DNA of 64,000 nucleotides, taken from positions 1,126,001-1,190,000 of the forward strand of contig NZ_ACJX03000001.1 in assembly GCF_000160455.2 (NCBI RefSeq), written 5' to 3'. The position numbers and the translations under genes were made by a program. This document shows, piece by piece, positions 1-64,000 of this stretch (position 1 is the first letter of the stretch; each line of letters opens with the position of its first letter). The notes under the pieces are model-generated. The model worked only from the letters and a program-made list of their open reading frames with translations. It was not told where the DNA came from and ran no database searches. The stretch is from Acetomicrobium hydrogeniformans ATCC BAA-1850 (GTDB lineage Bacteria; Synergistota; Synergistia; Synergistales; Acetomicrobiaceae).

Positions 1-1
1 A

Positions 2-1126
2 CCAATTCCGGATTACGATGATTTTGCGAACATTTATAGAAAAAGAAGGTCCGATTCGCGAGGAAAGCCGAGGTTGTTTTTCGAGATGTCCAGGGGTTGT
101 TACTGGGGCCAGAAAAAAAGGTGTATCTTTTGCGGCCAATCGAGCGAGACGCTTGTCTTCAGAAAGAAAAACAGAGGCAGAATAGTCTCAGAAGTAAGAA
201 CTCTTGCAAGCAAATACGAGGGCTTTAGTTTATGCGCAAGCGACGAATCGGCCGATAAGGAAATGCTCGAGGCTTTGGCGGATGCGCTGTCCGCATTTGA
301 AAAAAAGCCGGAAATCATTTATCTCCAGGTAAGGCCGGACATTGACTTTGGATTACTTGAGAAGCTATCTGCCTGTGGGCTAAAAAGGCTCGAAGTCGGC
401 ATTGAATCCTTAAGCTCAAGGGTTTTGTCCATAATTGGCAAAGGAGTGAGTGCACTTCAAAACATAGCATTTCTCAAAGGGTGTCGCGAAGCAAAAATAA
501 TGCCGGTGTGGAACTTTCTATGGGGTTTCCCGGGCGAACCTGTGGAGGCTTACGAAAACATGGCGAAGCTAGTGCCCCTGTTGACTCATTTACATCCGCC
601 CAACTATGCTGGTCAATTCAGGCTAGACCGCTTTAGTCCCTGTTTCGAAGATCCCTCGGGATATGGTATAAAGGACGTAAGTCCCTATCCATCCTATTCT
701 TACGTTTACCCCTTTGATGATGAATCAGTGAGCAATCTTGCCTCTTTTTTTACCTTCGAATATCAGGTTCCCCAAAATTGCGCCGAGTATACCCATGAAC
801 TTATGGAAAACATATTTTTCTGGAAGGAAATTCATCCCAAAAGTTCGCTTTGTTTTTCACGCTACGAAGAAGGGCTCATAATCGACAGAAGGTCCGGTGA
901 GGGTGAATGGCACATAAAGCTTGATCCCTTTACATTGGCGGTTTGCAAAGCTTGCAGTAAGCCCGTGACCATTGAGGCTATCGCGTTAAGTTTAAGCGAA
1001 AAAGGTTTCGTAGAAGATGAAGATAAGATTAAGCAATCTATTATCAATTTAATAAAATATGGTATGGTATTAAAGGAAGGTGAGATGTTATTGAGCCTTG
1101 TGACTGAAGAAGAGGTGATGCCCTGA
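2..1126 (+). CDS. RiPP maturation radical SAM protein (5' end outside window)
   Basis: The reading frame is open from the first bases of the window, so the true start and probably an N-terminal cobalamin-binding domain lie upstream. The visible part begins with a PDYDDF-like segment, then the radical SAM cysteines in the order C-Y-W-G-Q-K-K-R-C-I-F-C-G (CX7CX2C, about residues 28-40). Further on come the conserved RLDRFSP and YVYPFD segments typical of the family called RiPP maturation radical SAM protein 1. Members are B12-dependent radical SAM enzymes thought to modify ribosomally made peptides. No precursor-peptide gene is visible on the 3' side: the 57 bases before the next gene carry only a ribosome binding site. 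The substrate is unknown and a precursor, if any, must lie upstream. Confidence 0.8.
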   Translation, partial: PIPDYDDFANIYRKRRSDSRGKPRLFFEMSRGCYWGQKKRCIFCGQSSETLVFRKKNRGRIVSEVRTLASKYEGFSLCASDESADKEMLEALADALSAFEKKPEIIYLQVRPDIDFGLLEKLSACGLKRLEVGIESLSSRVLSIIGKGVSALQNIAFLKGCREAKIMPVWNFLWGFPGEPVEAYENMAKLVPLLTHLHPPNYAGQFRLDRFSPCFEDPSGYGIKDVSPYPSYSYVYPFDDESVSNLASFFTFEYQVPQNCAEYTHELMENIFFWKEIHPKSSLCFSRYEEGLIIDRRSGEGEWHIKLDPFTLAVCKACSKPVTIEAIALSLSEKGFVEDEDKIKQSIINLIKYGMVLKEGEMLLSLVTEEEVMP

Positions 1127-1183
1127 GGAAATGTATCTGGTTATTTAGCGCTTCAAAATTTATCATTTGGGAGGGGTAACAGC

Positions 1184-2590
1184 ATGGAAGAGAAGGAAAA
1201 GAGAAGGGCTCATCCTTATATCCCCAATTCCGTTCCCGAAATTAAGGAGGAGTTGCTGAAGGAAATAGGGATTGAAAGCGCGGAAGATATTTTCGGTCAA
1301 ATTCCAGAACATTTAAGGCTTAAAAGGCCTCTAAACATCCCCAAGGCAATCACATCCGAATACGAGCTTAAAAAACACGTAACGAACCTGCTTTCCAAGA
1401 ACAAAAATTGCGAGGAATACCTAAACTTTCTGGGCGGCGGATGCTGGCAGCATTACGTGCCGGCAGTTTGTAAGACCATAATGGAAAGGGATGAATTTTT
1501 GTCCGCCTATGTAGGAGAGGCCTTCGCAGATCACGGCAAATTTCAGGCCCAGTTTGAATACGCAAGCTGCATAGGTGAACTGGTCGACATGGATATGGTG
1601 AACACTCCTACCTACGATTGGGCCATGGCATGTGCCACCACCGTAAGGATGGCATCGCGCATGACGGGAAGAGGCAAGGCATTGGTGGCCGAATCGATCA
1701 GCCCTGAGCGGCTGTCATGCATCAAAAACTACGCATGGTCTGCGACCCCGGATATAGAGACGGTCAAGTACGATCCGAAAACCGGCTTGCTTGACGTTGA
1801 CGACTTAAAGAGCAAACTGTCCGACGATGTTTGCGTCTTGTATATGGAAAACCCAAATTTCTTCGGCGTCATAGAAAGCCGGGGACAGGAGATAGCCGAC
1901 CTTCTTCATTCTAAGGGGGCGTTGCTGTCGGTAGGCGTGGATCCAATTTCTTTGGGCGTACTTGAACCGCCTGCTCACTACGGTGCCGATTTTGCCTGTG
2001 GTGATGTGCAGCCTCTTGGCATTCCCATGAGCTATGGCGGCGGCTTGGGTGGATTTATTGCTACTCCCGACGAGCCCAAGTTCGTGGCGGAGTATCCCTC
2101 TTTGCTGTTTGGGATTGCGGAGACAGTGGAAGAGGGAGAATACGGATTTGGCGAGGTCTTGTACGAGAGAACGTCTTATGCATCTCGCGATAAGGCCAAG
2201 GACTTCTTGGGTACGATGGCCCAGCTTCACGGCATCGTGGCAGGCGTTTACATGGCTTTGATGGGACCGCAGGGAATGAAGGAATTAGGCGAGGGATTGC
2301 TTCAGAGGGCTTCTTATGCCGCTAAAAAGCTTTCGTCCATCAAGGGAGTTAAGGCGCCGCTCTTTGATTCCTATCACTTTAAAGAATTTACGGTCAATTT
2401 CGACGGGACAAAAAAGACGGTTGCAGAGATAAATAAAGCCTTGCTTGACCACAAAATATTTGGGGGCAAAGACCTGTCGAAGGACTTCCCTGAAATGGGG
2501 CAAAGCGCCCTCTTTTGCGTGACGGAGCTTCACAGCAAAGAGGACATAGACATGCTGGCGGATGCTCTGGCCTCCGTCGTAGGCATGTAA
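1184..2590 (+). CDS. gcvPA: Glycine dehydrogenase (decarboxylating) subunit 1-like protein, GcvPA family
   Basis: 468 aa, ATG with a GGGAGGGG ribosome binding site. Overall fold and length are those of the alpha part of two-subunit glycine dehydrogenase (P-protein), the PLP enzyme that decarboxylates glycine and passes aminomethyl to lipoyl-GcvH. It is followed 19 bases later by the beta subunit. The region where typical GcvPA has YTPYQ(A/P)E instead reads YVGEAFADHGKFQAQ, so this is a divergent member. gcvT, gcvH and lpd are not in the window. Glycine decarboxylase is the best guess, but a related substrate cannot be excluded. Confidence 0.8.
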   Translation: MEEKEKRRAHPYIPNSVPEIKEELLKEIGIESAEDIFGQIPEHLRLKRPLNIPKAITSEYELKKHVTNLLSKNKNCEEYLNFLGGGCWQHYVPAVCKTIMERDEFLSAYVGEAFADHGKFQAQFEYASCIGELVDMDMVNTPTYDWAMACATTVRMASRMTGRGKALVAESISPERLSCIKNYAWSATPDIETVKYDPKTGLLDVDDLKSKLSDDVCVLYMENPNFFGVIESRGQEIADLLHSKGALLSVGVDPISLGVLEPPAHYGADFACGDVQPLGIPMSYGGGLGGFIATPDEPKFVAEYPSLLFGIAETVEEGEYGFGEVLYERTSYASRDKAKDFLGTMAQLHGIVAGVYMALMGPQGMKELGEGLLQRASYAAKKLSSIKGVKAPLFDSYHFKEFTVNFDGTKKTVAEINKALLDHKIFGGKDLSKDFPEMGQSALFCVTELHSKEDIDMLADALASVVGM

Positions 2591-2609
2591 TGGTAGGAGG
2601 GGATATGAG

Positions 2610-4169
2610 ATGGAGGACGTTAAATTGAGAAATTTCCATCAGGCCCATTGGAACGAGCCGATAATATTTGAGCTCTCCGTCCCGGGGCGAAGGGGTCTAA
2701 TCCCTCCGGCTCCGGACGAGGAAATCAAGAAGGAGGCGGGCGATGCGAAAAATCTCGTGCCAAAGGGGATGTTTCGAGAGCAACTTCCGGCATTGCCCGA
2801 GTTAGATCAAAAGAGGGTCTTAGCGCATTATATCCACCTCGCCCAGGAGACACTTGGGGCAAACCTGTGTAATGACATAAGCCAAGGAACGTGCACGATG
2901 AAATATAACCCCAGGATCAACGAAGAACTGGCGGCACATCCGGGTATAGCTTCCCTTCATCCCTGGCAGGATGTGGATACCGTTCAAGGGATACTTCAAA
3001 TGTATTACGAATTCGAGGAGATCCTCAAAGAAATCTCCGGGATGGACAAGTTCAGTTTGCATCCACAGGGCGGAGCTCATGCCGTTTATACGGCAGCAAG
3101 CATAATGAGGGCTTATCATCGCGATCGAGGCGAGTTGGATAAACGCAGGGAAATCATAAGCGCAGCCTTTACGCACCCCTGTGATCACGCAGCCCCTGCA
3201 ACGGCTGGCTTCAGGCTGATAATCCTTCCTCCCAGCGAAAACGGCTATCCTTCAATAGAAGCGGTCAAGGCTGCCGTATCGGAAAGGACCGCCGGGATGT
3301 TCATAACCAACCCCGAGGATACGGGGATATACAACACGGAGATCGACCAATTCGTCAAGATAGTACACGATGCAGGCGGCCTGTGCTTTTACGACCAGGC
3401 AAACGCAAACGTCCTTCTGGGAATAGCAAGGGCACGCGAGGCCGGATTTGACATGTGCCACTTCAATATTCACAAGACCTTCGGCACTCCTCACGGCTGT
3501 TCGGGGCCAGGCTTAGGTGCACTGGGCGTAAGGGATTACCTGGCAAAGTACTTGCCCTTCCCAACGGTCGAATACGACGGGGAAAAGTATTACCTCGATT
3601 TCGACAGGCCGGAAAGCGTGGGCAAAATAAGGCAGTTTCAAGGTCCTGCAGGGGTATTGGTGCGCGCCTATGCCTGGATCAGGGCCGTAGGTCAGGAATA
3701 CCTCAAGGAAGTATCCGAGATATCTACGATAAACCACAATTACCTGCAAAAGAAGCTGCAGGAATTGATCCCTGAAATGGACGTACCTTACGCACCAGGA
3801 AGAAGACGCCTTGAGGAAGCCCGTTACTGTTGGCAGAAGTTGTTCGAGGCGACGGGAGTTAGCACGACGGATATCATGAGACGAGTGGGCGACTTTGGAT
3901 TGCAGCATTACTGGACGAGCCATCATCCCTGGGTGGTTCCCGAGCCCATGACGCTTGAGCCCTGTGAAAGCTACGGTAAGGAGGATTTGGATGAATACGC
4001 AGCAGTTTTAAAACACATTCGCGATGAGGCCTACTCCAATCCTGAAGTTGTGAAAAATGCGCCTCATAAGTGCGCATCCCACAAGTTGGCCGATGAGTCT
4101 GCGCTGGATGATCCCAAGCGTTGGGCAACCACATGGAGAGCGTACATAAAGAAAAAGGGTCGAACCTAA
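2610..4169 (+). CDS. gcvPB: Glycine dehydrogenase (decarboxylating) subunit 2-like protein, GcvPB family
   Basis: 519 aa, ATG with an AGGAGGGGATATG start context. It carries the PLP-lysine segment as NIHKTFGTPHGCSGPG (canonical N-LHKTFxxPHGGGGPG) around residues 289-304 and the YDQANAN segment matching the family's DGANLNA. The motif normally written HGTNPAS is replaced by a sequence containing HPCDHAAPA, so substrate recognition may differ from canonical glycine dehydrogenase. It is co-transcribed with the alpha subunit and followed by a probable terminator at 4209-4255. Family assignment is firm; the exact reaction is inferred. Confidence 0.8.
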   Translation: MEDVKLRNFHQAHWNEPIIFELSVPGRRGLIPPAPDEEIKKEAGDAKNLVPKGMFREQLPALPELDQKRVLAHYIHLAQETLGANLCNDISQGTCTMKYNPRINEELAAHPGIASLHPWQDVDTVQGILQMYYEFEEILKEISGMDKFSLHPQGGAHAVYTAASIMRAYHRDRGELDKRREIISAAFTHPCDHAAPATAGFRLIILPPSENGYPSIEAVKAAVSERTAGMFITNPEDTGIYNTEIDQFVKIVHDAGGLCFYDQANANVLLGIARAREAGFDMCHFNIHKTFGTPHGCSGPGLGALGVRDYLAKYLPFPTVEYDGEKYYLDFDRPESVGKIRQFQGPAGVLVRAYAWIRAVGQEYLKEVSEISTINHNYLQKKLQELIPEMDVPYAPGRRRLEEARYCWQKLFEATGVSTTDIMRRVGDFGLQHYWTSHHPWVVPEPMTLEPCESYGKEDLDEYAAVLKHIRDEAYSNPEVVKNAPHKCASHKLADESALDDPKRWATTWRAYIKKKGRT

Positions 4170-4208
4170 ACCAGTTGGACGAAGTAGAGTAGATAGAAAT
4201 ATAATGGT

Positions 4209-4255
4209 GGCAAGGCCTCTAAAAAAATGACCAATAGGCTTTGCTGCCTTTTTTA
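4209..4255 (+). terminator. Probable intrinsic terminator after the gcvP pair
   Basis: GGCAAGGCC at 4209-4217 can pair with GGCTTTGCTGCC at 4237-4248 through a bulged stem, followed by a run of six T. It lies inside the longest possible reading frame of the next gene, which argues for a later start of that gene. Confidence 0.45.
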
Positions 4256-4291
4256 TATGACCCGAAAGCTGATCGAGAGGTGATTGAGATA

Positions 4292-4816
4292 GTGGATGAA
4301 GAGAAAGTGAAGGAAAAGGTGGAGGAGTACTTGCGCTCCTTGCAAGAAAAAGGTTTTCGCATTACCAGTCCTCGGAGGCTCATAGTAGAGACCATACTTC
4401 AAAATTGGGATAAACATCCGAACGTTAGAGAGCTTTTGGACCTCATACAGGAAAAGGATCCCTCCATAGGTCTTGCCACGATCTACCGTACAGTAGAGCT
4501 CTTGGTGGAGATGGGCTTTCTGCACGAGGTAAATTTAGATGAGGGTTTTAGCCGATTTGAGGTGTCGCTCAAGGATATCCATTTCCATCTTGTCTGTCGC
4601 GGCTGTGGCAGGGTGGTGCATCTTAAAGATGAAGATCAAAAGAGCCAGGTCGCGGAAGAGTGGGCTGAAGATATGGGGTTTACTCTACTTCCGCAAAGCA
4701 TTGAGCTCTTTGGCGTATGTCATGAATGCCTCAGAAAAGGTTTTGACCCCTCAAGAATGCCCCAAGGGGAATGTCGTTGTCGTCGCAGGAGGCGCATGCA
4801 TCGCGGACTTATGTGA
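4292..4816 (+). CDS. Fur family metalloregulator
   Basis: About 174 aa. The N-terminal winged helix (GFRITSPRRLIVETIL, later PSIGLATIYRTVELLVEMG) is followed by a dimerisation domain with HFHLVCRGCG and, after it, CHEC, the two CxxC pairs of a structural zinc site. The frame is open from TTG 4241, but that stretch holds a terminator, whereas GTG 4292 has a GAGAGGTGA ribosome binding site at the right distance, so 4292 is preferred. The C-terminus is unusual, with a GECRCRRRRRMHRG tail. Whether it senses iron, peroxide or zinc cannot be told. A perfect Fur box at 6681-6697 makes iron plausible. Confidence 0.85.
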   Translation: MDEEKVKEKVEEYLRSLQEKGFRITSPRRLIVETILQNWDKHPNVRELLDLIQEKDPSIGLATIYRTVELLVEMGFLHEVNLDEGFSRFEVSLKDIHFHLVCRGCGRVVHLKDEDQKSQVAEEWAEDMGFTLLPQSIELFGVCHECLRKGFDPSRMPQGECRCRRRRRMHRGLM

Positions 4817-4823
4817 TGTACTG

Positions 4824-5825
4824 TTGCAATATCTTCATTGCCCAAAAAGAAAGGAGTGCATTGTCACGTCCATAGCTATTAAAGCTGAAGGGTTAATCAA
4901 GCGGTATGGGGATTTAGTTGCCGTCAACGGCGTAAGCTTCGATGTGGAAGAAGGAGAACTTTTTGGCTTTTTAGGCCCCAATGGTGCTGGAAAAACCACC
5001 ACCATCCGCATGCTTACTGGGCTATCTAAACCTACAGCAGGCAATGTGGAGCTGTTGGGTCTTGACATTAAGGCGAACGCTGCAATGACCAAGGGGTTTA
5101 CGGGAGTAGTGCCGGAGGCCTCAAATCTTTACGACGAACTTACGGCCTTGGAAAATCTCCTCTTTATGGGCAAACTCTATGGCGTAAGAAGGAAGGAGAG
5201 ATATGAACGAGCTATGACGCTGCTTGAGCTCTTTAGCCTGCAGGAAAAGAGGGATCGTCCATTTCGGACGCTCTCTCGGGGGATGAAGAGGTCTCTTACC
5301 ATTGCCGCAGCCCTCATTCACAACCCTAAGATATTGTTTTTGGATGAACCAACTGTTGGACTTGACGTCATGACTGCACGCTCTCTGAGAAGTGCTATTC
5401 AAAAATTGCGCGATCAAGGGATGACGATATTTTTGACCACCCATTACCTGGAAGAGGCAGACGTTTTATGCGACCGCATCGCGATCATCGTAAGGGGACA
5501 AATTGTCTCGGTCGAAAAGCCTGAAGTGCTAAAGAAAATGGCGATTAAGGAACAGGCCATTGAACTTACCATAAGGGGATCTGCCTCAATATTGGTAGAG
5601 CGGCTAGCCGCTCTTATAGGGACTAAGCCCATCATTATAGACTCGAACACTTTGCGTTGCAGTGGAACCACAAATAGTCTGCTTCCTCATATCTGTCGAG
5701 CAACACAAGATGCAGGGGCAGAAATTGAGTCTATTAATACTATAAAACCCACTCTTGAGGAAGCTTTTGTGAGGATCACCGGGCTTTCCCCAAGTATGAT
5801 GACGATGGAAAAGGGAGGTAAGTGA
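4824..5825 (+). CDS. ABC exporter ATP-binding protein
   Basis: About 333 aa, cytoplasmic ATPase of an ABC-2 type exporter. Walker A is GPNGAGKTT, the signature region reads LSRGMKRSL, Walker B is ILFLDEPTVGLD and the H-loop is TTHYLEEAD. A DUF4162-like C-terminal part follows. The start is unclear: TTG 4824 is the first ordinary start codon in frame after the fur-family stop, but the strong ribosome binding site AAAGGAG at 4850-4856 sits just before ATT 4860 and the conserved domain begins near 4872. It forms a two-gene exporter with the next gene; the substrate is unknown. Confidence 0.85.
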   Translation: MQYLHCPKRKECIVTSIAIKAEGLIKRYGDLVAVNGVSFDVEEGELFGFLGPNGAGKTTTIRMLTGLSKPTAGNVELLGLDIKANAAMTKGFTGVVPEASNLYDELTALENLLFMGKLYGVRRKERYERAMTLLELFSLQEKRDRPFRTLSRGMKRSLTIAAALIHNPKILFLDEPTVGLDVMTARSLRSAIQKLRDQGMTIFLTTHYLEEADVLCDRIAIIVRGQIVSVEKPEVLKKMAIKEQAIELTIRGSASILVERLAALIGTKPIIIDSNTLRCSGTTNSLLPHICRATQDAGAEIESINTIKPTLEEAFVRITGLSPSMMTMEKGGK

Positions 5826-5827
5826 CG

Positions 5828-6552
5828 ATGCGCGATGACTTGAGGGGAATATGGTGTATTATCGAAAAGACATGAGGACCTATTACCTTAAACCTCCCGC
5901 CATAAGTTGGGGAATAGTCTTTCCTATTGCATGGGTTCTGGCCTTTTATCTTAGAAACCCAGTGGATTTTAAGGGGTTGATCCCTGGGCTCCTTGCCATG
6001 ACCGCGTTGTTCAGCACCACTGCTGCGGAAGCGGTGGTGATAAACTTCGAGCTTCGCCTCGGGTCATTGGAGAGGCTTTTACTTGCTCCCATTAGCATTA
6101 TGGCAATTTTACTTGGGAAAATTCTGGGCGGAGCTATCTTTGGCCTTCTTATGAGCTCACTAGTGGCAGTGATGTGCGCCCTTTTCTTAAATTTTGACTT
6201 GGACTGGATATCCTTTTTATCAATTCTTTTGCCGGCCCTGCTGGCATTTTCCGCTATGGGATCACTTCTTTGTTTAATGGTAAAGGAGGTCTTTGAGGCT
6301 CAAACCCTGCTCAATCTACCTCGCTTTGTCATGGTATTTATAAGCGGTGTGGTATATCCTGTTGAGGCCATGCCGAAAGCCTTGCAATTTTTAGCTCATC
6401 TTTTTCCCCTCACATACGCAGTTAAAGGATTCCAGGGCATTTCAGGTGTTAGTCAAGGTGTCACTCTAGCGCTTTATGCTGCTGTTTTGATGGCCTTCTT
6501 TTTGATTTTTTTCCTTCCGGCGGCCAATTTGTTATCAAAAAAGTTTGAATGA
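5828..6552 (+). CDS. ABC-2 type exporter permease, apparent frameshift near its start
   Basis: Integral membrane protein with about six hydrophobic segments, partner of the preceding ATPase. The intact frame begins at ATG 5851 (233 aa). However, ATG 5828, right after the ATPase stop, encodes MRDDLRGIWCIIEK and stops at TGA, while the other frame continues with DMRTYYLKPPAISWG. Joined, the two give a natural family N-terminus. One more A in the AAAA run near 5864-5868 would restore the frame. This is either a real one-base deletion, a sequencing error, or a shortened protein starting at 5851. Function is otherwise ordinary: export of an unknown compound. Confidence 0.75.
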
Positions 6553-6647
6553 CTTTTCATATGCTTGATAGGAACATATTGACTGGTTATTTCGTTTAAG
6601 AATCGTATAATCATATACCTATTACCTCTCCTTTGTTGTCAAATGTA

Positions 6648-6675
6648 TTGACAATGACGGTTATTTTAGTATAAT
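6648..6675 (+). promoter_or_regulatory. Sigma-70-type promoter of the iron-sulfur cluster
   Basis: TTGACA at 6648-6653 and TATAAT at 6670-6675 are both consensus and separated by 16 bases. Transcription would start inside or beside the Fur box at 6681. Confidence 0.75.
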
Positions 6676-6680
6676 TACAA

Positions 6681-6697
6681 TTGATAATGATTATCAA
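6681..6697 (+). promoter_or_regulatory. Fur box (perfect palindrome)
   Basis: TTGATAATGATTATCAA is a perfect 8-1-8 inverted repeat and contains the classic 7-1-7 Fur box TGATAATNATTATCA without mismatch. It starts five bases after the -10 hexamer, where a bound repressor would block initiation. A Fur-family gene lies 2 kb upstream. Confidence 0.8.
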
Positions 6698-6722
6698 TAT
6701 TAATATCAAGGGGGGGTTGGGT

Positions 6723-7025
6723 ATGCCCAGAGGATTTGGCAGGGGCGGTTATGGGTTTGGCTTTCGGGGGTGGAGCCCCGCATGGCCATATGTGGGTATG
6801 GGCAGAGGTGGTCTTCCCAGATGTTGGTACTTCTTGGGCGGTGCTGCAGGGGCACCTTACGAAGGATATATCCCTCGTCCTTGGTGGGGGTATGCGCAAG
6901 GTGCTTCTAACCCTCAAGCAATGAGTAAAGAGCAGGAAATTGAGCTTCTAAAAGCTCAAGCTGATGCCGTAAAGGCCCAACTCGATGCTATTGAAGCCCG
7001 CGTCAGAGAACTTGAGGGAAAGTAG
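6723..7025 (+). CDS. DUF5320-like small glycine-rich/coiled-coil protein
   Basis: About 100 aa. The N-terminal half is rich in Gly, Arg, Phe, Tyr and Trp (MPRGFGRGGYGFGFRGW). The C-terminal half (SKEQEIELLKAQADAVKAQL and on) is a predicted coiled coil ending in ELEGK. This matches DUF5320-type proteins that often sit next to NifX-like and MinD/ferredoxin ATPase genes. Start ATG 6723 is preferred because the upstream in-frame codons overlap the Fur box and a GGGGGG ribosome binding site precedes 6723. First gene of the Fur-box promoter. Molecular role unknown. Confidence 0.7.
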   Translation: MPRGFGRGGYGFGFRGWSPAWPYVGMGRGGLPRCWYFLGGAAGAPYEGYIPRPWWGYAQGASNPQAMSKEQEIELLKAQADAVKAQLDAIEARVRELEGK

Positions 7026-7036
7026 AGGTGGATTTT

Positions 7037-7594
7037 GTGAAGATAGCCGTATCGGCGACCGCTCCTAATTTAGATGCGTTGGTAGATCCTCGCTTTGGAC
7101 GCGCTCCCTACTTCATCATCGTCGATCCTGATTCTATGCAATTTGAGACTATGGAAAACAGCAGCGCAAGTGCTCCAGGAGGGACAGGAATCAGCGTTGC
7201 TCAGGCGATAGTGGGGAAAGGGGTACAGGTAGTGCTTACAGGAAGCTGTGGCCCCAATGCATATGAGGTCTTATCTGCCGCTGGCGTGCAGATCATCACA
7301 GGCGTTTCTGGCACAGTAAGGGATGCCGTTTTATCTTTTAAGCAGGGGAAGCCGGCGTCTACATCTGCCCCAGATGTCCCTCCTCACTTCGGGATGGGCG
7401 GAGGGTTCGGCAAAGATAGGGGTCGAGGTATGGGCGGCTTCGGGATGCACGGAGGCGTTAGCATGTCAGGGGTTGTGTTCCAACCGCCGAGCGAAGAAGA
7501 AGGGCTCAGGCAGCTGAAAGGTCAAGCAGAAGCGTTGAAGCAGCAACTTTCTGAAATAAACCGTCGCATTGATGAGATAACTTCTGAAGATTAG
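7037..7594 (+). CDS. NifX/NifB-like (dinitrogenase cofactor family) protein with glycine-rich and coiled-coil tail
   Basis: About 185 aa. Residues 1-110 form the NifX/NafY-like domain (MKIAVSATAPNLDALVDPRFG, then VLTGSCGPNAYEVL), a fold that carries iron-sulfur or metal-cluster cargo. The tail is Gly/Met-rich (GMGGGFGKDRGRGMGG) and ends in a coiled coil much like the end of the preceding protein, suggesting the two interact. GTG 7037 is chosen over GTG 7028 because GAGGTGG lies at the right distance. No nitrogenase genes are present, so a general iron-sulfur or sulfur-related role is more likely. Confidence 0.8.
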   Translation: MKIAVSATAPNLDALVDPRFGRAPYFIIVDPDSMQFETMENSSASAPGGTGISVAQAIVGKGVQVVLTGSCGPNAYEVLSAAGVQIITGVSGTVRDAVLSFKQGKPASTSAPDVPPHFGMGGGFGKDRGRGMGGFGMHGGVSMSGVVFQPPSEEEGLRQLKGQAEALKQQLSEINRRIDEITSED

Positions 7595-7642
7595 AGCGGC
7601 AATGGTAGCAGAAGCTGTAAATACGTGCGAGGGGGTGGGGAT

Positions 7643-8518
7643 ATGATCGTCTCCGTAGCGAGCGGCAAAGGCGGTACAGGGAAAACGTTGGTAGCCACGA
7701 GTTTAGCCTTGGCTGTAAGCGAACGTGCTTCAGTACAGATATTGGACTGTGACGTAGAAGAACCGAATGTCAACCTGTTTGTGCACGCGTCTATTGAAAG
7801 TGCAGAGCCTGTATATGTCCCCATCCCCAGAGTAGACGCTGATAGGTGTAATCATTGTGGCAGATGCGCAGAAGTATGTGCCTATCATGCCATAGCGTCC
7901 CTTCCGAGTAAGGTGATTGTTTTCCCTGAGCTGTGTCACGGTTGTGGAGCCTGTTCTTATTTGTGTCCAGAGTCAGCTATTGTAGAAACTAATAGGCAGG
8001 TAGGTGTTGTTGAAATAGGTTATCGTAATAATCTGGAACTTGTCCAAGGAAGGCTCAATATGGGGGAACCCATGTCAACACCAGTAATAAGGAAAGCCAA
8101 GATGTATATAAATGGTCAAATTGATAATCAAAGGGACGTGATAATCGATGTGGCTCCGGGCACCTCTTGCCCAGTGGTAGAGGCTGTACAGGGGAGCGAC
8201 TATACCATCTTGGTCACCGAGCCGACCCCCTTTGGGCTGAATGATCTTTCTCTGGCAGTGGAGATGATAAGATATCTTAACATCCCTTGCGGGGTCGTAA
8301 TCAATCGTTCGAGTCCTTCACGCGATAGCCTGATAGAGAAATATTGTCGCGAGAGCGAGATACCTGTGTTGCTAAAGATCCCTTTCGACAGGGATATCGC
8401 TACTCTCTACTCCAAAGGTATTCCCCTGGTAGAAGTGAAGACGCGATGGCACGATGCCTTTTTAGATCTCTTCTACACACTTAAAAAAGGTCGGCTTCAT
8501 GCCACATATAACGCTTAA
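7643..8518 (+). CDS. P-loop ATPase with ferredoxin insert (MinD superfamily), first copy
   Basis: About 291 aa. The N-terminal deviant Walker A is SGKGGTGKT. A two-cluster ferredoxin domain follows at about residues 65-115 (CNHCGRCAEVC and CHGCGACSYLC), then the rest of the MinD-like ATPase domain (DVAPGTSCP). Start ATG 7643 has a purine-rich GAGGGGGTGGGG box. It pairs with the next gene, a paralog, as is usual for these ATPases. Family knowledge links such pairs to iron-sulfur or metal cluster assembly, including the ORP complex of sulfate reducers. Target here unknown. Confidence 0.85.
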   Translation: MIVSVASGKGGTGKTLVATSLALAVSERASVQILDCDVEEPNVNLFVHASIESAEPVYVPIPRVDADRCNHCGRCAEVCAYHAIASLPSKVIVFPELCHGCGACSYLCPESAIVETNRQVGVVEIGYRNNLELVQGRLNMGEPMSTPVIRKAKMYINGQIDNQRDVIIDVAPGTSCPVVEAVQGSDYTILVTEPTPFGLNDLSLAVEMIRYLNIPCGVVINRSSPSRDSLIEKYCRESEIPVLLKIPFDRDIATLYSKGIPLVEVKTRWHDAFLDLFYTLKKGRLHATYNA

Positions 8519-8539
8519 ACACCAAGAAAGGAAAGCCCT

Positions 8540-9415
8540 ATGAACGAAATTGTAATAATAAGCGGTAAAGGCGGCACGGGAAAAACCAGTATAGCGGCTT
8601 CGTTCGCTGCCATTGGGAAGAGCAAGATTTTGGCAGATTGTGATGTAGACGCCTCCGATCTTCACCTTGTCATGTCTCCCAGAATAGCAGAAAAGGGTGA
8701 ATTTTGGAGCGGGAAAAAAGCTCGCATCGAAGAGGAAAAGTGCAACAAGTGCGGCCTTTGTCAAAAGCTATGTCGGTTCGGCGCAATAAAAGACTTTAAG
8801 GTCGATCGCCTCTCATGTGAAGGGTGCAGTTTCTGTTTTCATGCATGCCCAGCCGGCGCAATAGTGATGGAAGATGTCCTATCGGGCCACTGGTTCGTGT
8901 CCGAGACCAGGTATGGCCCTTTGGTTTATGCAAGACTCATTCCCGGAGAAGAGAACTCGGGAAAGCTCGTGGCTTTGGTGAGGCAGAAAGCAAAGGCATT
9001 GGCCGAAGAAAAAGCGTTAAAGTATATTATCACCGATGGGCCGCCAGGTATAGGTTGCCCGGTAATATCGTCCCTTTCAGGAGCTGCAATGGCTTTGTTG
9101 GTAGCTGAACCCACTGTGTCAGGGGTCTACGATTTGGAACGCGTGGCGGGAGTTTGCAAACACTTCCGCGTTCCGGCTGCAGTCTGTATAAACAAATACG
9201 ACTTAAACGAGGAAATAGGCCGCGAGATCGAAAGATACTGTAGTCAGCGAGGCATAGAATTGATCGGTAAACTTCCCTTCGACGAGGTTTTTGTTGAAGC
9301 TATATCGCGAGGAGTGCCGGTGGTAGAGGTCGATAGAGGAAACATAAAAGACGAAATAGAGCGAATGTGGGATGCCATTGTTACGATGGTAGAAATCAAT
9401 AGAAAGAGGAGATGA
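8540..9415 (+). CDS. P-loop ATPase with ferredoxin insert (MinD superfamily), second copy
   Basis: 291 aa, paralog of the preceding protein. Walker A is SGKGGTGKTS; ferredoxin cysteines are CNKCGLCQKLC and CEGCSFCFHAC; the switch region reads DGPPGIGCP. ATG follows AGGAAAG. The spacing of 21 bases supports one operon. The two copies probably form a heterodimer that moves or delivers a metal cluster using ATP. Confidence 0.85.
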   Translation: MNEIVIISGKGGTGKTSIAASFAAIGKSKILADCDVDASDLHLVMSPRIAEKGEFWSGKKARIEEEKCNKCGLCQKLCRFGAIKDFKVDRLSCEGCSFCFHACPAGAIVMEDVLSGHWFVSETRYGPLVYARLIPGEENSGKLVALVRQKAKALAEEKALKYIITDGPPGIGCPVISSLSGAAMALLVAEPTVSGVYDLERVAGVCKHFRVPAAVCINKYDLNEEIGREIERYCSQRGIELIGKLPFDEVFVEAISRGVPVVEVDRGNIKDEIERMWDAIVTMVEINRKRR

Positions 9416-9419
9416 TGCC

Positions 9420-9818
9420 ATGAAAGTGATGATTGCTTCTGATAGAGGTGTTGTTTGTCCCCATTTCGGCCACGCTCCAGAATTTAGACTCGTTGAGATC
9501 GATGGAAGCAAAGTTGTAAAAGAAAAGATTTACACTAATCCTGGACATGCACCGGGAGTGCTGCCCAGATGGATGAAGGATCTTGATGTGGATATAGTGA
9601 TAGCAGGAGATATGGGGCCGAGGGCAAGAGATTTGTTTGCCTCTTTCGGCATAACGGTTCAAACGTGCGATCCCATGAGTGTAGATAGCGCGCTCGAAGC
9701 ATTTATAAAGGGCAATCTTTCCGGCAGTTCCAACACTTGTCATCATGGCGAGGAACATGGTGCAGGTGCTGCTTGTAACGGGCATCACGAAGCATTAGAG
9801 GAATTGCAGGGGCAATAA
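9420..9818 (+). CDS. NifX-like dinitrogenase iron-molybdenum cofactor family protein
   Basis: 132 aa. Starts [22 protein letters not shown] and contains [19 protein letters not shown], both typical of the small NifX-like domain. The end is rich in His and Cys ([20 protein letters not shown]), a possible metal-binding tail. It begins four bases after the ATPase stop, with a GAGGAGATG start context. Likely a carrier or scaffold for the metal cluster handled by the neighbouring ATPases. Confidence 0.85.
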
Positions 9819-9819
9819 A

Positions 9820-10095
9820 TTGGCATATGCTGTAAATCCCAATATATGTCAAGGTTGCGGGGTATGCGCTAAGACATGCCCCACAGGAGCCATAAAAGTG
9901 GAAGATGGCAAAGCAATCATAGACCAAACTCTCTGCAACCAGTGTGGTGCATGTGTCACAGTTTGCCCCTACGGAGCCATATTTCGAGACCTTTCCGAGA
10001 TTCAGGGACTAGAGCCGGTCAAAGAGGGGTATGGCGAAGGGTCTTTTGTAGTTATAAGGGCGAAAAAATCTCGTGCTGAGCCTGTTTATAGCTAA
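9820..10095 (+). CDS. 4Fe-4S ferredoxin
   Basis: 91 aa with two 4Fe-4S motifs, [16 protein letters not shown] and [19 protein letters not shown] start two bases after the previous stop, behind an AGGGGC ribosome binding site. It supplies electrons or acts as cluster partner for the ATPase cluster. The last 35 residues after the second cluster are not recognised. Confidence 0.85.
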
Positions 10096-10171
10096 AGTCG
10101 GGGACTTTTGTAGATCTTTGGACTAATCTTTTGGTGTTGAAATGAGATTGTAAACGTTTGATTTGTCTGGC

Positions 10172-10201
10172 TTGATATACCCTACATGGGTATGGTAAAA
10201 T
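10172..10201 (+). promoter_or_regulatory. Promoter with CsoR/CstR-like operator in the spacer
   Basis: TTGATA at 10172-10177 and TAAAAT at 10196-10201 are 18 bases apart. Between them ATACCC (10177-10182) and GGGTAT (10188-10193) form a perfect inverted repeat around TACAT. The ATACCC-n-GGGTAT pattern is that of CsoR-family repressors (copper CsoR, persulfide CstR). The same layout occurs at 17964-17992. The regulator gene is not in the window. Confidence 0.5.
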
Positions 10202-10246
10202 AGGTCCACACAAGTTGGAACGCTGCGCTCTCAGAAGCGGAGGGAT

Positions 10247-11038
10247 ATGCAGATGGAAGGGAAAGGACAGATAGACCCCCAAACGTGGAAGGGCATTCGC
10301 TCTGTAATGCAAGTGCAGCTTATGGTAGCTTTCGTCGTGGCCGTGCTGATGCTGAAACAATGGTGGTTTTGCGCCTTGATGATAGCCTTGGGTGGCTTGC
10401 TCTCCGCATTCCATGGGAGGATATGGTGTGGCTTGCTCTGCCCTAACGGCGGATTCATCGATCTAATCTGGTCGAAGATCTCTCTGAGATTATTGCCTTT
10501 CCCAAGATGGCTCAACAAGGGCAGAGTCCTTCAAAGCGCATTCCTCATCGGTATGATTGGATATTTCGCCTGGATCGTTTGGCTTGTCAATGTCCATAAG
10601 GGCTTGCCAATAGCTTATGCTTCTTACGCCCAGCACGGCTATTTGTTCCTGCGATTTTGCCAAGTCATGCTGGCTTTGGCGGCGGGTTTAGCAATCGTAT
10701 TTGAGCCCAGAACGTTCTGCGCTCACCTGTGCCCGGGCGGCACGATAGGGACGATAGCAGCTGCATTGACTAAAAGGAGCCCTATAGTGATGGATGCGGA
10801 GAAGTGCGCAGGTTGTAGGGTTTGTACTTCCGTCTGCGATGCCCCAGACCGTCTCCTCGTGCCGCTCATCGAGAAATCACAGACGCTGCAGGCCCAAGGC
10901 AAGAAGGAAAAGCTTCCCATTTCGCCAGAATGCTACGGGTGTCTCGACTGTGTGGCAATTTGTCCCAAAGGCGCTCTGCGCGTAGAAACCTTAAACGCAT
11001 CTGAAACAGAGGGAGTTCCCCTGAAAGAAGCACAGTAA
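10247..11038 (+). CDS. NapH-like membrane 4Fe-4S protein
   Basis: 263 aa. N-terminal half has four or five membrane segments with the two conserved CxxxCP motifs of the NapH/CcoG-type membrane domain (CGLLCPNGGF, CAHLCPGGTIG). The C-terminal half carries two 4Fe-4S sites, CAGCRVCTSVCDAP and CYGCLDCVAICPKGAL. ATG 10247 follows GCGGAGGG. Likely moves electrons between the membrane and a soluble partner. Its own promoter and CsoR/CstR-like operator suggest response to reactive sulfur or copper rather than only iron. Confidence 0.8.
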   Translation: MQMEGKGQIDPQTWKGIRSVMQVQLMVAFVVAVLMLKQWWFCALMIALGGLLSAFHGRIWCGLLCPNGGFIDLIWSKISLRLLPFPRWLNKGRVLQSAFLIGMIGYFAWIVWLVNVHKGLPIAYASYAQHGYLFLRFCQVMLALAAGLAIVFEPRTFCAHLCPGGTIGTIAAALTKRSPIVMDAEKCAGCRVCTSVCDAPDRLLVPLIEKSQTLQAQGKKEKLPISPECYGCLDCVAICPKGALRVETLNASETEGVPLKEAQ

Positions 11039-11068
11039 CAGCAATAATTTTTGTCGGAGGTGAAGGAT

Positions 11069-11251
11069 ATGAATGAAAGGGGTTTTCGATGCCTCAATTG
11101 CGGTGAGGAGTTTTATGGAGAATCGTCGAGGGAGATTCAGTGCCCTCAATGTCGCAGCCATGTGGTTATGCTCCTCGAAGGCCCGTCGCTGCGCAAAGCA
11201 GCGGGCAGCAGTGGAAGCGACGGCGGCAGCTGCCCATTGTGCAATATTTAA
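11069..11251 (+). CDS. Small zinc-ribbon protein (FmdB-like)
   Basis: About 60 aa. A zinc ribbon is formed by CLNCGEEF and CPQCRSH, and a third pair, CPLCNI, sits at the very end. ATG 11069 has a perfect GGAGGTGAAGG ribosome binding site. It follows the NapH-like gene by 30 bases and is probably co-transcribed. Role unknown; perhaps redox or metal sensing. Confidence 0.7.
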   Translation: MNERGFRCLNCGEEFYGESSREIQCPQCRSHVVMLLEGPSLRKAAGSSGSDGGSCPLCNI

Positions 11252-11378
11252 GTTTGTGGAAGACTGCCAAGTAAATCCTATTTTGACAGAAAAATAGGGC
11301 TTGGCGACGTCGTTGAAGGCGGGCAAGAGGGTGTATAATCTCAAAATGAGAAAGGTTATCTAGAAGGGGGTGTTTCTC

Positions 11379-12329
11379 ATGAGCATATTCGGTCCCGTTC
11401 CGTCTCGTCGGTTGGGATCGAGCCTTGGCATTAACAACATCCCCTATAAGATCTGTTCTTATACATGCGTCTATTGCCAGATCGGGCCAACGTTGCGCAT
11501 GGAGACCCAGCGCCAGCACTACAGCGATCCGGAAGAACTCGCTGCTCGTGTCAAAAAAAGACTCTTGCAGCTTGCGGAAAGGGGAGAACGAGTCGATTAT
11601 CTAACAATCGTTCCCGATGGTGAACCCACACTTGACCTCGCCCTTGAAGAGTTGCTATTGAGGTTGAAGGAAACGGGCATTCCTGCAGCCGTTATTTCCA
11701 ACGCCTCTCTCATCTCGAAGGCAGATGTAAGGAGGGCTCTATATGTTGCGGATTGGGTCAGCCTGAAAATTGACGCCCTTACGGAAAACTTATGGAAACG
11801 AATCGACCGCCCGCACCCATCCCTTGATCATGGCGATATCCTTGTCGGCATGGAGGAATTCGCTCGTTCCTATAAAGGCACGCTGTGCAGCGAAACCATG
11901 CTTGTGAAGGGTCTTAACGACGGACCGGCGGAACTCGAAAAAGTTGCTCGGTTTGTCTCCTCCAGCCTGAGTCCCAGCAAGGCCTACATTTCCGTCCCCA
12001 CCCGTCCTCCCGCCGCCTCATGGGTACAGATGCCCGATGCAGAGACGGTCGCAGCCGCCTATGCAATATTTACAGAGCAAGGGATTGATACAGAAACGCT
12101 AACGGGCTACGAGGGCAACGCCTTTGTAGTTACCGACGACCCTGTAGAGGAAATTTTAAACATCACCGCCGTCCACCCCATGCGCAGCGACGCCGTCAAA
12201 GAGGTTTTGCGCCGCAAGGGCTCCGACGAAAAAAGCATTGATCGCCTCGTCGCCGAAGGCAGGATCAGACGGGTTCAATACGGGAATTGGGTCTATTATG
12301 TCCGAGTTATGAAAGAAGGGGAACGGTAA
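11379..12329 (+). CDS. Radical SAM protein (COG0731-like)
   Basis: About 316 aa. Starts MSIFGPVPSRRLGSSLGIN, the hallmark of a widespread uncharacterised radical SAM group, followed by CSYTCVYCQIG (CX3CX2C). The middle has the GEPTLD segment of SAM binding. The C-terminal part resembles a small winged helix. ATG 11379 follows AAGGGGGTG, better than the upstream GTG 11370. A probable -10 TATAAT lies just upstream near 11335. The substrate is unknown. Confidence 0.8.
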   Translation: MSIFGPVPSRRLGSSLGINNIPYKICSYTCVYCQIGPTLRMETQRQHYSDPEELAARVKKRLLQLAERGERVDYLTIVPDGEPTLDLALEELLLRLKETGIPAAVISNASLISKADVRRALYVADWVSLKIDALTENLWKRIDRPHPSLDHGDILVGMEEFARSYKGTLCSETMLVKGLNDGPAELEKVARFVSSSLSPSKAYISVPTRPPAASWVQMPDAETVAAAYAIFTEQGIDTETLTGYEGNAFVVTDDPVEEILNITAVHPMRSDAVKEVLRRKGSDEKSIDRLVAEGRIRRVQYGNWVYYVRVMKEGER

Positions 12330-12369
12330 AAATGTCGAAATTTTCCCTTGACGTCCTGAAATGACATGT

Positions 12370-12673
12370 CTACCCCTTTACCATATCGTTAAGCCTCCTT
12401 ATCTTGTTCTCATAGGCGTGAGATAGTCTTTCTGAAGATCGAACTATTTCCCTGGATAGCCATACAATGTCTATAGAGTTCCTAGTTACCAGCAGTTTTT
12501 TATCCGTGTCGCATCTCCTCCAGCCTGTATATGTCCTCACCATGGCTTTGTGCTTTAATGCATGTACTTCGGTCCAGCCCGTAGATACCTCCGTGGCCGT
12601 AAGGGCTTAGATCCTTAAAGAAAAATTTCATCTAAAAGGGATTCTCGGGATGGTTATTCTCTTTGTCAATCAT
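12370..12673 (-). pseudogene. Decayed small gene, family not recognised
   Basis: This fills the 410-base gap between the radical SAM and permease genes. Read on the minus strand from ATG 12673 it gives MIDKENNHPENPF, then an in-frame TAG, then MKFFFKDLSPYGHGGIYG and more up to LEEMRHG and a stop. A one-base shift continues as DKKLLVTRNSIDIVWLSRE to a stop at 12370. An AAAGGAG box precedes the ATG. A coherent protein of about 100 aa, broken by one nonsense codon and one frameshift, is the simplest reading. Confidence 0.5.
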
Positions 12674-12723
12674 GAGGAAACAAACTCCTTTCGAAGAGAT
12701 TAATTTTGAGGAAGACCGGAAAG

Positions 12724-12764
12724 TTGACATCTGAGTGTTATGGATTATATTATTCGTAATACTC
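12724..12764 (+). promoter_or_regulatory. Promoter and inverted repeat before the FecCD-type importer
   Basis: TTGACA at 12724-12729 and TATATT at 12746-12751 are 16 bases apart. GAGTGTTA (12733-12740) and TAATACTC (12757-12764) form an inverted repeat with one mismatch that straddles the -10. A metal-dependent repressor could bind here, but the repeat is not a clear Fur box. Confidence 0.45.
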
Positions 12765-12784
12765 ATCTTATTAGGGGGCTCGCA

Positions 12785-13846
12785 ATGTCAAGCAGATCTA
12801 CTATCGAGGCATATAAAGCATATACTTACCGTCGCAAAGTGATGTTTTTCACTCTCACCTTAGGGCTTATGGCGATGGTCTTCGTCTCCCTCTCCGTAGG
12901 CTCCTCCCAAGTAAATTTAAGCGATGCCTTTGCAGCCTTGTTAGGGCGTTCCGATGACGTTACATCTACCATCCTATGGCGTATCAGGCTTCCTAGGATC
13001 ATTGGAGCGGTCCTCGCCGGATGGGGGCTTGCCATGGGAGGGGTGGCGATGCAGTGCATCCTGCACAACCCCCTTGCTTCTCCTTATACGCTTGGGGTCT
13101 CTCAGGGGGCGGCGTTTGGAGCTGCCGTTGCTCTCGTCATTTTAGGTTTGGGACCGAGCGGCAAAAACGAAAGCTTCTTGGCAGGTTTGCCTTGGGGCGT
13201 GAGCATGTTCGCCTTTTTAGGGGCTTTCGCCTCCACATGGCTCATCTTGTTCCTGAGCCAAAGAAGGCGCCTATCTCCCGAAGCTATTGTGCTATCAGGG
13301 GTCGCCCTGTCAGCGCTCGCCACGTCGGGCACCATGATGATCCAATATTTCGCCAGCGACATTGAGGTGGCATCTATCGTGTTTTGGACCTTCGGCGATG
13401 TGGGGAGGGCTTCCTGGAATGAACTCCTTCTAATGGTCCTCTCTATCGTTCCTGCGAGCTTGTTCTTTCTGCTCAACCGCTGGAACATGAACGCCCTCGC
13501 CGCAGGAGACGATGTTGCGAAGAGCCTTGGCGTAAATGCCGAACGCCTGAGAAAGATGAGCCTCATAATAGCTGCTTTAATTGCCGCTGTAGCGGTCGCA
13601 ACTTTTGGCGTTATCGGATTCGTAGGCCTCGTCGCACCACACATAACCCGTAGATTGGTGGGCGGAGATCACCGCCATCTATTGCCCCAATCGTGCGTTG
13701 TGGGAGCTTTGATACTGCTCTGCGCAGACACGGCTGCCAGGAGCGTTATGGCGCCAATTGTGCTTCCCGTCGGCATCGTAACCTCTTTCATGGGGGCACC
13801 GCTTTTTCTCTATCTGCTCATGAAGGGAGGATATGGAAAATCCTAA
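12785..13846 (+). CDS. Iron-complex/corrinoid ABC transporter permease (FecCD/BtuC family)
   Basis: About 353 aa with around ten membrane segments and FecCD motifs (RLPRIIGAVLAGWGLAMGG; NPLASPYTLGVSQGA; GFVGLVAPHITRRLVGGDHR). ATG 12785 with a GGGGG box is preferred over ATG 12740, which would overlap the promoter repeat. It forms an importer with the following ATPase and binding protein, for a ferric chelate, heme or corrinoid; the sequence does not decide which. Confidence 0.85.
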   Translation: MSSRSTIEAYKAYTYRRKVMFFTLTLGLMAMVFVSLSVGSSQVNLSDAFAALLGRSDDVTSTILWRIRLPRIIGAVLAGWGLAMGGVAMQCILHNPLASPYTLGVSQGAAFGAAVALVILGLGPSGKNESFLAGLPWGVSMFAFLGAFASTWLILFLSQRRRLSPEAIVLSGVALSALATSGTMMIQYFASDIEVASIVFWTFGDVGRASWNELLLMVLSIVPASLFFLLNRWNMNALAAGDDVAKSLGVNAERLRKMSLIIAALIAAVAVATFGVIGFVGLVAPHITRRLVGGDHRHLLPQSCVVGALILLCADTAARSVMAPIVLPVGIVTSFMGAPLFLYLLMKGGYGKS

Positions 13847-14637
13847 CAGCCAAAGATGTCTCATTTGGATACCGAAAAGATGTAGTCCTAAAAGGGATAA
13901 CGATCTCAGTGGACAGAGGGACCACAACGGCAATCCTCGGTATGAACGGCTCGGGTAAATCGACGCTTATAAAGTGCCTCAATGGTTTACTGAAGCCGTG
14001 GTTAGGAGTTGTTATGCTCGATGGCGACAACCTAAGCGAGCTAAATCGCCAGCAGATATCGCAAAAGGTCGCTTATGTACCGCAACGTTCTCCTGAAGGT
14101 GAGCTTTCCGTCTTCGATGCCGTGCTGTTGGGACGAAAACCCCACATGAGGTGGAATCCTACAGATAGAGACTTCGAAGTAGTTGACGAAGCCCTGTGCG
14201 CCATGGGGCTTGAGAAGTACGCCCTTCGTCCCGTCAGAGAACTCTCCGGGGGCGAAATCCAGCGAGTCGCTTTGGCCCGAGCCATAGCTCAAGAGCCAGA
14301 TGCACTCCTGCTCGATGAACCGACCAGCAGCCTCGACCTCCATCGACAGATCGAGGTGATGAATTTGCTCTGCGAGTTGGCAAGAGAAAGGGGCATGGCG
14401 ATAATTTTTTCTCTCCACGACATAAACCTGGCCCTTCGTTTTGCCGACAAATTTCTCTTGCTGCGAGATGGCGAGGTTTATGCCTACGGTGGACGGGAGA
14501 TCCTTACTCCTAAGCTCATAGAAGAGGTATTTGACATTCGTGTTGTTATGCACCGCGTAGATGATCACTTCATAGTCATTCCAACATTCGAAACCAAAAA
14601 GGAAAGAATTTTTACAAAAGTTGAGGTAGGAGCATGA
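13831..14637 (+). CDS. Iron-complex/corrinoid ABC transporter ATP-binding protein
   Basis: About 266 aa. Walker A GMNGSGKST, signature LSGGEIQRVALARA, Walker B LLLDEPTSSLD, H-loop FSLHDINLAL, as in FecE/BtuD proteins. The start is odd. No ATG, GTG or TTG exists in frame near the conserved ILTAKDVSFGY. ATG 13833, behind a GAAGGGAGG box, is one frame off, so a single-base indel in the GAAAATCC stretch would give a normal start. Otherwise ATC 13840 or ATA 13831 must be used. It overlaps the permease end. Confidence 0.8.
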   Translation: MWKILTAKDVSFGYRKDVVLKGITISVDRGTTTAILGMNGSGKSTLIKCLNGLLKPWLGVVMLDGDNLSELNRQQISQKVAYVPQRSPEGELSVFDAVLLGRKPHMRWNPTDRDFEVVDEALCAMGLEKYALRPVRELSGGEIQRVALARAIAQEPDALLLDEPTSSLDLHRQIEVMNLLCELARERGMAIIFSLHDINLALRFADKFLLLRDGEVYAYGGREILTPKLIEEVFDIRVVMHRVDDHFIVIPTFETKKERIFTKVEVGA

Positions 14638-15722
14638 AAATAGGAACATTTGCACCAAAACGTATTTTGGCTTTTGGAGCGGCGCTCGCCCTCTTTTGGA
14701 TAACCTCTTCTGTTGTAGGGGCGGAACCTCTAACCGTTACAGATCTGGCAGGTAGATCCGTAACAATTGACCTTCCTGTGAAAAGGATAGTTTGCGCAGG
14801 ACCGGGAGCGCTTAGGCTTGTAGTCTATATGAACCAAACAGGAAAAGTGGTCGGCGTGGAAGAGATGGAAAAAGACCCGACAGGGCGACCTTATGCCTAT
14901 GCCCACCCAGAGTTCAAATCCCTTCCCACGATAGGCCCAGGAGGGCCAGCCTATATAGACCGCGGACCAGATCCAGAAGCAACCCTTGCATGCAAACCAG
15001 ACCTGCTTTTTGTAACATACATGCAAGGGCAAAACGCAGAAAAACTACAGAACAAACTGGGCGTTCCCGTTGTAGTGCTGTCCTATGGTCACTTGGCGAC
15101 TTTCGACGAGACAGTTTTCGATTCCTTCGAGTTGATCGGACGAATAATGGGATGCAACGATAGAAGGGCAGATGCCCTCGTCGAATTTTTCACGCAGATG
15201 AAGCAAGACTTGTTTGAACGAACAGCAGCAGTGAGCGAACATCGGCAAAAAGTATATGTAGGCGGGATTGGACATAAAGGGTCGCATGGCATCGATAGCA
15301 CCCTTAAGTCCTATCCTCCTTTTGAGTTTTTAGGCGTTAAAAGCGTCGTAGAAGGACTAAAAGGCGACCATATTTTTATAGACAGGGAAAAACTCTTGGA
15401 GTGGGATCCGGACGTGATTTTTATCGATGGCGGCGGAAGACATCTAATCCAGGCAGATATAGAAAAAAATCCGCACTTTTACAAACACCTGTCGGCGTTT
15501 AAACAGGGGAGAGTTTATTTGACTCTCCCCTATAACCACTACACCACAAACTTGGGCACCTGTTTTGCCAACGCTTATTACGTGGGTACCGTCTTATACC
15601 CAGAGGCGTTCAAAGACATCGATCCGGAGAAAAAGGCTAATGATATATATAAATTTCTCTTAGGCAAAGGCGCATATGATGATATGAAAAGGAGCTTTGG
15701 CGGCTATGGCCCCATATTTTAA
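14634..15722 (+). CDS. Iron-complex/corrinoid ABC transporter substrate-binding protein
   Basis: 362 aa. A signal peptide (hydrophobic AFGAALALFWITSSVVGA) leads into a class III periplasmic binding protein with DLAGRSVTIDLPVKRIV and the two lobes of the TroA/BtuF fold. No lipobox cysteine is seen. ATG overlaps the ATPase stop by four bases (ATGA), so the three genes are one operon. Length is on the long side for BtuF and closer to iron- or heme-chelate binding proteins. Confidence 0.85.
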   Translation: MKIGTFAPKRILAFGAALALFWITSSVVGAEPLTVTDLAGRSVTIDLPVKRIVCAGPGALRLVVYMNQTGKVVGVEEMEKDPTGRPYAYAHPEFKSLPTIGPGGPAYIDRGPDPEATLACKPDLLFVTYMQGQNAEKLQNKLGVPVVVLSYGHLATFDETVFDSFELIGRIMGCNDRRADALVEFFTQMKQDLFERTAAVSEHRQKVYVGGIGHKGSHGIDSTLKSYPPFEFLGVKSVVEGLKGDHIFIDREKLLEWDPDVIFIDGGGRHLIQADIEKNPHFYKHLSAFKQGRVYLTLPYNHYTTNLGTCFANAYYVGTVLYPEAFKDIDPEKKANDIYKFLLGKGAYDDMKRSFGGYGPIF

Positions 15723-15924
15723 ACGCCTCACTTTACATCTATTGGAACTTTACGCAAAATCTAGGATAGTCCCGATTAGCAATGCATGTCGCTTGCTACG
15801 TCATTACAACAAGCGGCATCAGACCCAAATGGATCCAACTTCTTCTCGTGGTTCCCTTAGCGCAGCATGTTACGGAATATATGTAATTCTACCTAAGAAT
15901 ATAGAGAACCAATACTATTATTGA

Positions 15925-16185
15925 CTACCGATATGCATCTCTGCGATGTCTTACCCGCATTACCATTACAGCCTTCTTCTCGTCGTCAACTTCATAAATT
16001 ATGCGATATTCTCTGACACGGATCCGCCAATCATTCTTTGACCCCACTATTTTGCGGCAACCTGCAGGTCTTGGATTTTCGGCCAAAGCTCTGATATTAG
16101 AGATAATGCGGTCAAAATCTTCGGAAGAAAGGCGCTTTAAATCCCGTTCGACTGCCCGTTCCAGGTAAACTCTATACTCGTCCAC
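15925..16185 (-). CDS. RelE/ParE family toxin
   Basis: 86 aa. Begins MDEYRVYLERAVERDLKRL and contains RVREYRIIYEVDDEKKAVMVMRVRHRRDAY, the usual RelE core with Arg, Tyr and His residues near the end. The GTG start overlaps the antitoxin gene. Expected to cut ribosome-bound mRNA or inhibit a related target when free. The 200 bases on its 3' side hold no clear gene. Confidence 0.85.
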   Translation of the reverse strand: MDEYRVYLERAVERDLKRLSSEDFDRIISNIRALAENPRPAGCRKIVGSKNDWRIRVREYRIIYEVDDEKKAVMVMRVRHRRDAYR

Positions 16186-16384
16186 TCTGACATTCTCTCA
16201 AAAATTCATCCAATTCCCTAAAATGCAGGGGCTTTTTGCGCATCTCTTCCAAGAGTTTCAAATCTTCCACGTCCTCCAAGCGTTCTAACAGCTCCCGATA
16301 TTCATTAATATCTAAAATTACAGCCACTGGTTTGCCATCTCGATATATAAATTCAGGTGTTTTTTTCTTAGCACCACTTTTCAT
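16172..16384 (-). CDS. RelB/Phd family antitoxin
   Basis: 70 aa. The segment FIYRDGKPVAVILDINEYRE is the Phd/YefM dimer motif. The acidic C-terminal half (LEDVEDLKLLEEMR) would wrap around the toxin. It lies upstream of the toxin and overlaps it by 14 bases, the standard order for such pairs. Confidence 0.85.
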   Translation of the reverse strand: MKSGAKKKTPEFIYRDGKPVAVILDINEYRELLERLEDVEDLKLLEEMRKKPLHFRELDEFLRECQSGRV

Positions 16385-16428
16385 GACTTTTCACCCCTAA
16401 TATATATTATAACCTAGCTTTGGCGTAC

Positions 16429-16472
16429 CCAGCCTATATAGGCCGTGGCCTGGATTTGGAGGCAAGGGTTGT
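16429..16472 (+). pseudogene. Short vestige of a substrate-binding-protein gene
   Basis: The plus strand here reads PAYIGRGLDLEA and matches PAYIDRGPDPEA of the binding protein at 14946-14989 (first 13 bases identical, about 31 of 44 overall, codons aligned). The rest of the gene is gone. On the minus strand the same bases encode the last residues of the flavoprotein gene, which looks like a rearrangement joint. Confidence 0.4.
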
Positions 16473-17903
16473 CTGATAATTAAAGAAGAGCGCGAGGTAG
16501 GGGTCGTCCACAGCGTTTTGCGAAGGACAATGAGCAAAGTAGTGGCGCAAAATCTCTGATATGCTTTCCTTCGCGGTAATGATGTCCAAAAAACGCTCGC
16601 TCAAGTTGATTACGGGATCGCCTTCGATCACAGCTTGAAAACCGATTATTTGCCCTTCTTTTAAACCAGGAGTTTTTTCTTTCGAGATAACGACCTTCCA
16701 ATAACCGTTTTTCCCCAAAGGCATAGCATTATCCCTCGTTCTAACAGGAAGGACGATTGTCTTTACAGGGATCCCTGCTTTGTTTGCCGCCTCTTCGCTC
16801 CACCCTACGCTGGTCCAATGCAGGTCAAAGTATGAGCTAACTCCCCATATTGTAACGGGCGGAAGCTCTGCAGGCATTCCTGTAATGTTTGACGCCGCAA
16901 CCAACCCTTGTCGCATGGCAAGGGTGCCTATGAGGGGCAATATCGCCCTGCCAGTGGGTGCATCAACGACCTGTACGACATCCCCCACGGCGTAGACATC
17001 GGGATGAGATGTTCTCATGTGGGAGTCGACCACGATTCCCCGCTCCATTTTGAGCCCGCAAGCTTTAGCTAATGCTACGTTGGGGCGCACGCCTGTAGCG
17101 AAGAGCACACCATCAGCTTTGATAGTCGAGCCATCGGACAAAACTACACCTTCGGGTGTTACGTCAGTCACACTCACGCCGATATAGGCTTTAACGCCCC
17201 GCTCGAGCGCACGCTTTTCAATCAAAGATGCCATATCCGCGTCCAAGGCCACGCTCAAATGCGGCAATACCTCGACAATATGGACTTGAAGTCCGCGATC
17301 GTGGAGGGCTTCTGTCATTTCTAGTCCAATGGCACCGCTTCCTACTACAACCACGCTTTTGCCGCGAGAGGCGAACTTATCAAGTCTTCGAGCGTCATCT
17401 GCTCCCCTGATGACATAGACGTTGGGCGCCAACCTGGATTTCTCGACAAGTTCATTTCCATACATAACCCATGTGTCTTTGCCCTCAGATGTTACAGACG
17501 ATGTGCCTTCCCGCAAAACACCTGATACAGGAGGAATCCATGGGACGGCGCCGGTGGCTAAAATGAGCTTTTCAAAGGAAATCTCGATCTGCCCATCAGC
17601 CTCTTCCGCATAAGCTTTTTTGGAAGCTATATCAAGTTCTTTCACGACGCCATGTACGATATCCTTCGGCATATCTTTGGGCATGCGCTCGCCTTTGGAA
17701 AGGTCTACCACCAGCGCTTCAGGGCCTTGGGGCACGAGCTTTCTGCCAACCCCATACGGCAAGCTACAGATGATCGTTGGTTCTTCATTCATAACTATCT
17801 TCACGTTGTCCTCGCCCATCATTCGCAAAGCCATATAGGAGATGCGTCCACCCGGGCCTCCGCCGATGATGAGAACTTTAGTAGAGAAACTATTTTTATC
17901 CAT
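16434..17903 (-). CDS. FAD-dependent pyridine nucleotide-disulfide oxidoreductase (CoA-disulfide/persulfide reductase or NADH oxidase-like)
   Basis: 489 aa. FAD-binding GGGPGG at about residue 14, a Cys in IICSLPYGVG at the place of the redox cysteine of CoA-disulfide reductase and NADH oxidase, NAD-binding VVGSGAIGLE near residue 188, and the second FAD motif DVYAVGDVVQV. Likely reduces a disulfide, persulfide or O2 with NAD(P)H. The extreme C-terminus (TLASKSRPRPI) comes from an unrelated vestige and is probably not ancestral. The promoter holds a CsoR/CstR-like operator, which fits persulfide stress. Confidence 0.8.
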   Translation of the reverse strand: MDKNSFSTKVLIIGGGPGGRISYMALRMMGEDNVKIVMNEEPTIICSLPYGVGRKLVPQGPEALVVDLSKGERMPKDMPKDIVHGVVKELDIASKKAYAEEADGQIEISFEKLILATGAVPWIPPVSGVLREGTSSVTSEGKDTWVMYGNELVEKSRLAPNVYVIRGADDARRLDKFASRGKSVVVVGSGAIGLEMTEALHDRGLQVHIVEVLPHLSVALDADMASLIEKRALERGVKAYIGVSVTDVTPEGVVLSDGSTIKADGVLFATGVRPNVALAKACGLKMERGIVVDSHMRTSHPDVYAVGDVVQVVDAPTGRAILPLIGTLAMRQGLVAASNITGMPAELPPVTIWGVSSYFDLHWTSVGWSEEAANKAGIPVKTIVLPVRTRDNAMPLGKNGYWKVVISKEKTPGLKEGQIIGFQAVIEGDPVINLSERFLDIITAKESISEILRHYFAHCPSQNAVDDPYLALFFNYQTTLASKSRPRPI

Positions 17904-17963
17904 GTATTCTTTCCTCTCTTCCCCTTTTAAATTAACTCCATATAATCCCGCAATTTAGGAAAC

Positions 17964-17992
17964 ATTATATACCCACCAGGGGTAATATGCAA
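17964..17992 (-). promoter_or_regulatory. Promoter with CsoR/CstR-like operator before the flavoprotein gene
   Basis: On the minus strand TTGCAT (17987-17992) and TATAAT (17964-17969) are 17 bases apart. The spacer reads ATTACCCCTGGTGGGTA, an imperfect inverted repeat of the TACCCC-n-GGGTA kind. Position and sequence resemble the promoter at 10172-10201. Confidence 0.5.
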
Positions 17993-18054
17993 GCTATTCC
18001 ACACATAAAATCTCATAGCTGTAATGTATATTGTTCTTTATGTTCCTAATTTGC

Positions 18055-18588
18055 TTAATGTGATGTGGGAAAGTAGGGTTCCTCGAAATTGAACACATAC
18101 CCATATACATTGACTTGTGTTTGGCTCATTACAGCCAATTCAACTGCTGCTTTGAGGACTTTAAAGGAGAATACGTGCTTGTTATTCCTATTTATTTTAT
18201 TTAGTGCTGCTTTCAAATCCTCATATTCGGCTTTGCATTGAAGAATCTCTTCATTGGTTCCAGCTAAAATCTTCACATTAACATTGATGACATCGCCCTC
18301 GCCATTTGGAAATTCTATTCGCACAATACCGTTGCGGATGGGGTGAAAGGGGATATGTTCGGGCTCTATAGCTCTCATGCCCAATGTGTCCAGCTCAATT
18401 GATAAAAAAGATCTTATGCCTTCAAGTTGTGATTTGGGCAAGTCGATTAAAAAAATATATTCGCTTCTTCCTTTTTTCGTGATGGCTGGTATAGCGTGAA
18501 CGCTTGAGGCACCGCGAGCCATCAACCCATCGATCAGATAAGGTAATGCCTCCCCTGTTATGCTATCTACGTTAACTATTAGGAGCAT
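18055..18588 (-). CDS. LarC C-terminal-domain-like protein
   Basis: 177 aa. The start MLLIVNVDSITGEALPYLID and the following MARGASSVHAIPAITKKGR parallel the T-N-(I/V)-D-D-M-T-GE and KKxR region of the C-terminal half of LarC, the nickel-insertion CTP-dependent cyclometallase. The end has CKAEYEDLKAAL, like the PEYEDC region of LarC. The N-terminal LarC half is missing and no larA, larB or larE is nearby. It lies 29 bases after the 596-aa gene and is probably co-transcribed. A metal-handling role is inferred only. Confidence 0.6.
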   Translation of the reverse strand: MLLIVNVDSITGEALPYLIDGLMARGASSVHAIPAITKKGRSEYIFLIDLPKSQLEGIRSFLSIELDTLGMRAIEPEHIPFHPIRNGIVRIEFPNGEGDVINVNVKILAGTNEEILQCKAEYEDLKAALNKINRNNKHVFSFKVLKAAVELAVMSQTQVNVYGYVFNFEEPYFPTSH

Positions 18589-18617
18589 TGTTATCCCCTT
18601 TCTTCGCTGTTATTTAC

Positions 18618-20408
18618 CTAATCAACTGCATCTTGCATATCTTTCGCTAAACGCACTGCAAGCTGGCCCACTTTATAGGCCTTCTCTTCGGCTCCAGGTA
18701 TAGCGTTTGTGATGTTGGCTCCTTTTACAGCTTGTTTGGCAGCATCTTTTGAATCCAATTTGCCAGAAGCGGCAGCTACAGCAGCAGGTATGACCGCATT
18801 GACAGTGCAGCAACCAATGTACATTAACTCCTGAGCCACTGCTGATGCTACAGTTATGGGGATGGTCCACTCGGTTCTTTGATTAAGCACAACATCCGGC
18901 GTTACTTTATGAGATAAACCTTCAATCTTAAACTCCTTGCCATCTACCGTGACAACTGCATCTATATCGGCATCGAACCCCCAGAAGGTTTGAGCGAAAG
19001 GATGGTCTCTGCGGGCTCCCCCCTTTAGCTTGTTGAACTTAATCGATATCTTTCGATTGAAAAAGTTGCTGAATATCATGCTCGAACGTTCCTCAACCTT
19101 CGTTAGCCTCTTGAGATCTATGTCGTGGCATATTTCTTCAAGGGTCTTGCCTGCCTTGAGGCCATCCCATGTGTACTTGGCTATGCGGTACTCCATGTTG
19201 TAACGAATTCCCTGGGTTCCCTTAATGACTGCCTCTGTAACCGGGCCGCGCGTGAGTTGCTCTGCTTTGTGAGCTACCATATTTGCCGAAGCTGCGGCAA
19301 TCTCTGGATCGATCCATTCATTAAGCTTCATGTCACGTATCATGTCCGCAGTTGCCTCGACATCTCCGCCAGTCTCAAGGAGCTTCATGGAAGCACATAT
19401 GGAGTCAGCTACAAGATGAGCAAGCGGGGGGTTAACGGGACCTGCTCCAAATCCTGCGCCAATCATGGGACCTTCCTGAAAGATCGCTATCATCTCGTTA
19501 AGGGTCATCATTCCGACAACGGTGGGTGCTCCAATATCCTTCAAGATGATTCCCATATCTCCAATTAACGTCGCTGTGTCGTACTCCTTCCCGGTTCCGC
19601 GCATATGAAGCTTTGGGGGAAGTCCGGCCGCTTCTGCAGCGCCCTTGCCGACAAGATATCCTGTTCCTTGGACAAAAAATTCGCCATATTCTTGACCTAT
19701 CATTCCATCCGGATTAACTATTTCTAGAACAGCTGCTGCTGCGATTGCAGCCGAAAGCCATGGGTTGGGGTTGATGCCAACACCTTGATATGCTCTAAAC
19801 ATGGCTTCCACTCCTACTTTCGTCCCCTTTTTAGCTAGATCAACGTAAATCATATCCTCTCCTAAAACGCTATGACCATAAACGGCTCCACCTGCTACGA
19901 AGGGAGGGACAACTTCTCCGCTAAAACGACATATCTCGCCCTTGTCAATAGCTTCGTAAATTGCTTTAACTGCAGGAAAGCCTGAAACTTTGTTAGTTAG
20001 CTTAGAAATAGGTATTGCTTGAACACCGGCTCTAGATGCGCCGGCCTTAATCCTGGCCAACGAACCAAGTTTTCTGTTCCCAGCCGGGACTCCGGCTCTC
20101 GACGCTGTTCCCATGAGATTTAAGAACGCTGCAACAATGAGGGCAGCGTTTGCTGCATCGGCACCAGCCTCTTTGGCCGCTTTTATCCCAGCTTCTACTA
20201 TTGCATCTACTGGTAGATATTCCATGTTAGCGTCTGAAAGCTTTGTGCTGCGTCCCTGAAGGATTTCTTTGACTACTACGTTAGCTACACTATATACAGC
20301 GAGATTGAGCATTCCATGTCCTCTCGTGAGTGCTTCAAGACGATCGCTGGTCTCATTTTCGACGAAGGTATTTGCCGCCATAATTGCTGAACCTATCTCC
20401 TTTTGCAT
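18618..20408 (-). CDS. Conserved protein of unknown function, 596 aa
   Basis: I do not recognise the family. The protein is rich in Ala and Gly, with many short helices and no clear signal peptide. Notable segments are [20 protein letters not shown] near 115, [20 protein letters not shown] near 170, [17 protein letters not shown] near 328 and a C-terminal run with [23 protein letters not shown] 20408 has a strong AGGAGGTG box eight bases upstream. First gene of a minus-strand operon with the LarC-like gene and divergent from an Mrp ATPase. Fur-like sequence lies in the shared upstream region. An enzyme or scaffold acting on a metal cofactor is possible but unproven. Confidence 0.7.
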
Positions 20409-20476
20409 TTCTGTTACACCTCCTATTCTTTGGTTGACGAATCTCTTTGCGTTATTTCCTTAACTTTAAGTATATT

Positions 20477-20495
20477 GAAATTGATACTCATTTAT
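20477..20495 (-). promoter_or_regulatory. Possible weak Fur box upstream of the 596-aa gene
   Basis: GAAATTGATACTCATTTAT agrees with the 19-base Fur box at roughly 13 positions and lies 70 bases before the ATG of the minus-strand operon. Weaker than the other two Fur boxes in the window. Confidence 0.35.
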
Positions 20496-20616
20496 GATTT
20501 TATCAAGAGGAGTTGCTATGTCAATATATGGGAGGCTCTATTCAATAGTTAATGCGAAAACTTACCGGTGATGAGAATCCAAAAGAATAGTTCCTTCGCT
20601 CGGTATTATAGATATA

Positions 20617-20648
20617 GATATTGATATTCATTATCTATAAAGTATAAT
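20617..20648 (+). promoter_or_regulatory. Fur box overlapping the mrp promoter
   Basis: GATATTGATATTCATTATC (20617-20635) matches the 19-base Fur box GATAATGATAATCATTATC at 17 positions. It covers the probable -35 TTGATA (20621-20626), with -10 TATAAT at 20643-20648 after a 16-base spacer. The remainder of the 350-base gap to either gene holds no reading frame I can support. Confidence 0.6.
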
Positions 20649-20761
20649 ATACAGCGTTTGCTTTATGAGGAACGAAAAGGAATTTCTTGTGTTTTTTCCT
20701 TACGGAGAGTCATGTATGTTTGGATCAGGATAATCAATTGGGAACGAAGGAGGAATTCGTT

Positions 20762-21538
20762 ATGAATGAAGACCACGATAGTGCGCCAATCGCCAAAGCC
20801 AAGAAAGTGGGAGTGGATCATGTATTAGCTATAGGAAGTGGCAAAGGGGGCGTTGGAAAAAGCTCTGTTACTGCTCTGTTAGCTGTAGCTTTACAGCGAC
20901 AAGGATTTAAGGTAGGTATTCTGGACGCAGACCTCACAGGGCCATCCATTCCAAAACTTTTAGGGGTGGATGGAATGCCTAAGGCTGCTTTTTCCAGCTT
21001 AATTCCACCGGTTTCGCCAAATCTTGGGATCCGCGTAATGTCCATAAATCTTCTCTTAGATGATCCTTACAAACCTGTGATATGGAGAGGACCCCTTGTA
21101 GCAAACGTTATAAAGCAATTTTGGGAAGATGTGATGTGGGGAGAGATTGACTATCTGTTGGTAGACTTGCCACCTGGCACTTCTGATGCTCCCCTCACGA
21201 TCATGCAACTATTGCCTTTAGATGGTTTTTTGGCTGTCACATCACCCCAGTCCCTTTCGGCCATGGTTGTAATTAAGGCAGTGAACATGGCTAACATGTT
21301 GTCCATACCAGTTTTAGGTGCAGTGGAAAATATGAGTTATGCCATATGTCCTTACTGTCATCAGGCGTGGGAGCCCTTCGGTTCTAGCCACTCGGAAGAG
21401 TTGGAAGAACATAACATCCCTATTTTGGCTAGACTGCCCATAGATCCGTCAATTGCCAAACTTGGAGATAAAGGCAAGCTTGAAACCTACGATAACGCGG
21501 AGGTGATGCAGAGTCTTCTAGCTATCGCAACATATTAG
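20762..21538 (+). CDS. mrp: Mrp/NBP35 family iron-sulfur carrier ATPase
   Basis: About 258 aa. Deviant Walker A GSGKGGVGKSS, switch I-like DADLTGPSIPKLLG, and DLPPGTSDAPLT are all diagnostic of Mrp/ApbC/Nbp35. The CPYC motif near residue 190 can hold a bridging 4Fe-4S cluster in the dimer. ATG 20762 with AAGGAGG is preferred over TTG 20687. Transcribed from a Fur-box promoter, divergent from the LarC-like operon. Likely transfers iron-sulfur clusters to target proteins, perhaps those encoded next door. Confidence 0.85.
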   Translation: MNEDHDSAPIAKAKKVGVDHVLAIGSGKGGVGKSSVTALLAVALQRQGFKVGILDADLTGPSIPKLLGVDGMPKAAFSSLIPPVSPNLGIRVMSINLLLDDPYKPVIWRGPLVANVIKQFWEDVMWGEIDYLLVDLPPGTSDAPLTIMQLLPLDGFLAVTSPQSLSAMVVIKAVNMANMLSIPVLGAVENMSYAICPYCHQAWEPFGSSHSEELEEHNIPILARLPIDPSIAKLGDKGKLETYDNAEVMQSLLAIATY

Positions 21539-21591
21539 TAGCGACGGACGCGGCTCCTAAATATTCTGAATTGCAAGTTAATTTTATTTGC

Positions 21592-21620
21592 TTGACATGT
21601 CTCTGCGATCAAATTAGAAT
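21592..21620 (+). promoter_or_regulatory. Promoter of the ilv-leu operon
   Basis: TTGACA at 21592-21597 and TAGAAT at 21615-21620 with a 17-base spacer, ending 37 bases before the leader-peptide ATG. Confidence 0.75.
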
Positions 21621-21657
21621 GATCAGAAATTTACCGCTAGAAGGAGGGGAAACGCAG

Positions 21658-21744
21658 ATGTTACGCCAGGACGTAGTATGCATGGAATTGGTCCTAGTGC
21701 TAGTTCTAATAATTATAAGCTGCGGGTCCCCTCCCGGAGCATAG
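21658..21744 (+). CDS. Branched-chain amino acid operon leader peptide
   Basis: 28 codons from ATG to TAG, with a GAAGGAGGGG ribosome binding site. The middle reads ELVLVLVLIIIS: 13 of 28 residues are Leu, Val or Ile and ten of them are consecutive. This is the arrangement of an attenuation leader that senses charging of tRNA-Leu, tRNA-Val and tRNA-Ile. The peptide itself needs no function. It sits between the promoter and the attenuator of the ilv-leu operon. Confidence 0.85.
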   Translation: MLRQDVVCMELVLVLVLIIISCGSPPGA

Positions 21745-21812
21745 GGCTCTTATTACCCTTAGCTTCCAAGGTCGGGACCCGTAAGCGTTACAGGGGTCCC
21801 GACCTTTTTATT
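21722..21812 (+). promoter_or_regulatory. Attenuator: antiterminator and terminator hairpins
   Basis: AAGGTCGGGACCC (21768-21780) pairs with GGGTCCCGACCTT (21794-21806), followed by TTTTTATTTT: a strong terminator. CGGGTCCC at 21723-21730, directly after the Leu/Val/Ile codons, is complementary to GGGACCCG at 21774-21781, the left arm of the terminator. A ribosome stalled at the hungry codons would leave it free to form the antiterminator. Confidence 0.8.
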
Positions 21813-21835
21813 TTCTTATGAAGGAGGTGATAATT

Positions 21836-22363
21836 GTGAAATATGTTATAGGAGTATTAGCTGAGGACAACCCCGGAGTGCTTTCTCGCATAGCAGCCCT
21901 AATAGCACGAAGAGGATACAACGTGGAGAGCTTAAGCGTGGGTCATAGCCATATCGAGGGATTTTCCCGATTTACCATGGTTGTAGAAGGCGATGAAAGG
22001 GTTGTCGACCAGATTGTGAAGCAGCTGGATAAATTAATAGAGATAGTGGAGGTGAGAAATTTGAGTCAGGCTCCCTATGTGGAACGTTGGATCATGTTGA
22101 TCAAGGTTTCGGCTCCATTGGAGATCAGGCCTCATGTCCTTCAAACGGCCGAAGCCTTTCGAGGAAAAGCTGTAGATGTGGGCGGAGATGCCTTGGTCTT
22201 CGAGGTCACCGGAGACAAGGGCAAGGTTGAAGCCTTCTTGTCTGCCATGAGGCCTTTCGGGATTTTGGAAGTAGCTTCAAGCGGAGCCGTGGCAATGCAG
22301 CGCGTAGGATTTGAAGGTAAAGTTTCAGGCCGATGCGAAGAGTATGAATTGAAACTAGCATAA
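21836..22363 (+). CDS. ilvN: Acetolactate synthase small (regulatory) subunit
   Basis: About 175 aa. N-terminal ACT domain (KYVIGVLAEDNPGVLSRIAA, RRGYNVESLSVG) and second ACT-like half. It binds valine and regulates the catalytic IlvB subunit in the first step of valine and isoleucine synthesis. GTG 21836, eight bases after AGGAGGTG, is preferred over ATG 21818. First gene of the operon; the catalytic subunit is the last gene, 3.8 kb away. Confidence 0.9.
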   Translation: MKYVIGVLAEDNPGVLSRIAALIARRGYNVESLSVGHSHIEGFSRFTMVVEGDERVVDQIVKQLDKLIEIVEVRNLSQAPYVERWIMLIKVSAPLEIRPHVLQTAEAFRGKAVDVGGDALVFEVTGDKGKVEAFLSAMRPFGILEVASSGAVAMQRVGFEGKVSGRCEEYELKLA

Positions 22364-22398
22364 AATTTTGCACGACTAATATTAAGGAGGAATAGAAT

Positions 22399-23409
22399 AT
22401 GGCAAGGGTTTATTATGACGGAGATGCTGACATAAAAGTTTTGGCTAATAAAAAGGTCGCAGTATTGGGTTACGGAAGCCAAGGCCATGCCCATGCGCAG
22501 AACTTGCGGGACAGTGGTCTGAGCGTAGTGGTTGGTCTTCACAAAGGGAGTTCTTCTATAGAAAGGGCACGCCAGGATGGCTTGGAGGTGCGGGATGTAA
22601 AAGAGGCGGTGGCCATGAGTGACCTGGTCGTCTTTCTCGTTCCCGATCACATCCAGGCTAAAATCTACAAAGAACAAGTGGCTCCTAACCTAAAAGATGG
22701 AGCAGCGCTGGTTTTCGCCCACGGTTTTACCATTCATTTTCATCAGATCATACCCCCTTCCACCGTAGACGTCTTCATGGTCGCTCCCAAAAGCCCTGGG
22801 CATCTGCTGCGTAGAACCTATCAGGAAGGAAAGGGCGTTCCTGCGCTATTTGCAGTTCATCAGAATGCGTCGGGTTCGGCCAGAGAGATGGCTTTAGCTT
22901 ATGCCTGTGCTTTAGGTTGCGGACGAGCAGGTTTGATTGAGACAACTTTTGCCGAGGAGACGGAAACGGATCTATTCGGAGAACAGGCTGTCCTCTGCGG
23001 TGGAGTGACGGAGTTGGTCAAAGCAGGTTTCGATACCCTGGTCGAGGCAGGATATCAGCCGGAAATTGCTTATTTCGAATGTTTGAACGAGCTTAAGCTG
23101 ATAGTGGACATGATGTATGAGGGAGGGCTGTCTTGGATGCGCTATTCGGTGAGCGATACGGCCAAATATGGGGACATGGTAGCAGGTAAGAAAGTTATTG
23201 ATTCGAAAGTCAGAGAGACGATGAAGGAGCTTTTGAAAAACATTCAAGAGGGCAGCTTTGCTAAAGACTGGATACTTGAAAATCAATGCAACAGGCCTCA
23301 AATGAGAGCTTGGCAGCAGAGGGAGAAAAATCACCTTATAGAAAGGGTCGGCTTTGAACTTAGAAAGATGATGCCCTGGCTCGATGCCAAAAAAGCTCCG
23401 GAAAATTAA
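22399..23409 (+). CDS. ilvC: Ketol-acid reductoisomerase
   Basis: 336 aa, class I length. Rossmann motif [13 protein letters not shown] near residue 26, MVAPKSPGH near 130, and the metal- and substrate-binding [22 protein letters not shown] region near 190, then the EGLSWM-like [17 protein letters not shown]. Converts acetolactate to dihydroxyisovalerate using NAD(P)H and Mg2+. ATG with AAGGAGGAA. Between ilvN and leuA in the operon. Confidence 0.95.
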
Positions 23410-23424
23410 AAAAGGAGATGTCGA

Positions 23425-24987
23425 ATGATGAGTGACGATCGTGTGAGAGTATTCGATACGACGCTTAGAGATGGAGAGCAGTCGCCGGGAATAAATTTAA
23501 ATTCGCAGGAAAAGCTCCACATTGCCTATCAATTGGCTGCCTTAGGCGTGGATATCATAGAAGCCGGTTTTCCTGCCGCTTCACCGGGAGACGCAGAGGC
23601 CGTCCGACTTATAGCTGAAAAGGTTAAAGGTCCCATAATAGCAGGATTGTCTAGGACAAGAAGAGAAGACATAAGGGCTGCCTTTGAGTCGGTAAAATGT
23701 GGAGAGCGTCCGCGCATTCACGTGTTCATAGCCACAAGCGATATCCATATGCAATATAAGCTCAAGATGACGAGGGAAGAAGTGTTGGAAGAAATTCGTT
23801 CCGCTGTAAGTTATGCCAAAAGCCTCGTTGCCGACGTGGAATTTTCCGCAGAGGATGGCAGCAGGTCCGACCCCGAATTTCTGATTGAAGCCTTCAAGGT
23901 CGCAGCAGATTGCGGGGCAACCACTTTAAACTTGCCCGATACCGTGGGATACGCCATACCCGAAGAATTTGGAGATTTCTTTTCTAGGGTGATGAAGGGC
24001 GTAGGTAGAGAAGATGTAATATGGTCGGTTCACTGTCATGATGACTTGGGCTTGGCCGTGGCAAATTCCCTGGTGGCAGTTAAGGCGGGAGCAAGACAGG
24101 TAGAGTGCACAATAAACGGAATAGGCGAACGCGCCGGCAACGCTTCACTGGAAGAAATTGTCATGGCCCTGCGTACCAGAAAAGAGTACTTTGGAACCGA
24201 GACAGACATAAACACTACTCACCTTTATCCTACTAGCAGGCTTGTGTCGCGATTGACGGGTTTCGCCATACCTCCCAATAAAGCAGTTGTAGGAGATAAC
24301 GCCTTTTCTCATGAGGCCGGAATACATCAGCACGGTGTCTTGTGCGATAAGAGGACATACGAGATCATGAGACCTCAGGACGTAGGAGCTCCCGACACTA
24401 AATTGGTGTTGGGAAAGCATTCCGGGAGACACGCCTTTTCGGAGAGGATAAAAGGCCTCGGATATCATTTAAACGAAGAAGAGATGGCAAAGGCCTTCGT
24501 GTTATTCAAGGATTTATGCGATAAAAAGGGCATCGTCAGCGACGGCGATATTGAAGCTTTGGTCGTGGACGAAATTCTTGGAGGCGCAACGAAGAGGACC
24601 TTTGAGTTGAGGGATTTCATGGTCAATGTGGGAGCGGGCGGCAGGGGATCTGCTACCGTGGTGATTTCCGACGGCGAAAGGACTGTGAGCGATGCCGCCA
24701 CAGGCAACGGCCCTGTTGATGCAGCTTACAAGGCGATAAAAAGGATAATAAACATCGAACCTGAGTTGGTCAGCTACAAGATTTCCGCAGTTAGCGAGCG
24801 CTCCGATGCAGTGGGAGAAGCGGTGGTAGTTGTGAAATTGAAGGGCGTGTTGGCCCAAGGAAGAGGAGCGAGCACCGACGTCATAGAGGCGAGCATAAAG
24901 GCCTATTTAAACGCCGTAAATCGACTGGTCCAAATTGCGGAGGCCAGAGGGATTAACATCCTTCCACAGTATGTGAGCACGGTGTAA
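23425..24987 (+). CDS. leuA: 2-isopropylmalate synthase
   Basis: 520 aa. Catalytic domain begins [35 protein letters not shown] and the HxH-type GIHQHGVL metal site are present. The C-terminal LeuA allosteric domain (about residues 390-520) binds leucine. Condenses acetyl-CoA with 2-oxoisovalerate, the first step to leucine. ATG ATG start with AAAGGAG. 15 bases after ilvC. Confidence 0.93.
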
Positions 24988-25011
24988 TGTCGAGGAGAGG
25001 GAGTGGGGAAG

Positions 25012-26151
25012 ATGACTCATGATGCTAAAATGACGTATCGTATTGGGCTTTTGCCGGGAGATGGCATAGGGAAAGACGTGATTACTGAGGCGCGAAAGGT
25101 CGTTGAAACTGCTGCAAGTTCGTTTGGTTTTTCCGTGGAGTGGAGGGAATTTCCCTACGGGGCCGAACACTACTTGAATACAGGAGAGATCTTGCCGGAC
25201 GAAGCGCTGGAAGAGATGCAGCAGTGCTGCGCGCTGCTACAGGGAGCCATAGGAGATCCCAGGGTTCCTCCGGGTGTCCTTGAGCGGGGAATATTGCTGA
25301 AGACGAGGTTTTATTTCGATCAATACGTTAATTTGAGGCCTGCCTTGACCTATCCCAATGTTCCTACGCCTTTGAAAAGGGGAGAGGGCATAGATATAGT
25401 TGTAGTCAGAGAAAACACCGAAGACCTTTACGTAGGTTTGGGCTTTCTTTCTAATGAAGAGATCGAGGCAACGGTGGATATGAAGAGACCTTCATATACG
25501 TTAAAGGGAGCTCTTTCCCTAAAAGTTGATCCTTCCATGAAATTTGCTGCACAGTTGGCTTTGGCTACGGAAATGGGCGTTAGGCGCATTACGCGCTATG
25601 CCTGCAACTTGGCCCGTCGCAGAAAGGCAAGCGAAATAGTGCTAGCGACGAAATCAAACGCCGTGAAAGAGCTGTACGGCCTTTGGGAAGAAATAGCGAA
25701 AGAGGAGACCTCAAAAGAGGGGATATCACTAAAACTGGTCAATGTAGATGCCCTCTGTTATCAGCTTGCAAGAGATCCCTCGGGATATGGCGTGATCTTA
25801 TGTCCAAATTTGTTTGGCGACATCGTAAGCGATCTTCTGGCGGGACTTACGGGCGGGTTGGGTTTGTCGCCCAGCGCAAACATAGGAGATGGCCTATCGA
25901 TGTTCGAGCCGGTTCATGGTTCTGCGCCCGATATAGCCGGTACAGGAAGGGCAAATCCCTTAGCTGCCATATTGTCGGCAAGTTTAATGCTTGAACATCT
26001 TACACAAGTTGAGGCGTCCGAAGCCGTAAAAAATGCTGTTTTGGAATATTTAAGGGCCTTTCCGCGGCAAAGACATCCTATGGAGCTTGGTGGCGAGGCG
26101 ACAACTTCAGAGGTCGGAGACAGTGTTGCCTCAATTATCCAAAGGATGTGA
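25012..26151 (+). CDS. leuB: Isopropylmalate/homoisocitrate-type dehydrogenase
   Basis: About 379 aa, beta-decarboxylating dehydrogenase family. GLLPGDGIGKDVITEA at the start, VVVRENTEDLYVG near residue 125, NLFGDIVSDLLAGLTGGLGL and EPVHGSAPDIAGTGRANP later. The operon argues for 3-isopropylmalate dehydrogenase. The RENTEDLYVG active-site segment is more like isocitrate and homoisocitrate dehydrogenases than typical LeuB, and leuC and leuD are not in the operon. ATG 25012, with GAGGAGAGGGAG upstream, is preferred over GTG 25003. Confidence 0.8.
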   Translation: MTHDAKMTYRIGLLPGDGIGKDVITEARKVVETAASSFGFSVEWREFPYGAEHYLNTGEILPDEALEEMQQCCALLQGAIGDPRVPPGVLERGILLKTRFYFDQYVNLRPALTYPNVPTPLKRGEGIDIVVVRENTEDLYVGLGFLSNEEIEATVDMKRPSYTLKGALSLKVDPSMKFAAQLALATEMGVRRITRYACNLARRRKASEIVLATKSNAVKELYGLWEEIAKEETSKEGISLKLVNVDALCYQLARDPSGYGVILCPNLFGDIVSDLLAGLTGGLGLSPSANIGDGLSMFEPVHGSAPDIAGTGRANPLAAILSASLMLEHLTQVEASEAVKNAVLEYLRAFPRQRHPMELGGEATTSEVGDSVASIIQRM

Positions 26152-26156
26152 GTAAA

Positions 26157-27821
26157 ATGCGCTTGACAGGGGCACAGATGATAATTAAGGCCTTGGAAGA
26201 AGAGGCCGTGGAGACGGTGTTCGGATACCCTGGAGGGACAGTAATTCCGCTTTATGATGCCCTTTACGATTCAAAGATAAGACACGTATTGATGCGCCAT
26301 GAACAAGCGGTAGGGCATGCGGCCGACGGATATGCGAGGGTAAGGGGAAAACCGGGCGTCTGTTTCGTTACGTCGGGACCTGGTGCTACTAATATAGTGA
26401 CTCCTTTGGCTTCGGCCTATATGGATTCCATTCCGGTGGTAGTGATCGCCGGCCAGGTAGCTACGAAGGTGATGGGAACTGATGCATTTCAGGAGGCCGA
26501 TATCTTTGGCTGTTCCATGTCAATGGTGAAGCACAGCTTTTTGGTAAAAAGCGCTTCTGAAATTCCAAAGGCGGTGCGTGGGGCCTTTTACATCGCCACA
26601 ACAGGAAGGCCGGGTCCCGTTTTGATAGTTTTGCCCGTGGATGTTCAAAACGAGGAAGGAGAGTTTGTCTATCCTCCCAAGTTAGAATTTCCGGGATATC
26701 ATCCCGAAAGGAACGAGGATCTTACGATGTGGGGCGATGTGGTTGAGGCCATCAATAAAGCCGAACGGCCCTTGTTGCTTCTTGGGGGAGGGGTTATACA
26801 CTCCCGAGCAAGCGCAGCATTTAGCAGCTTTATCGACGAATTCAGGATGCCTGTGGCTACCACTCTCATGGGCAAAGGCGCCTATCCAGAAGGAAATTTT
26901 TTGTCCTTGGGCATGGCCGGAATGCACGGGCGCCCTGCGGCCAATAGGGCGATCCTGGAAGCCGATCTGGTCATTGGGGTAGGAACACGTTTTTCCGACA
27001 GGACGACGGGTAGAGCGACCCGCTTTGCTCCAAATGCAAAGATCATACATATCGATGTCGATCCTGCGGAAATCAACAAGAACATAAGAGCGTCCCACTT
27101 TCTGATAGGCGATGCAGGAAAGATTATATCGGGTTTGCATGGGGAAATTAAAGCTCGCGACCGTTCCACCTGGCTCCAAGGCATAGAGAAATTTAAACAG
27201 GAGGAAGTATGCGACGATGACAACTCTTACATAACTCCTCGCGCCCTTTTGATGTCTCTTAGAAAAATGGTCGAGCCTCAACAAATAGTCTCGACTGAAG
27301 TGGGACAAAACCAGATGTGGGCTGCCCTTCACTGGCAAGTAAAGTTTCCCGGAACCTTTTTGTCTTCCGGAGGTCTCGGGACTATGGGATACGGCCTTCC
27401 TGCTGCAATTGGGCCGGCCTTTGCTCTTTTAGACCGACCCGTCCTTTGTATTTCCGGTGACGGAAGTTTTTTGATGAACGTACAGGAGCTCGAGACTTGC
27501 GTCAGATATAATTTGCCCGTCAAGCTGATTGTCATAAACAATTCCAGCCTTGGCATGGTAAGGCAGTGGCAAGAGCTGTTTTGGAGCGAAAGGTATTCGG
27601 CCACCAATGAAGCGCCGTCGCGCTCGCTGGTGGAAATAGCAAGCGGGTTTGGAGTGAAGGGTTATCGAATTGAACGTTCTCATGAGATTAGCTCTACACT
27701 TCAAATGGCATTAAGTCAAGATGGGCCTACATTGGTGGAATGCATCGTTCCTACGAAGGAAAAGGTCTTCCCGATGGTTCCTCCGGGCGGCGGGATGGAC
27801 GAAATGATCCTTGAAGCTTGA
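26157..27821 (+). CDS. ilvB: Acetolactate synthase large (catalytic) subunit
   Basis: About 554 aa, three-domain ThDP enzyme. FGYPGGTVIPLYDAL and HEQAVGHAADGYAR with the catalytic Glu region at the start, then GDGSFLMNVQELETCVRYNLPVK (GDG...NN ThDP motif, NN at INNSSLG). Makes acetolactate or acetohydroxybutyrate from pyruvate. GTG 26148 overlapping the leuB stop is an alternative start. Last gene of the operon; a terminator follows. Confidence 0.93.
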   Translation: MRLTGAQMIIKALEEEAVETVFGYPGGTVIPLYDALYDSKIRHVLMRHEQAVGHAADGYARVRGKPGVCFVTSGPGATNIVTPLASAYMDSIPVVVIAGQVATKVMGTDAFQEADIFGCSMSMVKHSFLVKSASEIPKAVRGAFYIATTGRPGPVLIVLPVDVQNEEGEFVYPPKLEFPGYHPERNEDLTMWGDVVEAINKAERPLLLLGGGVIHSRASAAFSSFIDEFRMPVATTLMGKGAYPEGNFLSLGMAGMHGRPAANRAILEADLVIGVGTRFSDRTTGRATRFAPNAKIIHIDVDPAEINKNIRASHFLIGDAGKIISGLHGEIKARDRSTWLQGIEKFKQEEVCDDDNSYITPRALLMSLRKMVEPQQIVSTEVGQNQMWAALHWQVKFPGTFLSSGGLGTMGYGLPAAIGPAFALLDRPVLCISGDGSFLMNVQELETCVRYNLPVKLIVINNSSLGMVRQWQELFWSERYSATNEAPSRSLVEIASGFGVKGYRIERSHEISSTLQMALSQDGPTLVECIVPTKEKVFPMVPPGGGMDEMILEA

Positions 27822-27866
27822 GAATCCACAAATTGATGCCAACCAAATTGCTTCGTAATCGAAAAA

Positions 27867-27906
27867 ATAAGCTCCCACTCCAAGCCATAAGTGGGAGCTT
27901 ATCGGG
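27867..27906. terminator. Bidirectional terminator after ilvB
   Basis: TAAGCTCCCACT (27867-27878) and AGTGGGAGCTTA (27889-27900) form a perfect 12-bp stem with a 10-base loop. An A-rich run lies on the left side, so it may also stop minus-strand transcription. Confidence 0.75.
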
Positions 27907-27979
27907 TGTTTAAGCATGCCTTAAGTGACGTTTCGCCTGAAGATCCATTTGTCACTTCCGTGGAGCAGAGCGGGTATGC

Positions 27980-28123
27980 TCACAAGATCTCCTTGGTATC
28001 GCTTATGGAAGAGTCAAGTCGGACGTTTACGAATGGCGCTATGACGAAGAGGGCCAACAAAAAGAAAGCGATGATGGCACGAGGCCACCCAATGTCAATG
28101 ATGAATTTTTTTATCCTATCCAA
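27980..28123 (-). pseudogene. N-terminal remnant of an ABC sugar/nucleoside permease
   Basis: On the minus strand TTG 28123 begins MDRIKKFIIDIGWPRAIIAF followed by a membrane segment (FLLALFVIAP) and stops after 47 aa. This matches the first segment of permeases in BMP/ribose-type importers, whose full length exceeds 300 aa. It overlaps the end of the ATPase remnant by a few bases, the normal operon order. Nothing recognisable follows to 27901. Confidence 0.55.
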
Positions 28124-28448
28124 CTGAGATCACACCTTCCTCGTTTGATGCCTTAGCTCCCATCAGGAGAAGGCCAAACTCTGAGCTGTCGCTTGAAGCG
28201 GGAAGTATGCCAGCAATTTTTCCTTCGTGAACTATTGCTATACGATCGCAGATGGCACGCATTTCTTCGAGCTCGGAGGAGGTCACTACAATTGTGGTCC
28301 CGTGTTGCCTGTTGCGCTGATATATCATATCGAGAACAAGTTTTTTCGCTCCGATATCGATACCACTTGTGGACTCGGATACGAAAGGCAGCTTCGGGTC
28401 AAGGGCGCAAGCCCTGGCCAGACACACCTTCTGACATGAAAAGGTCAA
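28116..28448 (-). pseudogene. C-terminal remnant of a sugar/nucleoside ABC ATPase
   Basis: About 110 aa: QKVCLARACALDPKLPFVSE, then STSGIDIGAKKLVLDMI and SSELEEMRAICDRIAIVHEGKIAG, the end of a tandem RbsA/BMP-type ATPase. About 400 N-terminal residues and the LSGGNQ signature are missing, and the PTRGID motif has become STSGID. It is followed by a truncated permease, so the transporter is dead. From 28449 to the next gene at 28678 I see no gene. Confidence 0.65.
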
Positions 28449-28677
28449 CGCGGTCCAAGAGCTGATATCTTTGACAAAGAGGCCTTTTTACGTATATATT
28501 TAAACCGATGTGAAAGTCGGAAGACACCTCCTTTGCTAGACAAATCATTGCGCAAGGCATATCTGCTTAATTGAAATTTATTGGGAAGAGAGTTTAAGTT
28601 TCGAAATTCATATTTCGCTTAAAAGGCACTTCTGTGCTTGAACTTATGCTTTGTCATTTCGGGAGCGTGATATCGAT

Positions 28678-29787
28678 TTGATTAAATTCGAGAAGGTCAC
28701 CAAAAAGTATGGGGATACAGATGTTTTAAAGGAAATCGACCTTGAAATGCGCAAGGGCGAGATAACCATTCTTATAGGCCCGAGTGGCTGCGGCAAGACT
28801 ACTACATTGAAGATGATAAACAGGCTGATAGAGCCCACAAGTGGAAAAATTTTTATAAACGGAGAGGACATAGGAAAGCTGAGCCCCATCGAGCTGAGAA
28901 GGAATATCGGATATGTGATACAGCAGATAGGACTCTTTCCGCACATGACCGTTGCCGAAAACGTCGGCTTGGTGCCCTATTTGAAGAAATGGCCAAAGGA
29001 CAAAAGAATGAAAAGAGTGGAAGAGCTGCTTGAGCTTGTGGGATTGCCCCCCAGGGACTATATGAACAGATATCCCAGCGAACTCTCGGGAGGGCAACAA
29101 CAGCGCGTTGGCGTAGCGAGGGCTTTGGCTTCTGACCCTGAAATCATTCTAATGGACGAGCCTTTTAGCGCCTTGGACCCGATTACCAGGGAACAGCTGC
29201 AGGAGGAACTGTTCAACCTGCAACAGGAGCTTCAAAAAACCATTGTATTCGTCACACATGACATTGACGAAGCTCTTAAATTAGGGGATCGGATATGCAT
29301 AATGAGAGATGGCATAGTTTTACAATTCGATGCTCCGGAGGTCTTGTTGAAAAATCCTGCTCACGGATTCGTCGAAGAGTTCATAGGTAAAAAGAGATTG
29401 ATGCGCGCTCCTGATCTCATGACCGCTGAAGACGTCATGATAAAAGATCCCGTTAAAGCTCATCCCAGGAGGACACTTGCTCAGGCAGTGGAGATAATGA
29501 AAAGCCATGCGGTAAACAGCATATTGGTTGTAGATGAAAGCGACAAACTTCTGGGTATCGCTACTGCTGGAGATATTAGGGAACATTTTGGCGAGAAGAA
29601 GTATTTAGATGAAATATATACCAAAGATGTAATTTCTGTTCGTCCAAATGAATCTTTATCATATATAATTAAGCTTATGGCCGAAAAAAATATAGGTTTT
29701 GTCCCGGTAACGGATGATAATGGCATTTTGGTAGGTTTAATAACGAGAAGTTCGTTGATAAACATATTTAGCGAAAGATATTTTTAA
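28678..29787 (+). CDS. Glycine betaine/choline-type ABC transporter ATP-binding protein with CBS domains (OpuCA/ProV-like)
   Basis: About 369 aa. ATPase domain with Walker A GPSGCGKTT, signature LSGGQQQRVGVARAL, Walker B ILMDEPFSALDP. Two CBS domains follow at about residues 250-365 (MTAEDVMIKDPV..., IYTKDVISVRP...), which in OpuA/OpuC proteins sense ionic strength or nucleotides. The start is uncertain: TTG 28678 or TTG 28651. First of three genes for uptake of a quaternary ammonium compatible solute. Confidence 0.88.
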   Translation: MIKFEKVTKKYGDTDVLKEIDLEMRKGEITILIGPSGCGKTTTLKMINRLIEPTSGKIFINGEDIGKLSPIELRRNIGYVIQQIGLFPHMTVAENVGLVPYLKKWPKDKRMKRVEELLELVGLPPRDYMNRYPSELSGGQQQRVGVARALASDPEIILMDEPFSALDPITREQLQEELFNLQQELQKTIVFVTHDIDEALKLGDRICIMRDGIVLQFDAPEVLLKNPAHGFVEEFIGKKRLMRAPDLMTAEDVMIKDPVKAHPRRTLAQAVEIMKSHAVNSILVVDESDKLLGIATAGDIREHFGEKKYLDEIYTKDVISVRPNESLSYIIKLMAEKNIGFVPVTDDNGILVGLITRSSLINIFSERYF

Positions 29788-29795
29788 AAGGCGTG

Positions 29796-30467
29796 ATGGG
29801 AATGAGTATTTTCAGTCAATATATCAGTTTCATGCTTGAAAGACAGGATCAAATTCTGGAATTGACGACCCAACACCTATATCTGACGTTCATCGCGGTC
29901 TTTTTCGCCGTTTTAGTCGCCGTTCCGCTGGGTATAACGATAACGAGGTTCGAGAAAGCTGCGGGTATAGTCGTCGGGATTGCCAACGCTGTGCAGGCTT
30001 TGCCGAGTTTGGCGCTGTTGGGTTTTTTAATTCCCATACTTGGGATAGGATCCAAGCCGTCCATAGTGATGATCTTCTTGTATTCGCTCCTTCCTATAAT
30101 AAAGAACACCTACACGGGATTGACAAATGTGGATAGGGCCATTCTGGAAGCCGGCAAGGGCATGGGAATGACGAACTGGCAACTGATGAAGATGGTGCAG
30201 CTTCCGTTGGCTTTGCCTGTGATAATGGCAGGCATTAGAATATCGGCCGTCACTGCGGTAGGCCTTACGACGATAGCCGCTTTGATCGGGGCAGGGGGAT
30301 TGGGTCAGCTGATCTATCGAGGAATTTCGATGGTCAACAACAGGATGATCATTGCCGGTGCAGTTCCGGCGATGGTTTTAACTTTGGTTATAGATTTTTT
30401 GTTAAATATTTTAGAAAAATTAGTTACGCCTAAGGGAATTAGGAGAAGAGCAAAAAGCAAAAAGTAA
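29796..30467 (+). CDS. Glycine betaine/choline-type ABC transporter permease (OpuCB-like)
   Basis: About 223 aa with around six membrane segments and the permease EAA region ([20 protein letters not shown]). Starts nine bases after the ATPase. Start choice among GTG 29793, ATG 29796 and ATG 29802 is not settled by the sequence. Only one permease gene is present, so the pore is probably a homodimer. Confidence 0.88.
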
Positions 30468-30481
30468 AGGAGGAGATGCAT

Positions 30482-31399
30482 ATGAGAAAGTTGTCCCTTG
30501 CAATTTTTGTGGTCCTTTTTGCGATATCGCAAGTTTTTTGTTTTAGCAGCACAAGCTATGGAGCCGGTGAGTCGGCAGGGAAGGTTGTAGTTGGTTCCAA
30601 GAATTTTACCGAGCAAATGGTAGTGGGGCACATGGTCGCTGAATTGATCGAGGCGCATACCGATTTGAAAGTCGAAAGGAAGCTGCATTTAGGGGGAACC
30701 AACGTATGTTTTGAGGCCTTGAAGAGGGGCAGCGCTAGTAATGGTATAGATATTTACGTGGAATACACGGGGACCGGATTGGTCAATATACTCCAGATGG
30801 AATCGAAGACCGATCCTCAGGAAGTGTATGAAATCGTAAAGAAAGAATTTGAGGACAGATGGAACTTGATATGGCTGAAACCGTGGGGATTCAACAATAC
30901 CTATACCTTGGCAGTGAAGGAGGAGTTCGCCAAGGAAAATGGCATTGAAACTTTCTCCGACCTCGGCAAATTGGCCGATAGGCTCGTATTCGGGTGTACC
31001 ATGGAGTTCGCCGAACGCTCCGACGGATACCCGGGATTTAAAAAGGCCTACGGATATTCCTTCAAAGAAGTAAAGGCCATGGACCCGGGTCTCATGTACT
31101 CGGCAATAGACAACGATCTGGTTCAGGTCATAAGCGCCTTTGCTACCGATGGGTTGCTTGTGGCCCATAAGCTAAAGATATTGAAAGATGACAAAAATTT
31201 CTTTCCGCCCTATTTTGCTGCGCCCCTTGTCAACGGAGAGGTTTTAAAGCGATATCCGCAGATAGGAGATGTCCTTAACAGGCTTGCCAATTCGATAACC
31301 GACGAGGACATGCAGCAGTTGAATTACATGGTAGACGGTGAAGGCAGGGACGCTGCCGAGGTGGCTAGGAGTTTCTTGAAGGAGAGAGGCTACATATAA
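30482..31399 (+). CDS. Glycine betaine/choline-type ABC transporter substrate-binding protein (OpuCC-like)
   Basis: About 305 aa. Signal peptide ([20 protein letters not shown]), then [17 protein letters not shown] and [17 protein letters not shown], the signature of the OpuAC/OpuCC family that binds betaine, carnitine or choline. A Cys in the hydrophobic stretch could serve as lipid anchor, but the context is not a clean lipobox. ATG 30482 follows AAAGGAGGAG. Completes the importer. Confidence 0.88.
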
Positions 31400-31499
31400 T
31401 CTAATCGGAAATATGTTGTTTGCCTGTGCGAGCAACGAAAACCGGGCCCCTGTTGATTTTTATAGGGGCAAGAGGTAAGATAGCAGGCGAAAAAAGAAC

Positions 31500-31650
31500 A
31501 ACACGATCGTTTCGGTGACGGGAAACCGGTGAAAATCCGGTGCGGCCCCGCCGCTGTAACCCTGACGAAATCGCATATTGCCACTGCCTTTTGGTGGGAA
31601 GGCGCGACAGTAGGATGAAGGGAAGCCAGAAGACCGGCCGAAGACGATGA
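31500..31650 (+). ncRNA. Cobalamin riboswitch
   Basis: The leader of the TonB-dependent receptor gene contains GGTGACGGGAAACCGGTGAA, then the B12-box-like GCCCCGCCGCTGTAACCC and, 3', GAAGCCAGAAGACCGGCCG. These are the conserved elements of the adenosylcobalamin aptamer in the right order. A terminator hairpin follows at 31687. Turns off receptor expression when cobalamin is plentiful. The exact ends are approximate. Confidence 0.9.
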
Positions 31651-31686
31651 GATGCTTGCATCATGCGGCGGCGTGATCTGGCAGGG

Positions 31687-31730
31687 AAAAGGGGTAACCT
31701 GTCTTTCGTAGAAGGTTGCCCCTTTTGCTT
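31687..31730 (+). terminator. Riboswitch-controlled terminator
   Basis: AAAAGGGGTAACCT (31687-31700) and AGGTTGCCCCTTTT (31713-31726) form a long stem ending in a T run (TTTTGCTTT), just after the cobalamin aptamer and 38 bases before the receptor start. Confidence 0.7.
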
Positions 31731-31764
31731 TATATAACTAATATGTTGATTGGAGGGTAGGTCT

Positions 31765-33693
31765 ATGAAGTTGTCATTGAGTTTTTCAAAGATCATCGTG
31801 TTTTTAAGCTTTCTATATCTGTCGTCTTTTTTAGGCGGGGAGGTTTTGGCTCAGGAAGGTCCCGTAACGGTTGCCCCGGAGCTTGTCACGGGAAGCAGGC
31901 TGGCAGAGTCGCTAGATGAGGTTCCGCAGGCAACATATGTGATCACAGCAGAGGAGATCGAAAGAAGCAGAGCTAAGACTTTAAGCGAGGTATTGGATAA
32001 GATCCCAGGCATATCCACTTTAAGGAAAAATTCGTGGGCACAAGATGATTCGTTGAGGATGAGGGGCGTTGCAACGGAAATATTAATACTGGTCGATGGT
32101 GTTCCATATTACAACGCGAGCTATGGAGCAGATATGTTCAATGTTGACTTAAGGTCCATCCCCTTGGAATCGGTCGAACGGGTCGAAGTTATAAAAGGTG
32201 CCGGATCTGCACTTTACGGTTCAATGGCTGCAGCGGGTGTAATTAACATCATCACCAAGACGCCCGATAAGTACAAGACGTCAATCATAGCCGAAGGCGG
32301 CAGCAACGACTGGCGCAGGTATTCCGTCTCGGCAGGGATTAAAGGAGACGTCTTTGATGTCGGGATTCGCTACAATCATAGAGAAGAAGGCGAAGTGCCT
32401 ATCAGGTATTATGATGATGAAGTTTATAAAGCGCTTGACTATGACGAAGATTCGGCGAGCATTGCACTTTCTTGGGGGAACTGGCGCTTTGGAGCCGATT
32501 TCGGTTCCTATAATTCAAAGTGGGATGCAGGTAACCCTATGATAGATAAACAAGAGGACGATTATAAGAGATTTTATCTGAAATATGCAGACCTTAAAAA
32601 TGAAGTAATAGCCTATGCCCATTTCATTAATAAGGAGTATGTCCAAGGAGGACAAGGAGGAGATGATGACTTACCTGATTTCACTAGGCCGTTGCCTAAC
32701 GACTATGACCAAGACATTTGGGGTTTGGAGTTTACTCAAAAATCTTCGATTGGAGAGGTGCCGCTTGCCTGGGGAGTTGCTTATCGCTTTGAAAAACTTT
32801 CCGCGAATGGTGATGGTTTGATAGTTGATAGTGACAAAAAAACTTATTCAATAGACAAATTTTCTTACAAAGGGGAACGATATAACATTGCTCCCTTTAC
32901 GCAGTTTTCCTTTGTGTTGGGTGACGTGCTCATGGACATAGGTTTAAGATATGAAAATTGGGATGTTGATGATGGAAAAGACGAGTCTGAATTTACCCCG
33001 AAAATATCTTTTTATAGACAGGATGACAGCGGAAAGCTGTGGTATTTAACGGCGGGCAAGTTTTTTGCCATGCCAAGCTTGTATCAGTTGTATGCAAAAG
33101 ATGCTATGCTTGAGCCAAATCCTAACCTGCTTCCGGAAAAAGGATATACTTATGATTTAGGCGTAAAGGATCCAAATAATAGATGGAACGTAGGTTTGTT
33201 TTACATGACATTGGATAACAAATTTAAGTGGGACCAAATTGGTAGTAAGGGAAGATATATTAATTTGGCCGAATTTCGCTCCTTGGGTATTGAGGGACAG
33301 TTTGAAAAAGCGCTTACTTCTAATCTAAAGTGGATTAACGGAATGACCTGGCAAAAGCCGGAAGAAAAACAAACTTCAAGTGACCCTTGGAGGAAGGGTG
33401 GCACTCCTCAATGGGAGCTTTATAGCGAGCTTAATTACGACAACGGCCCCTGGTTTGGCAGCTTGAGCGCCCACTATTATGGTCAACGTGAGATAGATAA
33501 TTTACAATCTTATCATAACAATAGGGCAGATGATGACTTCATTACTGTCGATGCTATTTTGGCATACGATATGGAAGACTATAAAATAACTCTGGCTGCT
33601 TACAATATATTCGATGAAGAGTACATAATTGACACTTCAGGGTACATCGGCCCAGAAAGAAGGGTATATCTGACCTTAGAACATTTGTTTTAG
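31765..33693 (+). CDS. TonB-dependent outer-membrane receptor, probably for corrinoids (BtuB-like)
   Basis: About 642 aa. A signal peptide ends near EVLAQE. The plug domain follows (YVITAEEIERSRAKTLSEVL; LILVDGVPYYN; VERVEVIKGAGSALYGSMAAAGVINIITK), then a 22-strand-type barrel ending in ERRVYLTLEHLF with a terminal Phe for outer-membrane assembly. The cobalamin riboswitch upstream indicates corrinoid uptake. Energy would come from the exbB-exbD-tonB genes at 42-45 kb. ATG 31765 with GGAGGG. Confidence 0.9.
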   Translation: MKLSLSFSKIIVFLSFLYLSSFLGGEVLAQEGPVTVAPELVTGSRLAESLDEVPQATYVITAEEIERSRAKTLSEVLDKIPGISTLRKNSWAQDDSLRMRGVATEILILVDGVPYYNASYGADMFNVDLRSIPLESVERVEVIKGAGSALYGSMAAAGVINIITKTPDKYKTSIIAEGGSNDWRRYSVSAGIKGDVFDVGIRYNHREEGEVPIRYYDDEVYKALDYDEDSASIALSWGNWRFGADFGSYNSKWDAGNPMIDKQEDDYKRFYLKYADLKNEVIAYAHFINKEYVQGGQGGDDDLPDFTRPLPNDYDQDIWGLEFTQKSSIGEVPLAWGVAYRFEKLSANGDGLIVDSDKKTYSIDKFSYKGERYNIAPFTQFSFVLGDVLMDIGLRYENWDVDDGKDESEFTPKISFYRQDDSGKLWYLTAGKFFAMPSLYQLYAKDAMLEPNPNLLPEKGYTYDLGVKDPNNRWNVGLFYMTLDNKFKWDQIGSKGRYINLAEFRSLGIEGQFEKALTSNLKWINGMTWQKPEEKQTSSDPWRKGGTPQWELYSELNYDNGPWFGSLSAHYYGQREIDNLQSYHNNRADDDFITVDAILAYDMEDYKITLAAYNIFDEEYIIDTSGYIGPERRVYLTLEHLF

Positions 33694-33702
33694 CTAAAAT
33701 TA

Positions 33703-33800
33703 GGCCCCCACAAAAGTCCAACGTCCCAACAATAAAGGGCCCCTCAAGTTGAGCGGCCCTTTATGTTTTATAATTTTAACCAAAATGTGGGGGCTTTTTA
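33703..33800 (+). terminator. Nested terminator hairpins after the receptor gene
   Basis: Inner hairpin ATAAAGGGCC (33732-33741) with GGCCCTTTAT (33755-33764). An outer stem GCCCCCACA (33704-33712) with TGTGGGGGC (33786-33794) is followed by TTTTTAT. Confidence 0.65.
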
Positions 33801-33859
33801 TGATAAAATTCACAATACGGAATAGGGGTTGAACAGTCTTTAAGCGGAAGGTGAAAAAT

Positions 33860-34534
33860 ATGGCGTTGTTGGACATAATAGGACCTGTGATGGTTGGGCC
33901 TTCTTCGAGCCATACGGCGGGTGCGGCCAAGCTGGGCAGGCTTGCCAGAAGAGCATGGAACGGAGAGGTCAATAAAGTCGACATATTTTTAAGAGGCAGT
34001 TTTGCCTCCACATATTGGGGACACGGCACGGATAAAGCGCTGATCGGTGGGCTTCTCGGATTTATGCCCGATGACGAAAAGATAAGAGATGCCCTTGAGA
34101 TCGCCCGACAGAGGGGATTGGAATATCGCTTTTTTGCCGAATCCATCGATGGAGCTCATCCCAATTCGGTAAGGTTCGTCATATATAAAGAAGACAAGGC
34201 AATGGAATTGGTGGGAGCTTCCTTGGGCGGTGGCGTGATAGAGCTTCAGGAGATAGACGGCTTTTCCATCTCCTTAAGTGGAGATTTGGCTGCTATAATA
34301 ACCTTTCATAGAGATCAGCCGGGAGTAGTTGCTGCCGTTGCAGGCGTAATGGCAGAAAAAGGTCTTAACATAGCTACAATGCGGTTGCATCGACAGGGGC
34401 GCGGAGGCAAGGCTGCAATGGTAATAGAAATTGACGGCGAATTGAAAGAGAGCACGAAAGATGAGATCTTAAATTCCCATTCGGCCTTGATGCGCGTGAT
34501 CTTTATCCCCTCTCCGGAGAGTGATGTCAGATGA
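33860..34534 (+). CDS. sdaAB: L-serine dehydratase, iron-sulfur-dependent, beta subunit
   Basis: About 224 aa. MALLDIIGPVMVGPSSSHTAGAAKLGRLAR is represented (PSSSHT motif near residue 13), then a C-terminal ACT domain (ITFHRDQPGVVAAVAGVMAEKG). With the alpha subunit it deaminates serine to pyruvate and ammonia. ATG 33860 with GGAAGGTGA. Overlaps the alpha gene by four bases. Confidence 0.93.
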   Translation: MALLDIIGPVMVGPSSSHTAGAAKLGRLARRAWNGEVNKVDIFLRGSFASTYWGHGTDKALIGGLLGFMPDDEKIRDALEIARQRGLEYRFFAESIDGAHPNSVRFVIYKEDKAMELVGASLGGGVIELQEIDGFSISLSGDLAAIITFHRDQPGVVAAVAGVMAEKGLNIATMRLHRQGRGGKAAMVIEIDGELKESTKDEILNSHSALMRVIFIPSPESDVR

Positions 34535-35415
34535 GGTCTTTCGAAGAGATACTGAAACTTTGTGAAGTCGACCTTGAATTCCACGAAGCCGTAGTGGAAC
34601 TGGAAAGTCGTGAAAGCGGAAAGAGCGAGGATCTCATATACACAAATATGTCGTACATGCTCGATGCTATGGAACAATCGGTAAATTCAGCGATAAATGC
34701 GAATTTCAAAGGACGTATGATGGAAGATGAAGCACAAAGGTTTGAGCGGTACATTGCTCAAAGAGATGTTCCCCTTTCAGGCAAATTCATAGCCAAGGCC
34801 TCTCGCATAGCGCTTTCCGTGTCTCAGTACAACGCGAATATGGGGCGCATAGTGGCCGCTCCTACTGCCGGAAGCTGCGGTATATTGCCCGGCTTGTTAT
34901 TTGCCTATCGGGATTTGTATGGGCCTTCCAGAGATATGCTGGTAAAAGCCTTGATCGTTGCAGGCGGTGTTGGCGAGGTCATTCAGAAGAGAGCCACCCT
35001 GGCGGGAGCGGAGGGCGGCTGTCAGGCCGAGTGCGGCGCTGCTGCAGCCATGGGATCGGCAGCTTTGGTTTATCTTGAGGGAGGAAGTCCTGCGGCCTCG
35101 GCCCATGCTGCAGTTTTGACGATAAAATCCTTGATGGGTTTGGTGTGCGATCCCGTGGCGGGGTTGGTGGAGGTGCCTTGTATAAAAAGAAACGGCACCT
35201 TGGTCTCCCTGGCATCGCTTTGTGCCGACATGGCCTTGGCCGGGATCAGGTCCGTAATCCCTCCCGACGAGGTCATCGATGCAATGCGGAGAGTTGGGAG
35301 GGCCTTGCCGGAAAGCTTAAGGGAGACATCTAAGGGAGGGTTGGCGGCAACGCCGAAGGGCAGGGAATTAGAGAAGAAGATATTCAGTGAAGTTCCGCCC
35401 ATGGCCGAAATTTAA
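34531..35415 (+). CDS. sdaAA: L-serine dehydratase, iron-sulfur-dependent, alpha subunit
   Basis: 294 aa. AAPTAGSCGILPGLLFAY, the EGGCQAECGAAAAMGSAALV region and DPVAGLVEVPCIKRN carry the Cys residues that ligate the 4Fe-4S cluster acting as Lewis acid. ATGA overlap with sdaAB gives translational coupling. Oxygen-sensitive enzyme type typical of anaerobes that ferment serine. Confidence 0.93.
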   Translation: MRSFEEILKLCEVDLEFHEAVVELESRESGKSEDLIYTNMSYMLDAMEQSVNSAINANFKGRMMEDEAQRFERYIAQRDVPLSGKFIAKASRIALSVSQYNANMGRIVAAPTAGSCGILPGLLFAYRDLYGPSRDMLVKALIVAGGVGEVIQKRATLAGAEGGCQAECGAAAAMGSAALVYLEGGSPAASAHAAVLTIKSLMGLVCDPVAGLVEVPCIKRNGTLVSLASLCADMALAGIRSVIPPDEVIDAMRRVGRALPESLRETSKGGLAATPKGRELEKKIFSEVPPMAEI

Positions 35416-35469
35416 AGAAAATTCGATCGAGCCCGGAGATAAAAGAGAAACGGGGGTGTCACTTCAATC

Positions 35470-36252
35470 ATGACGAAGGTTTTTATATGCGGTCGCGGTG
35501 GGAGCGGGAAGAGCACGATAACCGCAATGTTTGCCAAATTTTTGGCCTCGGAAGGGATGCGAGTGTTGGTAATAGATGCCGACGAAAGCAACCGCAGCCT
35601 ATATAGGATGCTTGGGCTCAGTGCTCCCAAGAGCACGTTGATGGACGATCTGGGAGGAAGGGTTGCCGTAAAAAAAGTTGTCTTCGACAACAAAAAGAGT
35701 GGGTTCGACGAGGATGCCAAGATCCACGTTGACGATTTGCCGCGAACTTGCGTTAGCAGGAGGGACGATTATGCCTTTTTGGCCATTGGCAAAATTTGCC
35801 AACCCGACGAGGGATGCGCCTGTCCCATGGGAGCGCTGGAGAAGGGGTTTCTTGCGAGGCTGCATGCTCCCGGATGGTGGATTTTGGTGGACTGCGAGGC
35901 AGGCATAGAACATATCGGGCGCGGCATTTGGCGAAGCGCCGATATTTTCCTTGTAGTTCTTGAGCCCTCCCACGAATCATTGGAAATGGTCAAGTTTATG
36001 AGCGATTTGGCAAAGGAAGTGGATCGCCCGATGGTGGCGGTTGTCAATATGGCCGATGATGATGTAATTGAAGACGTCAAGGCATCGCTTGAGTCCACAG
36101 GGGTAGAAACCGTAGCATTTTTTCCTCGAGACAAAAGGATTGCCGCCTCTAACTTGAAAGGCGATGCGGTTCCTTTGCTTCCGGGATTTGTGCCTTTTCT
36201 GCGATCTTGTTTCGAGGCGATATCGGAAAAGACCAATGCAATTGGATCCTGA
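35470..36252 (+). CDS. CooC-like ATPase (nickel/metal insertion family)
   Basis: 260 aa. The P-loop GRGGSGKST has the deviant Walker A form; a CxC motif (CACPMG, near residue 117) is the metal and dimer site of CooC proteins, which insert nickel into carbon monoxide dehydrogenase. D-C-E-A-G-I-E-H near residue 138 is the switch region. No cooS or acsABCD is in the window. It may serve another metalloenzyme, conceivably the serine dehydratase just upstream, although that is only proximity. Confidence 0.8.
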   Translation: MTKVFICGRGGSGKSTITAMFAKFLASEGMRVLVIDADESNRSLYRMLGLSAPKSTLMDDLGGRVAVKKVVFDNKKSGFDEDAKIHVDDLPRTCVSRRDDYAFLAIGKICQPDEGCACPMGALEKGFLARLHAPGWWILVDCEAGIEHIGRGIWRSADIFLVVLEPSHESLEMVKFMSDLAKEVDRPMVAVVNMADDDVIEDVKASLESTGVETVAFFPRDKRIAASNLKGDAVPLLPGFVPFLRSCFEAISEKTNAIGS

Positions 36253-36355
36253 GGCTGTTGCTTTGCCTTGAAAGTTGGTCCTTAAAAAGTGCAGTATAAT
36301 TATCATCTGTAGCCCATTTGAGGATCGACAAAATTTTGTTCAGGAGGTGTTTGCG

Positions 36356-36886
36356 ATGTCTTTGCGAGAAGATCGCGCTATACAGGTTATCTTGGGCAGA
36401 AGGAGCATAAGGAAGTTTCAAAAGGATAGAAAGGTTGAACCGGAAAAATTGGAGATAATTTTGGAATGCGCACAGGCAGCCCCTACGGCGGGAGGCACGA
36501 GGCCCTGGCATTTCGTCGTCGTGGACGAAAGATCGTTGCTCGATGCATTGGCTGAGGCTCATCCTTACGGAAAGATGCTTCATGAAGCAGGACTTGCCGT
36601 CGTCGTCTGTGGCGATCCCTCCATCAGCGATTTTGCAAAACGGTATTGGGAAGAGGATTGTTCAGCTGCTATGCAAAACATCCTGCTGGCATCGCAGGCA
36701 TTGGGGCTTGGATCGGTGTGGCTTGGCGTCAATAACTCCCCTGGTCGTCCAGAAGCTATAAGGAAGGTTTTGGGGATACCTCAACATATCAACGTGTTAG
36801 GTATAGCTGCCATAGGGTATCCTGCAGAAAGCAAGGAACCCCATAGTGGTTACGACAACCAAAGGGTTCATCACAACAAATGGTAA
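36356..36886 (+). CDS. Nitroreductase family flavoprotein
   Basis: About 176 aa. FMN-binding ILGRRSIRKFQ, APTAGGTRPWHFVVV and the GLGSVWLGV region are all present. Substrate unknown; such proteins reduce nitro groups, flavins or quinones with NAD(P)H. ATG 36356 with a perfect AGGAGGTG box; upstream in-frame codons lie across a probable -10 TATAAT and are not used. Confidence 0.85.
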   Translation: MSLREDRAIQVILGRRSIRKFQKDRKVEPEKLEIILECAQAAPTAGGTRPWHFVVVDERSLLDALAEAHPYGKMLHEAGLAVVVCGDPSISDFAKRYWEEDCSAAMQNILLASQALGLGSVWLGVNNSPGRPEAIRKVLGIPQHINVLGIAAIGYPAESKEPHSGYDNQRVHHNKW

Positions 36887-36938
36887 AATACCATCCCTCG
36901 AGGTGAAAAAGGTAAAAATATGTTAAAATATGATTCAT

Positions 36939-36975
36939 AAGCGACGGACTTTTAGCTACGCCGTCGCTTCTTTAT
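36939..36975 (+). terminator. Terminator between the nitroreductase gene and gyrA
   Basis: AAGCGACGG (36939-36947) and CCGTCGCTT (36961-36969) form a perfect 9-bp stem, followed by CTTTATT. Confidence 0.6.
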
Positions 36976-37011
36976 TGTTGACAGTCCCATCTTTCCGTTG
37001 GAGGTATCGAA

Positions 37012-39450
37012 ATGGCAGAAAGCAGCAATATAGGTAAAGTGCTTAGATTACCGATAGAAGAAGAAATAAAGCTGAGTTATCTCGATTATGCCATGAGCGT
37101 AATCGTGGGCAGGGCTTTGCCCGATGCGAAGGATGGCCTGAAACCCGTGCAGCGAAGGATACTTTACGCGATGATGGAATTGGGCTTGAGGTCAAACCAA
37201 CCCTACAGAAAATCGGCCAGGATAGTCGGAGAGACCATGGGAAAATATCATCCCCATGGAGACGCGGCCATATACGATGCCATGGTCAGAATGGCCCAAG
37301 ACTTTTCCATGCGCTATCCACTGGTGGACGGACAGGGCAACTTCGGTTCGATAGATGGCGATCCCCCCGCGGCTATGCGTTATACTGAAGCCAGGCTTTC
37401 TCCGCTGGGCGAAGAAATGCTGAGAGACATAAACGAAGACACGGTAGACTGGGGCCCGAACTTCGACGAAACTTTACAGGAACCGCTCGTCTTGCCGTCG
37501 CTTCTTCCAAATCTTTTGGTCAATGGCAGCTCGGGAATTGCCGTAGGCATGGCTACAAACATCCCCCCCCATAATTTATCGGAAGTGGTGGATGCCCTCT
37601 GCCTTTTGATAGACAGAGGAGAGGACGTCGAGCTCGGAGACATAATTGAAGTCATGCCGGGGCCTGATTTTCCGACGGGGGGAACGATAACCGGAAGGGA
37701 AGGCATCATAAACGCTTACAGGACGGGAAGGGGCAAGATCGTCTTGCGCGGAAGAGTCTCCATCGAGCAGATGAAGCGCGGAAAGACGAGCCTTATAGTG
37801 ACAGAGATCCCATATATGGTCAACAAAGTCACGCTGATCGAAATAATAGCAAGGGGCGTACAGGAGGGCCATCTGACCGGGATAGCGGACCTAAGAGATG
37901 AGTCGGACAGAGACGGAATAAGGGTCGTCATAGAACTTCAAAGAGATGCAGATCCCCATCTGGTTTTGAAGCAGCTTTACAGCAGAACGCCTCTTCAAAC
38001 CACCTTTGGCGTCATTAACCTGGCCCTTGTGAATGGGGTGCCGAGGGAGCTCGGATTAATAGAACTTCTCAAAATATTTCTGGATCACAGGAGAGATGTC
38101 GTTCGTCGCAGGACAAATTATCGCCTCAGGAAGGCGGAGGAAAGGGCCCATATAGTGGAGGGACTGGTAAAGGCCCTGGATATGATAGACGAGATTATTG
38201 CTCTTATCAAAAGATCCAAGGATGCTCAGGAAGCAAGGGTAGGGCTCATGGATAATTTTGGCTTCACGGAATTACAGGCACAGGCAATACTCGACATGAG
38301 ATTGCAGCGTCTTACCAACCTGGAACGGAGCAAATTGGAAGAAGAGTTGAGACATCTTCTTAAGGATATAGAGATGTACCACTCTATCCTTGAAAATCCC
38401 AGCGTGTTGGATTCTGTAGTCAAAGAGGAGCTGACGGAGCTCAAGAGACAATACGGCGATGCCAGGAAGACCGAAATTGTAGACGAATTAGTCGAAGTGG
38501 CAGACGACGAACTGATACCTGAGGAGGATATAGTCGTAGTTTTGAGCAAGGACGGTTATTTAAGGCGCGCCTCTTTAGGAGACTATCATCTGCAGGGACG
38601 GGGCGGCAAAGGCATCAAAGGATTAAAACAAAAAGATGATGAAGTGGAGATGTTCGCTGCCACTACAACTCATCATGACATATTCCTTTTCACGAGCAAG
38701 GGGCGTGTCTTCGCCATAAAGGGATATTTGCTCCCCGAACCGAAAAACGGGAAAGGCAAACATGTGAGCTCCTTTTTTACCCTGGAGGAAAATGAGCGCG
38801 TTGTGGCAATAAAAGAGGACACGATGCATGGAGCCAGGTTCGTATTCTTTGCGACCGAGAGGGGAATTGCCAAGAGGCTCGATGTTAGCGAATTGGCCAA
38901 CCTGACCCGTGCCGGCCGGCGGGTCATTACCTTGGACGACGGAGATTTTATAGCCAGGGTACGGTTTACATCCGGCGAAGATGAGCTTTTGTTCGTTTCT
39001 GCCAAGGGTCAGGCACTGAGGACGAGCGAGCAGGAATTTCGTCCAATGGGTCGACAGGCCAGGGGCGTGCGCGCCATACGGCTGTCGGAAAGCGATGTAT
39101 TGGTTGGATGCGAACCCCTGCAGGAAGGAATGGCGATATTGTTTATTAGCGAAAAGGGCGTCGGCAAGCGTACTTCCTTCGACGAATTTCCTCTGCATCA
39201 CCGAGGCGGCTCGGGCGTGAGAGCTATGCGGCTGTCGAGCCGCACGGGATCGCTTGTAGGCGCCTGGAGCGTGACTGAAGATGATGAGGTCATGATAGTT
39301 ACCAGTAAAGGGCGTGTGACGCGGATAGCGGTTAGGAATGTTCCTGTGCTTTCTCGAACGGCGACGGGAAGCATTTTGGTAAGGCTTGACCAAGGCGATA
39401 GCGTGGCAGATATTACGATAGTTCGAGACGATGCCATGGAGGAAGTCTAG
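37012..39450 (+). CDS. gyrA: DNA gyrase subunit A
   Basis: 812 aa. Winged-helix/tower with catalytic Tyr in [11 protein letters not shown] (near residue 123); the quinolone-resistance region [20 protein letters not shown] is visible. The C-terminal beta-pinwheel begins near 500 and has the GyrA-box-like QGRGGKG, plus repeats such as [11 protein letters not shown] and [11 protein letters not shown]. With GyrB it introduces negative supercoils. gyrB is not in the window. ATG with TTGGAGG. Confidence 0.96.
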
Positions 39451-39451
39451 C

Positions 39452-40108
39452 ATGAAGATAGCTCCAGAGGGGATAGTCCCGATCGCAGCAGCTGTTTTTA
39501 TGGCCTGCGGTGCTTGGCTTATATCTCCTGTCTTGGGAGGTATCATGGGGTTGTGTGCGTTATTTTTAGCGTGGTTTTACAGGGAGCCCCATGTCGACGT
39601 TCCGAGTGACCCCCAAGCCTTTGTAAGTCCGGCGGATGGGAAGGTCGTAGAGGTTGAAAGCACTGACATTCCCTTCGTCGGTAATTCTGCCAAGATAGGC
39701 ATATTCATGACGGTGGCCGACGTGCACGTGAATCGCATTCCCTATGAAGGGAAGATATCATTTTTGAAATATCGGAAGGGTAAACATTTGGTGGCCTTTG
39801 CTCCCAAGTCCTCGGAGATCAACGAAAGGTTATATACCGGTCTCGAGACAAAACATGGTAATGTTTTGCTTGTGCAGATTGCAGGCTTGCTGGCAAGGAG
39901 AATAGCGTGTAGAGTGAAGGTAGATCAATTCATGGCCAAGGGACAAGCCTATGGCATGATAAAATTTGGTTCAAAAGTCGATGTTTATCTTCCGCCTTGC
40001 GTAAAGCCAATCGTAAAGATTGGCGATAGGGTCAAGGCCGGAAGCAGCGTTATAGGCATGGTTTTAGAGGATGAAGGGAGTGATATCGTTGAACAGAAAA
40101 GTTCATAG
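39452..40108 (+). CDS. psd: Phosphatidylserine decarboxylase (short, archaeal-type)
   Basis: About 218 aa. An N-terminal membrane segment, then FVSPADGKVVEVE, MTVADVHVNRIPYEGKI and the self-cleavage site in IKFGSKVDVYLP, where the Ser becomes the pyruvoyl group. Decarboxylates phosphatidylserine to phosphatidylethanolamine. Starts one base after the gyrA stop with GGAGG upstream. Next gene makes its substrate. Confidence 0.92.
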   Translation: MKIAPEGIVPIAAAVFMACGAWLISPVLGGIMGLCALFLAWFYREPHVDVPSDPQAFVSPADGKVVEVESTDIPFVGNSAKIGIFMTVADVHVNRIPYEGKISFLKYRKGKHLVAFAPKSSEINERLYTGLETKHGNVLLVQIAGLLARRIACRVKVDQFMAKGQAYGMIKFGSKVDVYLPPCVKPIVKIGDRVKAGSSVIGMVLEDEGSDIVEQKSS

Positions 40109-40832
40109 AAAGAGAATGTTAAAAAAACCCATCTCTCTGCGCAAATTGTTTCCCAACATGATCACGAGCGGAAATATTTTATGTGGCATCATGTCATTGA
40201 TTTTGGTGTTTCATGATCACCTGATGCCGGCCGTCTGGTTGATCCTCATGGCCGCATTTTTCGATTTGATGGACGGAAAGGTGGCAAGGTCGTTGGGAGG
40301 AGACAGCGCGTTTGGGATGGAATTTGACAGCTTGGCCGATGTGGTCAGCTTCGGAGTTGTGCCCGGCCTGATTTTTTATGTCTCATATTTATACCCGTCA
40401 AGCGGTATCCTGGGCGCCCTTGGAACTGCCTTTTTCGTATTGTGCGGGGCACTGCGGTTAGCCAGATTTAATGTGGTACATACAAGCGGAAGCTTTCAGG
40501 GGCTTCCAATCCCTGCTGCGGGTTTGTTTTTGACCTCCTTCGTTATTTCGGGCGTGATCTTGCCCTCCCTCGGGGCTGCAATAATAGCAACGGGGACCGG
40601 GGCCCTGATGATCTCGAACATATCCTACTCAAGCTTGAAGCAGTTGAGCAGGGATAACATAAATGTTTTCAGGCTCCTGTTTTTGCTTAGTTGTTTTATA
40701 AGCCTTTCGATATTGCTGAAGGAAAAGTCTCCTTTGGCTTACATGCTGATATACGTCTGCAGCGGTCCTGTAGGGATCGATTGGGGCAAGTGGCTTTCTT
40801 TGAAGGGAGACGAAGTTACGGACCATCGATAA
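40089..40832 (+). CDS. pssA: CDP-diacylglycerol-serine O-phosphatidyltransferase
   Basis: About 247 aa with six or more membrane segments. The CDP-alcohol phosphotransferase motif DGX2ARX8GX3DX3D is perfect (DGKVAR, then GMEFDSLAD). Joins serine to CDP-diacylglycerol. TTG 40089, eight bases after GGGAG, seems the best start; ATG 40071 is possible. It overlaps the psd end, so synthesis and decarboxylation are coupled. Confidence 0.9.
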   Translation: MNRKVHRKRMLKKPISLRKLFPNMITSGNILCGIMSLILVFHDHLMPAVWLILMAAFFDLMDGKVARSLGGDSAFGMEFDSLADVVSFGVVPGLIFYVSYLYPSSGILGALGTAFFVLCGALRLARFNVVHTSGSFQGLPIPAAGLFLTSFVISGVILPSLGAAIIATGTGALMISNISYSSLKQLSRDNINVFRLLFLLSCFISLSILLKEKSPLAYMLIYVCSGPVGIDWGKWLSLKGDEVTDHR

Positions 40833-40839
40833 ATAAACA

Positions 40840-40876
40840 AATAAGAGGGAGATTCTTTTCTCCCTCTTATTATTTG
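40840..40876. terminator. Bidirectional terminator between pssA and the symporter gene
   Basis: AATAAGAGGGAGA (40840-40852) and TCTCCCTCTTATT (40859-40871) form a perfect 13-bp stem with a six-base loop between two convergent genes. Confidence 0.8.
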
Positions 40877-40882
40877 TTGAGC

Positions 40883-42166
40883 TTAAGACCATTTAGATAT
40901 ATCCAGGTCACCTTCGCTTTTTGCGACGACGCTCGTTCCAACGAGGTCTCCCGTTACGTTAATACAGGTCCTTCCCATGTCAAATATGGCGTCAACGCCT
41001 AATATCATTGCGTAAGCAGCAGCTACGGGCGTTCCGGGTTCTACGGGCAAACCTACGGAATTTAACACCAAAAGCAGCATAATAGCACCTGCACCAGGCA
41101 CTCCGGCTGTGCCTATGGAGGCAAGCAGGGCTGTTACTATTACTATCAACTGATCCGAAAGGGGCAATTGATGACCAACGGCAAAAGCTATAAAGAGAGC
41201 GCAAACTCCCTGATAAATAGACGTACCGTCCATATTGATGGTGGCTCCAAGGGGGAGCGTAAAGGAGTAGGTGCCTTTGGATATGCCCATATTTTCAGCG
41301 CAGGCCATGGATACCGGCAATGTTCCGCTACTGCTTCTCGTTACAAAGGCTGTTATAATGGCTTCCTTTGCGTGAGCCAGAAACTTGCTGAGGCGCAATC
41401 CAAAAAACCGGAGTATTAGCCCGTAAACTACCGCTACGTGGACTACAATAGCTAGATATTCCGCGCCCACTGCCGTCGCTAAGGGTCCTATGACCCTCGG
41501 GCCCTCCTTCGCCAGGACTACAGCTACTAAAGCAAACACGCCAATGGGAGCGTATTCCATTATCCCCCTTACGATCTTGTACATTACCTCTGCAGCTCCG
41601 TTGGCGAAATTATATACGATGTTAGCCGATGTTCTGAGCTCTTCCTTTTCGCTTTCCCGTAACAGGGAAAGGCCTATTCCAAAAAGCAGGGCGAAGAAGA
41701 TTATGGGTAACACATCTCCCTTGGACAAGGCCTCGACGGGATTTGTCGGCACTATATTCAAGAAAGTATTCACCAGGGAAGGTCTTTTCAGTTCAAATCC
41801 TCCCGCTTCCGCGCCCGCCAGCTCTAACCCCAGACCCGGTTTAAACAAGTTTGCAAAGATCAAGCCTATGGCAACGGCAAAGACTGTGGTTATCAAATAA
41901 TAGATGATTATTTTTATTCCTACCCTGCCCAGGCGATAGGGGCTTATGCTCGCCGTTCCGACGATAAGGCTAAAGAGTATTACTGGAACGACTATCATTT
42001 TAAGGAGTCTAATGAATAAATCCCCGAAAGGTTGCACCCAAAGTATCTTGTCCTTAAGAAGCAATCCCGCCGCTACACCGAATATGAGTCCCAGCAATAT
42101 TCGAATGAGCAAATTCGATCCAAAGTACCAACCCATAAAGCCCCTCTTTTTTTCTCCCTCTGACAT
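40883..42166 (-). CDS. Dicarboxylate/amino acid:cation symporter (DAACS family)
   Basis: 427 aa with eight membrane segments and two re-entrant loops. The serine-rich loop TRSSSGTLPVSMACAENMG and the NMDGTSIYQGV motif are typical of GltP/GltT, which take up glutamate or aspartate with Na+ or H+. ATG with GAGGGAGGGTGAT. Monocistronic, between two terminator-like regions. Exact substrate (glutamate, aspartate, C4-dicarboxylate) not decided. Confidence 0.9.
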   Translation of the reverse strand: MSEGEKKRGFMGWYFGSNLLIRILLGLIFGVAAGLLLKDKILWVQPFGDLFIRLLKMIVVPVILFSLIVGTASISPYRLGRVGIKIIIYYLITTVFAVAIGLIFANLFKPGLGLELAGAEAGGFELKRPSLVNTFLNIVPTNPVEALSKGDVLPIIFFALLFGIGLSLLRESEKEELRTSANIVYNFANGAAEVMYKIVRGIMEYAPIGVFALVAVVLAKEGPRVIGPLATAVGAEYLAIVVHVAVVYGLILRFFGLRLSKFLAHAKEAIITAFVTRSSSGTLPVSMACAENMGISKGTYSFTLPLGATINMDGTSIYQGVCALFIAFAVGHQLPLSDQLIVIVTALLASIGTAGVPGAGAIMLLLVLNSVGLPVEPGTPVAAAYAMILGVDAIFDMGRTCINVTGDLVGTSVVAKSEGDLDISKWS

Positions 42167-42354
42167 AAGATCACCCTCCCTCTATTGATGTGGATTTTAT
42201 GGATTGTTTTAATTATACTTCATGTTGCCTGATCTTGCTGTTACATTTCGATAAAAATTTCTTTTTATCGAAAAAATTAGCGGTTATTGATTTAAAATAA
42301 AAACTATTTTAATAATCTATGAATGAGGAACAGTTTGATCGATTTGTCCGGCAC

Positions 42355-43149
42355 TTAGGGATTTAACTTGAAAACGACCGGCACTAGAACCTCTTTTTCT
42401 TCCAAAGATTTAAATATCCACTGTTTGACGGCCTTTAGGGCGCTTTCATCGAGCAAATCAAAACCGCTGGAACGATGTATCCTGGCTTCCTCTACCTTGC
42501 CGTCGGAAGAAAGTCGCACATATACGATGACAGTTCCCTCTTCTCCTCGTCTTCTGGATATAAGAGGATAGATGGGTTTGACGCTTCGAAGGATGTCAAG
42601 TTCGCTGGCTACTGCAATAGGTTGTTGGGGCTTGTCGGAAAAAGTTGAAGGGATTTCGGGTTGGCCTTTAAGGCCTTCTTGAAGTGGCGAAGGTTGAGAA
42701 TTGCTGCCGTCACTTTCCCTTGGGAGGGGCTTTGCCACCTCTGCAGGCGATGCCGTCGAGTCTGTGGCCTTTACGTCGATATCCTCTGGAGCACGTTCCT
42801 TTGCCGGAGCTTTCTTTTCTTGTTCAGCCAAAGGCTTCTTGGACGCAGGTTTCTTTGTTAGGTTTGTAGTCCCTTTGTCTTCCTTTGCTTTGTCTTCCTT
42901 TGCCTTGTAGTCCTTCGTCTCTGAGGGCTTGTCAGGCGAGGATGGTTTTGTTGGACCAGGATCTTTATCCTCTGCAATCCTTGAGGTCTTTTCGGCCTCA
43001 TTCGCATTTGCAAGCCTGATGGCAATGACACTATCCGTCCTTTGTGGGAGAGCTTGAGGCTTTGGGATTTCCAGGTGCCAGAAAAGTGCCAAATGAATCA
43101 AGAAACTTAAGGTCAATGGTCCTATCCATTTCCCGATATTGCCCATCAT
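42355..43149 (-). CDS. tonB: TonB family energy transducer
   Basis: 264 aa. N-terminal membrane anchor (GPLTLSFLIHLALFWHLE), a long Lys/Glu/Pro-rich periplasmic linker with two copies of the five-residue unit AKEDK, and the C-terminal TonB domain (KPIYPLISRRRGEEGTVIVY; LDESALKAVKQWIF). Couples the proton-motive force from ExbB/ExbD to outer-membrane receptors. Overlaps exbD by four bases. Confidence 0.92.
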   Translation of the reverse strand: MMGNIGKWIGPLTLSFLIHLALFWHLEIPKPQALPQRTDSVIAIRLANANEAEKTSRIAEDKDPGPTKPSSPDKPSETKDYKAKEDKAKEDKGTTNLTKKPASKKPLAEQEKKAPAKERAPEDIDVKATDSTASPAEVAKPLPRESDGSNSQPSPLQEGLKGQPEIPSTFSDKPQQPIAVASELDILRSVKPIYPLISRRRGEEGTVIVYVRLSSDGKVEEARIHRSSGFDLLDESALKAVKQWIFKSLEEKEVLVPVVFKLNP

Positions 43150-43541
43150 GGGGTCCCCTTGTCGCCTCCTCCCACCGCAAGGGATATTTCGTCGATTCCT
43201 CCTTCTTTGAGGGCGTTCAATACACGGACAATGGCTTCGTAGGGCGTCCTTTTGTCCCCTGCAAGGAGGATCGGTCTGCCTTTGCTTACCACCTCTCTTG
43301 CAAGGCCTACCGCTTTCGGGATTTCTGCCTTTTCGTCGTTGACAAAGATTTCTCCATTTTGATCGACGTTTATAACAAGAGGCGTCTGAGACACTGGCTG
43401 ACCAGTGCCCTCAGGTAGCGATACAGTAATGCTTCCCTGGACGAAGGCTGCCGTCAGGACGAAAAAAATTATCAATTGAAACACCACGTCCACCAAAGGC
43501 GTTAGTTCTATTTCCGGGGAAGATCTCCTTTTCGATCTCAT
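43146..43541 (-). CDS. exbD: ExbD/TolR family biopolymer transport protein
   Basis: 131 aa. ELTPLVDVVFQLIIFFVLTAAF contains the conserved membrane Asp of ExbD/TolR, followed by a periplasmic domain. Works with ExbB as proton channel for TonB. Overlaps both flanking genes by four bases. Confidence 0.92.
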   Translation of the reverse strand: MRSKRRSSPEIELTPLVDVVFQLIIFFVLTAAFVQGSITVSLPEGTGQPVSQTPLVINVDQNGEIFVNDEKAEIPKAVGLAREVVSKGRPILLAGDKRTPYEAIVRVLNALKEGGIDEISLAVGGGDKGTP

Positions 43542-44425
43542 TTAAGCTCTCCCTCCCGGAGGCCCAGCTTCAGGGCTTTTAAAAGAATGTCCGCGCTTTC
43601 AAGCACTCTGGGTCCAGGATGAAGGAGGACCTCGGCTTCCAGGGAGACCACGCCCCCTTCCTTTGCCTTTATCGGAAGGCCTTCTATGGTTTTTATGAAG
43701 TCTTCAACAGTCGTGGACATTCCTATTTTTGATCTGACCAGAAATATAACATCGGGATCGTAGGAAAGAAGCTCCTCCCTGCTTATGGCGGGGAAGGAAT
43801 ATTCTTTGCTTTCGGCAGCATTTTTTATGCCTATAGCTTTCATGATGTCTCCTATGTAGCTCCACCCGCCGGCGACAATAAGAGGATCGTGCCATACGAC
43901 CACCAACATCGATGCCTCTTTTTGCAAGTTATTTGTCGTATGGCGTCTTTTGTCCGTTAATCCCCTTTCGATGTCCTTCCACACTTCTTCAGCCCTATCG
44001 GTCCTCCCTACCTTTTTTGCTATCTCGAAAAATGCCTCTTTTACGTCATCCAGTCTGTGGTGTAGTGTGAGTTCCAGGGTATCTATTCCAAAGCTTTCAA
44101 TGTGTTCCAGCAAATCGTGGTGAAAATTCCTCTCTCCTATGACCAGGTCCGGCTTGAGGTAGAGGATCTTCTCGAGGGAAGGGTCGACGCTGCCTCCGAC
44201 GCTGTTTATGAACGATACCTCCGGGGGATAGGTGTCGTAATCCGTAACCCCTACCACGCGATCGAAATAATCCAGTGCATAAAGCGACTCCGTTATACTG
44301 GGAGAGAGGGAGACTATCCTTTTGTAGCCCTCCTTTGCGTCAGCCTCTGCATGAGGAGTCAATGTCTGTATTGATAAGATACACAGGAAGAACAAAAAAA
44401 ACGAAATTTTTTTGACGTCAATCAT
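43538..44425 (-). CDS. btuF: Cobalamin/iron-complex ABC substrate-binding protein (BtuF-like)
   Basis: 295 aa. A signal peptide (FFLFFLCILSIQTLTPHA) leads to the BtuF core: IVSLSPSITESLYALDYFDRVVGVTDY, LKPDLVIG, and VVWHDPLIVAGGWSYIGD. It sits between exbB and exbD, which links periplasmic capture with the outer-membrane energising system. A matching permease and ATPase are not adjacent; the FecCD-type importer at 12.8-15.7 kb could serve. Overlaps exbB by eight bases. Confidence 0.8.
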   Translation of the reverse strand: MIDVKKISFFLFFLCILSIQTLTPHAEADAKEGYKRIVSLSPSITESLYALDYFDRVVGVTDYDTYPPEVSFINSVGGSVDPSLEKILYLKPDLVIGERNFHHDLLEHIESFGIDTLELTLHHRLDDVKEAFFEIAKKVGRTDRAEEVWKDIERGLTDKRRHTTNNLQKEASMLVVVWHDPLIVAGGWSYIGDIMKAIGIKNAAESKEYSFPAISREELLSYDPDVIFLVRSKIGMSTTVEDFIKTIEGLPIKAKEGGVVSLEAEVLLHPGPRVLESADILLKALKLGLREGELK

Positions 44426-45047
44426 GTTCTGTCCTTCCTCTTAACATCTTTTCCCGCAAAATGAAATCGGATCCCCTCCAAAGGGACTCCTCGAGAGCAT
44501 CGATTTTGGAGGAAAACCAGGAATAGCACAAGACGGCAGGTATCGCTACCGCAAGGCCCGCGACGGTTGTCAGCAGGGCTTCCCATATGCCTGAGGCAAG
44601 CAGGGCCATATTGGTGGGGCCCTCCGATTCGGCGACGGAGCGGAAGACGTCGACAATTCCCAGCACGGTGCCTAAAAGCCCCAATAAAGGCGTTACTCTG
44701 GCCACCGTGGAAAGAAGGGTTAATCCCTTTTCCCATCTGTAAAGCTCATGGCGAACCTCTTGTTCCAGCAACATCTTCAATGCCTCTGGCGGCGCCAGCC
44801 AGTGATCTATAGCTGCCCTAAAAAGACGATGCAAGGAGCTCTCCTTTTCGCGTACCAAAGAAGCAGCTGCCTCGGCATCTCCCTTGTAGAGAAGTTCTCT
44901 CAATTTGCGTTCTAGTAATTCAGGGTTCGTCCAAGACTTGGCGTAAAACCAAATCCGTTCCAATACCACGGCAAGCCCGACGATAGAGACTGCCAGGATG
45001 GCGTACATGCTGGGACCGCCCATCTTTATGACGTCGATGAATTCCAA
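44418..45047 (-). CDS. exbB: ExbB/TolQ/MotA family proton-channel protein
   Basis: 209 aa. Three membrane segments, with RVTPLLGLLGTVLGIVDVFRS and WEALLTTVAGLAVAIPAVLCY, the two conserved blocks of MotA/TolQ/ExbB. First of the four TonB-system genes, 42 bases after thiW on the same strand. Confidence 0.92.
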   Translation of the reverse strand: MEFIDVIKMGGPSMYAILAVSIVGLAVVLERIWFYAKSWTNPELLERKLRELLYKGDAEAAASLVREKESSLHRLFRAAIDHWLAPPEALKMLLEQEVRHELYRWEKGLTLLSTVARVTPLLGLLGTVLGIVDVFRSVAESEGPTNMALLASGIWEALLTTVAGLAVAIPAVLCYSWFSSKIDALEESLWRGSDFILREKMLRGRTEHD

Positions 45048-45089
45048 AGATTACCACCTCTGCGTTCTCGTATATAGAGAAGGTTAGCA

Positions 45090-45602
45090 TTACGTAAGCG
45101 TTTTGCCAATGTTTTTTTGAAACCATCTCGTCCTGTCCAAAGCGACGAGGAGAGCGAAGCCCAACAGTGAACCCGGAACGCTGCTTAAGAGAAAAGCCGG
45201 CATCACTAACCATAAAGTAGCTTCTTTGCCGATCGATGGGGCTAAGATGTAGACGCTTAAAATCGCTCCGATGATGCCGGTACCGACGGGCTCTGTTAAA
45301 GCTGCGTACAGTTTCTTGTCCTTGAAGACCTTTGCCGTTATGCCAACTACCAAAGCGCCGGGTATGCTCCCAGGAAAGGCAAAAAGGGTCCCCGTACCCA
45401 AAGCGTTTCGTATTATGCTCGTAGTCAACGCTGCGCCTCCTGCCCACCAGGGGCCGAGAAGCACTCCCGCTATGGCATTTATGGCATGCTGAAAGGGGAA
45501 ACAGCGTGTCGGACCGACGGGAATGCTCAATCCCGAAAGGAGAACGGCCATTGCGGCGAACAAGGCCGCTAAAATTAGATTTCTTAGCGCGGTCTTTGTC
45601 AT
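45090..45602 (-). CDS. thiW: Thiamine-precursor ECF transporter S component ThiW
   Basis: 170 aa, five or six membrane segments. SIPVGPTRCFPFQHAINAI and LFAFPGSIPGALVVG match the ThiW family, thought to take up the thiazole precursor of thiamine as the S component of an ECF transporter. It ends the run of thi genes downstream of a TPP riboswitch. The energising ECF module is elsewhere. Confidence 0.88.
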   Translation of the reverse strand: MTKTALRNLILAALFAAMAVLLSGLSIPVGPTRCFPFQHAINAIAGVLLGPWWAGGAALTTSIIRNALGTGTLFAFPGSIPGALVVGITAKVFKDKKLYAALTEPVGTGIIGAILSVYILAPSIGKEATLWLVMPAFLLSSVPGSLLGFALLVALDRTRWFQKNIGKTLT

Positions 45603-45632
45603 TTTACATTCCTGCTTTCTTCTCCAGAATCT

Positions 45633-46559
45633 TTAATCCTTCCACAGGAGAGGCTCCACATCTACGGGGCGCTCGATGAGGCCGACTTTATGCGCAAAGT
45701 CGGCAAAGGTCCTCCAGCGTTCCGCATCCAAAATTTGGCTTTCAGCATAGAAGGGCAGTGTCTTCTCGAAGGCCAGCTTTTCGAGCTTCTCATCGGATTC
45801 CGGGACGGCCTTCAAGTATACCGCAAGTGCCTCCTTCGGATTTTTTAAGGTGTATTCAGTTGCTCTTGAAAGGGCTTTTCTGATGGATCTTATAGCTTCC
45901 GGATTTTTCTTTGCGAAAGTGGGGTTGGCAACGACGACCAATTCGTCATAATCGGGAAAGCCGTGTTCTTCCAGGGCAAAATAACCGGGTTTGTATCCTT
46001 TTAATTCCAGTTCCACCACTTCGTAGTTTCTAAAGCCGCCCATGACTGAGTCAACTCTTCCCGATACGAGGGAAGGCACAATAGCAAATTCTACGTGCAC
46101 CAGGTCGTAATCTGTCACTTCATTGAGCTCGCAAAATGCCTTAGCCAACACGTCCTCCATTCCGGCAACAGTATATCCCATCGGTTTGCCATTCAAATCC
46201 TGTGGTTTTTCGATGCCGCGTCCTTCGATATACAATACTGTGGAAAGAGGATGGCCAATAAGTCTGCCCACGACGAGCAGGGGTATTCCCTCCGATGCAG
46301 CTACCAATGCCTGCGGTTCGTAGCTTATGCCCAATTCCGCTCTGCCTGCTGCTGCAAGCTTGAGAGCATCGGCGCTTTCGGATGGGGGTATTATCTTTAC
46401 CCCTAAGCCCTCTTCGTCGAAATATCCTTTCTGTTGTGCGACATATAGCGGAATGTGGTCCACGTTGGGAAACCAGTCCAGGATCAGGGTAATTTCCTTT
46501 CCCATCGCCGGGACCGCAAGAGTCAGGATCAACAAAAATGTCAAACACATCCGTTTCAT
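45633..46559 (-). CDS. thiY: Pyrimidine-precursor (HMP/FAMP) ABC substrate-binding protein ThiY-like
   Basis: 308 aa. Signal peptide, then ITLILDWFPNVDHIPLYVAQQKGYF, the NMT1/THI5-like core that binds hydroxymethylpyrimidine-type thiamine precursors. The C-terminal part carries the second lobe. Under the TPP riboswitch with its permease and ATPase, so a thiamine pyrimidine precursor is the likely ligand. Confidence 0.85.
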   Translation of the reverse strand: MKRMCLTFLLILTLAVPAMGKEITLILDWFPNVDHIPLYVAQQKGYFDEEGLGVKIIPPSESADALKLAAAGRAELGISYEPQALVAASEGIPLLVVGRLIGHPLSTVLYIEGRGIEKPQDLNGKPMGYTVAGMEDVLAKAFCELNEVTDYDLVHVEFAIVPSLVSGRVDSVMGGFRNYEVVELELKGYKPGYFALEEHGFPDYDELVVVANPTFAKKNPEAIRSIRKALSRATEYTLKNPKEALAVYLKAVPESDEKLEKLAFEKTLPFYAESQILDAERWRTFADFAHKVGLIERPVDVEPLLWKD

Positions 46560-46629
46560 TTTTACAACCTCCTATTCATGAATAATTATGTATTTACAGT
46601 TACCCAATGGAGCTTATGTCTCGAATCAG

Positions 46630-47373
46630 TCATTCCTTGTTGTTGAGCCAGAAGAGAAAGCGTTTCTCCAATCTGCTGACCAACAGCCAAAGCCCCATGC
46701 CCATTAAACTTAGCCAAACCAGTGCGGCGAAAAGCATATCGGTCCGCAACCTTGCGTTCATTTGAATCATCAAATATCCTAACCCCCTTTGAGCTCCCAC
46801 CCATTCTCCCAGAACCGCTCCGATGGTGGCCACTGCCACTGCAACCTTAAGTCCTGAAAAAAAGGACGGCAGAGCAGCGGGCCAGTAGAGAAGCCTCATC
46901 TTTTTTCGGAATGGGGCATCGAGGAGGTCGAAGATGATCTCCAGATCGGAATCGACCTGTTTAAAGCCAGAATATGTGGAGACCGTAAGGGGGAAAAAGA
47001 TCACTATTGTTGCCATGACTATTTTGCTCAAAAGACCATAGCCGAACCAAACGACCAAAAGAGGTGCCACGGCAAACACGGGGATCGCCTGAGAGGCGAC
47101 CAGGAATGGCGTTAAGGCGGCATCTATGGAGGGATGTTTGAACATGATTATCGAAAGCGGCAGTGAGATGGCAAGGCTTAAACATAAGCCCAGGCAAATC
47201 TCCAGGGCTGTTACGAGGGCATGGCCGGCTAAAAGAGGAGTCTGCAATAAAGTTGTCTGTAGGACGATTGAGGGAGGGGGAAGTATGAATTTGGGTACGT
47301 CGAGAAGGCGTACCACAAGTTCCCATATGACCAAGATGGAGGTCATCAAAAGAAAGGGATCCTTCCTATGCAT
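46630..47373 (-). CDS. thiX: ABC transporter permease ThiX-like
   Basis: 247 aa with about six membrane segments and the inner-membrane EAA-type loop (DAPFRKKMRLLYWPAALPSFFSGLK). Partner of the ThiY and ThiZ proteins; overlaps thiZ by eight bases. Confidence 0.83.
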   Translation of the reverse strand: MHRKDPFLLMTSILVIWELVVRLLDVPKFILPPPSIVLQTTLLQTPLLAGHALVTALEICLGLCLSLAISLPLSIIMFKHPSIDAALTPFLVASQAIPVFAVAPLLVVWFGYGLLSKIVMATIVIFFPLTVSTYSGFKQVDSDLEIIFDLLDAPFRKKMRLLYWPAALPSFFSGLKVAVAVATIGAVLGEWVGAQRGLGYLMIQMNARLRTDMLFAALVWLSLMGMGLWLLVSRLEKRFLFWLNNKE

Positions 47374-48145
47374 CTACCAGCTCACCTCTCAGTATGGAGA
47401 ATATTTCTTCTTCCATAGCGGCCAACTTTGGCCCCAGATTTTGTCTGGGTTTAGGCATATCTCTCATGTCTATTTCTTTGATGATTCCTGTGGGCAGATG
47501 AGACAACAAAAATATCCTGTCGGCGAGGAAGAGGGCCTCTTTGATGTCGTGAGTAATCATCAGGACGGTCTTTTCAAACTCGAGCTGGATGCGAAGGATT
47601 TCTTTCTGCAGCAACCTCCTGGTGAGGGCATCCAGGGCAGATAGAGGCTCATCGAGGAGCAATATTTCTCTGTCGAAGAGAAGAGTTCTCACCAGTGCCG
47701 CCCTTTGGCGCATTCCCCCCGAGACTTGATAGGGAAAGTAATCTTCAAATCCCGACAGGCCGAAACGGGACAGGAGGTCGATGGCCTTATTGCGTTCCCT
47801 TTGAAGGTCTTTGCCCAGGACTTTTGCAGGGATCAAGACGTTATCCAAAAGGGTGGACCAGGGCAAAAGCAGGTCCTTTTGCAGCATCATAGCGGTTTCG
47901 TCCTTCAGATCGCTAACCTTCTCGCCCTTCCATTCGATATGGCCGCTGTCTTTTCTTTCTATCCCGGCTATGACTCTGAATAGAGTGCTTTTACCGCACC
48001 CTGAGGGGCCAAGAAAGACGGCAAAGCTTCCGCGTTCGGTGGAAAAATTTATATTCCTGAACACCGTCAGGTTCGGATAGATCTTTGTGATACCGCAAAC
48101 CTTCAACAAAAATTGCCGACCTCCTCTTTTGGGATCAGTCGGCAT
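47366..48145 (-). CDS. thiZ: ABC transporter ATP-binding protein ThiZ-like
   Basis: 259 aa. Walker A GPSGCGKST, signature VSGGMRQRAALVRTL, Walker B LLLDEPLSALD, as in the nitrate/taurine/HMP group. First gene after the TPP riboswitch, which begins about 50 bases upstream of the ATG. Confidence 0.85.
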   Translation of the reverse strand: MPTDPKRGGRQFLLKVCGITKIYPNLTVFRNINFSTERGSFAVFLGPSGCGKSTLFRVIAGIERKDSGHIEWKGEKVSDLKDETAMMLQKDLLLPWSTLLDNVLIPAKVLGKDLQRERNKAIDLLSRFGLSGFEDYFPYQVSGGMRQRAALVRTLLFDREILLLDEPLSALDALTRRLLQKEILRIQLEFEKTVLMITHDIKEALFLADRIFLLSHLPTGIIKEIDMRDMPKPRQNLGPKLAAMEEEIFSILRGELVDA

Positions 48146-48191
48146 GCAGGGAAAGGCTGCACTTTAAATTGATATTGCAAAATTTCCTTAC

Positions 48192-48282
48192 CTTCCCTCC
48201 GCCGGCATGACCCGGATCAGGTTCTAAGGGTCGAAGCTGTCAAAAGCTTCCTCTCAGTCGGTTACCCGACTCCCCCGGGACT
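48192..48282 (-). ncRNA. TPP (thiamine pyrophosphate) riboswitch
   Basis: The minus strand reads GGGGGAGTCGGGTAACCGAC, then CTGAGAGGAAGC, a variable P3 arm, ACCCTTAGAACCTGATCCGG and GTCATGCCGGCGGAGGGAAG: the conserved THI-box elements in order. It lies directly before the thiZXYW genes and would shut them off when TPP is present. The TonB-system genes follow without an evident terminator. Confidence 0.93.
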
Positions 48283-48358
48283 TGTATTTTCATTCTATCA
48301 CAAACTTTGCATTTGAGAAGGGCCATGCATCTTAAGGCACTTAACGAGGGGCTATCGA

Positions 48359-49453
48359 TCAGTTCGCAGAACAACACTCCCCATCCGTCAATACCGTTAT
48401 GCTCGACGGTTTGATGCTGAATAATATGGGATGTCCCTCCCGCAGGTTTAGGGTTAGGTATGAATCTTTAGAGTACTCCGCATGCCACTCTACATCGGCT
48501 CCGAATATATAGAGTCTGACGGATCCGTTTATCTCCATTTTCTCCACTATCGTTCCCTCCTGTGTGTTAGGTTGCAGTTCATGATCCACGGGAAGATTGG
48601 GGTAAATGAGTTTTATCTGGTCGGGAGGGATGAAAACCGTCGCCCTACCTGCGGTCAAATCTTTGGAGGGCGAGAGCCTCAACCTCCCCTTTTGCCATGT
48701 GAACCAGTGATAGCCGTCATCGATTGCTATTTCGCCTCGTATTAAAGTTCCCCATCCCAGGGAATGCCAAATGTTAGCTTGAATTAAAGGGTCCCAGAGC
48801 TTGCTTGCCTCGAGGTCGGCCATTATCGATCCATCGCGCATGATAAAGACCCTGTTCGCCAGAGAGCAGACGTCCTCGATGTCGTGGGTCACGTATAGAA
48901 TTGGAGTTTTGACCCTTTCGAAAAGCTTTTTCAGCTCTCTTCTCAGCGCCCGACGCAACGGTCCTTCGAGGGCGCTGAAGGGTTCGTCTAAGAGCAAAAG
49001 ATCAGGTTTTGGCGCCAAGGCCCTTGCCAGCGCAACGCGTTGCCTCTGTCCGCCGGATAGTTGATCGGGCATTCTGTCGTAAAACCCTTCGAGCCTCATG
49101 GCATCTAGCCAACTTTTTGCCAAGCGCCACCTATTCGGCCCCTTTAGGCCATATGCGACATTTTCCAAGACCGTCAGATGGGGAAATAGGGCAAGCTCCT
49201 GAAATACCAGCCCGATCTTTCTCTTTGCCGCCCTTATAAAGACGGAAGAGGAAGAGTCGTATAAAAGGCGATCCATGAGGTTTATGCGCCCATTGTCGGG
49301 CTTTACTATGCCTGCCAGTATTTTCAGGGTTTGGCTCTTCCCGGCACCACTGGGGCCGAAGAGCACTCCTATCTCCTCTTTGAGTCTGAGTGAAACGTCA
49401 AGACTAAAATTGCCTAATCTTTTGGAGAATGTAGCCTCTAAACAATCTTTCAC
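48359..49453 (-). CDS. modC: Molybdate/tungstate ABC transporter ATP-binding protein
   Basis: 364 aa. Walker A GPSGAGKSQT, signature LSGGQRQRVALARAL, Walker B LLLDEPFSALEG, H-loop VTHDIEDV, then a C-terminal TOBE-like domain (about residues 260-355) that can bind the oxyanion. Overlaps modB by four bases. Molybdate versus tungstate cannot be decided. Confidence 0.87.
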   Translation of the reverse strand: MKDCLEATFSKRLGNFSLDVSLRLKEEIGVLFGPSGAGKSQTLKILAGIVKPDNGRINLMDRLLYDSSSSVFIRAAKRKIGLVFQELALFPHLTVLENVAYGLKGPNRWRLAKSWLDAMRLEGFYDRMPDQLSGGQRQRVALARALAPKPDLLLLDEPFSALEGPLRRALRRELKKLFERVKTPILYVTHDIEDVCSLANRVFIMRDGSIMADLEASKLWDPLIQANIWHSLGWGTLIRGEIAIDDGYHWFTWQKGRLRLSPSKDLTAGRATVFIPPDQIKLIYPNLPVDHELQPNTQEGTIVEKMEINGSVRLYIFGADVEWHAEYSKDSYLTLNLREGHPILFSIKPSSITVLTDGECCSAN

Positions 49454-50079
49454 GCCTTACCTCCCACCCTCTTTACAATTAATAGGCTGGCAATTCCCAA
49501 TGCCGTCAGCAAGATGGCAGCAATATTTGCCTCAAAAAAACTCATGGATTCGACGCTGCTGTATATGAAAAGCGGCAAAGTCTGGGTTCTGCCGGGTATG
49601 TTCCCCGCTATCATTAAGGTTACGCCGAATTCCCCAAGGGCTCTCATAGAGGATAGGGCAAGTCCTCCGATGATGTAAGGTTTAGCCAGGGGGAAGGTCA
49701 CCCTCCGAAACACCTCGAATTCGCTGTCGCCAAGAGTGCGGGCTGCCGCTTCCAGCTTTTCGTCTACAGAGCTGAAACCCGATTTAGCGGCCTGTATCAT
49801 TATGGGAAGGGCGGGAAAAAGAGGAGCTATGACGGCAGCGGTAAAGGAAAAAAGTATATTTGCCTCTTTCAGATACGGGATATGTCCCAGCGCCATGAGA
49901 AGGTATAAACCTACAACGGAAGGAGGAAGAGCGATCGGCAATATAATGAGGTTGTAAACCAAGTTCTTCCCCCTGAAGTTCTTTTTTGCCAATATCCAGC
50001 CGATCGATGTTCCTAAAAAAAGTAGCAGGGGAATGTCGGCCGCTAATACCTTTAAGCTTACGAAAAGAGACGGAATCAT
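49450..50079 (-). CDS. modB: Molybdate/tungstate ABC transporter permease
   Basis: 209 aa, five membrane segments, with EAAARTLGDSEFEVFRRVTFPLAKP, the conserved ModB/CysT cytoplasmic loop. A little shorter than typical ModB. Overlaps modA by four bases. Confidence 0.88.
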   Translation of the reverse strand: MIPSLFVSLKVLAADIPLLLFLGTSIGWILAKKNFRGKNLVYNLIILPIALPPSVVGLYLLMALGHIPYLKEANILFSFTAAVIAPLFPALPIMIQAAKSGFSSVDEKLEAAARTLGDSEFEVFRRVTFPLAKPYIIGGLALSSMRALGEFGVTLMIAGNIPGRTQTLPLFIYSSVESMSFFEANIAAILLTALGIASLLIVKRVGGKA

Positions 50080-50837
50080 TTCCCTTGCACTGGCTCAAAA
50101 CCCCATTTGATCCATGTTTCGTTGGCCCTTTCGGATCTTATGTATTCCCAGAAGGCCTTGAGGTTCTCCGAATATCTTCCCTTGACCAGGCCACCGCTGT
50201 TTTGCAACGGTTCCACGGGGAGCACGGTATATCTTCCATTGTTCAGCTTTTTTGCGATCGATAAGGAGAACATCCCTATATCTGCTCCTCCGCTTTTGAC
50301 GGCCAGGGCAGCCTGTTCGACATTGCCCATTATCACAAGTCTTTTTTCCTCTAACAGCTCATCGTAAATGCCCTGAGATTGCAGATAATGTGCAGCGGCT
50401 TTGCCGAAGGGCGCAGCTTTAGTGTCGGCGATGGATAAGCGGACATCCTTTTCCTTGAAAGCTTCGGTAGAAATAGGCTCGTCCTTCGCCCACCATGCCA
50501 CAAGGGGAGATAAAGCCATGGGAAATACATCGAACAAAAAGCCTTCTTTTCGAAGCTTTTCAGTCCATTCCGGACTCGCGGATAGATATAAGCCAAAAGG
50601 AGCCCCTGCCATTATTTGAGACGCGAGCTTGCCCGAGGCGCCGGCAACTATTTTAGGGGCCCTTCCTATCTTTTCGGATTCGAATTCGGACGCCAACTCC
50701 TTGATACACTCATGAATGCTCGAGGCAACGGCTACTATGTCTTCTTGGGCGGCCGGAGCGGCATTGACGGCATTAAAGGACAGAATAAGGGTTGCTCCGA
50801 TCACGATTGCAAGCAATTGTCTGATTCTTTGCGACAT
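50076..50837 (-). CDS. modA: Molybdate/tungstate ABC transporter substrate-binding protein
   Basis: About 253 aa. A signal peptide (LLAIVIGATLILSFNAVNAA) is followed by the ModA fold: VAVASSIHECIKELASEFE, GASGKLASQIMAGAPFGLYLSA, and the second-lobe IADTKAAPFGKAAAHYL. ATG 50837, seven bases after GGGAGG, is better than the upstream in-frame ATG 50852. First gene of modABC, supplying molybdenum or tungsten for pterin enzymes. Confidence 0.88.
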   Translation of the reverse strand: MSQRIRQLLAIVIGATLILSFNAVNAAPAAQEDIVAVASSIHECIKELASEFESEKIGRAPKIVAGASGKLASQIMAGAPFGLYLSASPEWTEKLRKEGFLFDVFPMALSPLVAWWAKDEPISTEAFKEKDVRLSIADTKAAPFGKAAAHYLQSQGIYDELLEEKRLVIMGNVEQAALAVKSGGADIGMFSLSIAKKLNNGRYTVLPVEPLQNSGGLVKGRYSENLKAFWEYIRSERANETWIKWGFEPVQGK

Positions 50838-50927
50838 GGAAATACCTCCCACGGAATATATTAGGATGCCCGGGTTGATCTAGCCATGCGATTAGGGATG
50901 CATCCATGTCAAGTATAGATATCTTCT

Positions 50928-50948
50928 AAAAAAACGCAACATTGTTGC
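50928..50948 (-). terminator. Short intrinsic terminator after the CofE-like gene
   Basis: On the minus strand GCAAC-AAT-GTTGC is followed by G and seven T, ten bases after the gene's stop codon. Confidence 0.55.
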
Positions 50949-50957
50949 AAAATTGTA

Positions 50958-52148
50958 TTACCATTCGGCCGTATAATCGTCGAAGTATCCCTGCACTAAC
51001 ACTATGGGCGTTCCCTTGTCTCCGCTTCCGCTGGTCAGGTCGCACAAGCTTCCGAGAAGATCGGTGTACATGCGGGGAGTGGTGCCCAAAGTCTCGTTTG
51101 TATCTATGTCAAGCTCTTTCTTCTTAAGAATACGCTCTTTGACGGATTCTTCGAGGGCGCTTCTACTTCCCTCCAGCTCTTTGTCGATTACATATTTTAA
51201 TTTGATCTCTTTAGGTGTTCCCGTTAGGCCTTTGGTGAAGCCGGGAGAGACCACGGGATCGGCAAGCTCCCATATGCCGGTCTTGGGGTCCTTGAAAGCT
51301 CCATCGCCGTAAATCATTACTTCCACTTCTACGCCAAAGATGTTTTTAAGCCTGGACTGTATTTTCTCGCAGATTTCCTGGCAGTTTCGTGGAAAAAGTT
51401 TGACCTTGTCTTCAGAGGCCATGTTAGATCCGAGCAAGCCATACTCGGGGTTATAGCCGCTCCCGTTCACGGGTTCGGTAAGCAGATCGTCCAATCCGAG
51501 AACCCTCTTGGCGCCGGCTTTGGAAAGGATTTTTTTCGTCCAAGATCTTTCATGGATGTTTGCGACCAAGATTTCGCTTGAGTAGTTCAAAGCCACCTTT
51601 GGATCGTTTGAAAAATATATATTCACTTTGCCTTTAGGGGCCAGGCTTTTGTAAAGCTCTACGTAATCTACTCCTGTAAAGGGATGAACAATGGCGAGCC
51701 CTGGTATGGTTCGATAGTCTTTTTCGTCTAATAAATCGATGTAGGGATTTATGTCTTGATCGTAAAGGACGTCCCTGTCCATTACGGGATTGCCAACCTC
51801 GTCGTTGGGATAATTTAAAAAAAGATGTATAGTTTTTCCGGTCAAAGCAATGCCTTTTAGGATTAAAGAGAACCTGTTCCGACTTATTATGGGAAAAAGA
51901 ACTGCTATTTCCTCAGCAGATGTCTTTTGTGAAATGTCGGCAGCTATGTGGTATATAGAGGCATAGTTTCCCTGCGTTCTGGCGACTAATGATTCGGTAA
52001 TGCCTATGACATCCCTGCTTCGCAGCGAAAAGCCCTCATCTTTGCACGCCCTCTTTATGGAATCTATCACTAACGAGATCACGTCATCTCCAGCTTTGGC
52101 CAAGGGTGCCCTGATCCCTCTAGCTATCGTGCCAACTCTACGTGCCAT
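50958..52148 (-). CDS. CofE-like protein (F420-0:L-glutamate ligase family)
   Basis: 396 aa. Begins MARRVGTIARGIRAPLAKAGDD and continues with VIGITESLVARTQGNYASI and TNETLGTTPRMYTDL, resembling a bacterial group annotated as coenzyme F420-0 gamma-glutamyl ligase. That family adds glutamate to a phosphate-containing cofactor with GTP. No other F420 biosynthesis gene is in the window, and most fermentative anaerobes lack F420, so the substrate may be different. Monocistronic, with its own terminator. Confidence 0.65.
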   Translation of the reverse strand: MARRVGTIARGIRAPLAKAGDDVISLVIDSIKRACKDEGFSLRSRDVIGITESLVARTQGNYASIYHIAADISQKTSAEEIAVLFPIISRNRFSLILKGIALTGKTIHLFLNYPNDEVGNPVMDRDVLYDQDINPYIDLLDEKDYRTIPGLAIVHPFTGVDYVELYKSLAPKGKVNIYFSNDPKVALNYSSEILVANIHERSWTKKILSKAGAKRVLGLDDLLTEPVNGSGYNPEYGLLGSNMASEDKVKLFPRNCQEICEKIQSRLKNIFGVEVEVMIYGDGAFKDPKTGIWELADPVVSPGFTKGLTGTPKEIKLKYVIDKELEGSRSALEESVKERILKKKELDIDTNETLGTTPRMYTDLLGSLCDLTSGSGDKGTPIVLVQGYFDDYTAEW

Positions 52149-52382
52149 GTTAAATTACGCCCCCCTCGCGCTTTGTGTGGGTTTCTTTGCGACCGTTCGA
52201 TAATATAACATAAATTTGTTTTTATCGATATCTTACCAAAGCAGTCGGCCTCTTTGTTATTTTAAGCCCAAAGTGATGGTTAATATACCATGGCGTATAA
52301 ATAACGCGGCTTTCAGGGCATGATATAATATATTACAGCTAGCGCATGAGGAGATTGACATAAATAAGGAGGTGTCTCGAAA

Positions 52383-54389
52383 ATGCAGAAGGGTCAAGAA
52401 AAGCTGTTTGAGCCCATCAGAATAGGAAGTGTGGTAATACCAAATAGAATTGCCATGGCTCCCATGGGAATCATTGGCATGGTTACTGAGGATGGCTGTT
52501 TTGCAGACAGAGCCGTCGAATACTACGTCGAACGGGCTCGTGGCGGTACCGGGCTTATCATAACGGGAGCAGTTAAGGTCGAAAACGAGATAGAAAAGCT
52601 GAAAATGCCTACCTTTCCGTGTATAACGTTAAATCCGCTTCATTTCATCACTAGGGCTTCGGAACTTACGGAAAGAGTTCATGCCTACGGATCGAAGATA
52701 TTCGTCCAAGTTACGGCCGGTCTGGGCCATAATGCTCATCCAATCATGCTCGACTGTCAACCGGTAGCTCCTTCGGCCATTCCAAACTACTGGGAACCCA
52801 ACGTAACATGCAGGGAGCTTAAGACCGAGGAAGTGGAACGCCTGGTCGAGAGGTTTGCAGAAGCAGCAGAGATCGCCGTGGCTTGCGGCTTCGATGGCAT
52901 CGAGATACACGCCATGCATGAAGGCTACCTTCTGGATCAGTTCACCATGAGCTTCTTCAATAGGAGGACCGACAAATACGGCGGAGACCTGGAAGGAAGG
53001 CTTACGTTTCCCATCGAGATAATTAAGGCCATTAAGTCCAAGGTGGGCAAGACCTTTCCGGTCATCCTTAGGTTTAGCGTAAAAAGCTACATAAAGGGAT
53101 GGAATAAGGGAGGTTTGCCCGGAGAGCAGTTCGAGGAAAGAGGAAGGGACTTAAAGGAAGGCCTCATAGCAGCCAAGATACTGGAAGAAGCAGGTTACGA
53201 CGGCTTTAATGCCGATGCAGGTTCGTACGAAGCCTGGTACTGGGCCCATCCGCCGAACTATATGAAACACGGCTGTTACATAGACCTGATTCGAGAGCTA
53301 AAAAAGGTGATAAGCGTTCCCGTGCTCATGGCCGGCAGGATGGAGCTGCCTGACCTTGCCGCTCAAGCTTTGGAAGAAAAAACTGCCGATGTGATCGTCT
53401 TGGGAAGAGGGTTGCTCGCGGATCCCGAGTGGCCAAACAAGGTAAAGTCAGGCCAGGAAGAAAGGATCAGGCCCTGCTTGGGATGTCAAGATGGCTGTCT
53501 GGGCAGGATATTTGAGGGCAAACCACTTTCGTGCGCCGTTAATCCTGCCTGCGGAAGAGAAAGAGAGATGATTCTTACTCCTGCTCAAGAGCCGAAAAAG
53601 ATTTGCGTTATTGGGGGAGGCCTGGCAGGCATGGAGGCTGCAAGGGTTGCCGCTTTGCGGGGACACGATGTGACTCTTTACGAGAAGGGCAGTCGACTGG
53701 GAGGACACCTGCTCGAGGCTTCGGTACCTGAATTCAAAAAGGACGAAGTTAGATTGTTGGAGTGGTATGAGGCGGAACTTGCTAATGCAGGTGTAAAGGT
53801 CAAACTTAATACTGAAATCACCTTAGAGCAGTTAAAAAAGGACAATCCTGACGTCGTAATTGTGGCTACCGGATCTGTGCCGAAGGATTTAGATGTGCCC
53901 GGCTTAGAGAAGAATAACGTCATAAAAGCAGAAGAGCTGCTGCTCGGCAGAGGCAAGGCAGGTCAAGATATTCTCGTAGTCGGCGGAGGCCTGGTCGGTT
54001 GCGAGACGGCTCTGTGGCTGGCTCAGCAGGGTAAATCCGTAACAATAGTCGAGATGCTCGATGAACTGATGTCAGCAGGCGTGCCGCAATGTCACGCAAA
54101 TAAGATGATGTTACTCGACTTGTTGGATTTTTACAAAGTAAAGAGCATAACGGGAGCTATCGTTAGCGAAGTGACTCCCGAAGGAGTGATCTTAACGGAT
54201 AAGAGCTTTAGGCGTAAAGAGGTGAAGGCAGATACAATAGTCATAGCCATTGGTCTCAGGGAAGAGAAGGGCTTATACGATTCGGTGCGCAAGGAATTTC
54301 CCAATACATATTTGATCGGAGATGCCATGAAGGTGCGTAACTTCATGTTCACCATATGGGATGCCTTCGAGGTGGCGAAAAGCATTTAA
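52383..54389 (+). CDS. Old Yellow Enzyme-type NADH:flavin oxidoreductase (2,4-dienoyl-CoA reductase-like)
   Basis: 668 aa, three parts. FMN TIM barrel (residues 1-340; FEPIRIGSVVIPNRIAMAPM, GFDGIEIHAMHEGYLLDQF, VLGRGLLADPEWP), 4Fe-4S site (CLGCQDGCLG and a later Cys in CAVNPACG), and FAD/NAD(P)H domain (CVIGGGLAGMEAARVA, VVGGGLVGCETALWLA). Such enzymes pass hydride through FAD, Fe-S and FMN to an enoate or dienoyl-CoA. ATG after AAGGAGGTG. Substrate not known. Confidence 0.9.
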   Translation: MQKGQEKLFEPIRIGSVVIPNRIAMAPMGIIGMVTEDGCFADRAVEYYVERARGGTGLIITGAVKVENEIEKLKMPTFPCITLNPLHFITRASELTERVHAYGSKIFVQVTAGLGHNAHPIMLDCQPVAPSAIPNYWEPNVTCRELKTEEVERLVERFAEAAEIAVACGFDGIEIHAMHEGYLLDQFTMSFFNRRTDKYGGDLEGRLTFPIEIIKAIKSKVGKTFPVILRFSVKSYIKGWNKGGLPGEQFEERGRDLKEGLIAAKILEEAGYDGFNADAGSYEAWYWAHPPNYMKHGCYIDLIRELKKVISVPVLMAGRMELPDLAAQALEEKTADVIVLGRGLLADPEWPNKVKSGQEERIRPCLGCQDGCLGRIFEGKPLSCAVNPACGREREMILTPAQEPKKICVIGGGLAGMEAARVAALRGHDVTLYEKGSRLGGHLLEASVPEFKKDEVRLLEWYEAELANAGVKVKLNTEITLEQLKKDNPDVVIVATGSVPKDLDVPGLEKNNVIKAEELLLGRGKAGQDILVVGGGLVGCETALWLAQQGKSVTIVEMLDELMSAGVPQCHANKMMLLDLLDFYKVKSITGAIVSEVTPEGVILTDKSFRRKEVKADTIVIAIGLREEKGLYDSVRKEFPNTYLIGDAMKVRNFMFTIWDAFEVAKSI

Positions 54390-54402
54390 CGGCGAAGGAT
54401 CT

Positions 54403-54954
54403 ATGTCGGAAAAGCTGGCTTTTTTGTGCGAAGGCGCAAATGACGTTCTGGTCGTAAAAAGCATCGTTAGACAGCTTGTCCCGGACCGTGTAATAACAAA
54501 GGTAAGACAACTTGGGGGAGTCAACAGGCTTCTGAAGGAAGCGGATCGTCATGCGCGAATCTTGAATGCCAAGGGATACTTCGTGATAGCCATATACGAC
54601 GAAGCAGACGATAAGGATGAAAACCTCATATTGGAATCGGAAAGTCCGGGGTTAATCTTCGTTCCCGCTAGGCGGAAAATTGAAGCCTGGCTTTTGGCGG
54701 ATGATGATGCCGTTAAAAGGGCCTCGGGGTTAGCCTTTCGAGGCCCTTTTCCTACGGATCGGATAGAAGATCCCAAGGCCGTTTTGTTGCATCATTTTTA
54801 CAGGGCGGTTCGTGAGAGGAAGAGGTCTTATATATTTAAAGAAAGGGATTTTTTTAAGGCTATTTTATTGAATTGGGATTTAGAGCGGGCGAGAAGGAAA
54901 AATATTTCCTTGAATGTACTGTACGAGAGTATAAACCGTAAAAGGAGGGCCTAG
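54403..54954 (+). CDS. DUF4276-like (TOPRIM-related) protein
   Basis: About 183 aa. FLCEGANDVLVVKSIVRQL near the start looks like the Glu-Gly of a TOPRIM domain; AIYDEADDKDE supplies acidic residues; RRKIEAWLLADDDAV matches the EAWLLAD segment of DUF4276 proteins, which often accompany OLD-type ATPases in defence loci. No ATPase partner is present here. ATG 54403 is preferred over ATG 54361, which lies inside the preceding gene. The last codons and the TAG lie within a perfect 40-bp palindrome. Confidence 0.6.
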   Translation: MSEKLAFLCEGANDVLVVKSIVRQLVPDRVITKVRQLGGVNRLLKEADRHARILNAKGYFVIAIYDEADDKDENLILESESPGLIFVPARRKIEAWLLADDDAVKRASGLAFRGPFPTDRIEDPKAVLLHHFYRAVRERKRSYIFKERDFFKAILLNWDLERARRKNISLNVLYESINRKRRA

Positions 54955-54976
54955 GCCCTCCTTTTACGGTTTTGAA
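54933..54976. terminator. Perfect 40-bp palindrome, probable terminator
   Basis: AAACCGTAAAAGGAGGGCCT (54933-54952) is followed at once by its exact reverse complement (54953-54972) and then TTGAATTT. The stem could serve as terminator in either direction. It includes the final codons and stop of the DUF4276-like gene, which is unusual. Confidence 0.65.
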
Positions 54977-55081
54977 TTTCTAGTCCAGATTCGCATAAAA
55001 ATGTTCAAAAGAGGATATAGCCAATTAAGTGAGAAGGTTCAATGATATATAGAAAATTTTACTAAGTTAGGAGTGCAAGAA

Positions 55082-55204
55082 ATGAAAACCTATCCCATTG
55101 GTTTGGTGCCCGGGCCTGTTTCAGTGCCTAGGGACATAAGGGAAGTCTATACCGTCGATTTTGGAAAAGCCCTGGATGTTTTGCAGGAAATTTTGAACAA
55201 TTAG
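55082..55204 (+). pseudogene. Collapsed class V aminotransferase remnant
   Basis: ATG 55082, with a GGAG box, encodes 40 aa: MKTYPIGLVPGPVSVPRD, IREVYTVDFG, then KALDVLQEILNN and a stop. The first 28 residues match the N-terminus of alanine-glyoxylate-type aminotransferases (PGPVSVP) and the last 12 resemble their C-terminus. A large internal deletion of about 340 codons, kept in frame, explains it. The rest of the gap to 55350 shows no gene. Confidence 0.5.
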
Positions 55205-55349
55205 GAAGTTTTTAGGTTATACTTTTCAGTATGTCTACGGAAGCTTTCAAGTCACTCCTTTGTGAAAATACCGATATGCCGAAGGACACGTTTTGAGATA
55301 ATTCATACATGTCACGGACAACATAACTATGGATGGTGATTAAATTTTC

Positions 55350-56228
55350 ATGACTCAAGAGCTTATATGGTTAGGCATACAGTATTTGAGCATGCAATCA
55401 CACCTGTTGCCCCATTCTGCAGCCCTGTCTTTGGGCGGCAGCTTGGGGCGCATGGTCTTCAGCTTAAATAAGGACAAATCCTCAAAGGCCATTATCAGGT
55501 GTTCAAAATTTTTGGGCTGTAGCCTCGAAGTTGCCAGAGAGGTCGTCGCAAAATCGTATATAAATTTGGGCAGAAGCGTCGTAGAATTTCTGAATTTGGC
55601 GAAGATAGGCAAAAAAATAGACGAAATAGTTTCTGCCCATGACATAGAAAATCTTAACGATGCCCTGGCTTGCGGCAGGGGAGTGATATTGCTCACAGCA
55701 CATTTGGGCAATTGGGAGCTCGCAGCGGCCTATCTGGGGATTAAGGATTATCCAATGAGGGCTATAGGAGCCGAACAGCGGGATGCTCGTATCACTAAGT
55801 TGATAACCGATATCAGGGCCTCCTGTGGTGTCGAGACTATTGGTAAGGGTTTCGACCTGAGGGGTGCCATAAGGTGCCTTCAGGAAGGAAATATCTTGGG
55901 TGTTTTGCTCGATCAAGACGCAAAGGACAAGGGAATAATCGCTCCCTTTTTAGGACAACCGGCAAGCACTCCCTACGGGCCCGTAAAGCTTGCCATGAAG
56001 ATGCGATCGCCAATAGTTCCCCTGTTTATAGTACGAAGGAAGGATAACATTCATCACGACCTTTACTTTTTGCCCTCTTTGGAGGAAAGGGTAAAAGATT
56101 TTTACGACAGACCTATTGAAGAAAACGTTCGATTGTGCAACGATATCCTGTCCGAATGGATTTCAAGGCATCCCGAACAGTGGCTTTGGCTGTATCCCCG
56201 ATGGGCCTCTACTTTGGGTGACAGGTGA
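55350..56228 (+). CDS. Lipid A biosynthesis acyltransferase (LpxL/HtrB family)
   Basis: 292 aa. A hydrophobic N-terminus, then the acyltransferase motif in LTAHLGNWELAAAYLG (HX4E), GVLLDQDAKDKGI, and WLWLYPRWAS near the end (WxHxRW-like). Adds a secondary acyl chain to lipid A precursor at the inner membrane, so the cell is expected to have LPS. ATG 55350. Overlaps the next gene by the stop codon. Confidence 0.85.
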   Translation: MTQELIWLGIQYLSMQSHLLPHSAALSLGGSLGRMVFSLNKDKSSKAIIRCSKFLGCSLEVAREVVAKSYINLGRSVVEFLNLAKIGKKIDEIVSAHDIENLNDALACGRGVILLTAHLGNWELAAAYLGIKDYPMRAIGAEQRDARITKLITDIRASCGVETIGKGFDLRGAIRCLQEGNILGVLLDQDAKDKGIIAPFLGQPASTPYGPVKLAMKMRSPIVPLFIVRRKDNIHHDLYFLPSLEERVKDFYDRPIEENVRLCNDILSEWISRHPEQWLWLYPRWASTLGDR

Positions 56229-56701
56229 TGTACCTCGGCTTGGATCCAGGAAGGGATAAAATTGGCTTTGCCTTTGTAGACGAAAACGGCGAGCTGCTTT
56301 ATTCGGGAATTATCTCCAAAAAATTATTTGAAAGCTTTTTGATTGCCTTGTCTGAAGGCAATTGGGTTGAATTAGCTCCCTACGGGTGCGAGGGGGATAC
56401 GTCACTGCTCGTCGACAAAAACGTGGAGTTGGTGTTGTTGGGCGGCGGCACTACTTCGGAGGAGCTAGAGCGCGGGTTGCGCAGAAGGAAAATCGAATAC
56501 AAAGTTGTAGATGAATCCTTCTCAACGTTGCAAGCCAGAAAGATGTATTACAGAATCCATCCGCCCAAGGGTTTTCGCAGGCTTTGGCCTTTGTCGCTTT
56601 TAGTCCCCGGAAGGGACATAGATGACCTGGCTGCCTGGGCGCTGACCAGAAGGTGGATGGAGAAGAAGATCGTCGATGGAGGGGTAACGCATGGATCCTA
56701 A
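56228..56701 (+). CDS. RuvC/YqgF-like RNase H-fold protein
   Basis: About 157 aa. MYLGLDPGRDKIGFAFVDENG at the start is the first strand and Asp of RNase H-fold nucleases such as RuvC and YqgF. VDESFST in the middle and DIDDLAAWAL near the end could supply the other acidic residues. It is not a canonical member. ATG 56228 overlaps the previous stop (TGATG). Function unknown; DNA or rRNA processing is possible. Confidence 0.6.
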   Translation: MYLGLDPGRDKIGFAFVDENGELLYSGIISKKLFESFLIALSEGNWVELAPYGCEGDTSLLVDKNVELVLLGGGTTSEELERGLRRRKIEYKVVDESFSTLQARKMYYRIHPPKGFRRLWPLSLLVPGRDIDDLAAWALTRRWMEKKIVDGGVTHGS

Positions 56702-57171
56702 ATTTTTTTCGGTAGTCGTCAACGGATTTGCCGGGGCTCTGGTATCGGTATGCAAAAGTATGGGCGTAGACATAACCCTCGATAAAGCTGCTATCACCTC
56801 CGAAGTGAGCGTTTCGGGAAGCAGGGCAGCCGCCTTGGTTGGGTTTGTTGCATCCAAGGGGCACCGTAGCAATTATGGTAGATGAGGCAAGCTTTAACGA
56901 AATAGTGTCTGCCATGTCAGGCGGAGCTATAACGCCAAAGCTGGGCGATGCGCTGTCCATGAGTGTGCTGGGGGAGCTGGCGAACATGGCAAGCGGGCAA
57001 GCATTTATAAAGCTAAATGAGATGGGAAGCGTAGATTTGACCCCGCCGCAGCTGTTGGTGGGAGAGCGTATAAGATCCATTCCGTCAGCAGGAGATTCGA
57101 CCAGATATTTTACTCTGCCCTTCAGGTTGAAAGATGGAGGCACTTTGTATATGGTCCTTGCTATAAGCTAG
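56691..57171 (+). pseudogene. cheX: Chemotaxis phosphatase CheX, frameshifted
   Basis: ATG 56691 starts MDPKFFSVVVNGFAGALVSV and runs to ALVGFVASKG before stopping at 56885. The other frame continues with GTVAIMVDEASFNEIVSAMSG and LSMSVLGELANMASGQA, the CheX phosphatase core, to 57171. Removing one base in GGGGCACC near 56857 joins them into a normal CheX of about 159 aa. It overlaps the preceding gene by 11 bases. CheX removes phosphate from CheY-P, so the cell or its ancestor was chemotactic. Confidence 0.7.
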
Positions 57172-57190
57172 GCTCTTTATTTTAGACATT

Positions 57191-57739
57191 TCATAACGCT
57201 CTGGCAGCTAATGCCGTCGCGACCGCCAATGCACCGCAAAGTATGATTGCCAGAGAGGGTTGGTCCTTTGCCTTTGACTTAAGCAGCAAGAACAGAGCCA
57301 GCGGTGTCAATAGTATATATATCGGTTCCCCTAGGGATGACGATAAGAGCCGCAGGGCGCTCGCTGTAAGAAGGGCTGCAACTCCCGGACGCAGGGATTG
57401 AGTTATTTTATGTTTGGCTTTTGTGCTGATGGAAAAGAATTTAATAGTGTAAGTTATTGTTAAAAGCAAAATAATGGGCGTTCCAACCATGAAAGCCGTT
57501 GCAACTGCAGCTCCCGGCAGGCCGGCAAGTCTTTTTCCGATATAAGTTGCTGCGTTGACTGCGATTGGGCCGGGTGACATCTGTGCCAAACTTATCATTT
57601 GTTCGAATTCCTCGGGAGAGAGCCAGTGGTAGTGTATTACTACTTCGTGATATATCAATGCGATGGAAGCCAATCCTCCGGCAAAACTGCCCAAGGAAAT
57701 CCTGCCAAAGGCCAGAGCAAGAAGTAACAGTTCATTCAA
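57191..57739 (-). CDS. Chromate transporter family protein, second subunit
   Basis: 182 aa, about five membrane segments. SPEEFEQMISLAQMSPGPIAVNAATYIG is the conserved ChrA motif. Half-size protein that pairs with the next one upstream, with which it overlaps by eight bases. The two probably form one transporter; the physiological anion need not be chromate. Confidence 0.85.
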   Translation of the reverse strand: MNELLLLALAFGRISLGSFAGGLASIALIYHEVVIHYHWLSPEEFEQMISLAQMSPGPIAVNAATYIGKRLAGLPGAAVATAFMVGTPIILLLTITYTIKFFSISTKAKHKITQSLRPGVAALLTASALRLLSSSLGEPIYILLTPLALFLLLKSKAKDQPSLAIILCGALAVATALAARAL

Positions 57740-58265
57740 TGTCCCTTTTCCCTCCCCATGATATATTTACGATAAACCCGATGCTTAAAGCAAAAAGGGG
57801 GTGAATCCCCATGAGCATTAGGGCGGTCATGAGGATGTAGCTTATAAAGCTAACTGCACCCATCTTGTAGACAGAGTAGATCCATCGGGAAGCGGTTAAA
57901 AGGACGAAGACCATTACGCCTATTATCCCTCCCCGCAAAAAGGTTGCCACAAAGTAATTCGAAGCTCCTTGATTCATTAATAGGGGGGCCAGAAAATAGA
58001 TTATCAGGAAAGGTGGTAGTATCGCCCCCAATATTGCCGTCAGTCCTCCGATGCTGCCCTTTAAGCTTTTGCCTATCAAGTATGATAGGTTCGTTATTAT
58101 TGGTCCGGGGAGGGATGTGCTGACGGCAATAAGGGAAGGGATGTCGCACAGCGAATCCCAGGATTTCTTTTTTATCTCCAGCTCTATAAAGCCTATGAAA
58201 ACGAAACCTCCCCCTAGGGCAAGCAAACTTAACTTCAGGAAGAGAAAGAAAATGTCTTTAATCAT
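57732..58265 (-). CDS. Chromate transporter family protein, first subunit
   Basis: 177 aa, five membrane segments. LALGGGFVFIGFIELEI and LPGPIITNLSYLIGKSLKG match the ChrA domain. First gene of the two-gene operon, 137 bases from the divergent gene at 58402. Confidence 0.85.
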   Translation of the reverse strand: MIKDIFFLFLKLSLLALGGGFVFIGFIELEIKKKSWDSLCDIPSLIAVSTSLPGPIITNLSYLIGKSLKGSIGGLTAILGAILPPFLIIYFLAPLLMNQGASNYFVATFLRGGIIGVMVFVLLTASRWIYSVYKMGAVSFISYILMTALMLMGIHPLFALSIGFIVNISWGGKRDIE

Positions 58266-58313
58266 GACAGAGCCGCCTTTATAAATTTATAAGTTAAGGA
58301 TCCTTTATCGTTG

Positions 58314-58332
58314 CCAAATACGATGTATTTGG
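58314..58332. promoter_or_regulatory. Palindrome in the divergent intergenic region
   Basis: CCAAATAC-GAT-GTATTTGG is a perfect 8-3-8 inverted repeat between the chromate-transporter operon and the unknown gene at 58402. Position suggests a shared operator. No T run follows. Confidence 0.4.
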
Positions 58333-58401
58333 TCTAATCTTAATAACAATTGAACTGTTAGGCAAAGGCTTTATGCTTAAATATTTCAAATAACGGAGAA
58401 G

Positions 58402-59445
58402 ATGAAAATGACCGAATGGTATGTCAAGGGGCTGTTGGCCTATATGTTAGGCCTTAAAGAAGAAGAAATAGAGGAGCTGATCGATAGATACCTCCAGGAG
58501 GTGGGCGAAGAGGATCCGCGGACTTTGTTCGTATACTTGATGAAGGAATGCAAAGACTATATGGCTATATGGACATCGATGTCCTTTAGCAATCAAATCA
58601 CTATTTTGGCAGCAGCGATTGTAGGACCGGACAGCCAGGTGATATGGACATCTCAAACCGCCTTGCCCTATTCGGCAAAGGATATTACCCTTGAAAAATG
58701 GTCGACAGTGGCCAATATATTGTCCAAAGGGGCGGGAACTTTGCCTGCTTCCGTTAACGAAGCGGAATTCATAGCGGCACAACATGCGAGTCAGCAACTG
58801 CGAAAGGTGTGGCCGGAGGTGGCTAGCGATGCCTATAACGTATTTTTGCAAAGCAACGAAAATGCCTCGGTGAGCGAAAGCTTTCTACCCAAGGAAAAAT
58901 TGATAGAATATGAGAAAAAGATTCGCGAAGCTACAGGAAGGACGATTCCCATCATTTCCTTCAAGATCGCCAAATTATCCTTGCCCGAGCTGAGGGAAAA
59001 GAGCGTAAACCTGACCTCGCTGGATCCTGCGATAACGAGGTATTTAAATCGCGTTACCAAAAATGTAGACGAAACGGGTTCATATGCAGTTGATGCTTCT
59101 TCAGATGAGAATGCGTCTCTTTTGGAGATCGACCCTGTCATAGATGCTGTTAACGGGACGCCATTATCGGAGCTTCGTCCCGGAGACGTGATATTTCTCG
59201 CAAAAGATGAGAGCGAAGCTATAGGCCAGATCTTCATGGTGCGATTGCTTAAGAACGGCCAATACGAAATTCACGGCATACTTGAAGACGACGATAGGGA
59301 GGATTATTTCAGATTCATTGCGCCGGGAGACATTAAAGTCAAGACACCGCAATCCCATGCGAAGGTCGGTTTAGATCTGCGCCTGATACTTGCCTTGATA
59401 TTCGTGGTCATTTTATTCGTTGCCCTTCTTTTTTTGCCCTTCTAA
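58402..59445 (+). CDS. Conserved protein of unknown function with C-terminal membrane anchor
   Basis: 347 aa, acidic and soluble for most of its length, ending in one membrane segment (LRLILALIFVVILFVALLFLPF region) with two residues or fewer after it, so it is tail-anchored. ITILAAAIVGPDSQVIWTSQ near residue 65 may be a conserved core; a DUF4899-like match is possible but I am not sure. The region around 250-320 (LSELRPGDVIFLA) looks like a small beta domain. Overlaps the convergent racemase gene by four bases. Confidence 0.6.
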   Translation: MKMTEWYVKGLLAYMLGLKEEEIEELIDRYLQEVGEEDPRTLFVYLMKECKDYMAIWTSMSFSNQITILAAAIVGPDSQVIWTSQTALPYSAKDITLEKWSTVANILSKGAGTLPASVNEAEFIAAQHASQQLRKVWPEVASDAYNVFLQSNENASVSESFLPKEKLIEYEKKIREATGRTIPIISFKIAKLSLPELREKSVNLTSLDPAITRYLNRVTKNVDETGSYAVDASSDENASLLEIDPVIDAVNGTPLSELRPGDVIFLAKDESEAIGQIFMVRLLKNGQYEIHGILEDDDREDYFRFIAPGDIKVKTPQSHAKVGLDLRLILALIFVVILFVALLFLPF

Positions 59446-60194
59446 GAGCAAAGACTCTTTTGATCGTAAATAACGGAAATACATTTTAAAGCAAGGGCAT
59501 TGAGGCTGGAAATCATCAGGCTTTCTTTGCCTATTGCCTTGAAAGCCAGGGGAATCTCAGTACAGGCTGCAATAAAGGGGAGATCCCTTTCCCTGCTCAG
59601 CGAGGACAGGATATCCTTTAACAGAGAGCCCGCGCCTTGCAAATCGTTTTTCTTTACCAGTTCGATACAATTTTGGATTTGTTCCTGCGAACTTTTTTCG
59701 GGCAGCAAAAGCTGCACTCCCATTCGTGGGGCGTGTTTTTGGTAAAGCTCCGTCTTTATCGTTCCGGAGGTGGCGAGAAGCCATGCTCCACCGGATGTGC
59801 GTCTTTTTGTTTCTTCAAGAGTTGCCTCCACTATGTGGATTAACGGTTTCGGCAAATCAGCCTCCATTTTATCTATAAAATAATGGGCTGTATTGCAGGG
59901 GATGGCCAACAGGTCAGCGCCCCAGGAGGCAAGCTTGCGCAATCCTTCGAGCAAGTAGGGCGAAGGATCTTCTCCTCCCCTCAATATGGCTTTGGTCCTG
60001 TCCGGTATTTGTGGCCAAGAAAGCAAAATTACCTTTGGGTGTTCCTGATCGCATTCGGCAGGGGCCAATTTGGCCAGCAGCGTCATGAATTCCGCGGAGG
60101 CAAGAGGTCCCATACCGCCTAATACTCCTAGAGTCTTTTTGGGAAACATGGCTATGGTCAGGTCTCCTTTGTGTTTTTTATTTTTTTCATCCAA
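59442..60194 (-). CDS. Aspartate/glutamate racemase family protein
   Basis: 250 aa. LGVLGGMGPLASAEFM, AIPCNTAHYF (first catalytic Cys) and FIAACTEIPLAF (second catalytic Cys) are all present. The PLP-independent racemase acts on aspartate, glutamate or a related compound such as hydantoin. An N-terminal extension of about 15 residues before MFPKKTLGVLGG may mean the true start is ATG at about 60149. Confidence 0.85.
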   Translation of the reverse strand: MDEKNKKHKGDLTIAMFPKKTLGVLGGMGPLASAEFMTLLAKLAPAECDQEHPKVILLSWPQIPDRTKAILRGGEDPSPYLLEGLRKLASWGADLLAIPCNTAHYFIDKMEADLPKPLIHIVEATLEETKRRTSGGAWLLATSGTIKTELYQKHAPRMGVQLLLPEKSSQEQIQNCIELVKKNDLQGAGSLLKDILSSLSRERDLPFIAACTEIPLAFKAIGKESLMISSLNALALKCISVIYDQKSLCS

Positions 60195-60253
60195 CTCATG
60201 ACCAACAGTGGGATTCGATATCTTTGATATTTTCCCACATGATCTTGCTTTTA

Positions 60254-60988
60254 TTAGTCCATATATCTGCCTGCATTGATGTCCAACACTTCGCCGTTTA
60301 CGTAATCATTTTCTATCAAAAACCTTACCCCATGGGCAATTTCCTCTGGATAGGCCAATCTGCCGTTTGGAGAAAGGGCGGCCAATCGGGATTTATCTTC
60401 GGGCGTCAAAAGGTCTGTATCCACAGGCCCTGGCGCTACGGCGTTGACCTCGATATTGTGTTCGATTAATTCTCTCGCCAGATGAAAGGTCATGCCGATC
60501 AGCCCCGCCTTGCTCGCTGCATAATGGACGCCCATGGTCCCTCCGTTTTTCCCCGCCAGGCTGCTTATATTAACTATTTTACCCATCCTGTTGCCGATCA
60601 TATAAGGTAACACGCATTGAGTGAGCAAAAATACGCCTTTCAAGTTCAAGTTCAACACCCTGTCCCACTCTTCCTCGCCGATTTCCAGTAGTATCGTGTT
60701 TTCCCCTATTATACCTGCATTGTTTACAAGTATGTTGATAGTATCGAAGTCCTCGACGATTTGCTGAACGACAGCGCTTATTTCTGCCCTGTCGTAGAGA
60801 TTTGCTCTGTAATGACGTGCCTTTCTTCCCGTTTTTTCGATTTCTCTGACGGTCTCCAGGGCCAGTTCTTCCTTTGCGTTGTATGTTAAAGCAATATGTG
60901 CTCCATGGGCTGCCAGATCCATGCAAATTGCTTTGCCTATACCCCTGCTTCCACCAGTGACCAAGGCAACCTTGTCTTTTAAATCCAT
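60254..60988 (-). CDS. Short-chain dehydrogenase/reductase (FabG-like)
   Basis: 244 aa. Classical SDR: NAD(P)-binding TGGSRGIGKAI, NNAGIIGE, catalytic Ser in VNISSLAGKNG and YAASK (Tyr and Lys). Closest by appearance to 3-oxoacyl-ACP reductase, but it stands alone without other fatty acid genes, so its substrate is open. ATG after AGGGGGAG. Confidence 0.85.
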   Translation of the reverse strand: MDLKDKVALVTGGSRGIGKAICMDLAAHGAHIALTYNAKEELALETVREIEKTGRKARHYRANLYDRAEISAVVQQIVEDFDTINILVNNAGIIGENTILLEIGEEEWDRVLNLNLKGVFLLTQCVLPYMIGNRMGKIVNISSLAGKNGGTMGVHYAASKAGLIGMTFHLARELIEHNIEVNAVAPGPVDTDLLTPEDKSRLAALSPNGRLAYPEEIAHGVRFLIENDYVNGEVLDINAGRYMD

Positions 60989-61091
60989 CTTAACTCCCCC
61001 TTCACTCTGTGGTTTTTGTGTTTATAGGGTATTAGTTGCACCATAAAGTTATAATAATACAGAAAATCTACTTTTCCTGGAGGTTAACATT

Positions 61092-63170
61092 ATGTTCATA
61101 AAAAATAAAGCCAGGCCGTTGATGATCTTTTTGCTATCTGTGATGTTATTCTGTATCCAATCTGACGCTTCAGCTGATGAGGGAGTTGTCTTGGCCCTCT
61201 CGGGAGGGGGAGCTAAGGGATTGGCCCATATAGGTGTTATCAAAGTCCTGCAAGACGAGGGAGTGCAAATAGTCGGAATTGTGGGAACGAGCATGGGAGC
61301 GATAATTGGAGGTTTAGCAGCCGCGGGATACGATGGAGACGAACTGGCAAATATTTTTCAGGAATTGGACATATACGAATTGTTCTCCGATTCAAGGGAC
61401 GGCAAAACGCCATCGTCTCAGAGTAAGTCGATAATCAGAATTGGTTACGATAAGGAAGGGCGAATTGTTGGAAGAAAGGGGCTCATGGAAGGCAAGGGTC
61501 TTTACGAGGAGATGTTGAAATATACGGCTAAAGCGGAAACCTACGATTTCATGAAATTGCCAATACCCTTCGCAGCTGTCGCCACGGACCTTGAAACCGG
61601 AGACATGGTTGTAATAACCAAGGGAAATCTCGCTTCTGCGATGAGGGCATCGATGGCCCTGCCGGGTATATTTTCCCCGTGGCCTTACGAGGGCAAGCTC
61701 CTCATCGACGGCGGTATGGTGGCAAATTTGCCCGTTAGAGTGGCAAAAGAGCTTTTTCCCGATTATCCAGTGGTAGCTGTAGATGTCACAGGAAAGTTGG
61801 TGACCAAAGAGGAGATACGTTCGATAGTGGACGTGTTAGGCCAAACGGTCGGCATAGTGACGGCAAAAAATGTCCAAGAGGACCTGCAATACTCGGATTT
61901 TGTGATAAGACCCTCCGTAGACGATATATCTTTGATGAACTTCTCCAATGCGTCTCGAATAATCGAGCGCGGCGCAGTTGCCGCCGCTCAAGAGATAGAG
62001 AATATAAAGCTGCTTGTGGCCAATAAAGTCGATGAAACTTACACCTCAGCCGAAAGGCCCGTCGTCAAAAACGTGATCTTGACCGGATTGCCCGATATAG
62101 AAAAACCCTTTATTGCCGAAAAGAGATGGTGGATAGGCAGGCCGCTGAATATGGCACTAGTTAATAAAGCCCTTTTGGAACTTTTGAGGCATGATCGTGT
62201 GGCATCAGCCGACTACAAACTTTTAGAAGATGACGAAGAGGTCACCGTCGAGTTCGTGGTACAAAGGAAACCTCCTAAAGAATATAAATTCTATGGCTAC
62301 AGCACAAACCTGTCCCCCTACAACAGGTGGGTTAGCCTCGAATATACGGGAAGAGATGTACTGGACATAGGCGATGAGGCAAACTTGAAATTATGGTTGG
62401 GTGAGAACACTCTTGCGAGGGCTAGCTATATGGGGAAAGAGGGAGGGGCGTGGCGTTTCGAATCGGATCTGGCTTTTCAAGATTGGGAGATTTCTCCTGA
62501 AAACAGTGGAAAAGTAGATTGGAAGAGGTCTTTTTTGTATTTGGGATTCAGCAAGGTCGACGAAGACTTACTGCCCTTTAGCGGAGGGTTCGCCTTCGAT
62601 TACATAGATGGTGATGGAAGCGATCATCATTGGGGCCCAATGGTCAAACTTTTTTATAAGAATAAATCAACAGATAAGTCAAAGGGATATTTTGAAGCCA
62701 AAGGAGTGCTATGGTATCCTGAAGGAGAAACGTTGCTTGGGCATTTGGACTTTTATTCTTCTTTTTCCGTTGGGGATAAGTTGAGCCTGAATTTTTCCGG
62801 AGGTTTGGAGAAAGGGGATGCGAGCACTCCTGCTTGGGCATCTTACCTTGGAGGTCACGGAGAACTGCTAAGTCGTTACGGACATCCTGTTATGGCGGAT
62901 AACACGGCCTGGGCCAGAGTAGGCCTAAAAAGCGCCCTGATAAGAGGCTGGTTTGCAAGGTTTGAACCCGAATTCTTCGGCGCTGTAGGTTACGCCATGG
63001 ATGACGATTGGAATAGCTTTGATGATATTTGGGAAGTTGGGATAAGGCTTAATATTCCCAACAGGCTTATTGACTTGAACGTATTTGCTTTATATGATGA
63101 TCGTAGCGATTGGACTTTTGGCTTTTCTGTGGGGATGCCGCCCCTTTCCTTTGAACCGGTTATGCCGTAA
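61092..63170 (+). CDS. Patatin-like phospholipase with POTRA and beta-barrel domain (PlpD-type)
   Basis: 692 aa. Signal peptide (PLMIFLLSVMLFCIQSDASA), then a patatin domain with oxyanion SGGGAKGLAHIG, Ser nucleophile in GTSMG and Asp in IDGGMVAN. A POTRA-like segment follows near residues 315-395, then a surface-antigen-type barrel to the end. The layout is that of type Vd secretion, where the lipase is attached to or passed through its own outer-membrane barrel. Ends EPVMP without a terminal aromatic. Confidence 0.88.
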   Translation: MFIKNKARPLMIFLLSVMLFCIQSDASADEGVVLALSGGGAKGLAHIGVIKVLQDEGVQIVGIVGTSMGAIIGGLAAAGYDGDELANIFQELDIYELFSDSRDGKTPSSQSKSIIRIGYDKEGRIVGRKGLMEGKGLYEEMLKYTAKAETYDFMKLPIPFAAVATDLETGDMVVITKGNLASAMRASMALPGIFSPWPYEGKLLIDGGMVANLPVRVAKELFPDYPVVAVDVTGKLVTKEEIRSIVDVLGQTVGIVTAKNVQEDLQYSDFVIRPSVDDISLMNFSNASRIIERGAVAAAQEIENIKLLVANKVDETYTSAERPVVKNVILTGLPDIEKPFIAEKRWWIGRPLNMALVNKALLELLRHDRVASADYKLLEDDEEVTVEFVVQRKPPKEYKFYGYSTNLSPYNRWVSLEYTGRDVLDIGDEANLKLWLGENTLARASYMGKEGGAWRFESDLAFQDWEISPENSGKVDWKRSFLYLGFSKVDEDLLPFSGGFAFDYIDGDGSDHHWGPMVKLFYKNKSTDKSKGYFEAKGVLWYPEGETLLGHLDFYSSFSVGDKLSLNFSGGLEKGDASTPAWASYLGGHGELLSRYGHPVMADNTAWARVGLKSALIRGWFARFEPEFFGAVGYAMDDDWNSFDDIWEVGIRLNIPNRLIDLNVFALYDDRSDWTFGFSVGMPPLSFEPVMP

Positions 63171-63195
63171 TTTCGCCCATGTAGAGGTTTTGAAG

Positions 63196-63223
63196 TTGAC
63201 AAACCACGAGGTCCTTGTATAAT
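63196..63223 (+). promoter_or_regulatory. Promoter of the tRNA genes
   Basis: TTGACA (63196-63201) and TATAAT (63218-63223) with a 16-base spacer, 34 bases before tRNA-Tyr. Confidence 0.8.
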
Positions 63224-63257
63224 CATTTTCGCGAGCCGGTTTATTTGGTTGGCTTTT

Positions 63258-63343
63258 GGGGGGATAGCCAAGTGGCCAAAGGCAGCAGACTGTAAATCTG
63301 CCGGCGGACGCCTTCGCAGGTTCAAATCCTGCTCCCCCCACCA
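63258..63343 (+). tRNA. tRNA-Tyr (GTA)
   Basis: Acceptor GGGGGGA pairs with TCCCCCC (63333-63339); the anticodon loop holds CTGTAAA with GTA; a long variable arm (class II) and TTCAAAT T loop follow; CCA is encoded. Confidence 0.95.
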
Positions 63344-63347
63344 TTAA

Positions 63348-63423
63348 GCCGACTTAGCTCAGCAGGCAGAGCACTTCCATGGTAAGGAAGGGGTCGCCGG
63401 TTCGATTCCGGCAGTCGGCTCCA
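63348..63423 (+). tRNA. tRNA-Thr (GGT)
   Basis: Acceptor GCCGACT pairs with AGTCGGC (63413-63419); the anticodon stem CTTCC/GGAAG encloses ATGGTAA with anticodon GGT; TTCGATT T loop; CCA is encoded. Confidence 0.95.
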
Positions 63424-63429
63424 GAACGC

Positions 63430-63468
63430 TAGAGGTCCGAGACGCATGGGTTGTTTCGGATCTCTTTT
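63430..63468 (+). terminator. Hairpin between tRNA-Thr and tuf
   Basis: AGAGGTCCGA can pair with TCGGATCTCT (one G-T pair) and is followed by TTTTAG. It may be a partial terminator or a processing site between the tRNAs and tuf. Confidence 0.4.
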
Positions 63469-63597
63469 AGTATGTTGCCGGGAAATTATTTGCAAACGTG
63501 CAAGAAAAGGGCAGCAAGAGAAGGTAACGGCCGTCTTCTTGAAGTCGTTAAGGGTTAGCAATGCACGATCAGGTTAGTTTAAGGGAGGCTGACAAGC

Positions 63598-64000
63598 ATG
63601 GCAAAGGCAAAGTTTGAGAGGATGAAACCACATTTAAACATAGGAACCATAGGGCACATCGACCACGGCAAGACAACCTTGACCGCCGCTATAACCAGGA
63701 CCCTTTCCACCCAGGGATTCGCTGACTTCACCCCCTTCGACGAAATAGACAAGGCCCCTGAGGAGAGGGAACGGGGAATAACGATAAGCATATCCCACGT
63801 GGAGTACCAGACCGACCACAGACACTACGCCCACATAGACTGCCCCGGACACGCCGACTACATAAAGAACATGATCACCGGAGCAGCCCAGATGGACGGA
63901 GCCATATTAGTCGTATCCGCTGCCGACGGGCCCATGCCGCAGACGAGGGAACACGTCCTTTTGGCAAGGCAGGTCAACGTCCCCTCCATAGTGGTCTTCA
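63598..64000 (+). CDS. tuf: Elongation factor Tu (3' end outside window)
   Basis: 134 codons are visible from ATG 63598, behind [28 protein letters not shown] is followed by DHGKTT (the P-loop, here GHIDHGKTT instead of the usual GHVDHGKTT), the switch I RGITIS and the DCPGHADY G3 motif. EF-Tu brings aminoacyl-tRNA to the ribosome. A tRNA-Tyr/tRNA-Thr pair directly upstream of tuf is a common bacterial arrangement. The NKXD motif lies beyond the window. Confidence 0.96.

Follow-up and report, generated by a model that had tools for sequence, protein, structure and literature searches.

The genes ilvN-ilvC-leuA-leuB-ilvB in the window (the whole 64,000-nucleotide stretch of Acetomicrobium hydrogeniformans DNA analysed here, to whose numbering all unprefixed coordinates refer) are very probably controlled by a ribosome-mediated transcription attenuator. 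The same high confidence extends to the placement of this element within a phylum-wide family of homologous attenuators, in which the sensor codons have been exchanged to fit the gene downstream. The original prediction had proposed an attenuator of this type in what looked like a distant phylum; the phylum is Synergistota, and comparison across its genomes gives the attenuator reading strong support.

All of the predicted components, namely a promoter, a 28-codon leader containing an uninterrupted run of ten Leu/Val/Ile codons, an antiterminator and a terminator, are present in the window sequence (Table 1). The leader peptide ORF, MLRQDVVCMELVLVLVLIIISCGSPPGA, runs from an ATG at 21658 through 28 codons to a TAG stop at 21742–21744; its codons 11–20 are the Leu/Val/Ile codons, and a strong Shine-Dalgarno (SD) sequence, AAGGAGGGG, lies directly 5′ of its start codon. 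The promoter is nearly identical in two congeners (L002 and L003), and the nearest named relative by IlvN is Acetomicrobium sp. UBA5826 (98% identical). Downstream, the ORFs of the putative operon, named by sequence appearance in the case of ilvC, leuA, leuB-like and ilvB, are separated from their neighbours by small gaps or overlap them.

Table 1. Features of the attenuator and its operon in the window.
Feature	Position	Strand	Remark
sigma-70-like promoter, TTGACA-17-TAGAAT	21592–21620	+	consensus match only, 11 of 12 positions
strand 1: leader SD (GGAGGGG) and bases to the start codon	21643–21657	+	partner of strand 2
leader peptide ORF	21658–21744	+	homologous leaders at Synergistota ilvN loci
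sensor codons Leu Val Leu Val Leu Val Leu Ile Ile Ile	21688–21717	+	
strand 2: switch strand, encodes CGSPPGA	21720–21741	+	pairs with SD (protector) or strand 3 (antiterminator)
strand 3: terminator left arm, antiterminator partner of strand 2	21768–21784	+	
strand 4: terminator right arm and U tract	21788–21811	+	
ilvN, acetolactate synthase regulatory subunit, first operon gene	21836–22363	+	GTG start; own SD at ~21820
remaining putative operon	22399–27821	+	ilvC 22399–23409, leuA 23425–24987, leuB-like 25003–26151, ilvB 26148–27821

Three helices can be drawn from the four strands. An intrinsic terminator (21768–21806 plus U tract) has a calculated stability of −26.3 kcal/mol; a generic terminator scan did not list it, probably because an interior bulge in the stem defies a simple stem-loop definition. 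The antiterminator joins 21721–21730 with 21774–21783 and 21733–21734 with 21770–21771, so that its pairs at 21770–21783 fall within the terminator's left arm, as the original prediction had it. The third helix, the protector, is the strongest upstream helix predicted for the untranslated RNA and brings the segment from SD to start codon together with 21720–21734 of strand 2 (pairs 21643–21650 with 21727–21734, and 21653–21657 with 21720–21724). The leader RNA as a whole folds more stably than all of 200 dinucleotide shuffles (z −4.4). Compared at gathering score with 4227 Rfam families, the element matched no leader or riboswitch, and at 21592–21812 there was no match to the T-box (RF00230); on these scans, a T-box or riboswitch identity was rejected. 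Two riboswitches lie elsewhere in the window: a cobalamin riboswitch (31496–31656, + strand, 108 bits) upstream of a TonB-dependent-receptor-like ORF (31750–33693), and a TPP riboswitch (48176–48286, − strand, 71.6 bits).

We inspected the regions upstream of ilvN at about 60 Synergistota loci in which the gene start lay inside the fetched stretch. Almost without exception, the Synergistota families examined have a homologous leader, switch strand and terminator ahead of ilvN, and the tail of the leader is conserved as SCGSPPGA, SSGSPEVAGA, SRGSRPRPIGA and similar variants. Of 45 relatives, 32 have, upstream of ilvN, an ORF that follows an SD and has 8 or more Leu, Ile or Val codons within a stretch of 10; no such ORF occurred in 1800 dinucleotide shuffles of those upstream regions, or upstream of any of the 38 other long ORFs in the window. 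Conservation of leader codons and hairpins in relatives, proposed as a check on the original prediction, thus holds at almost every Synergistota locus examined, and the pattern named as speaking against it, a terminator kept after loss of the leader codons, was not encountered: codons and terminator are retained jointly upstream of ilvN. One large genus (g3 of family f3; L085 and L087–L099) has no leader before ilvN; there the gene is divergent and sits directly behind another gene, and most genomes of the genus are also devoid of other members of the attenuator family. Two loci have unusual arrangements. In genome G017, the leader upstream of ilvN (L078) is unusually long, with 66 codons and two separate Leu/Val/Ile runs, and is perhaps a fused double attenuator. 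In genome G012, near-identical tandem attenuators, two full and a third partial across an N run, precede an ilvN-like gene (L117:345–825), an arrangement that may reflect genuine stacking or an assembly artefact.

Both the terminator and the antiterminator carry compensatory base changes among Synergistota ilvN leaders. Across 42 aligned sequences, two-sided changes occur at 7 of the 11 terminator pairs, with 94% of cells paired, and at 7 of the 12 antiterminator pairs, with 89% of cells paired. None of 500 shuffles matched the terminator on cells paired and covariation score, and sliding the partner strand produced a sharp drop for either helix. One row (L086), for which the automatic terminator call was wrong, was excluded from the model; another locus (L005) has a clear terminator that the second caller missed. 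RNAalifold, run on the full alignment (A2), recovered the terminator as the sole helix, a result probably due to the failure of MAFFT to align the SD arm.

Since the SD arm aligns poorly, the SD:strand 2 helix was tested by swapping partners between genomes of unrelated clusters. For 41 of the 46 ilvN leaders, the leader's own SD paired more stably with its own strand 2 than the mean of the swapped partners (−33.1 versus −27.1 kcal/mol), and the same held for 70 of the 81 members of the family from other loci (−30.3 versus −24.8 kcal/mol); in 76 of these 81 non-ilvN members, at least half of the SD core was paired. Strand 2 therefore appears to have two roles, one as antiterminator strand and one as the anti-SD of the leader to which it belongs. 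In the trp attenuator of E. coli, strand 1 sits around the regulatory codons instead of the SD.

The family extends well beyond ilvN. A covariance model spanning strand 2 to the terminator and trained on ilvN leaders only (R1) gave matches at E ≤ 0.1 in 86 of 101 related genomes, among them genomes with no detected ilvN; many matches in a single genome were common. The window element itself scores E 2.9e-14, as a member of the training set whose aligned core is common to independent loci. When 68 members, both ilvN and non-ilvN, were used to train a second model (R2), it gave 442 matches at E ≤ 0.001. These fall in 131 of 188 Synergistota genomes and 58 of 63 genera, with up to 16 copies per genome at that threshold, and extend to a family outside the main Synergistota order. 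Member scores range from roughly 30 to 94 bits. Throughout, a strand 2 core of the GGGUCC-CCUCC-GGAG type is strongly conserved, and the non-ilvN copies combine this common core and a strong SD with different codon runs.

Downstream genes of representative members were checked with NCBIfam and Pfam. MMMC-type runs stand before MetN, O-acetylhomoserine sulfhydrylase and, at 11 loci grouped by similarity, MetQ/NlpA lipoproteins; MMMMT, TMT and TTTTTMTT runs before aspartate kinase and homoserine dehydrogenase; LLL-type runs before LeuA and LeuC; and III to IIIIII runs before threonine-dehydratase-like and 2-oxoacid:acceptor oxidoreductase genes. A VVVVVDV run precedes PanB, the substrate of which derives from the valine pathway. 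FFF, YYF or YYY runs precede PaaK, an FFFSFFF run a family-3 solute-binding protein, a YFYFWF-like run SSS symporters, an AAAA run a PLP aminotransferase, and a mixed Ile/Leu/Val run NSS symporters. When the expected residues, which had been chosen from pathway knowledge with the leader sequences already in view, were permuted over 8 gene classes, 2 of 40320 arrangements reached the observed match: the observed one, and that in which leuA and leuC, with an identical expected residue, are swapped. Two leuC leaders are weak (L224 and L235), and for some matches (L119, L121, L146, L154 and L201 among them) the near downstream region shows no clear gene. Leu/Ile/Val leaders at four loci (L148, L222, L239 and L242) lie ~290–400 nt 5′ of clustered, mutually similar genes, among them one with a match to an AddB-type exonuclease. 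Two further Leu/Val leaders (L113 and L151), scoring 90–94 bits, lie ~370–500 nt 5′ of a PAS-HD domain gene, and no amino-acid gene was recognised in between.

The alternative that fares best, though we consider it improbable, is that the window element is a stand-alone attenuator whose likeness to others in Synergistota is convergent, arising from the need of all such elements for an anti-SD-like strand and a GC-rich terminator. Having to pair with the SD as well as with strand 3 would indeed push strand 2 towards CCUCC and GGGUCC, and the window's own genome holds a single copy; candidate extra copies there were rejected, the other matches (best E ~0.2) being terminator-like or non-leader, and one adjoining a T-box. 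Against convergence, R1, despite its training on ilvN leaders, finds non-ilvN members at 44–86 bits with a reading frame that is nearly always identical relative to the core. Attenuators with the same task elsewhere do not score in this way: seven E. coli leader regions (trp, thr, ilv, phe, leu, his and ivb) reach at most 19.2 bits, which argues that function alone does not create the Synergistota core, and 11 high-GC genomes of the Microbacterium type (Actinobacteria) gave terminator pieces but no full-length match. A shared TGCGGG and a CG dipeptide had hinted at homology with E. coli ilvL; this was rejected, as ilvL (18.7 bits) scores like trpL (19.2 bits), thrL (15.9 bits) and a non-leader stretch, the opposite strand of the thr region (18.9 bits). 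Finally, cores group by gene class: for 43 of 55 non-ilvN members, the nearest core neighbour in another genome belonged to the same gene class, against a shuffled mean of 13 and a maximum of 29. This class-wise clustering suggests old paralogous classes, not frequent switching of specificity.

Direct sensing of a metabolite or protein by the RNA, with the leader ORF incidental, would fit the higher conservation in the strand 2 region than in the leader's N-terminal half. Codon runs that track the downstream gene over a constant core are not, however, what a ligand pocket would give, and the SD, start codon and frame are retained while Rfam riboswitch and T-box models find nothing; we therefore regard a riboswitch-like element as very unlikely. 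Equally slim is the prospect that the ...SPPGA tail, through its PPG motif, stalls the ribosome in an EF-P-dependent manner and so regulates the operon. Many leaders do end in SPPG or GGPPG, yet PPG is absent at this position from many conserved members (SSGSPEVAGA, SRGSRPRPIGA, VLPGV, GSSPGMVG), pairing with the SD and strand 3 accounts for the conservation of the tail, and a ribosome stalled there would mask strand 2 and favour termination. That the leader is a functional small-protein gene, with the hairpin serving to terminate the upstream Mrp/ParA-type gene (an ORF ends upstream at 21538), is scarcely credible, given that the N-terminal half of the peptide is unconserved, that paralogues replace the hydrophobic run with other residues, and that terminator and leader co-occur before amino-acid genes in many contexts.

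Under ribosome-mediated attenuation, a ribosome would load on the leader SD before strand 2 is synthesised. With Leu-, Val- or Ile-tRNA scarce, it would stall at codons 11–18, leaving strand 2 free to capture strand 3 as it emerges; the terminator would then fail and the operon would be transcribed. With charged tRNA plentiful, the ribosome would reach the stop codon and mask strand 2, allowing the terminator to form, and after its release strand 2 would pair with the leader SD, blocking new ribosomes and leaving strand 3 for the terminator. In a scan of stall geometry, an A site at any of codons 11–18 (the seven Leu/Val codons and the first Ile) permits all 12 core antiterminator pairs, an A site at codon 19 permits 9 and at codon 20 permits 6, and from codon 23 to the stop none remains save one stray. 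By this geometry, stalling at Leu or Val should yield read-through and running to the stop should yield termination, with a weaker effect of Ile starvation. The Ile response may be poorer, as a stall at codons 19–20, which are very close to strand 2, would leave a weaker antiterminator. As soon as strand 4 has been made, the terminator is predicted to outcompete the antiterminator thermodynamically, so the switch would have to be kinetic, as in classical attenuators. A stalled ribosome also leaves the SD arm uncovered, and displacement of strand 1 would thus require help from kinetics, from steric hindrance or from a second ribosome bound at the SD; we infer that strand 1 is kept away by the bulk of the stalled ribosome or by such a second ribosome.

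Ribosome-mediated attenuation is itself an already known mechanism. Like ilvL, thrL, leuL, trpL, hisL and pheL of E. coli, the Synergistota elements combine a leader of cognate codons with protector, antiterminator and terminator helices before a biosynthetic operon; unlike them, they use one homologous core for many amino acids. Leader attenuators before ilvB have been described in Actinobacteria (Seliverstov et al. 2005, PMC1262725), with a three-hairpin model for ilvBNC of C. glutamicum (PMC11857589). These share with the present element an ILV-rich leader and a terminator before acetolactate synthase genes, as well as terminator, antiterminator and anti-antiterminator hairpins, although the leader stands before ilvB in Actinobacteria and before ilvN in Synergistota. 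Leader-peptide attenuation outside Proteobacteria is also seen in Firmicutes, at his in Bacillus and others (PMC9413887, PMC2965389) and in a Leu-rich ilv leader of S. aureus (PMC5794164); the relevant portions of these reports concern single pathways, and a codon-swapped paralogous family across one phylum is not among the cases described there.

The closest parallel in design is the T-box, in which a codon-like specifier is likewise changed on one scaffold so that different charged tRNAs are sensed before many amino-acid genes. The T-box binds tRNA directly, whereas the Synergistota element would use a translating ribosome as its sensor. T-boxes are typically present in Synergistota at ~3 per genome alongside leader attenuators (for example, G000:C1:1376409–1376637, 188749–188985 and 1814030–1814278), and these matches indicate that the phylum uses the two systems for sensing charged tRNA in parallel. 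Among the family loci, the best sub-threshold Rfam match was to RF02883 (BcKCsr2, 'Burkholderia sRNA 2') in L134 (L134:1988–2101), at 33.3 of the 40 bits required. The RF02883 consensus starts AUG AAU GCC AGU UCG CCC CAU UUU UUU UCG UAG, a short ORF ending in HFFS-stop, and continues with a terminator; RF02883 may therefore be a Phe leader attenuator, not a trans-acting sRNA. The Burkholderia RNA is also listed as nc5U15 in a review (PMC10987360).

In the open-access PMC literature, we found no report of leader-peptide attenuators in Synergistota (the subscription literature may differ), nor any description of one homologous core re-coded for several amino acids. Rfam holds no model of the element, and the leaders fall below the size for routine gene calling. 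Attenuators of the leader-peptide type are usually taken to have arisen separately for each operon; in Synergistota, one homologous core is used again and again. We put forward, with about as much doubt as conviction, that much amino-acid regulation in Synergistota runs through one ancestral, single-shot attenuator core that is re-programmed by its codon run alone. Such a core would be a ribosome-read counterpart of the T-box, its kernel strand acting as both anti-SD and antiterminator, so that each transcript would effectively be read once before the leader closes on itself. With interchangeable sensor codons and at least six specificities, the evolution of attenuator specificity becomes directly testable, and the core is a possible modular RNA part. 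In these little-studied anaerobes, the leader codons may also offer a rule for predicting the substrates of transporters and enzymes, such as a Met- or aromatic-specific transporter.
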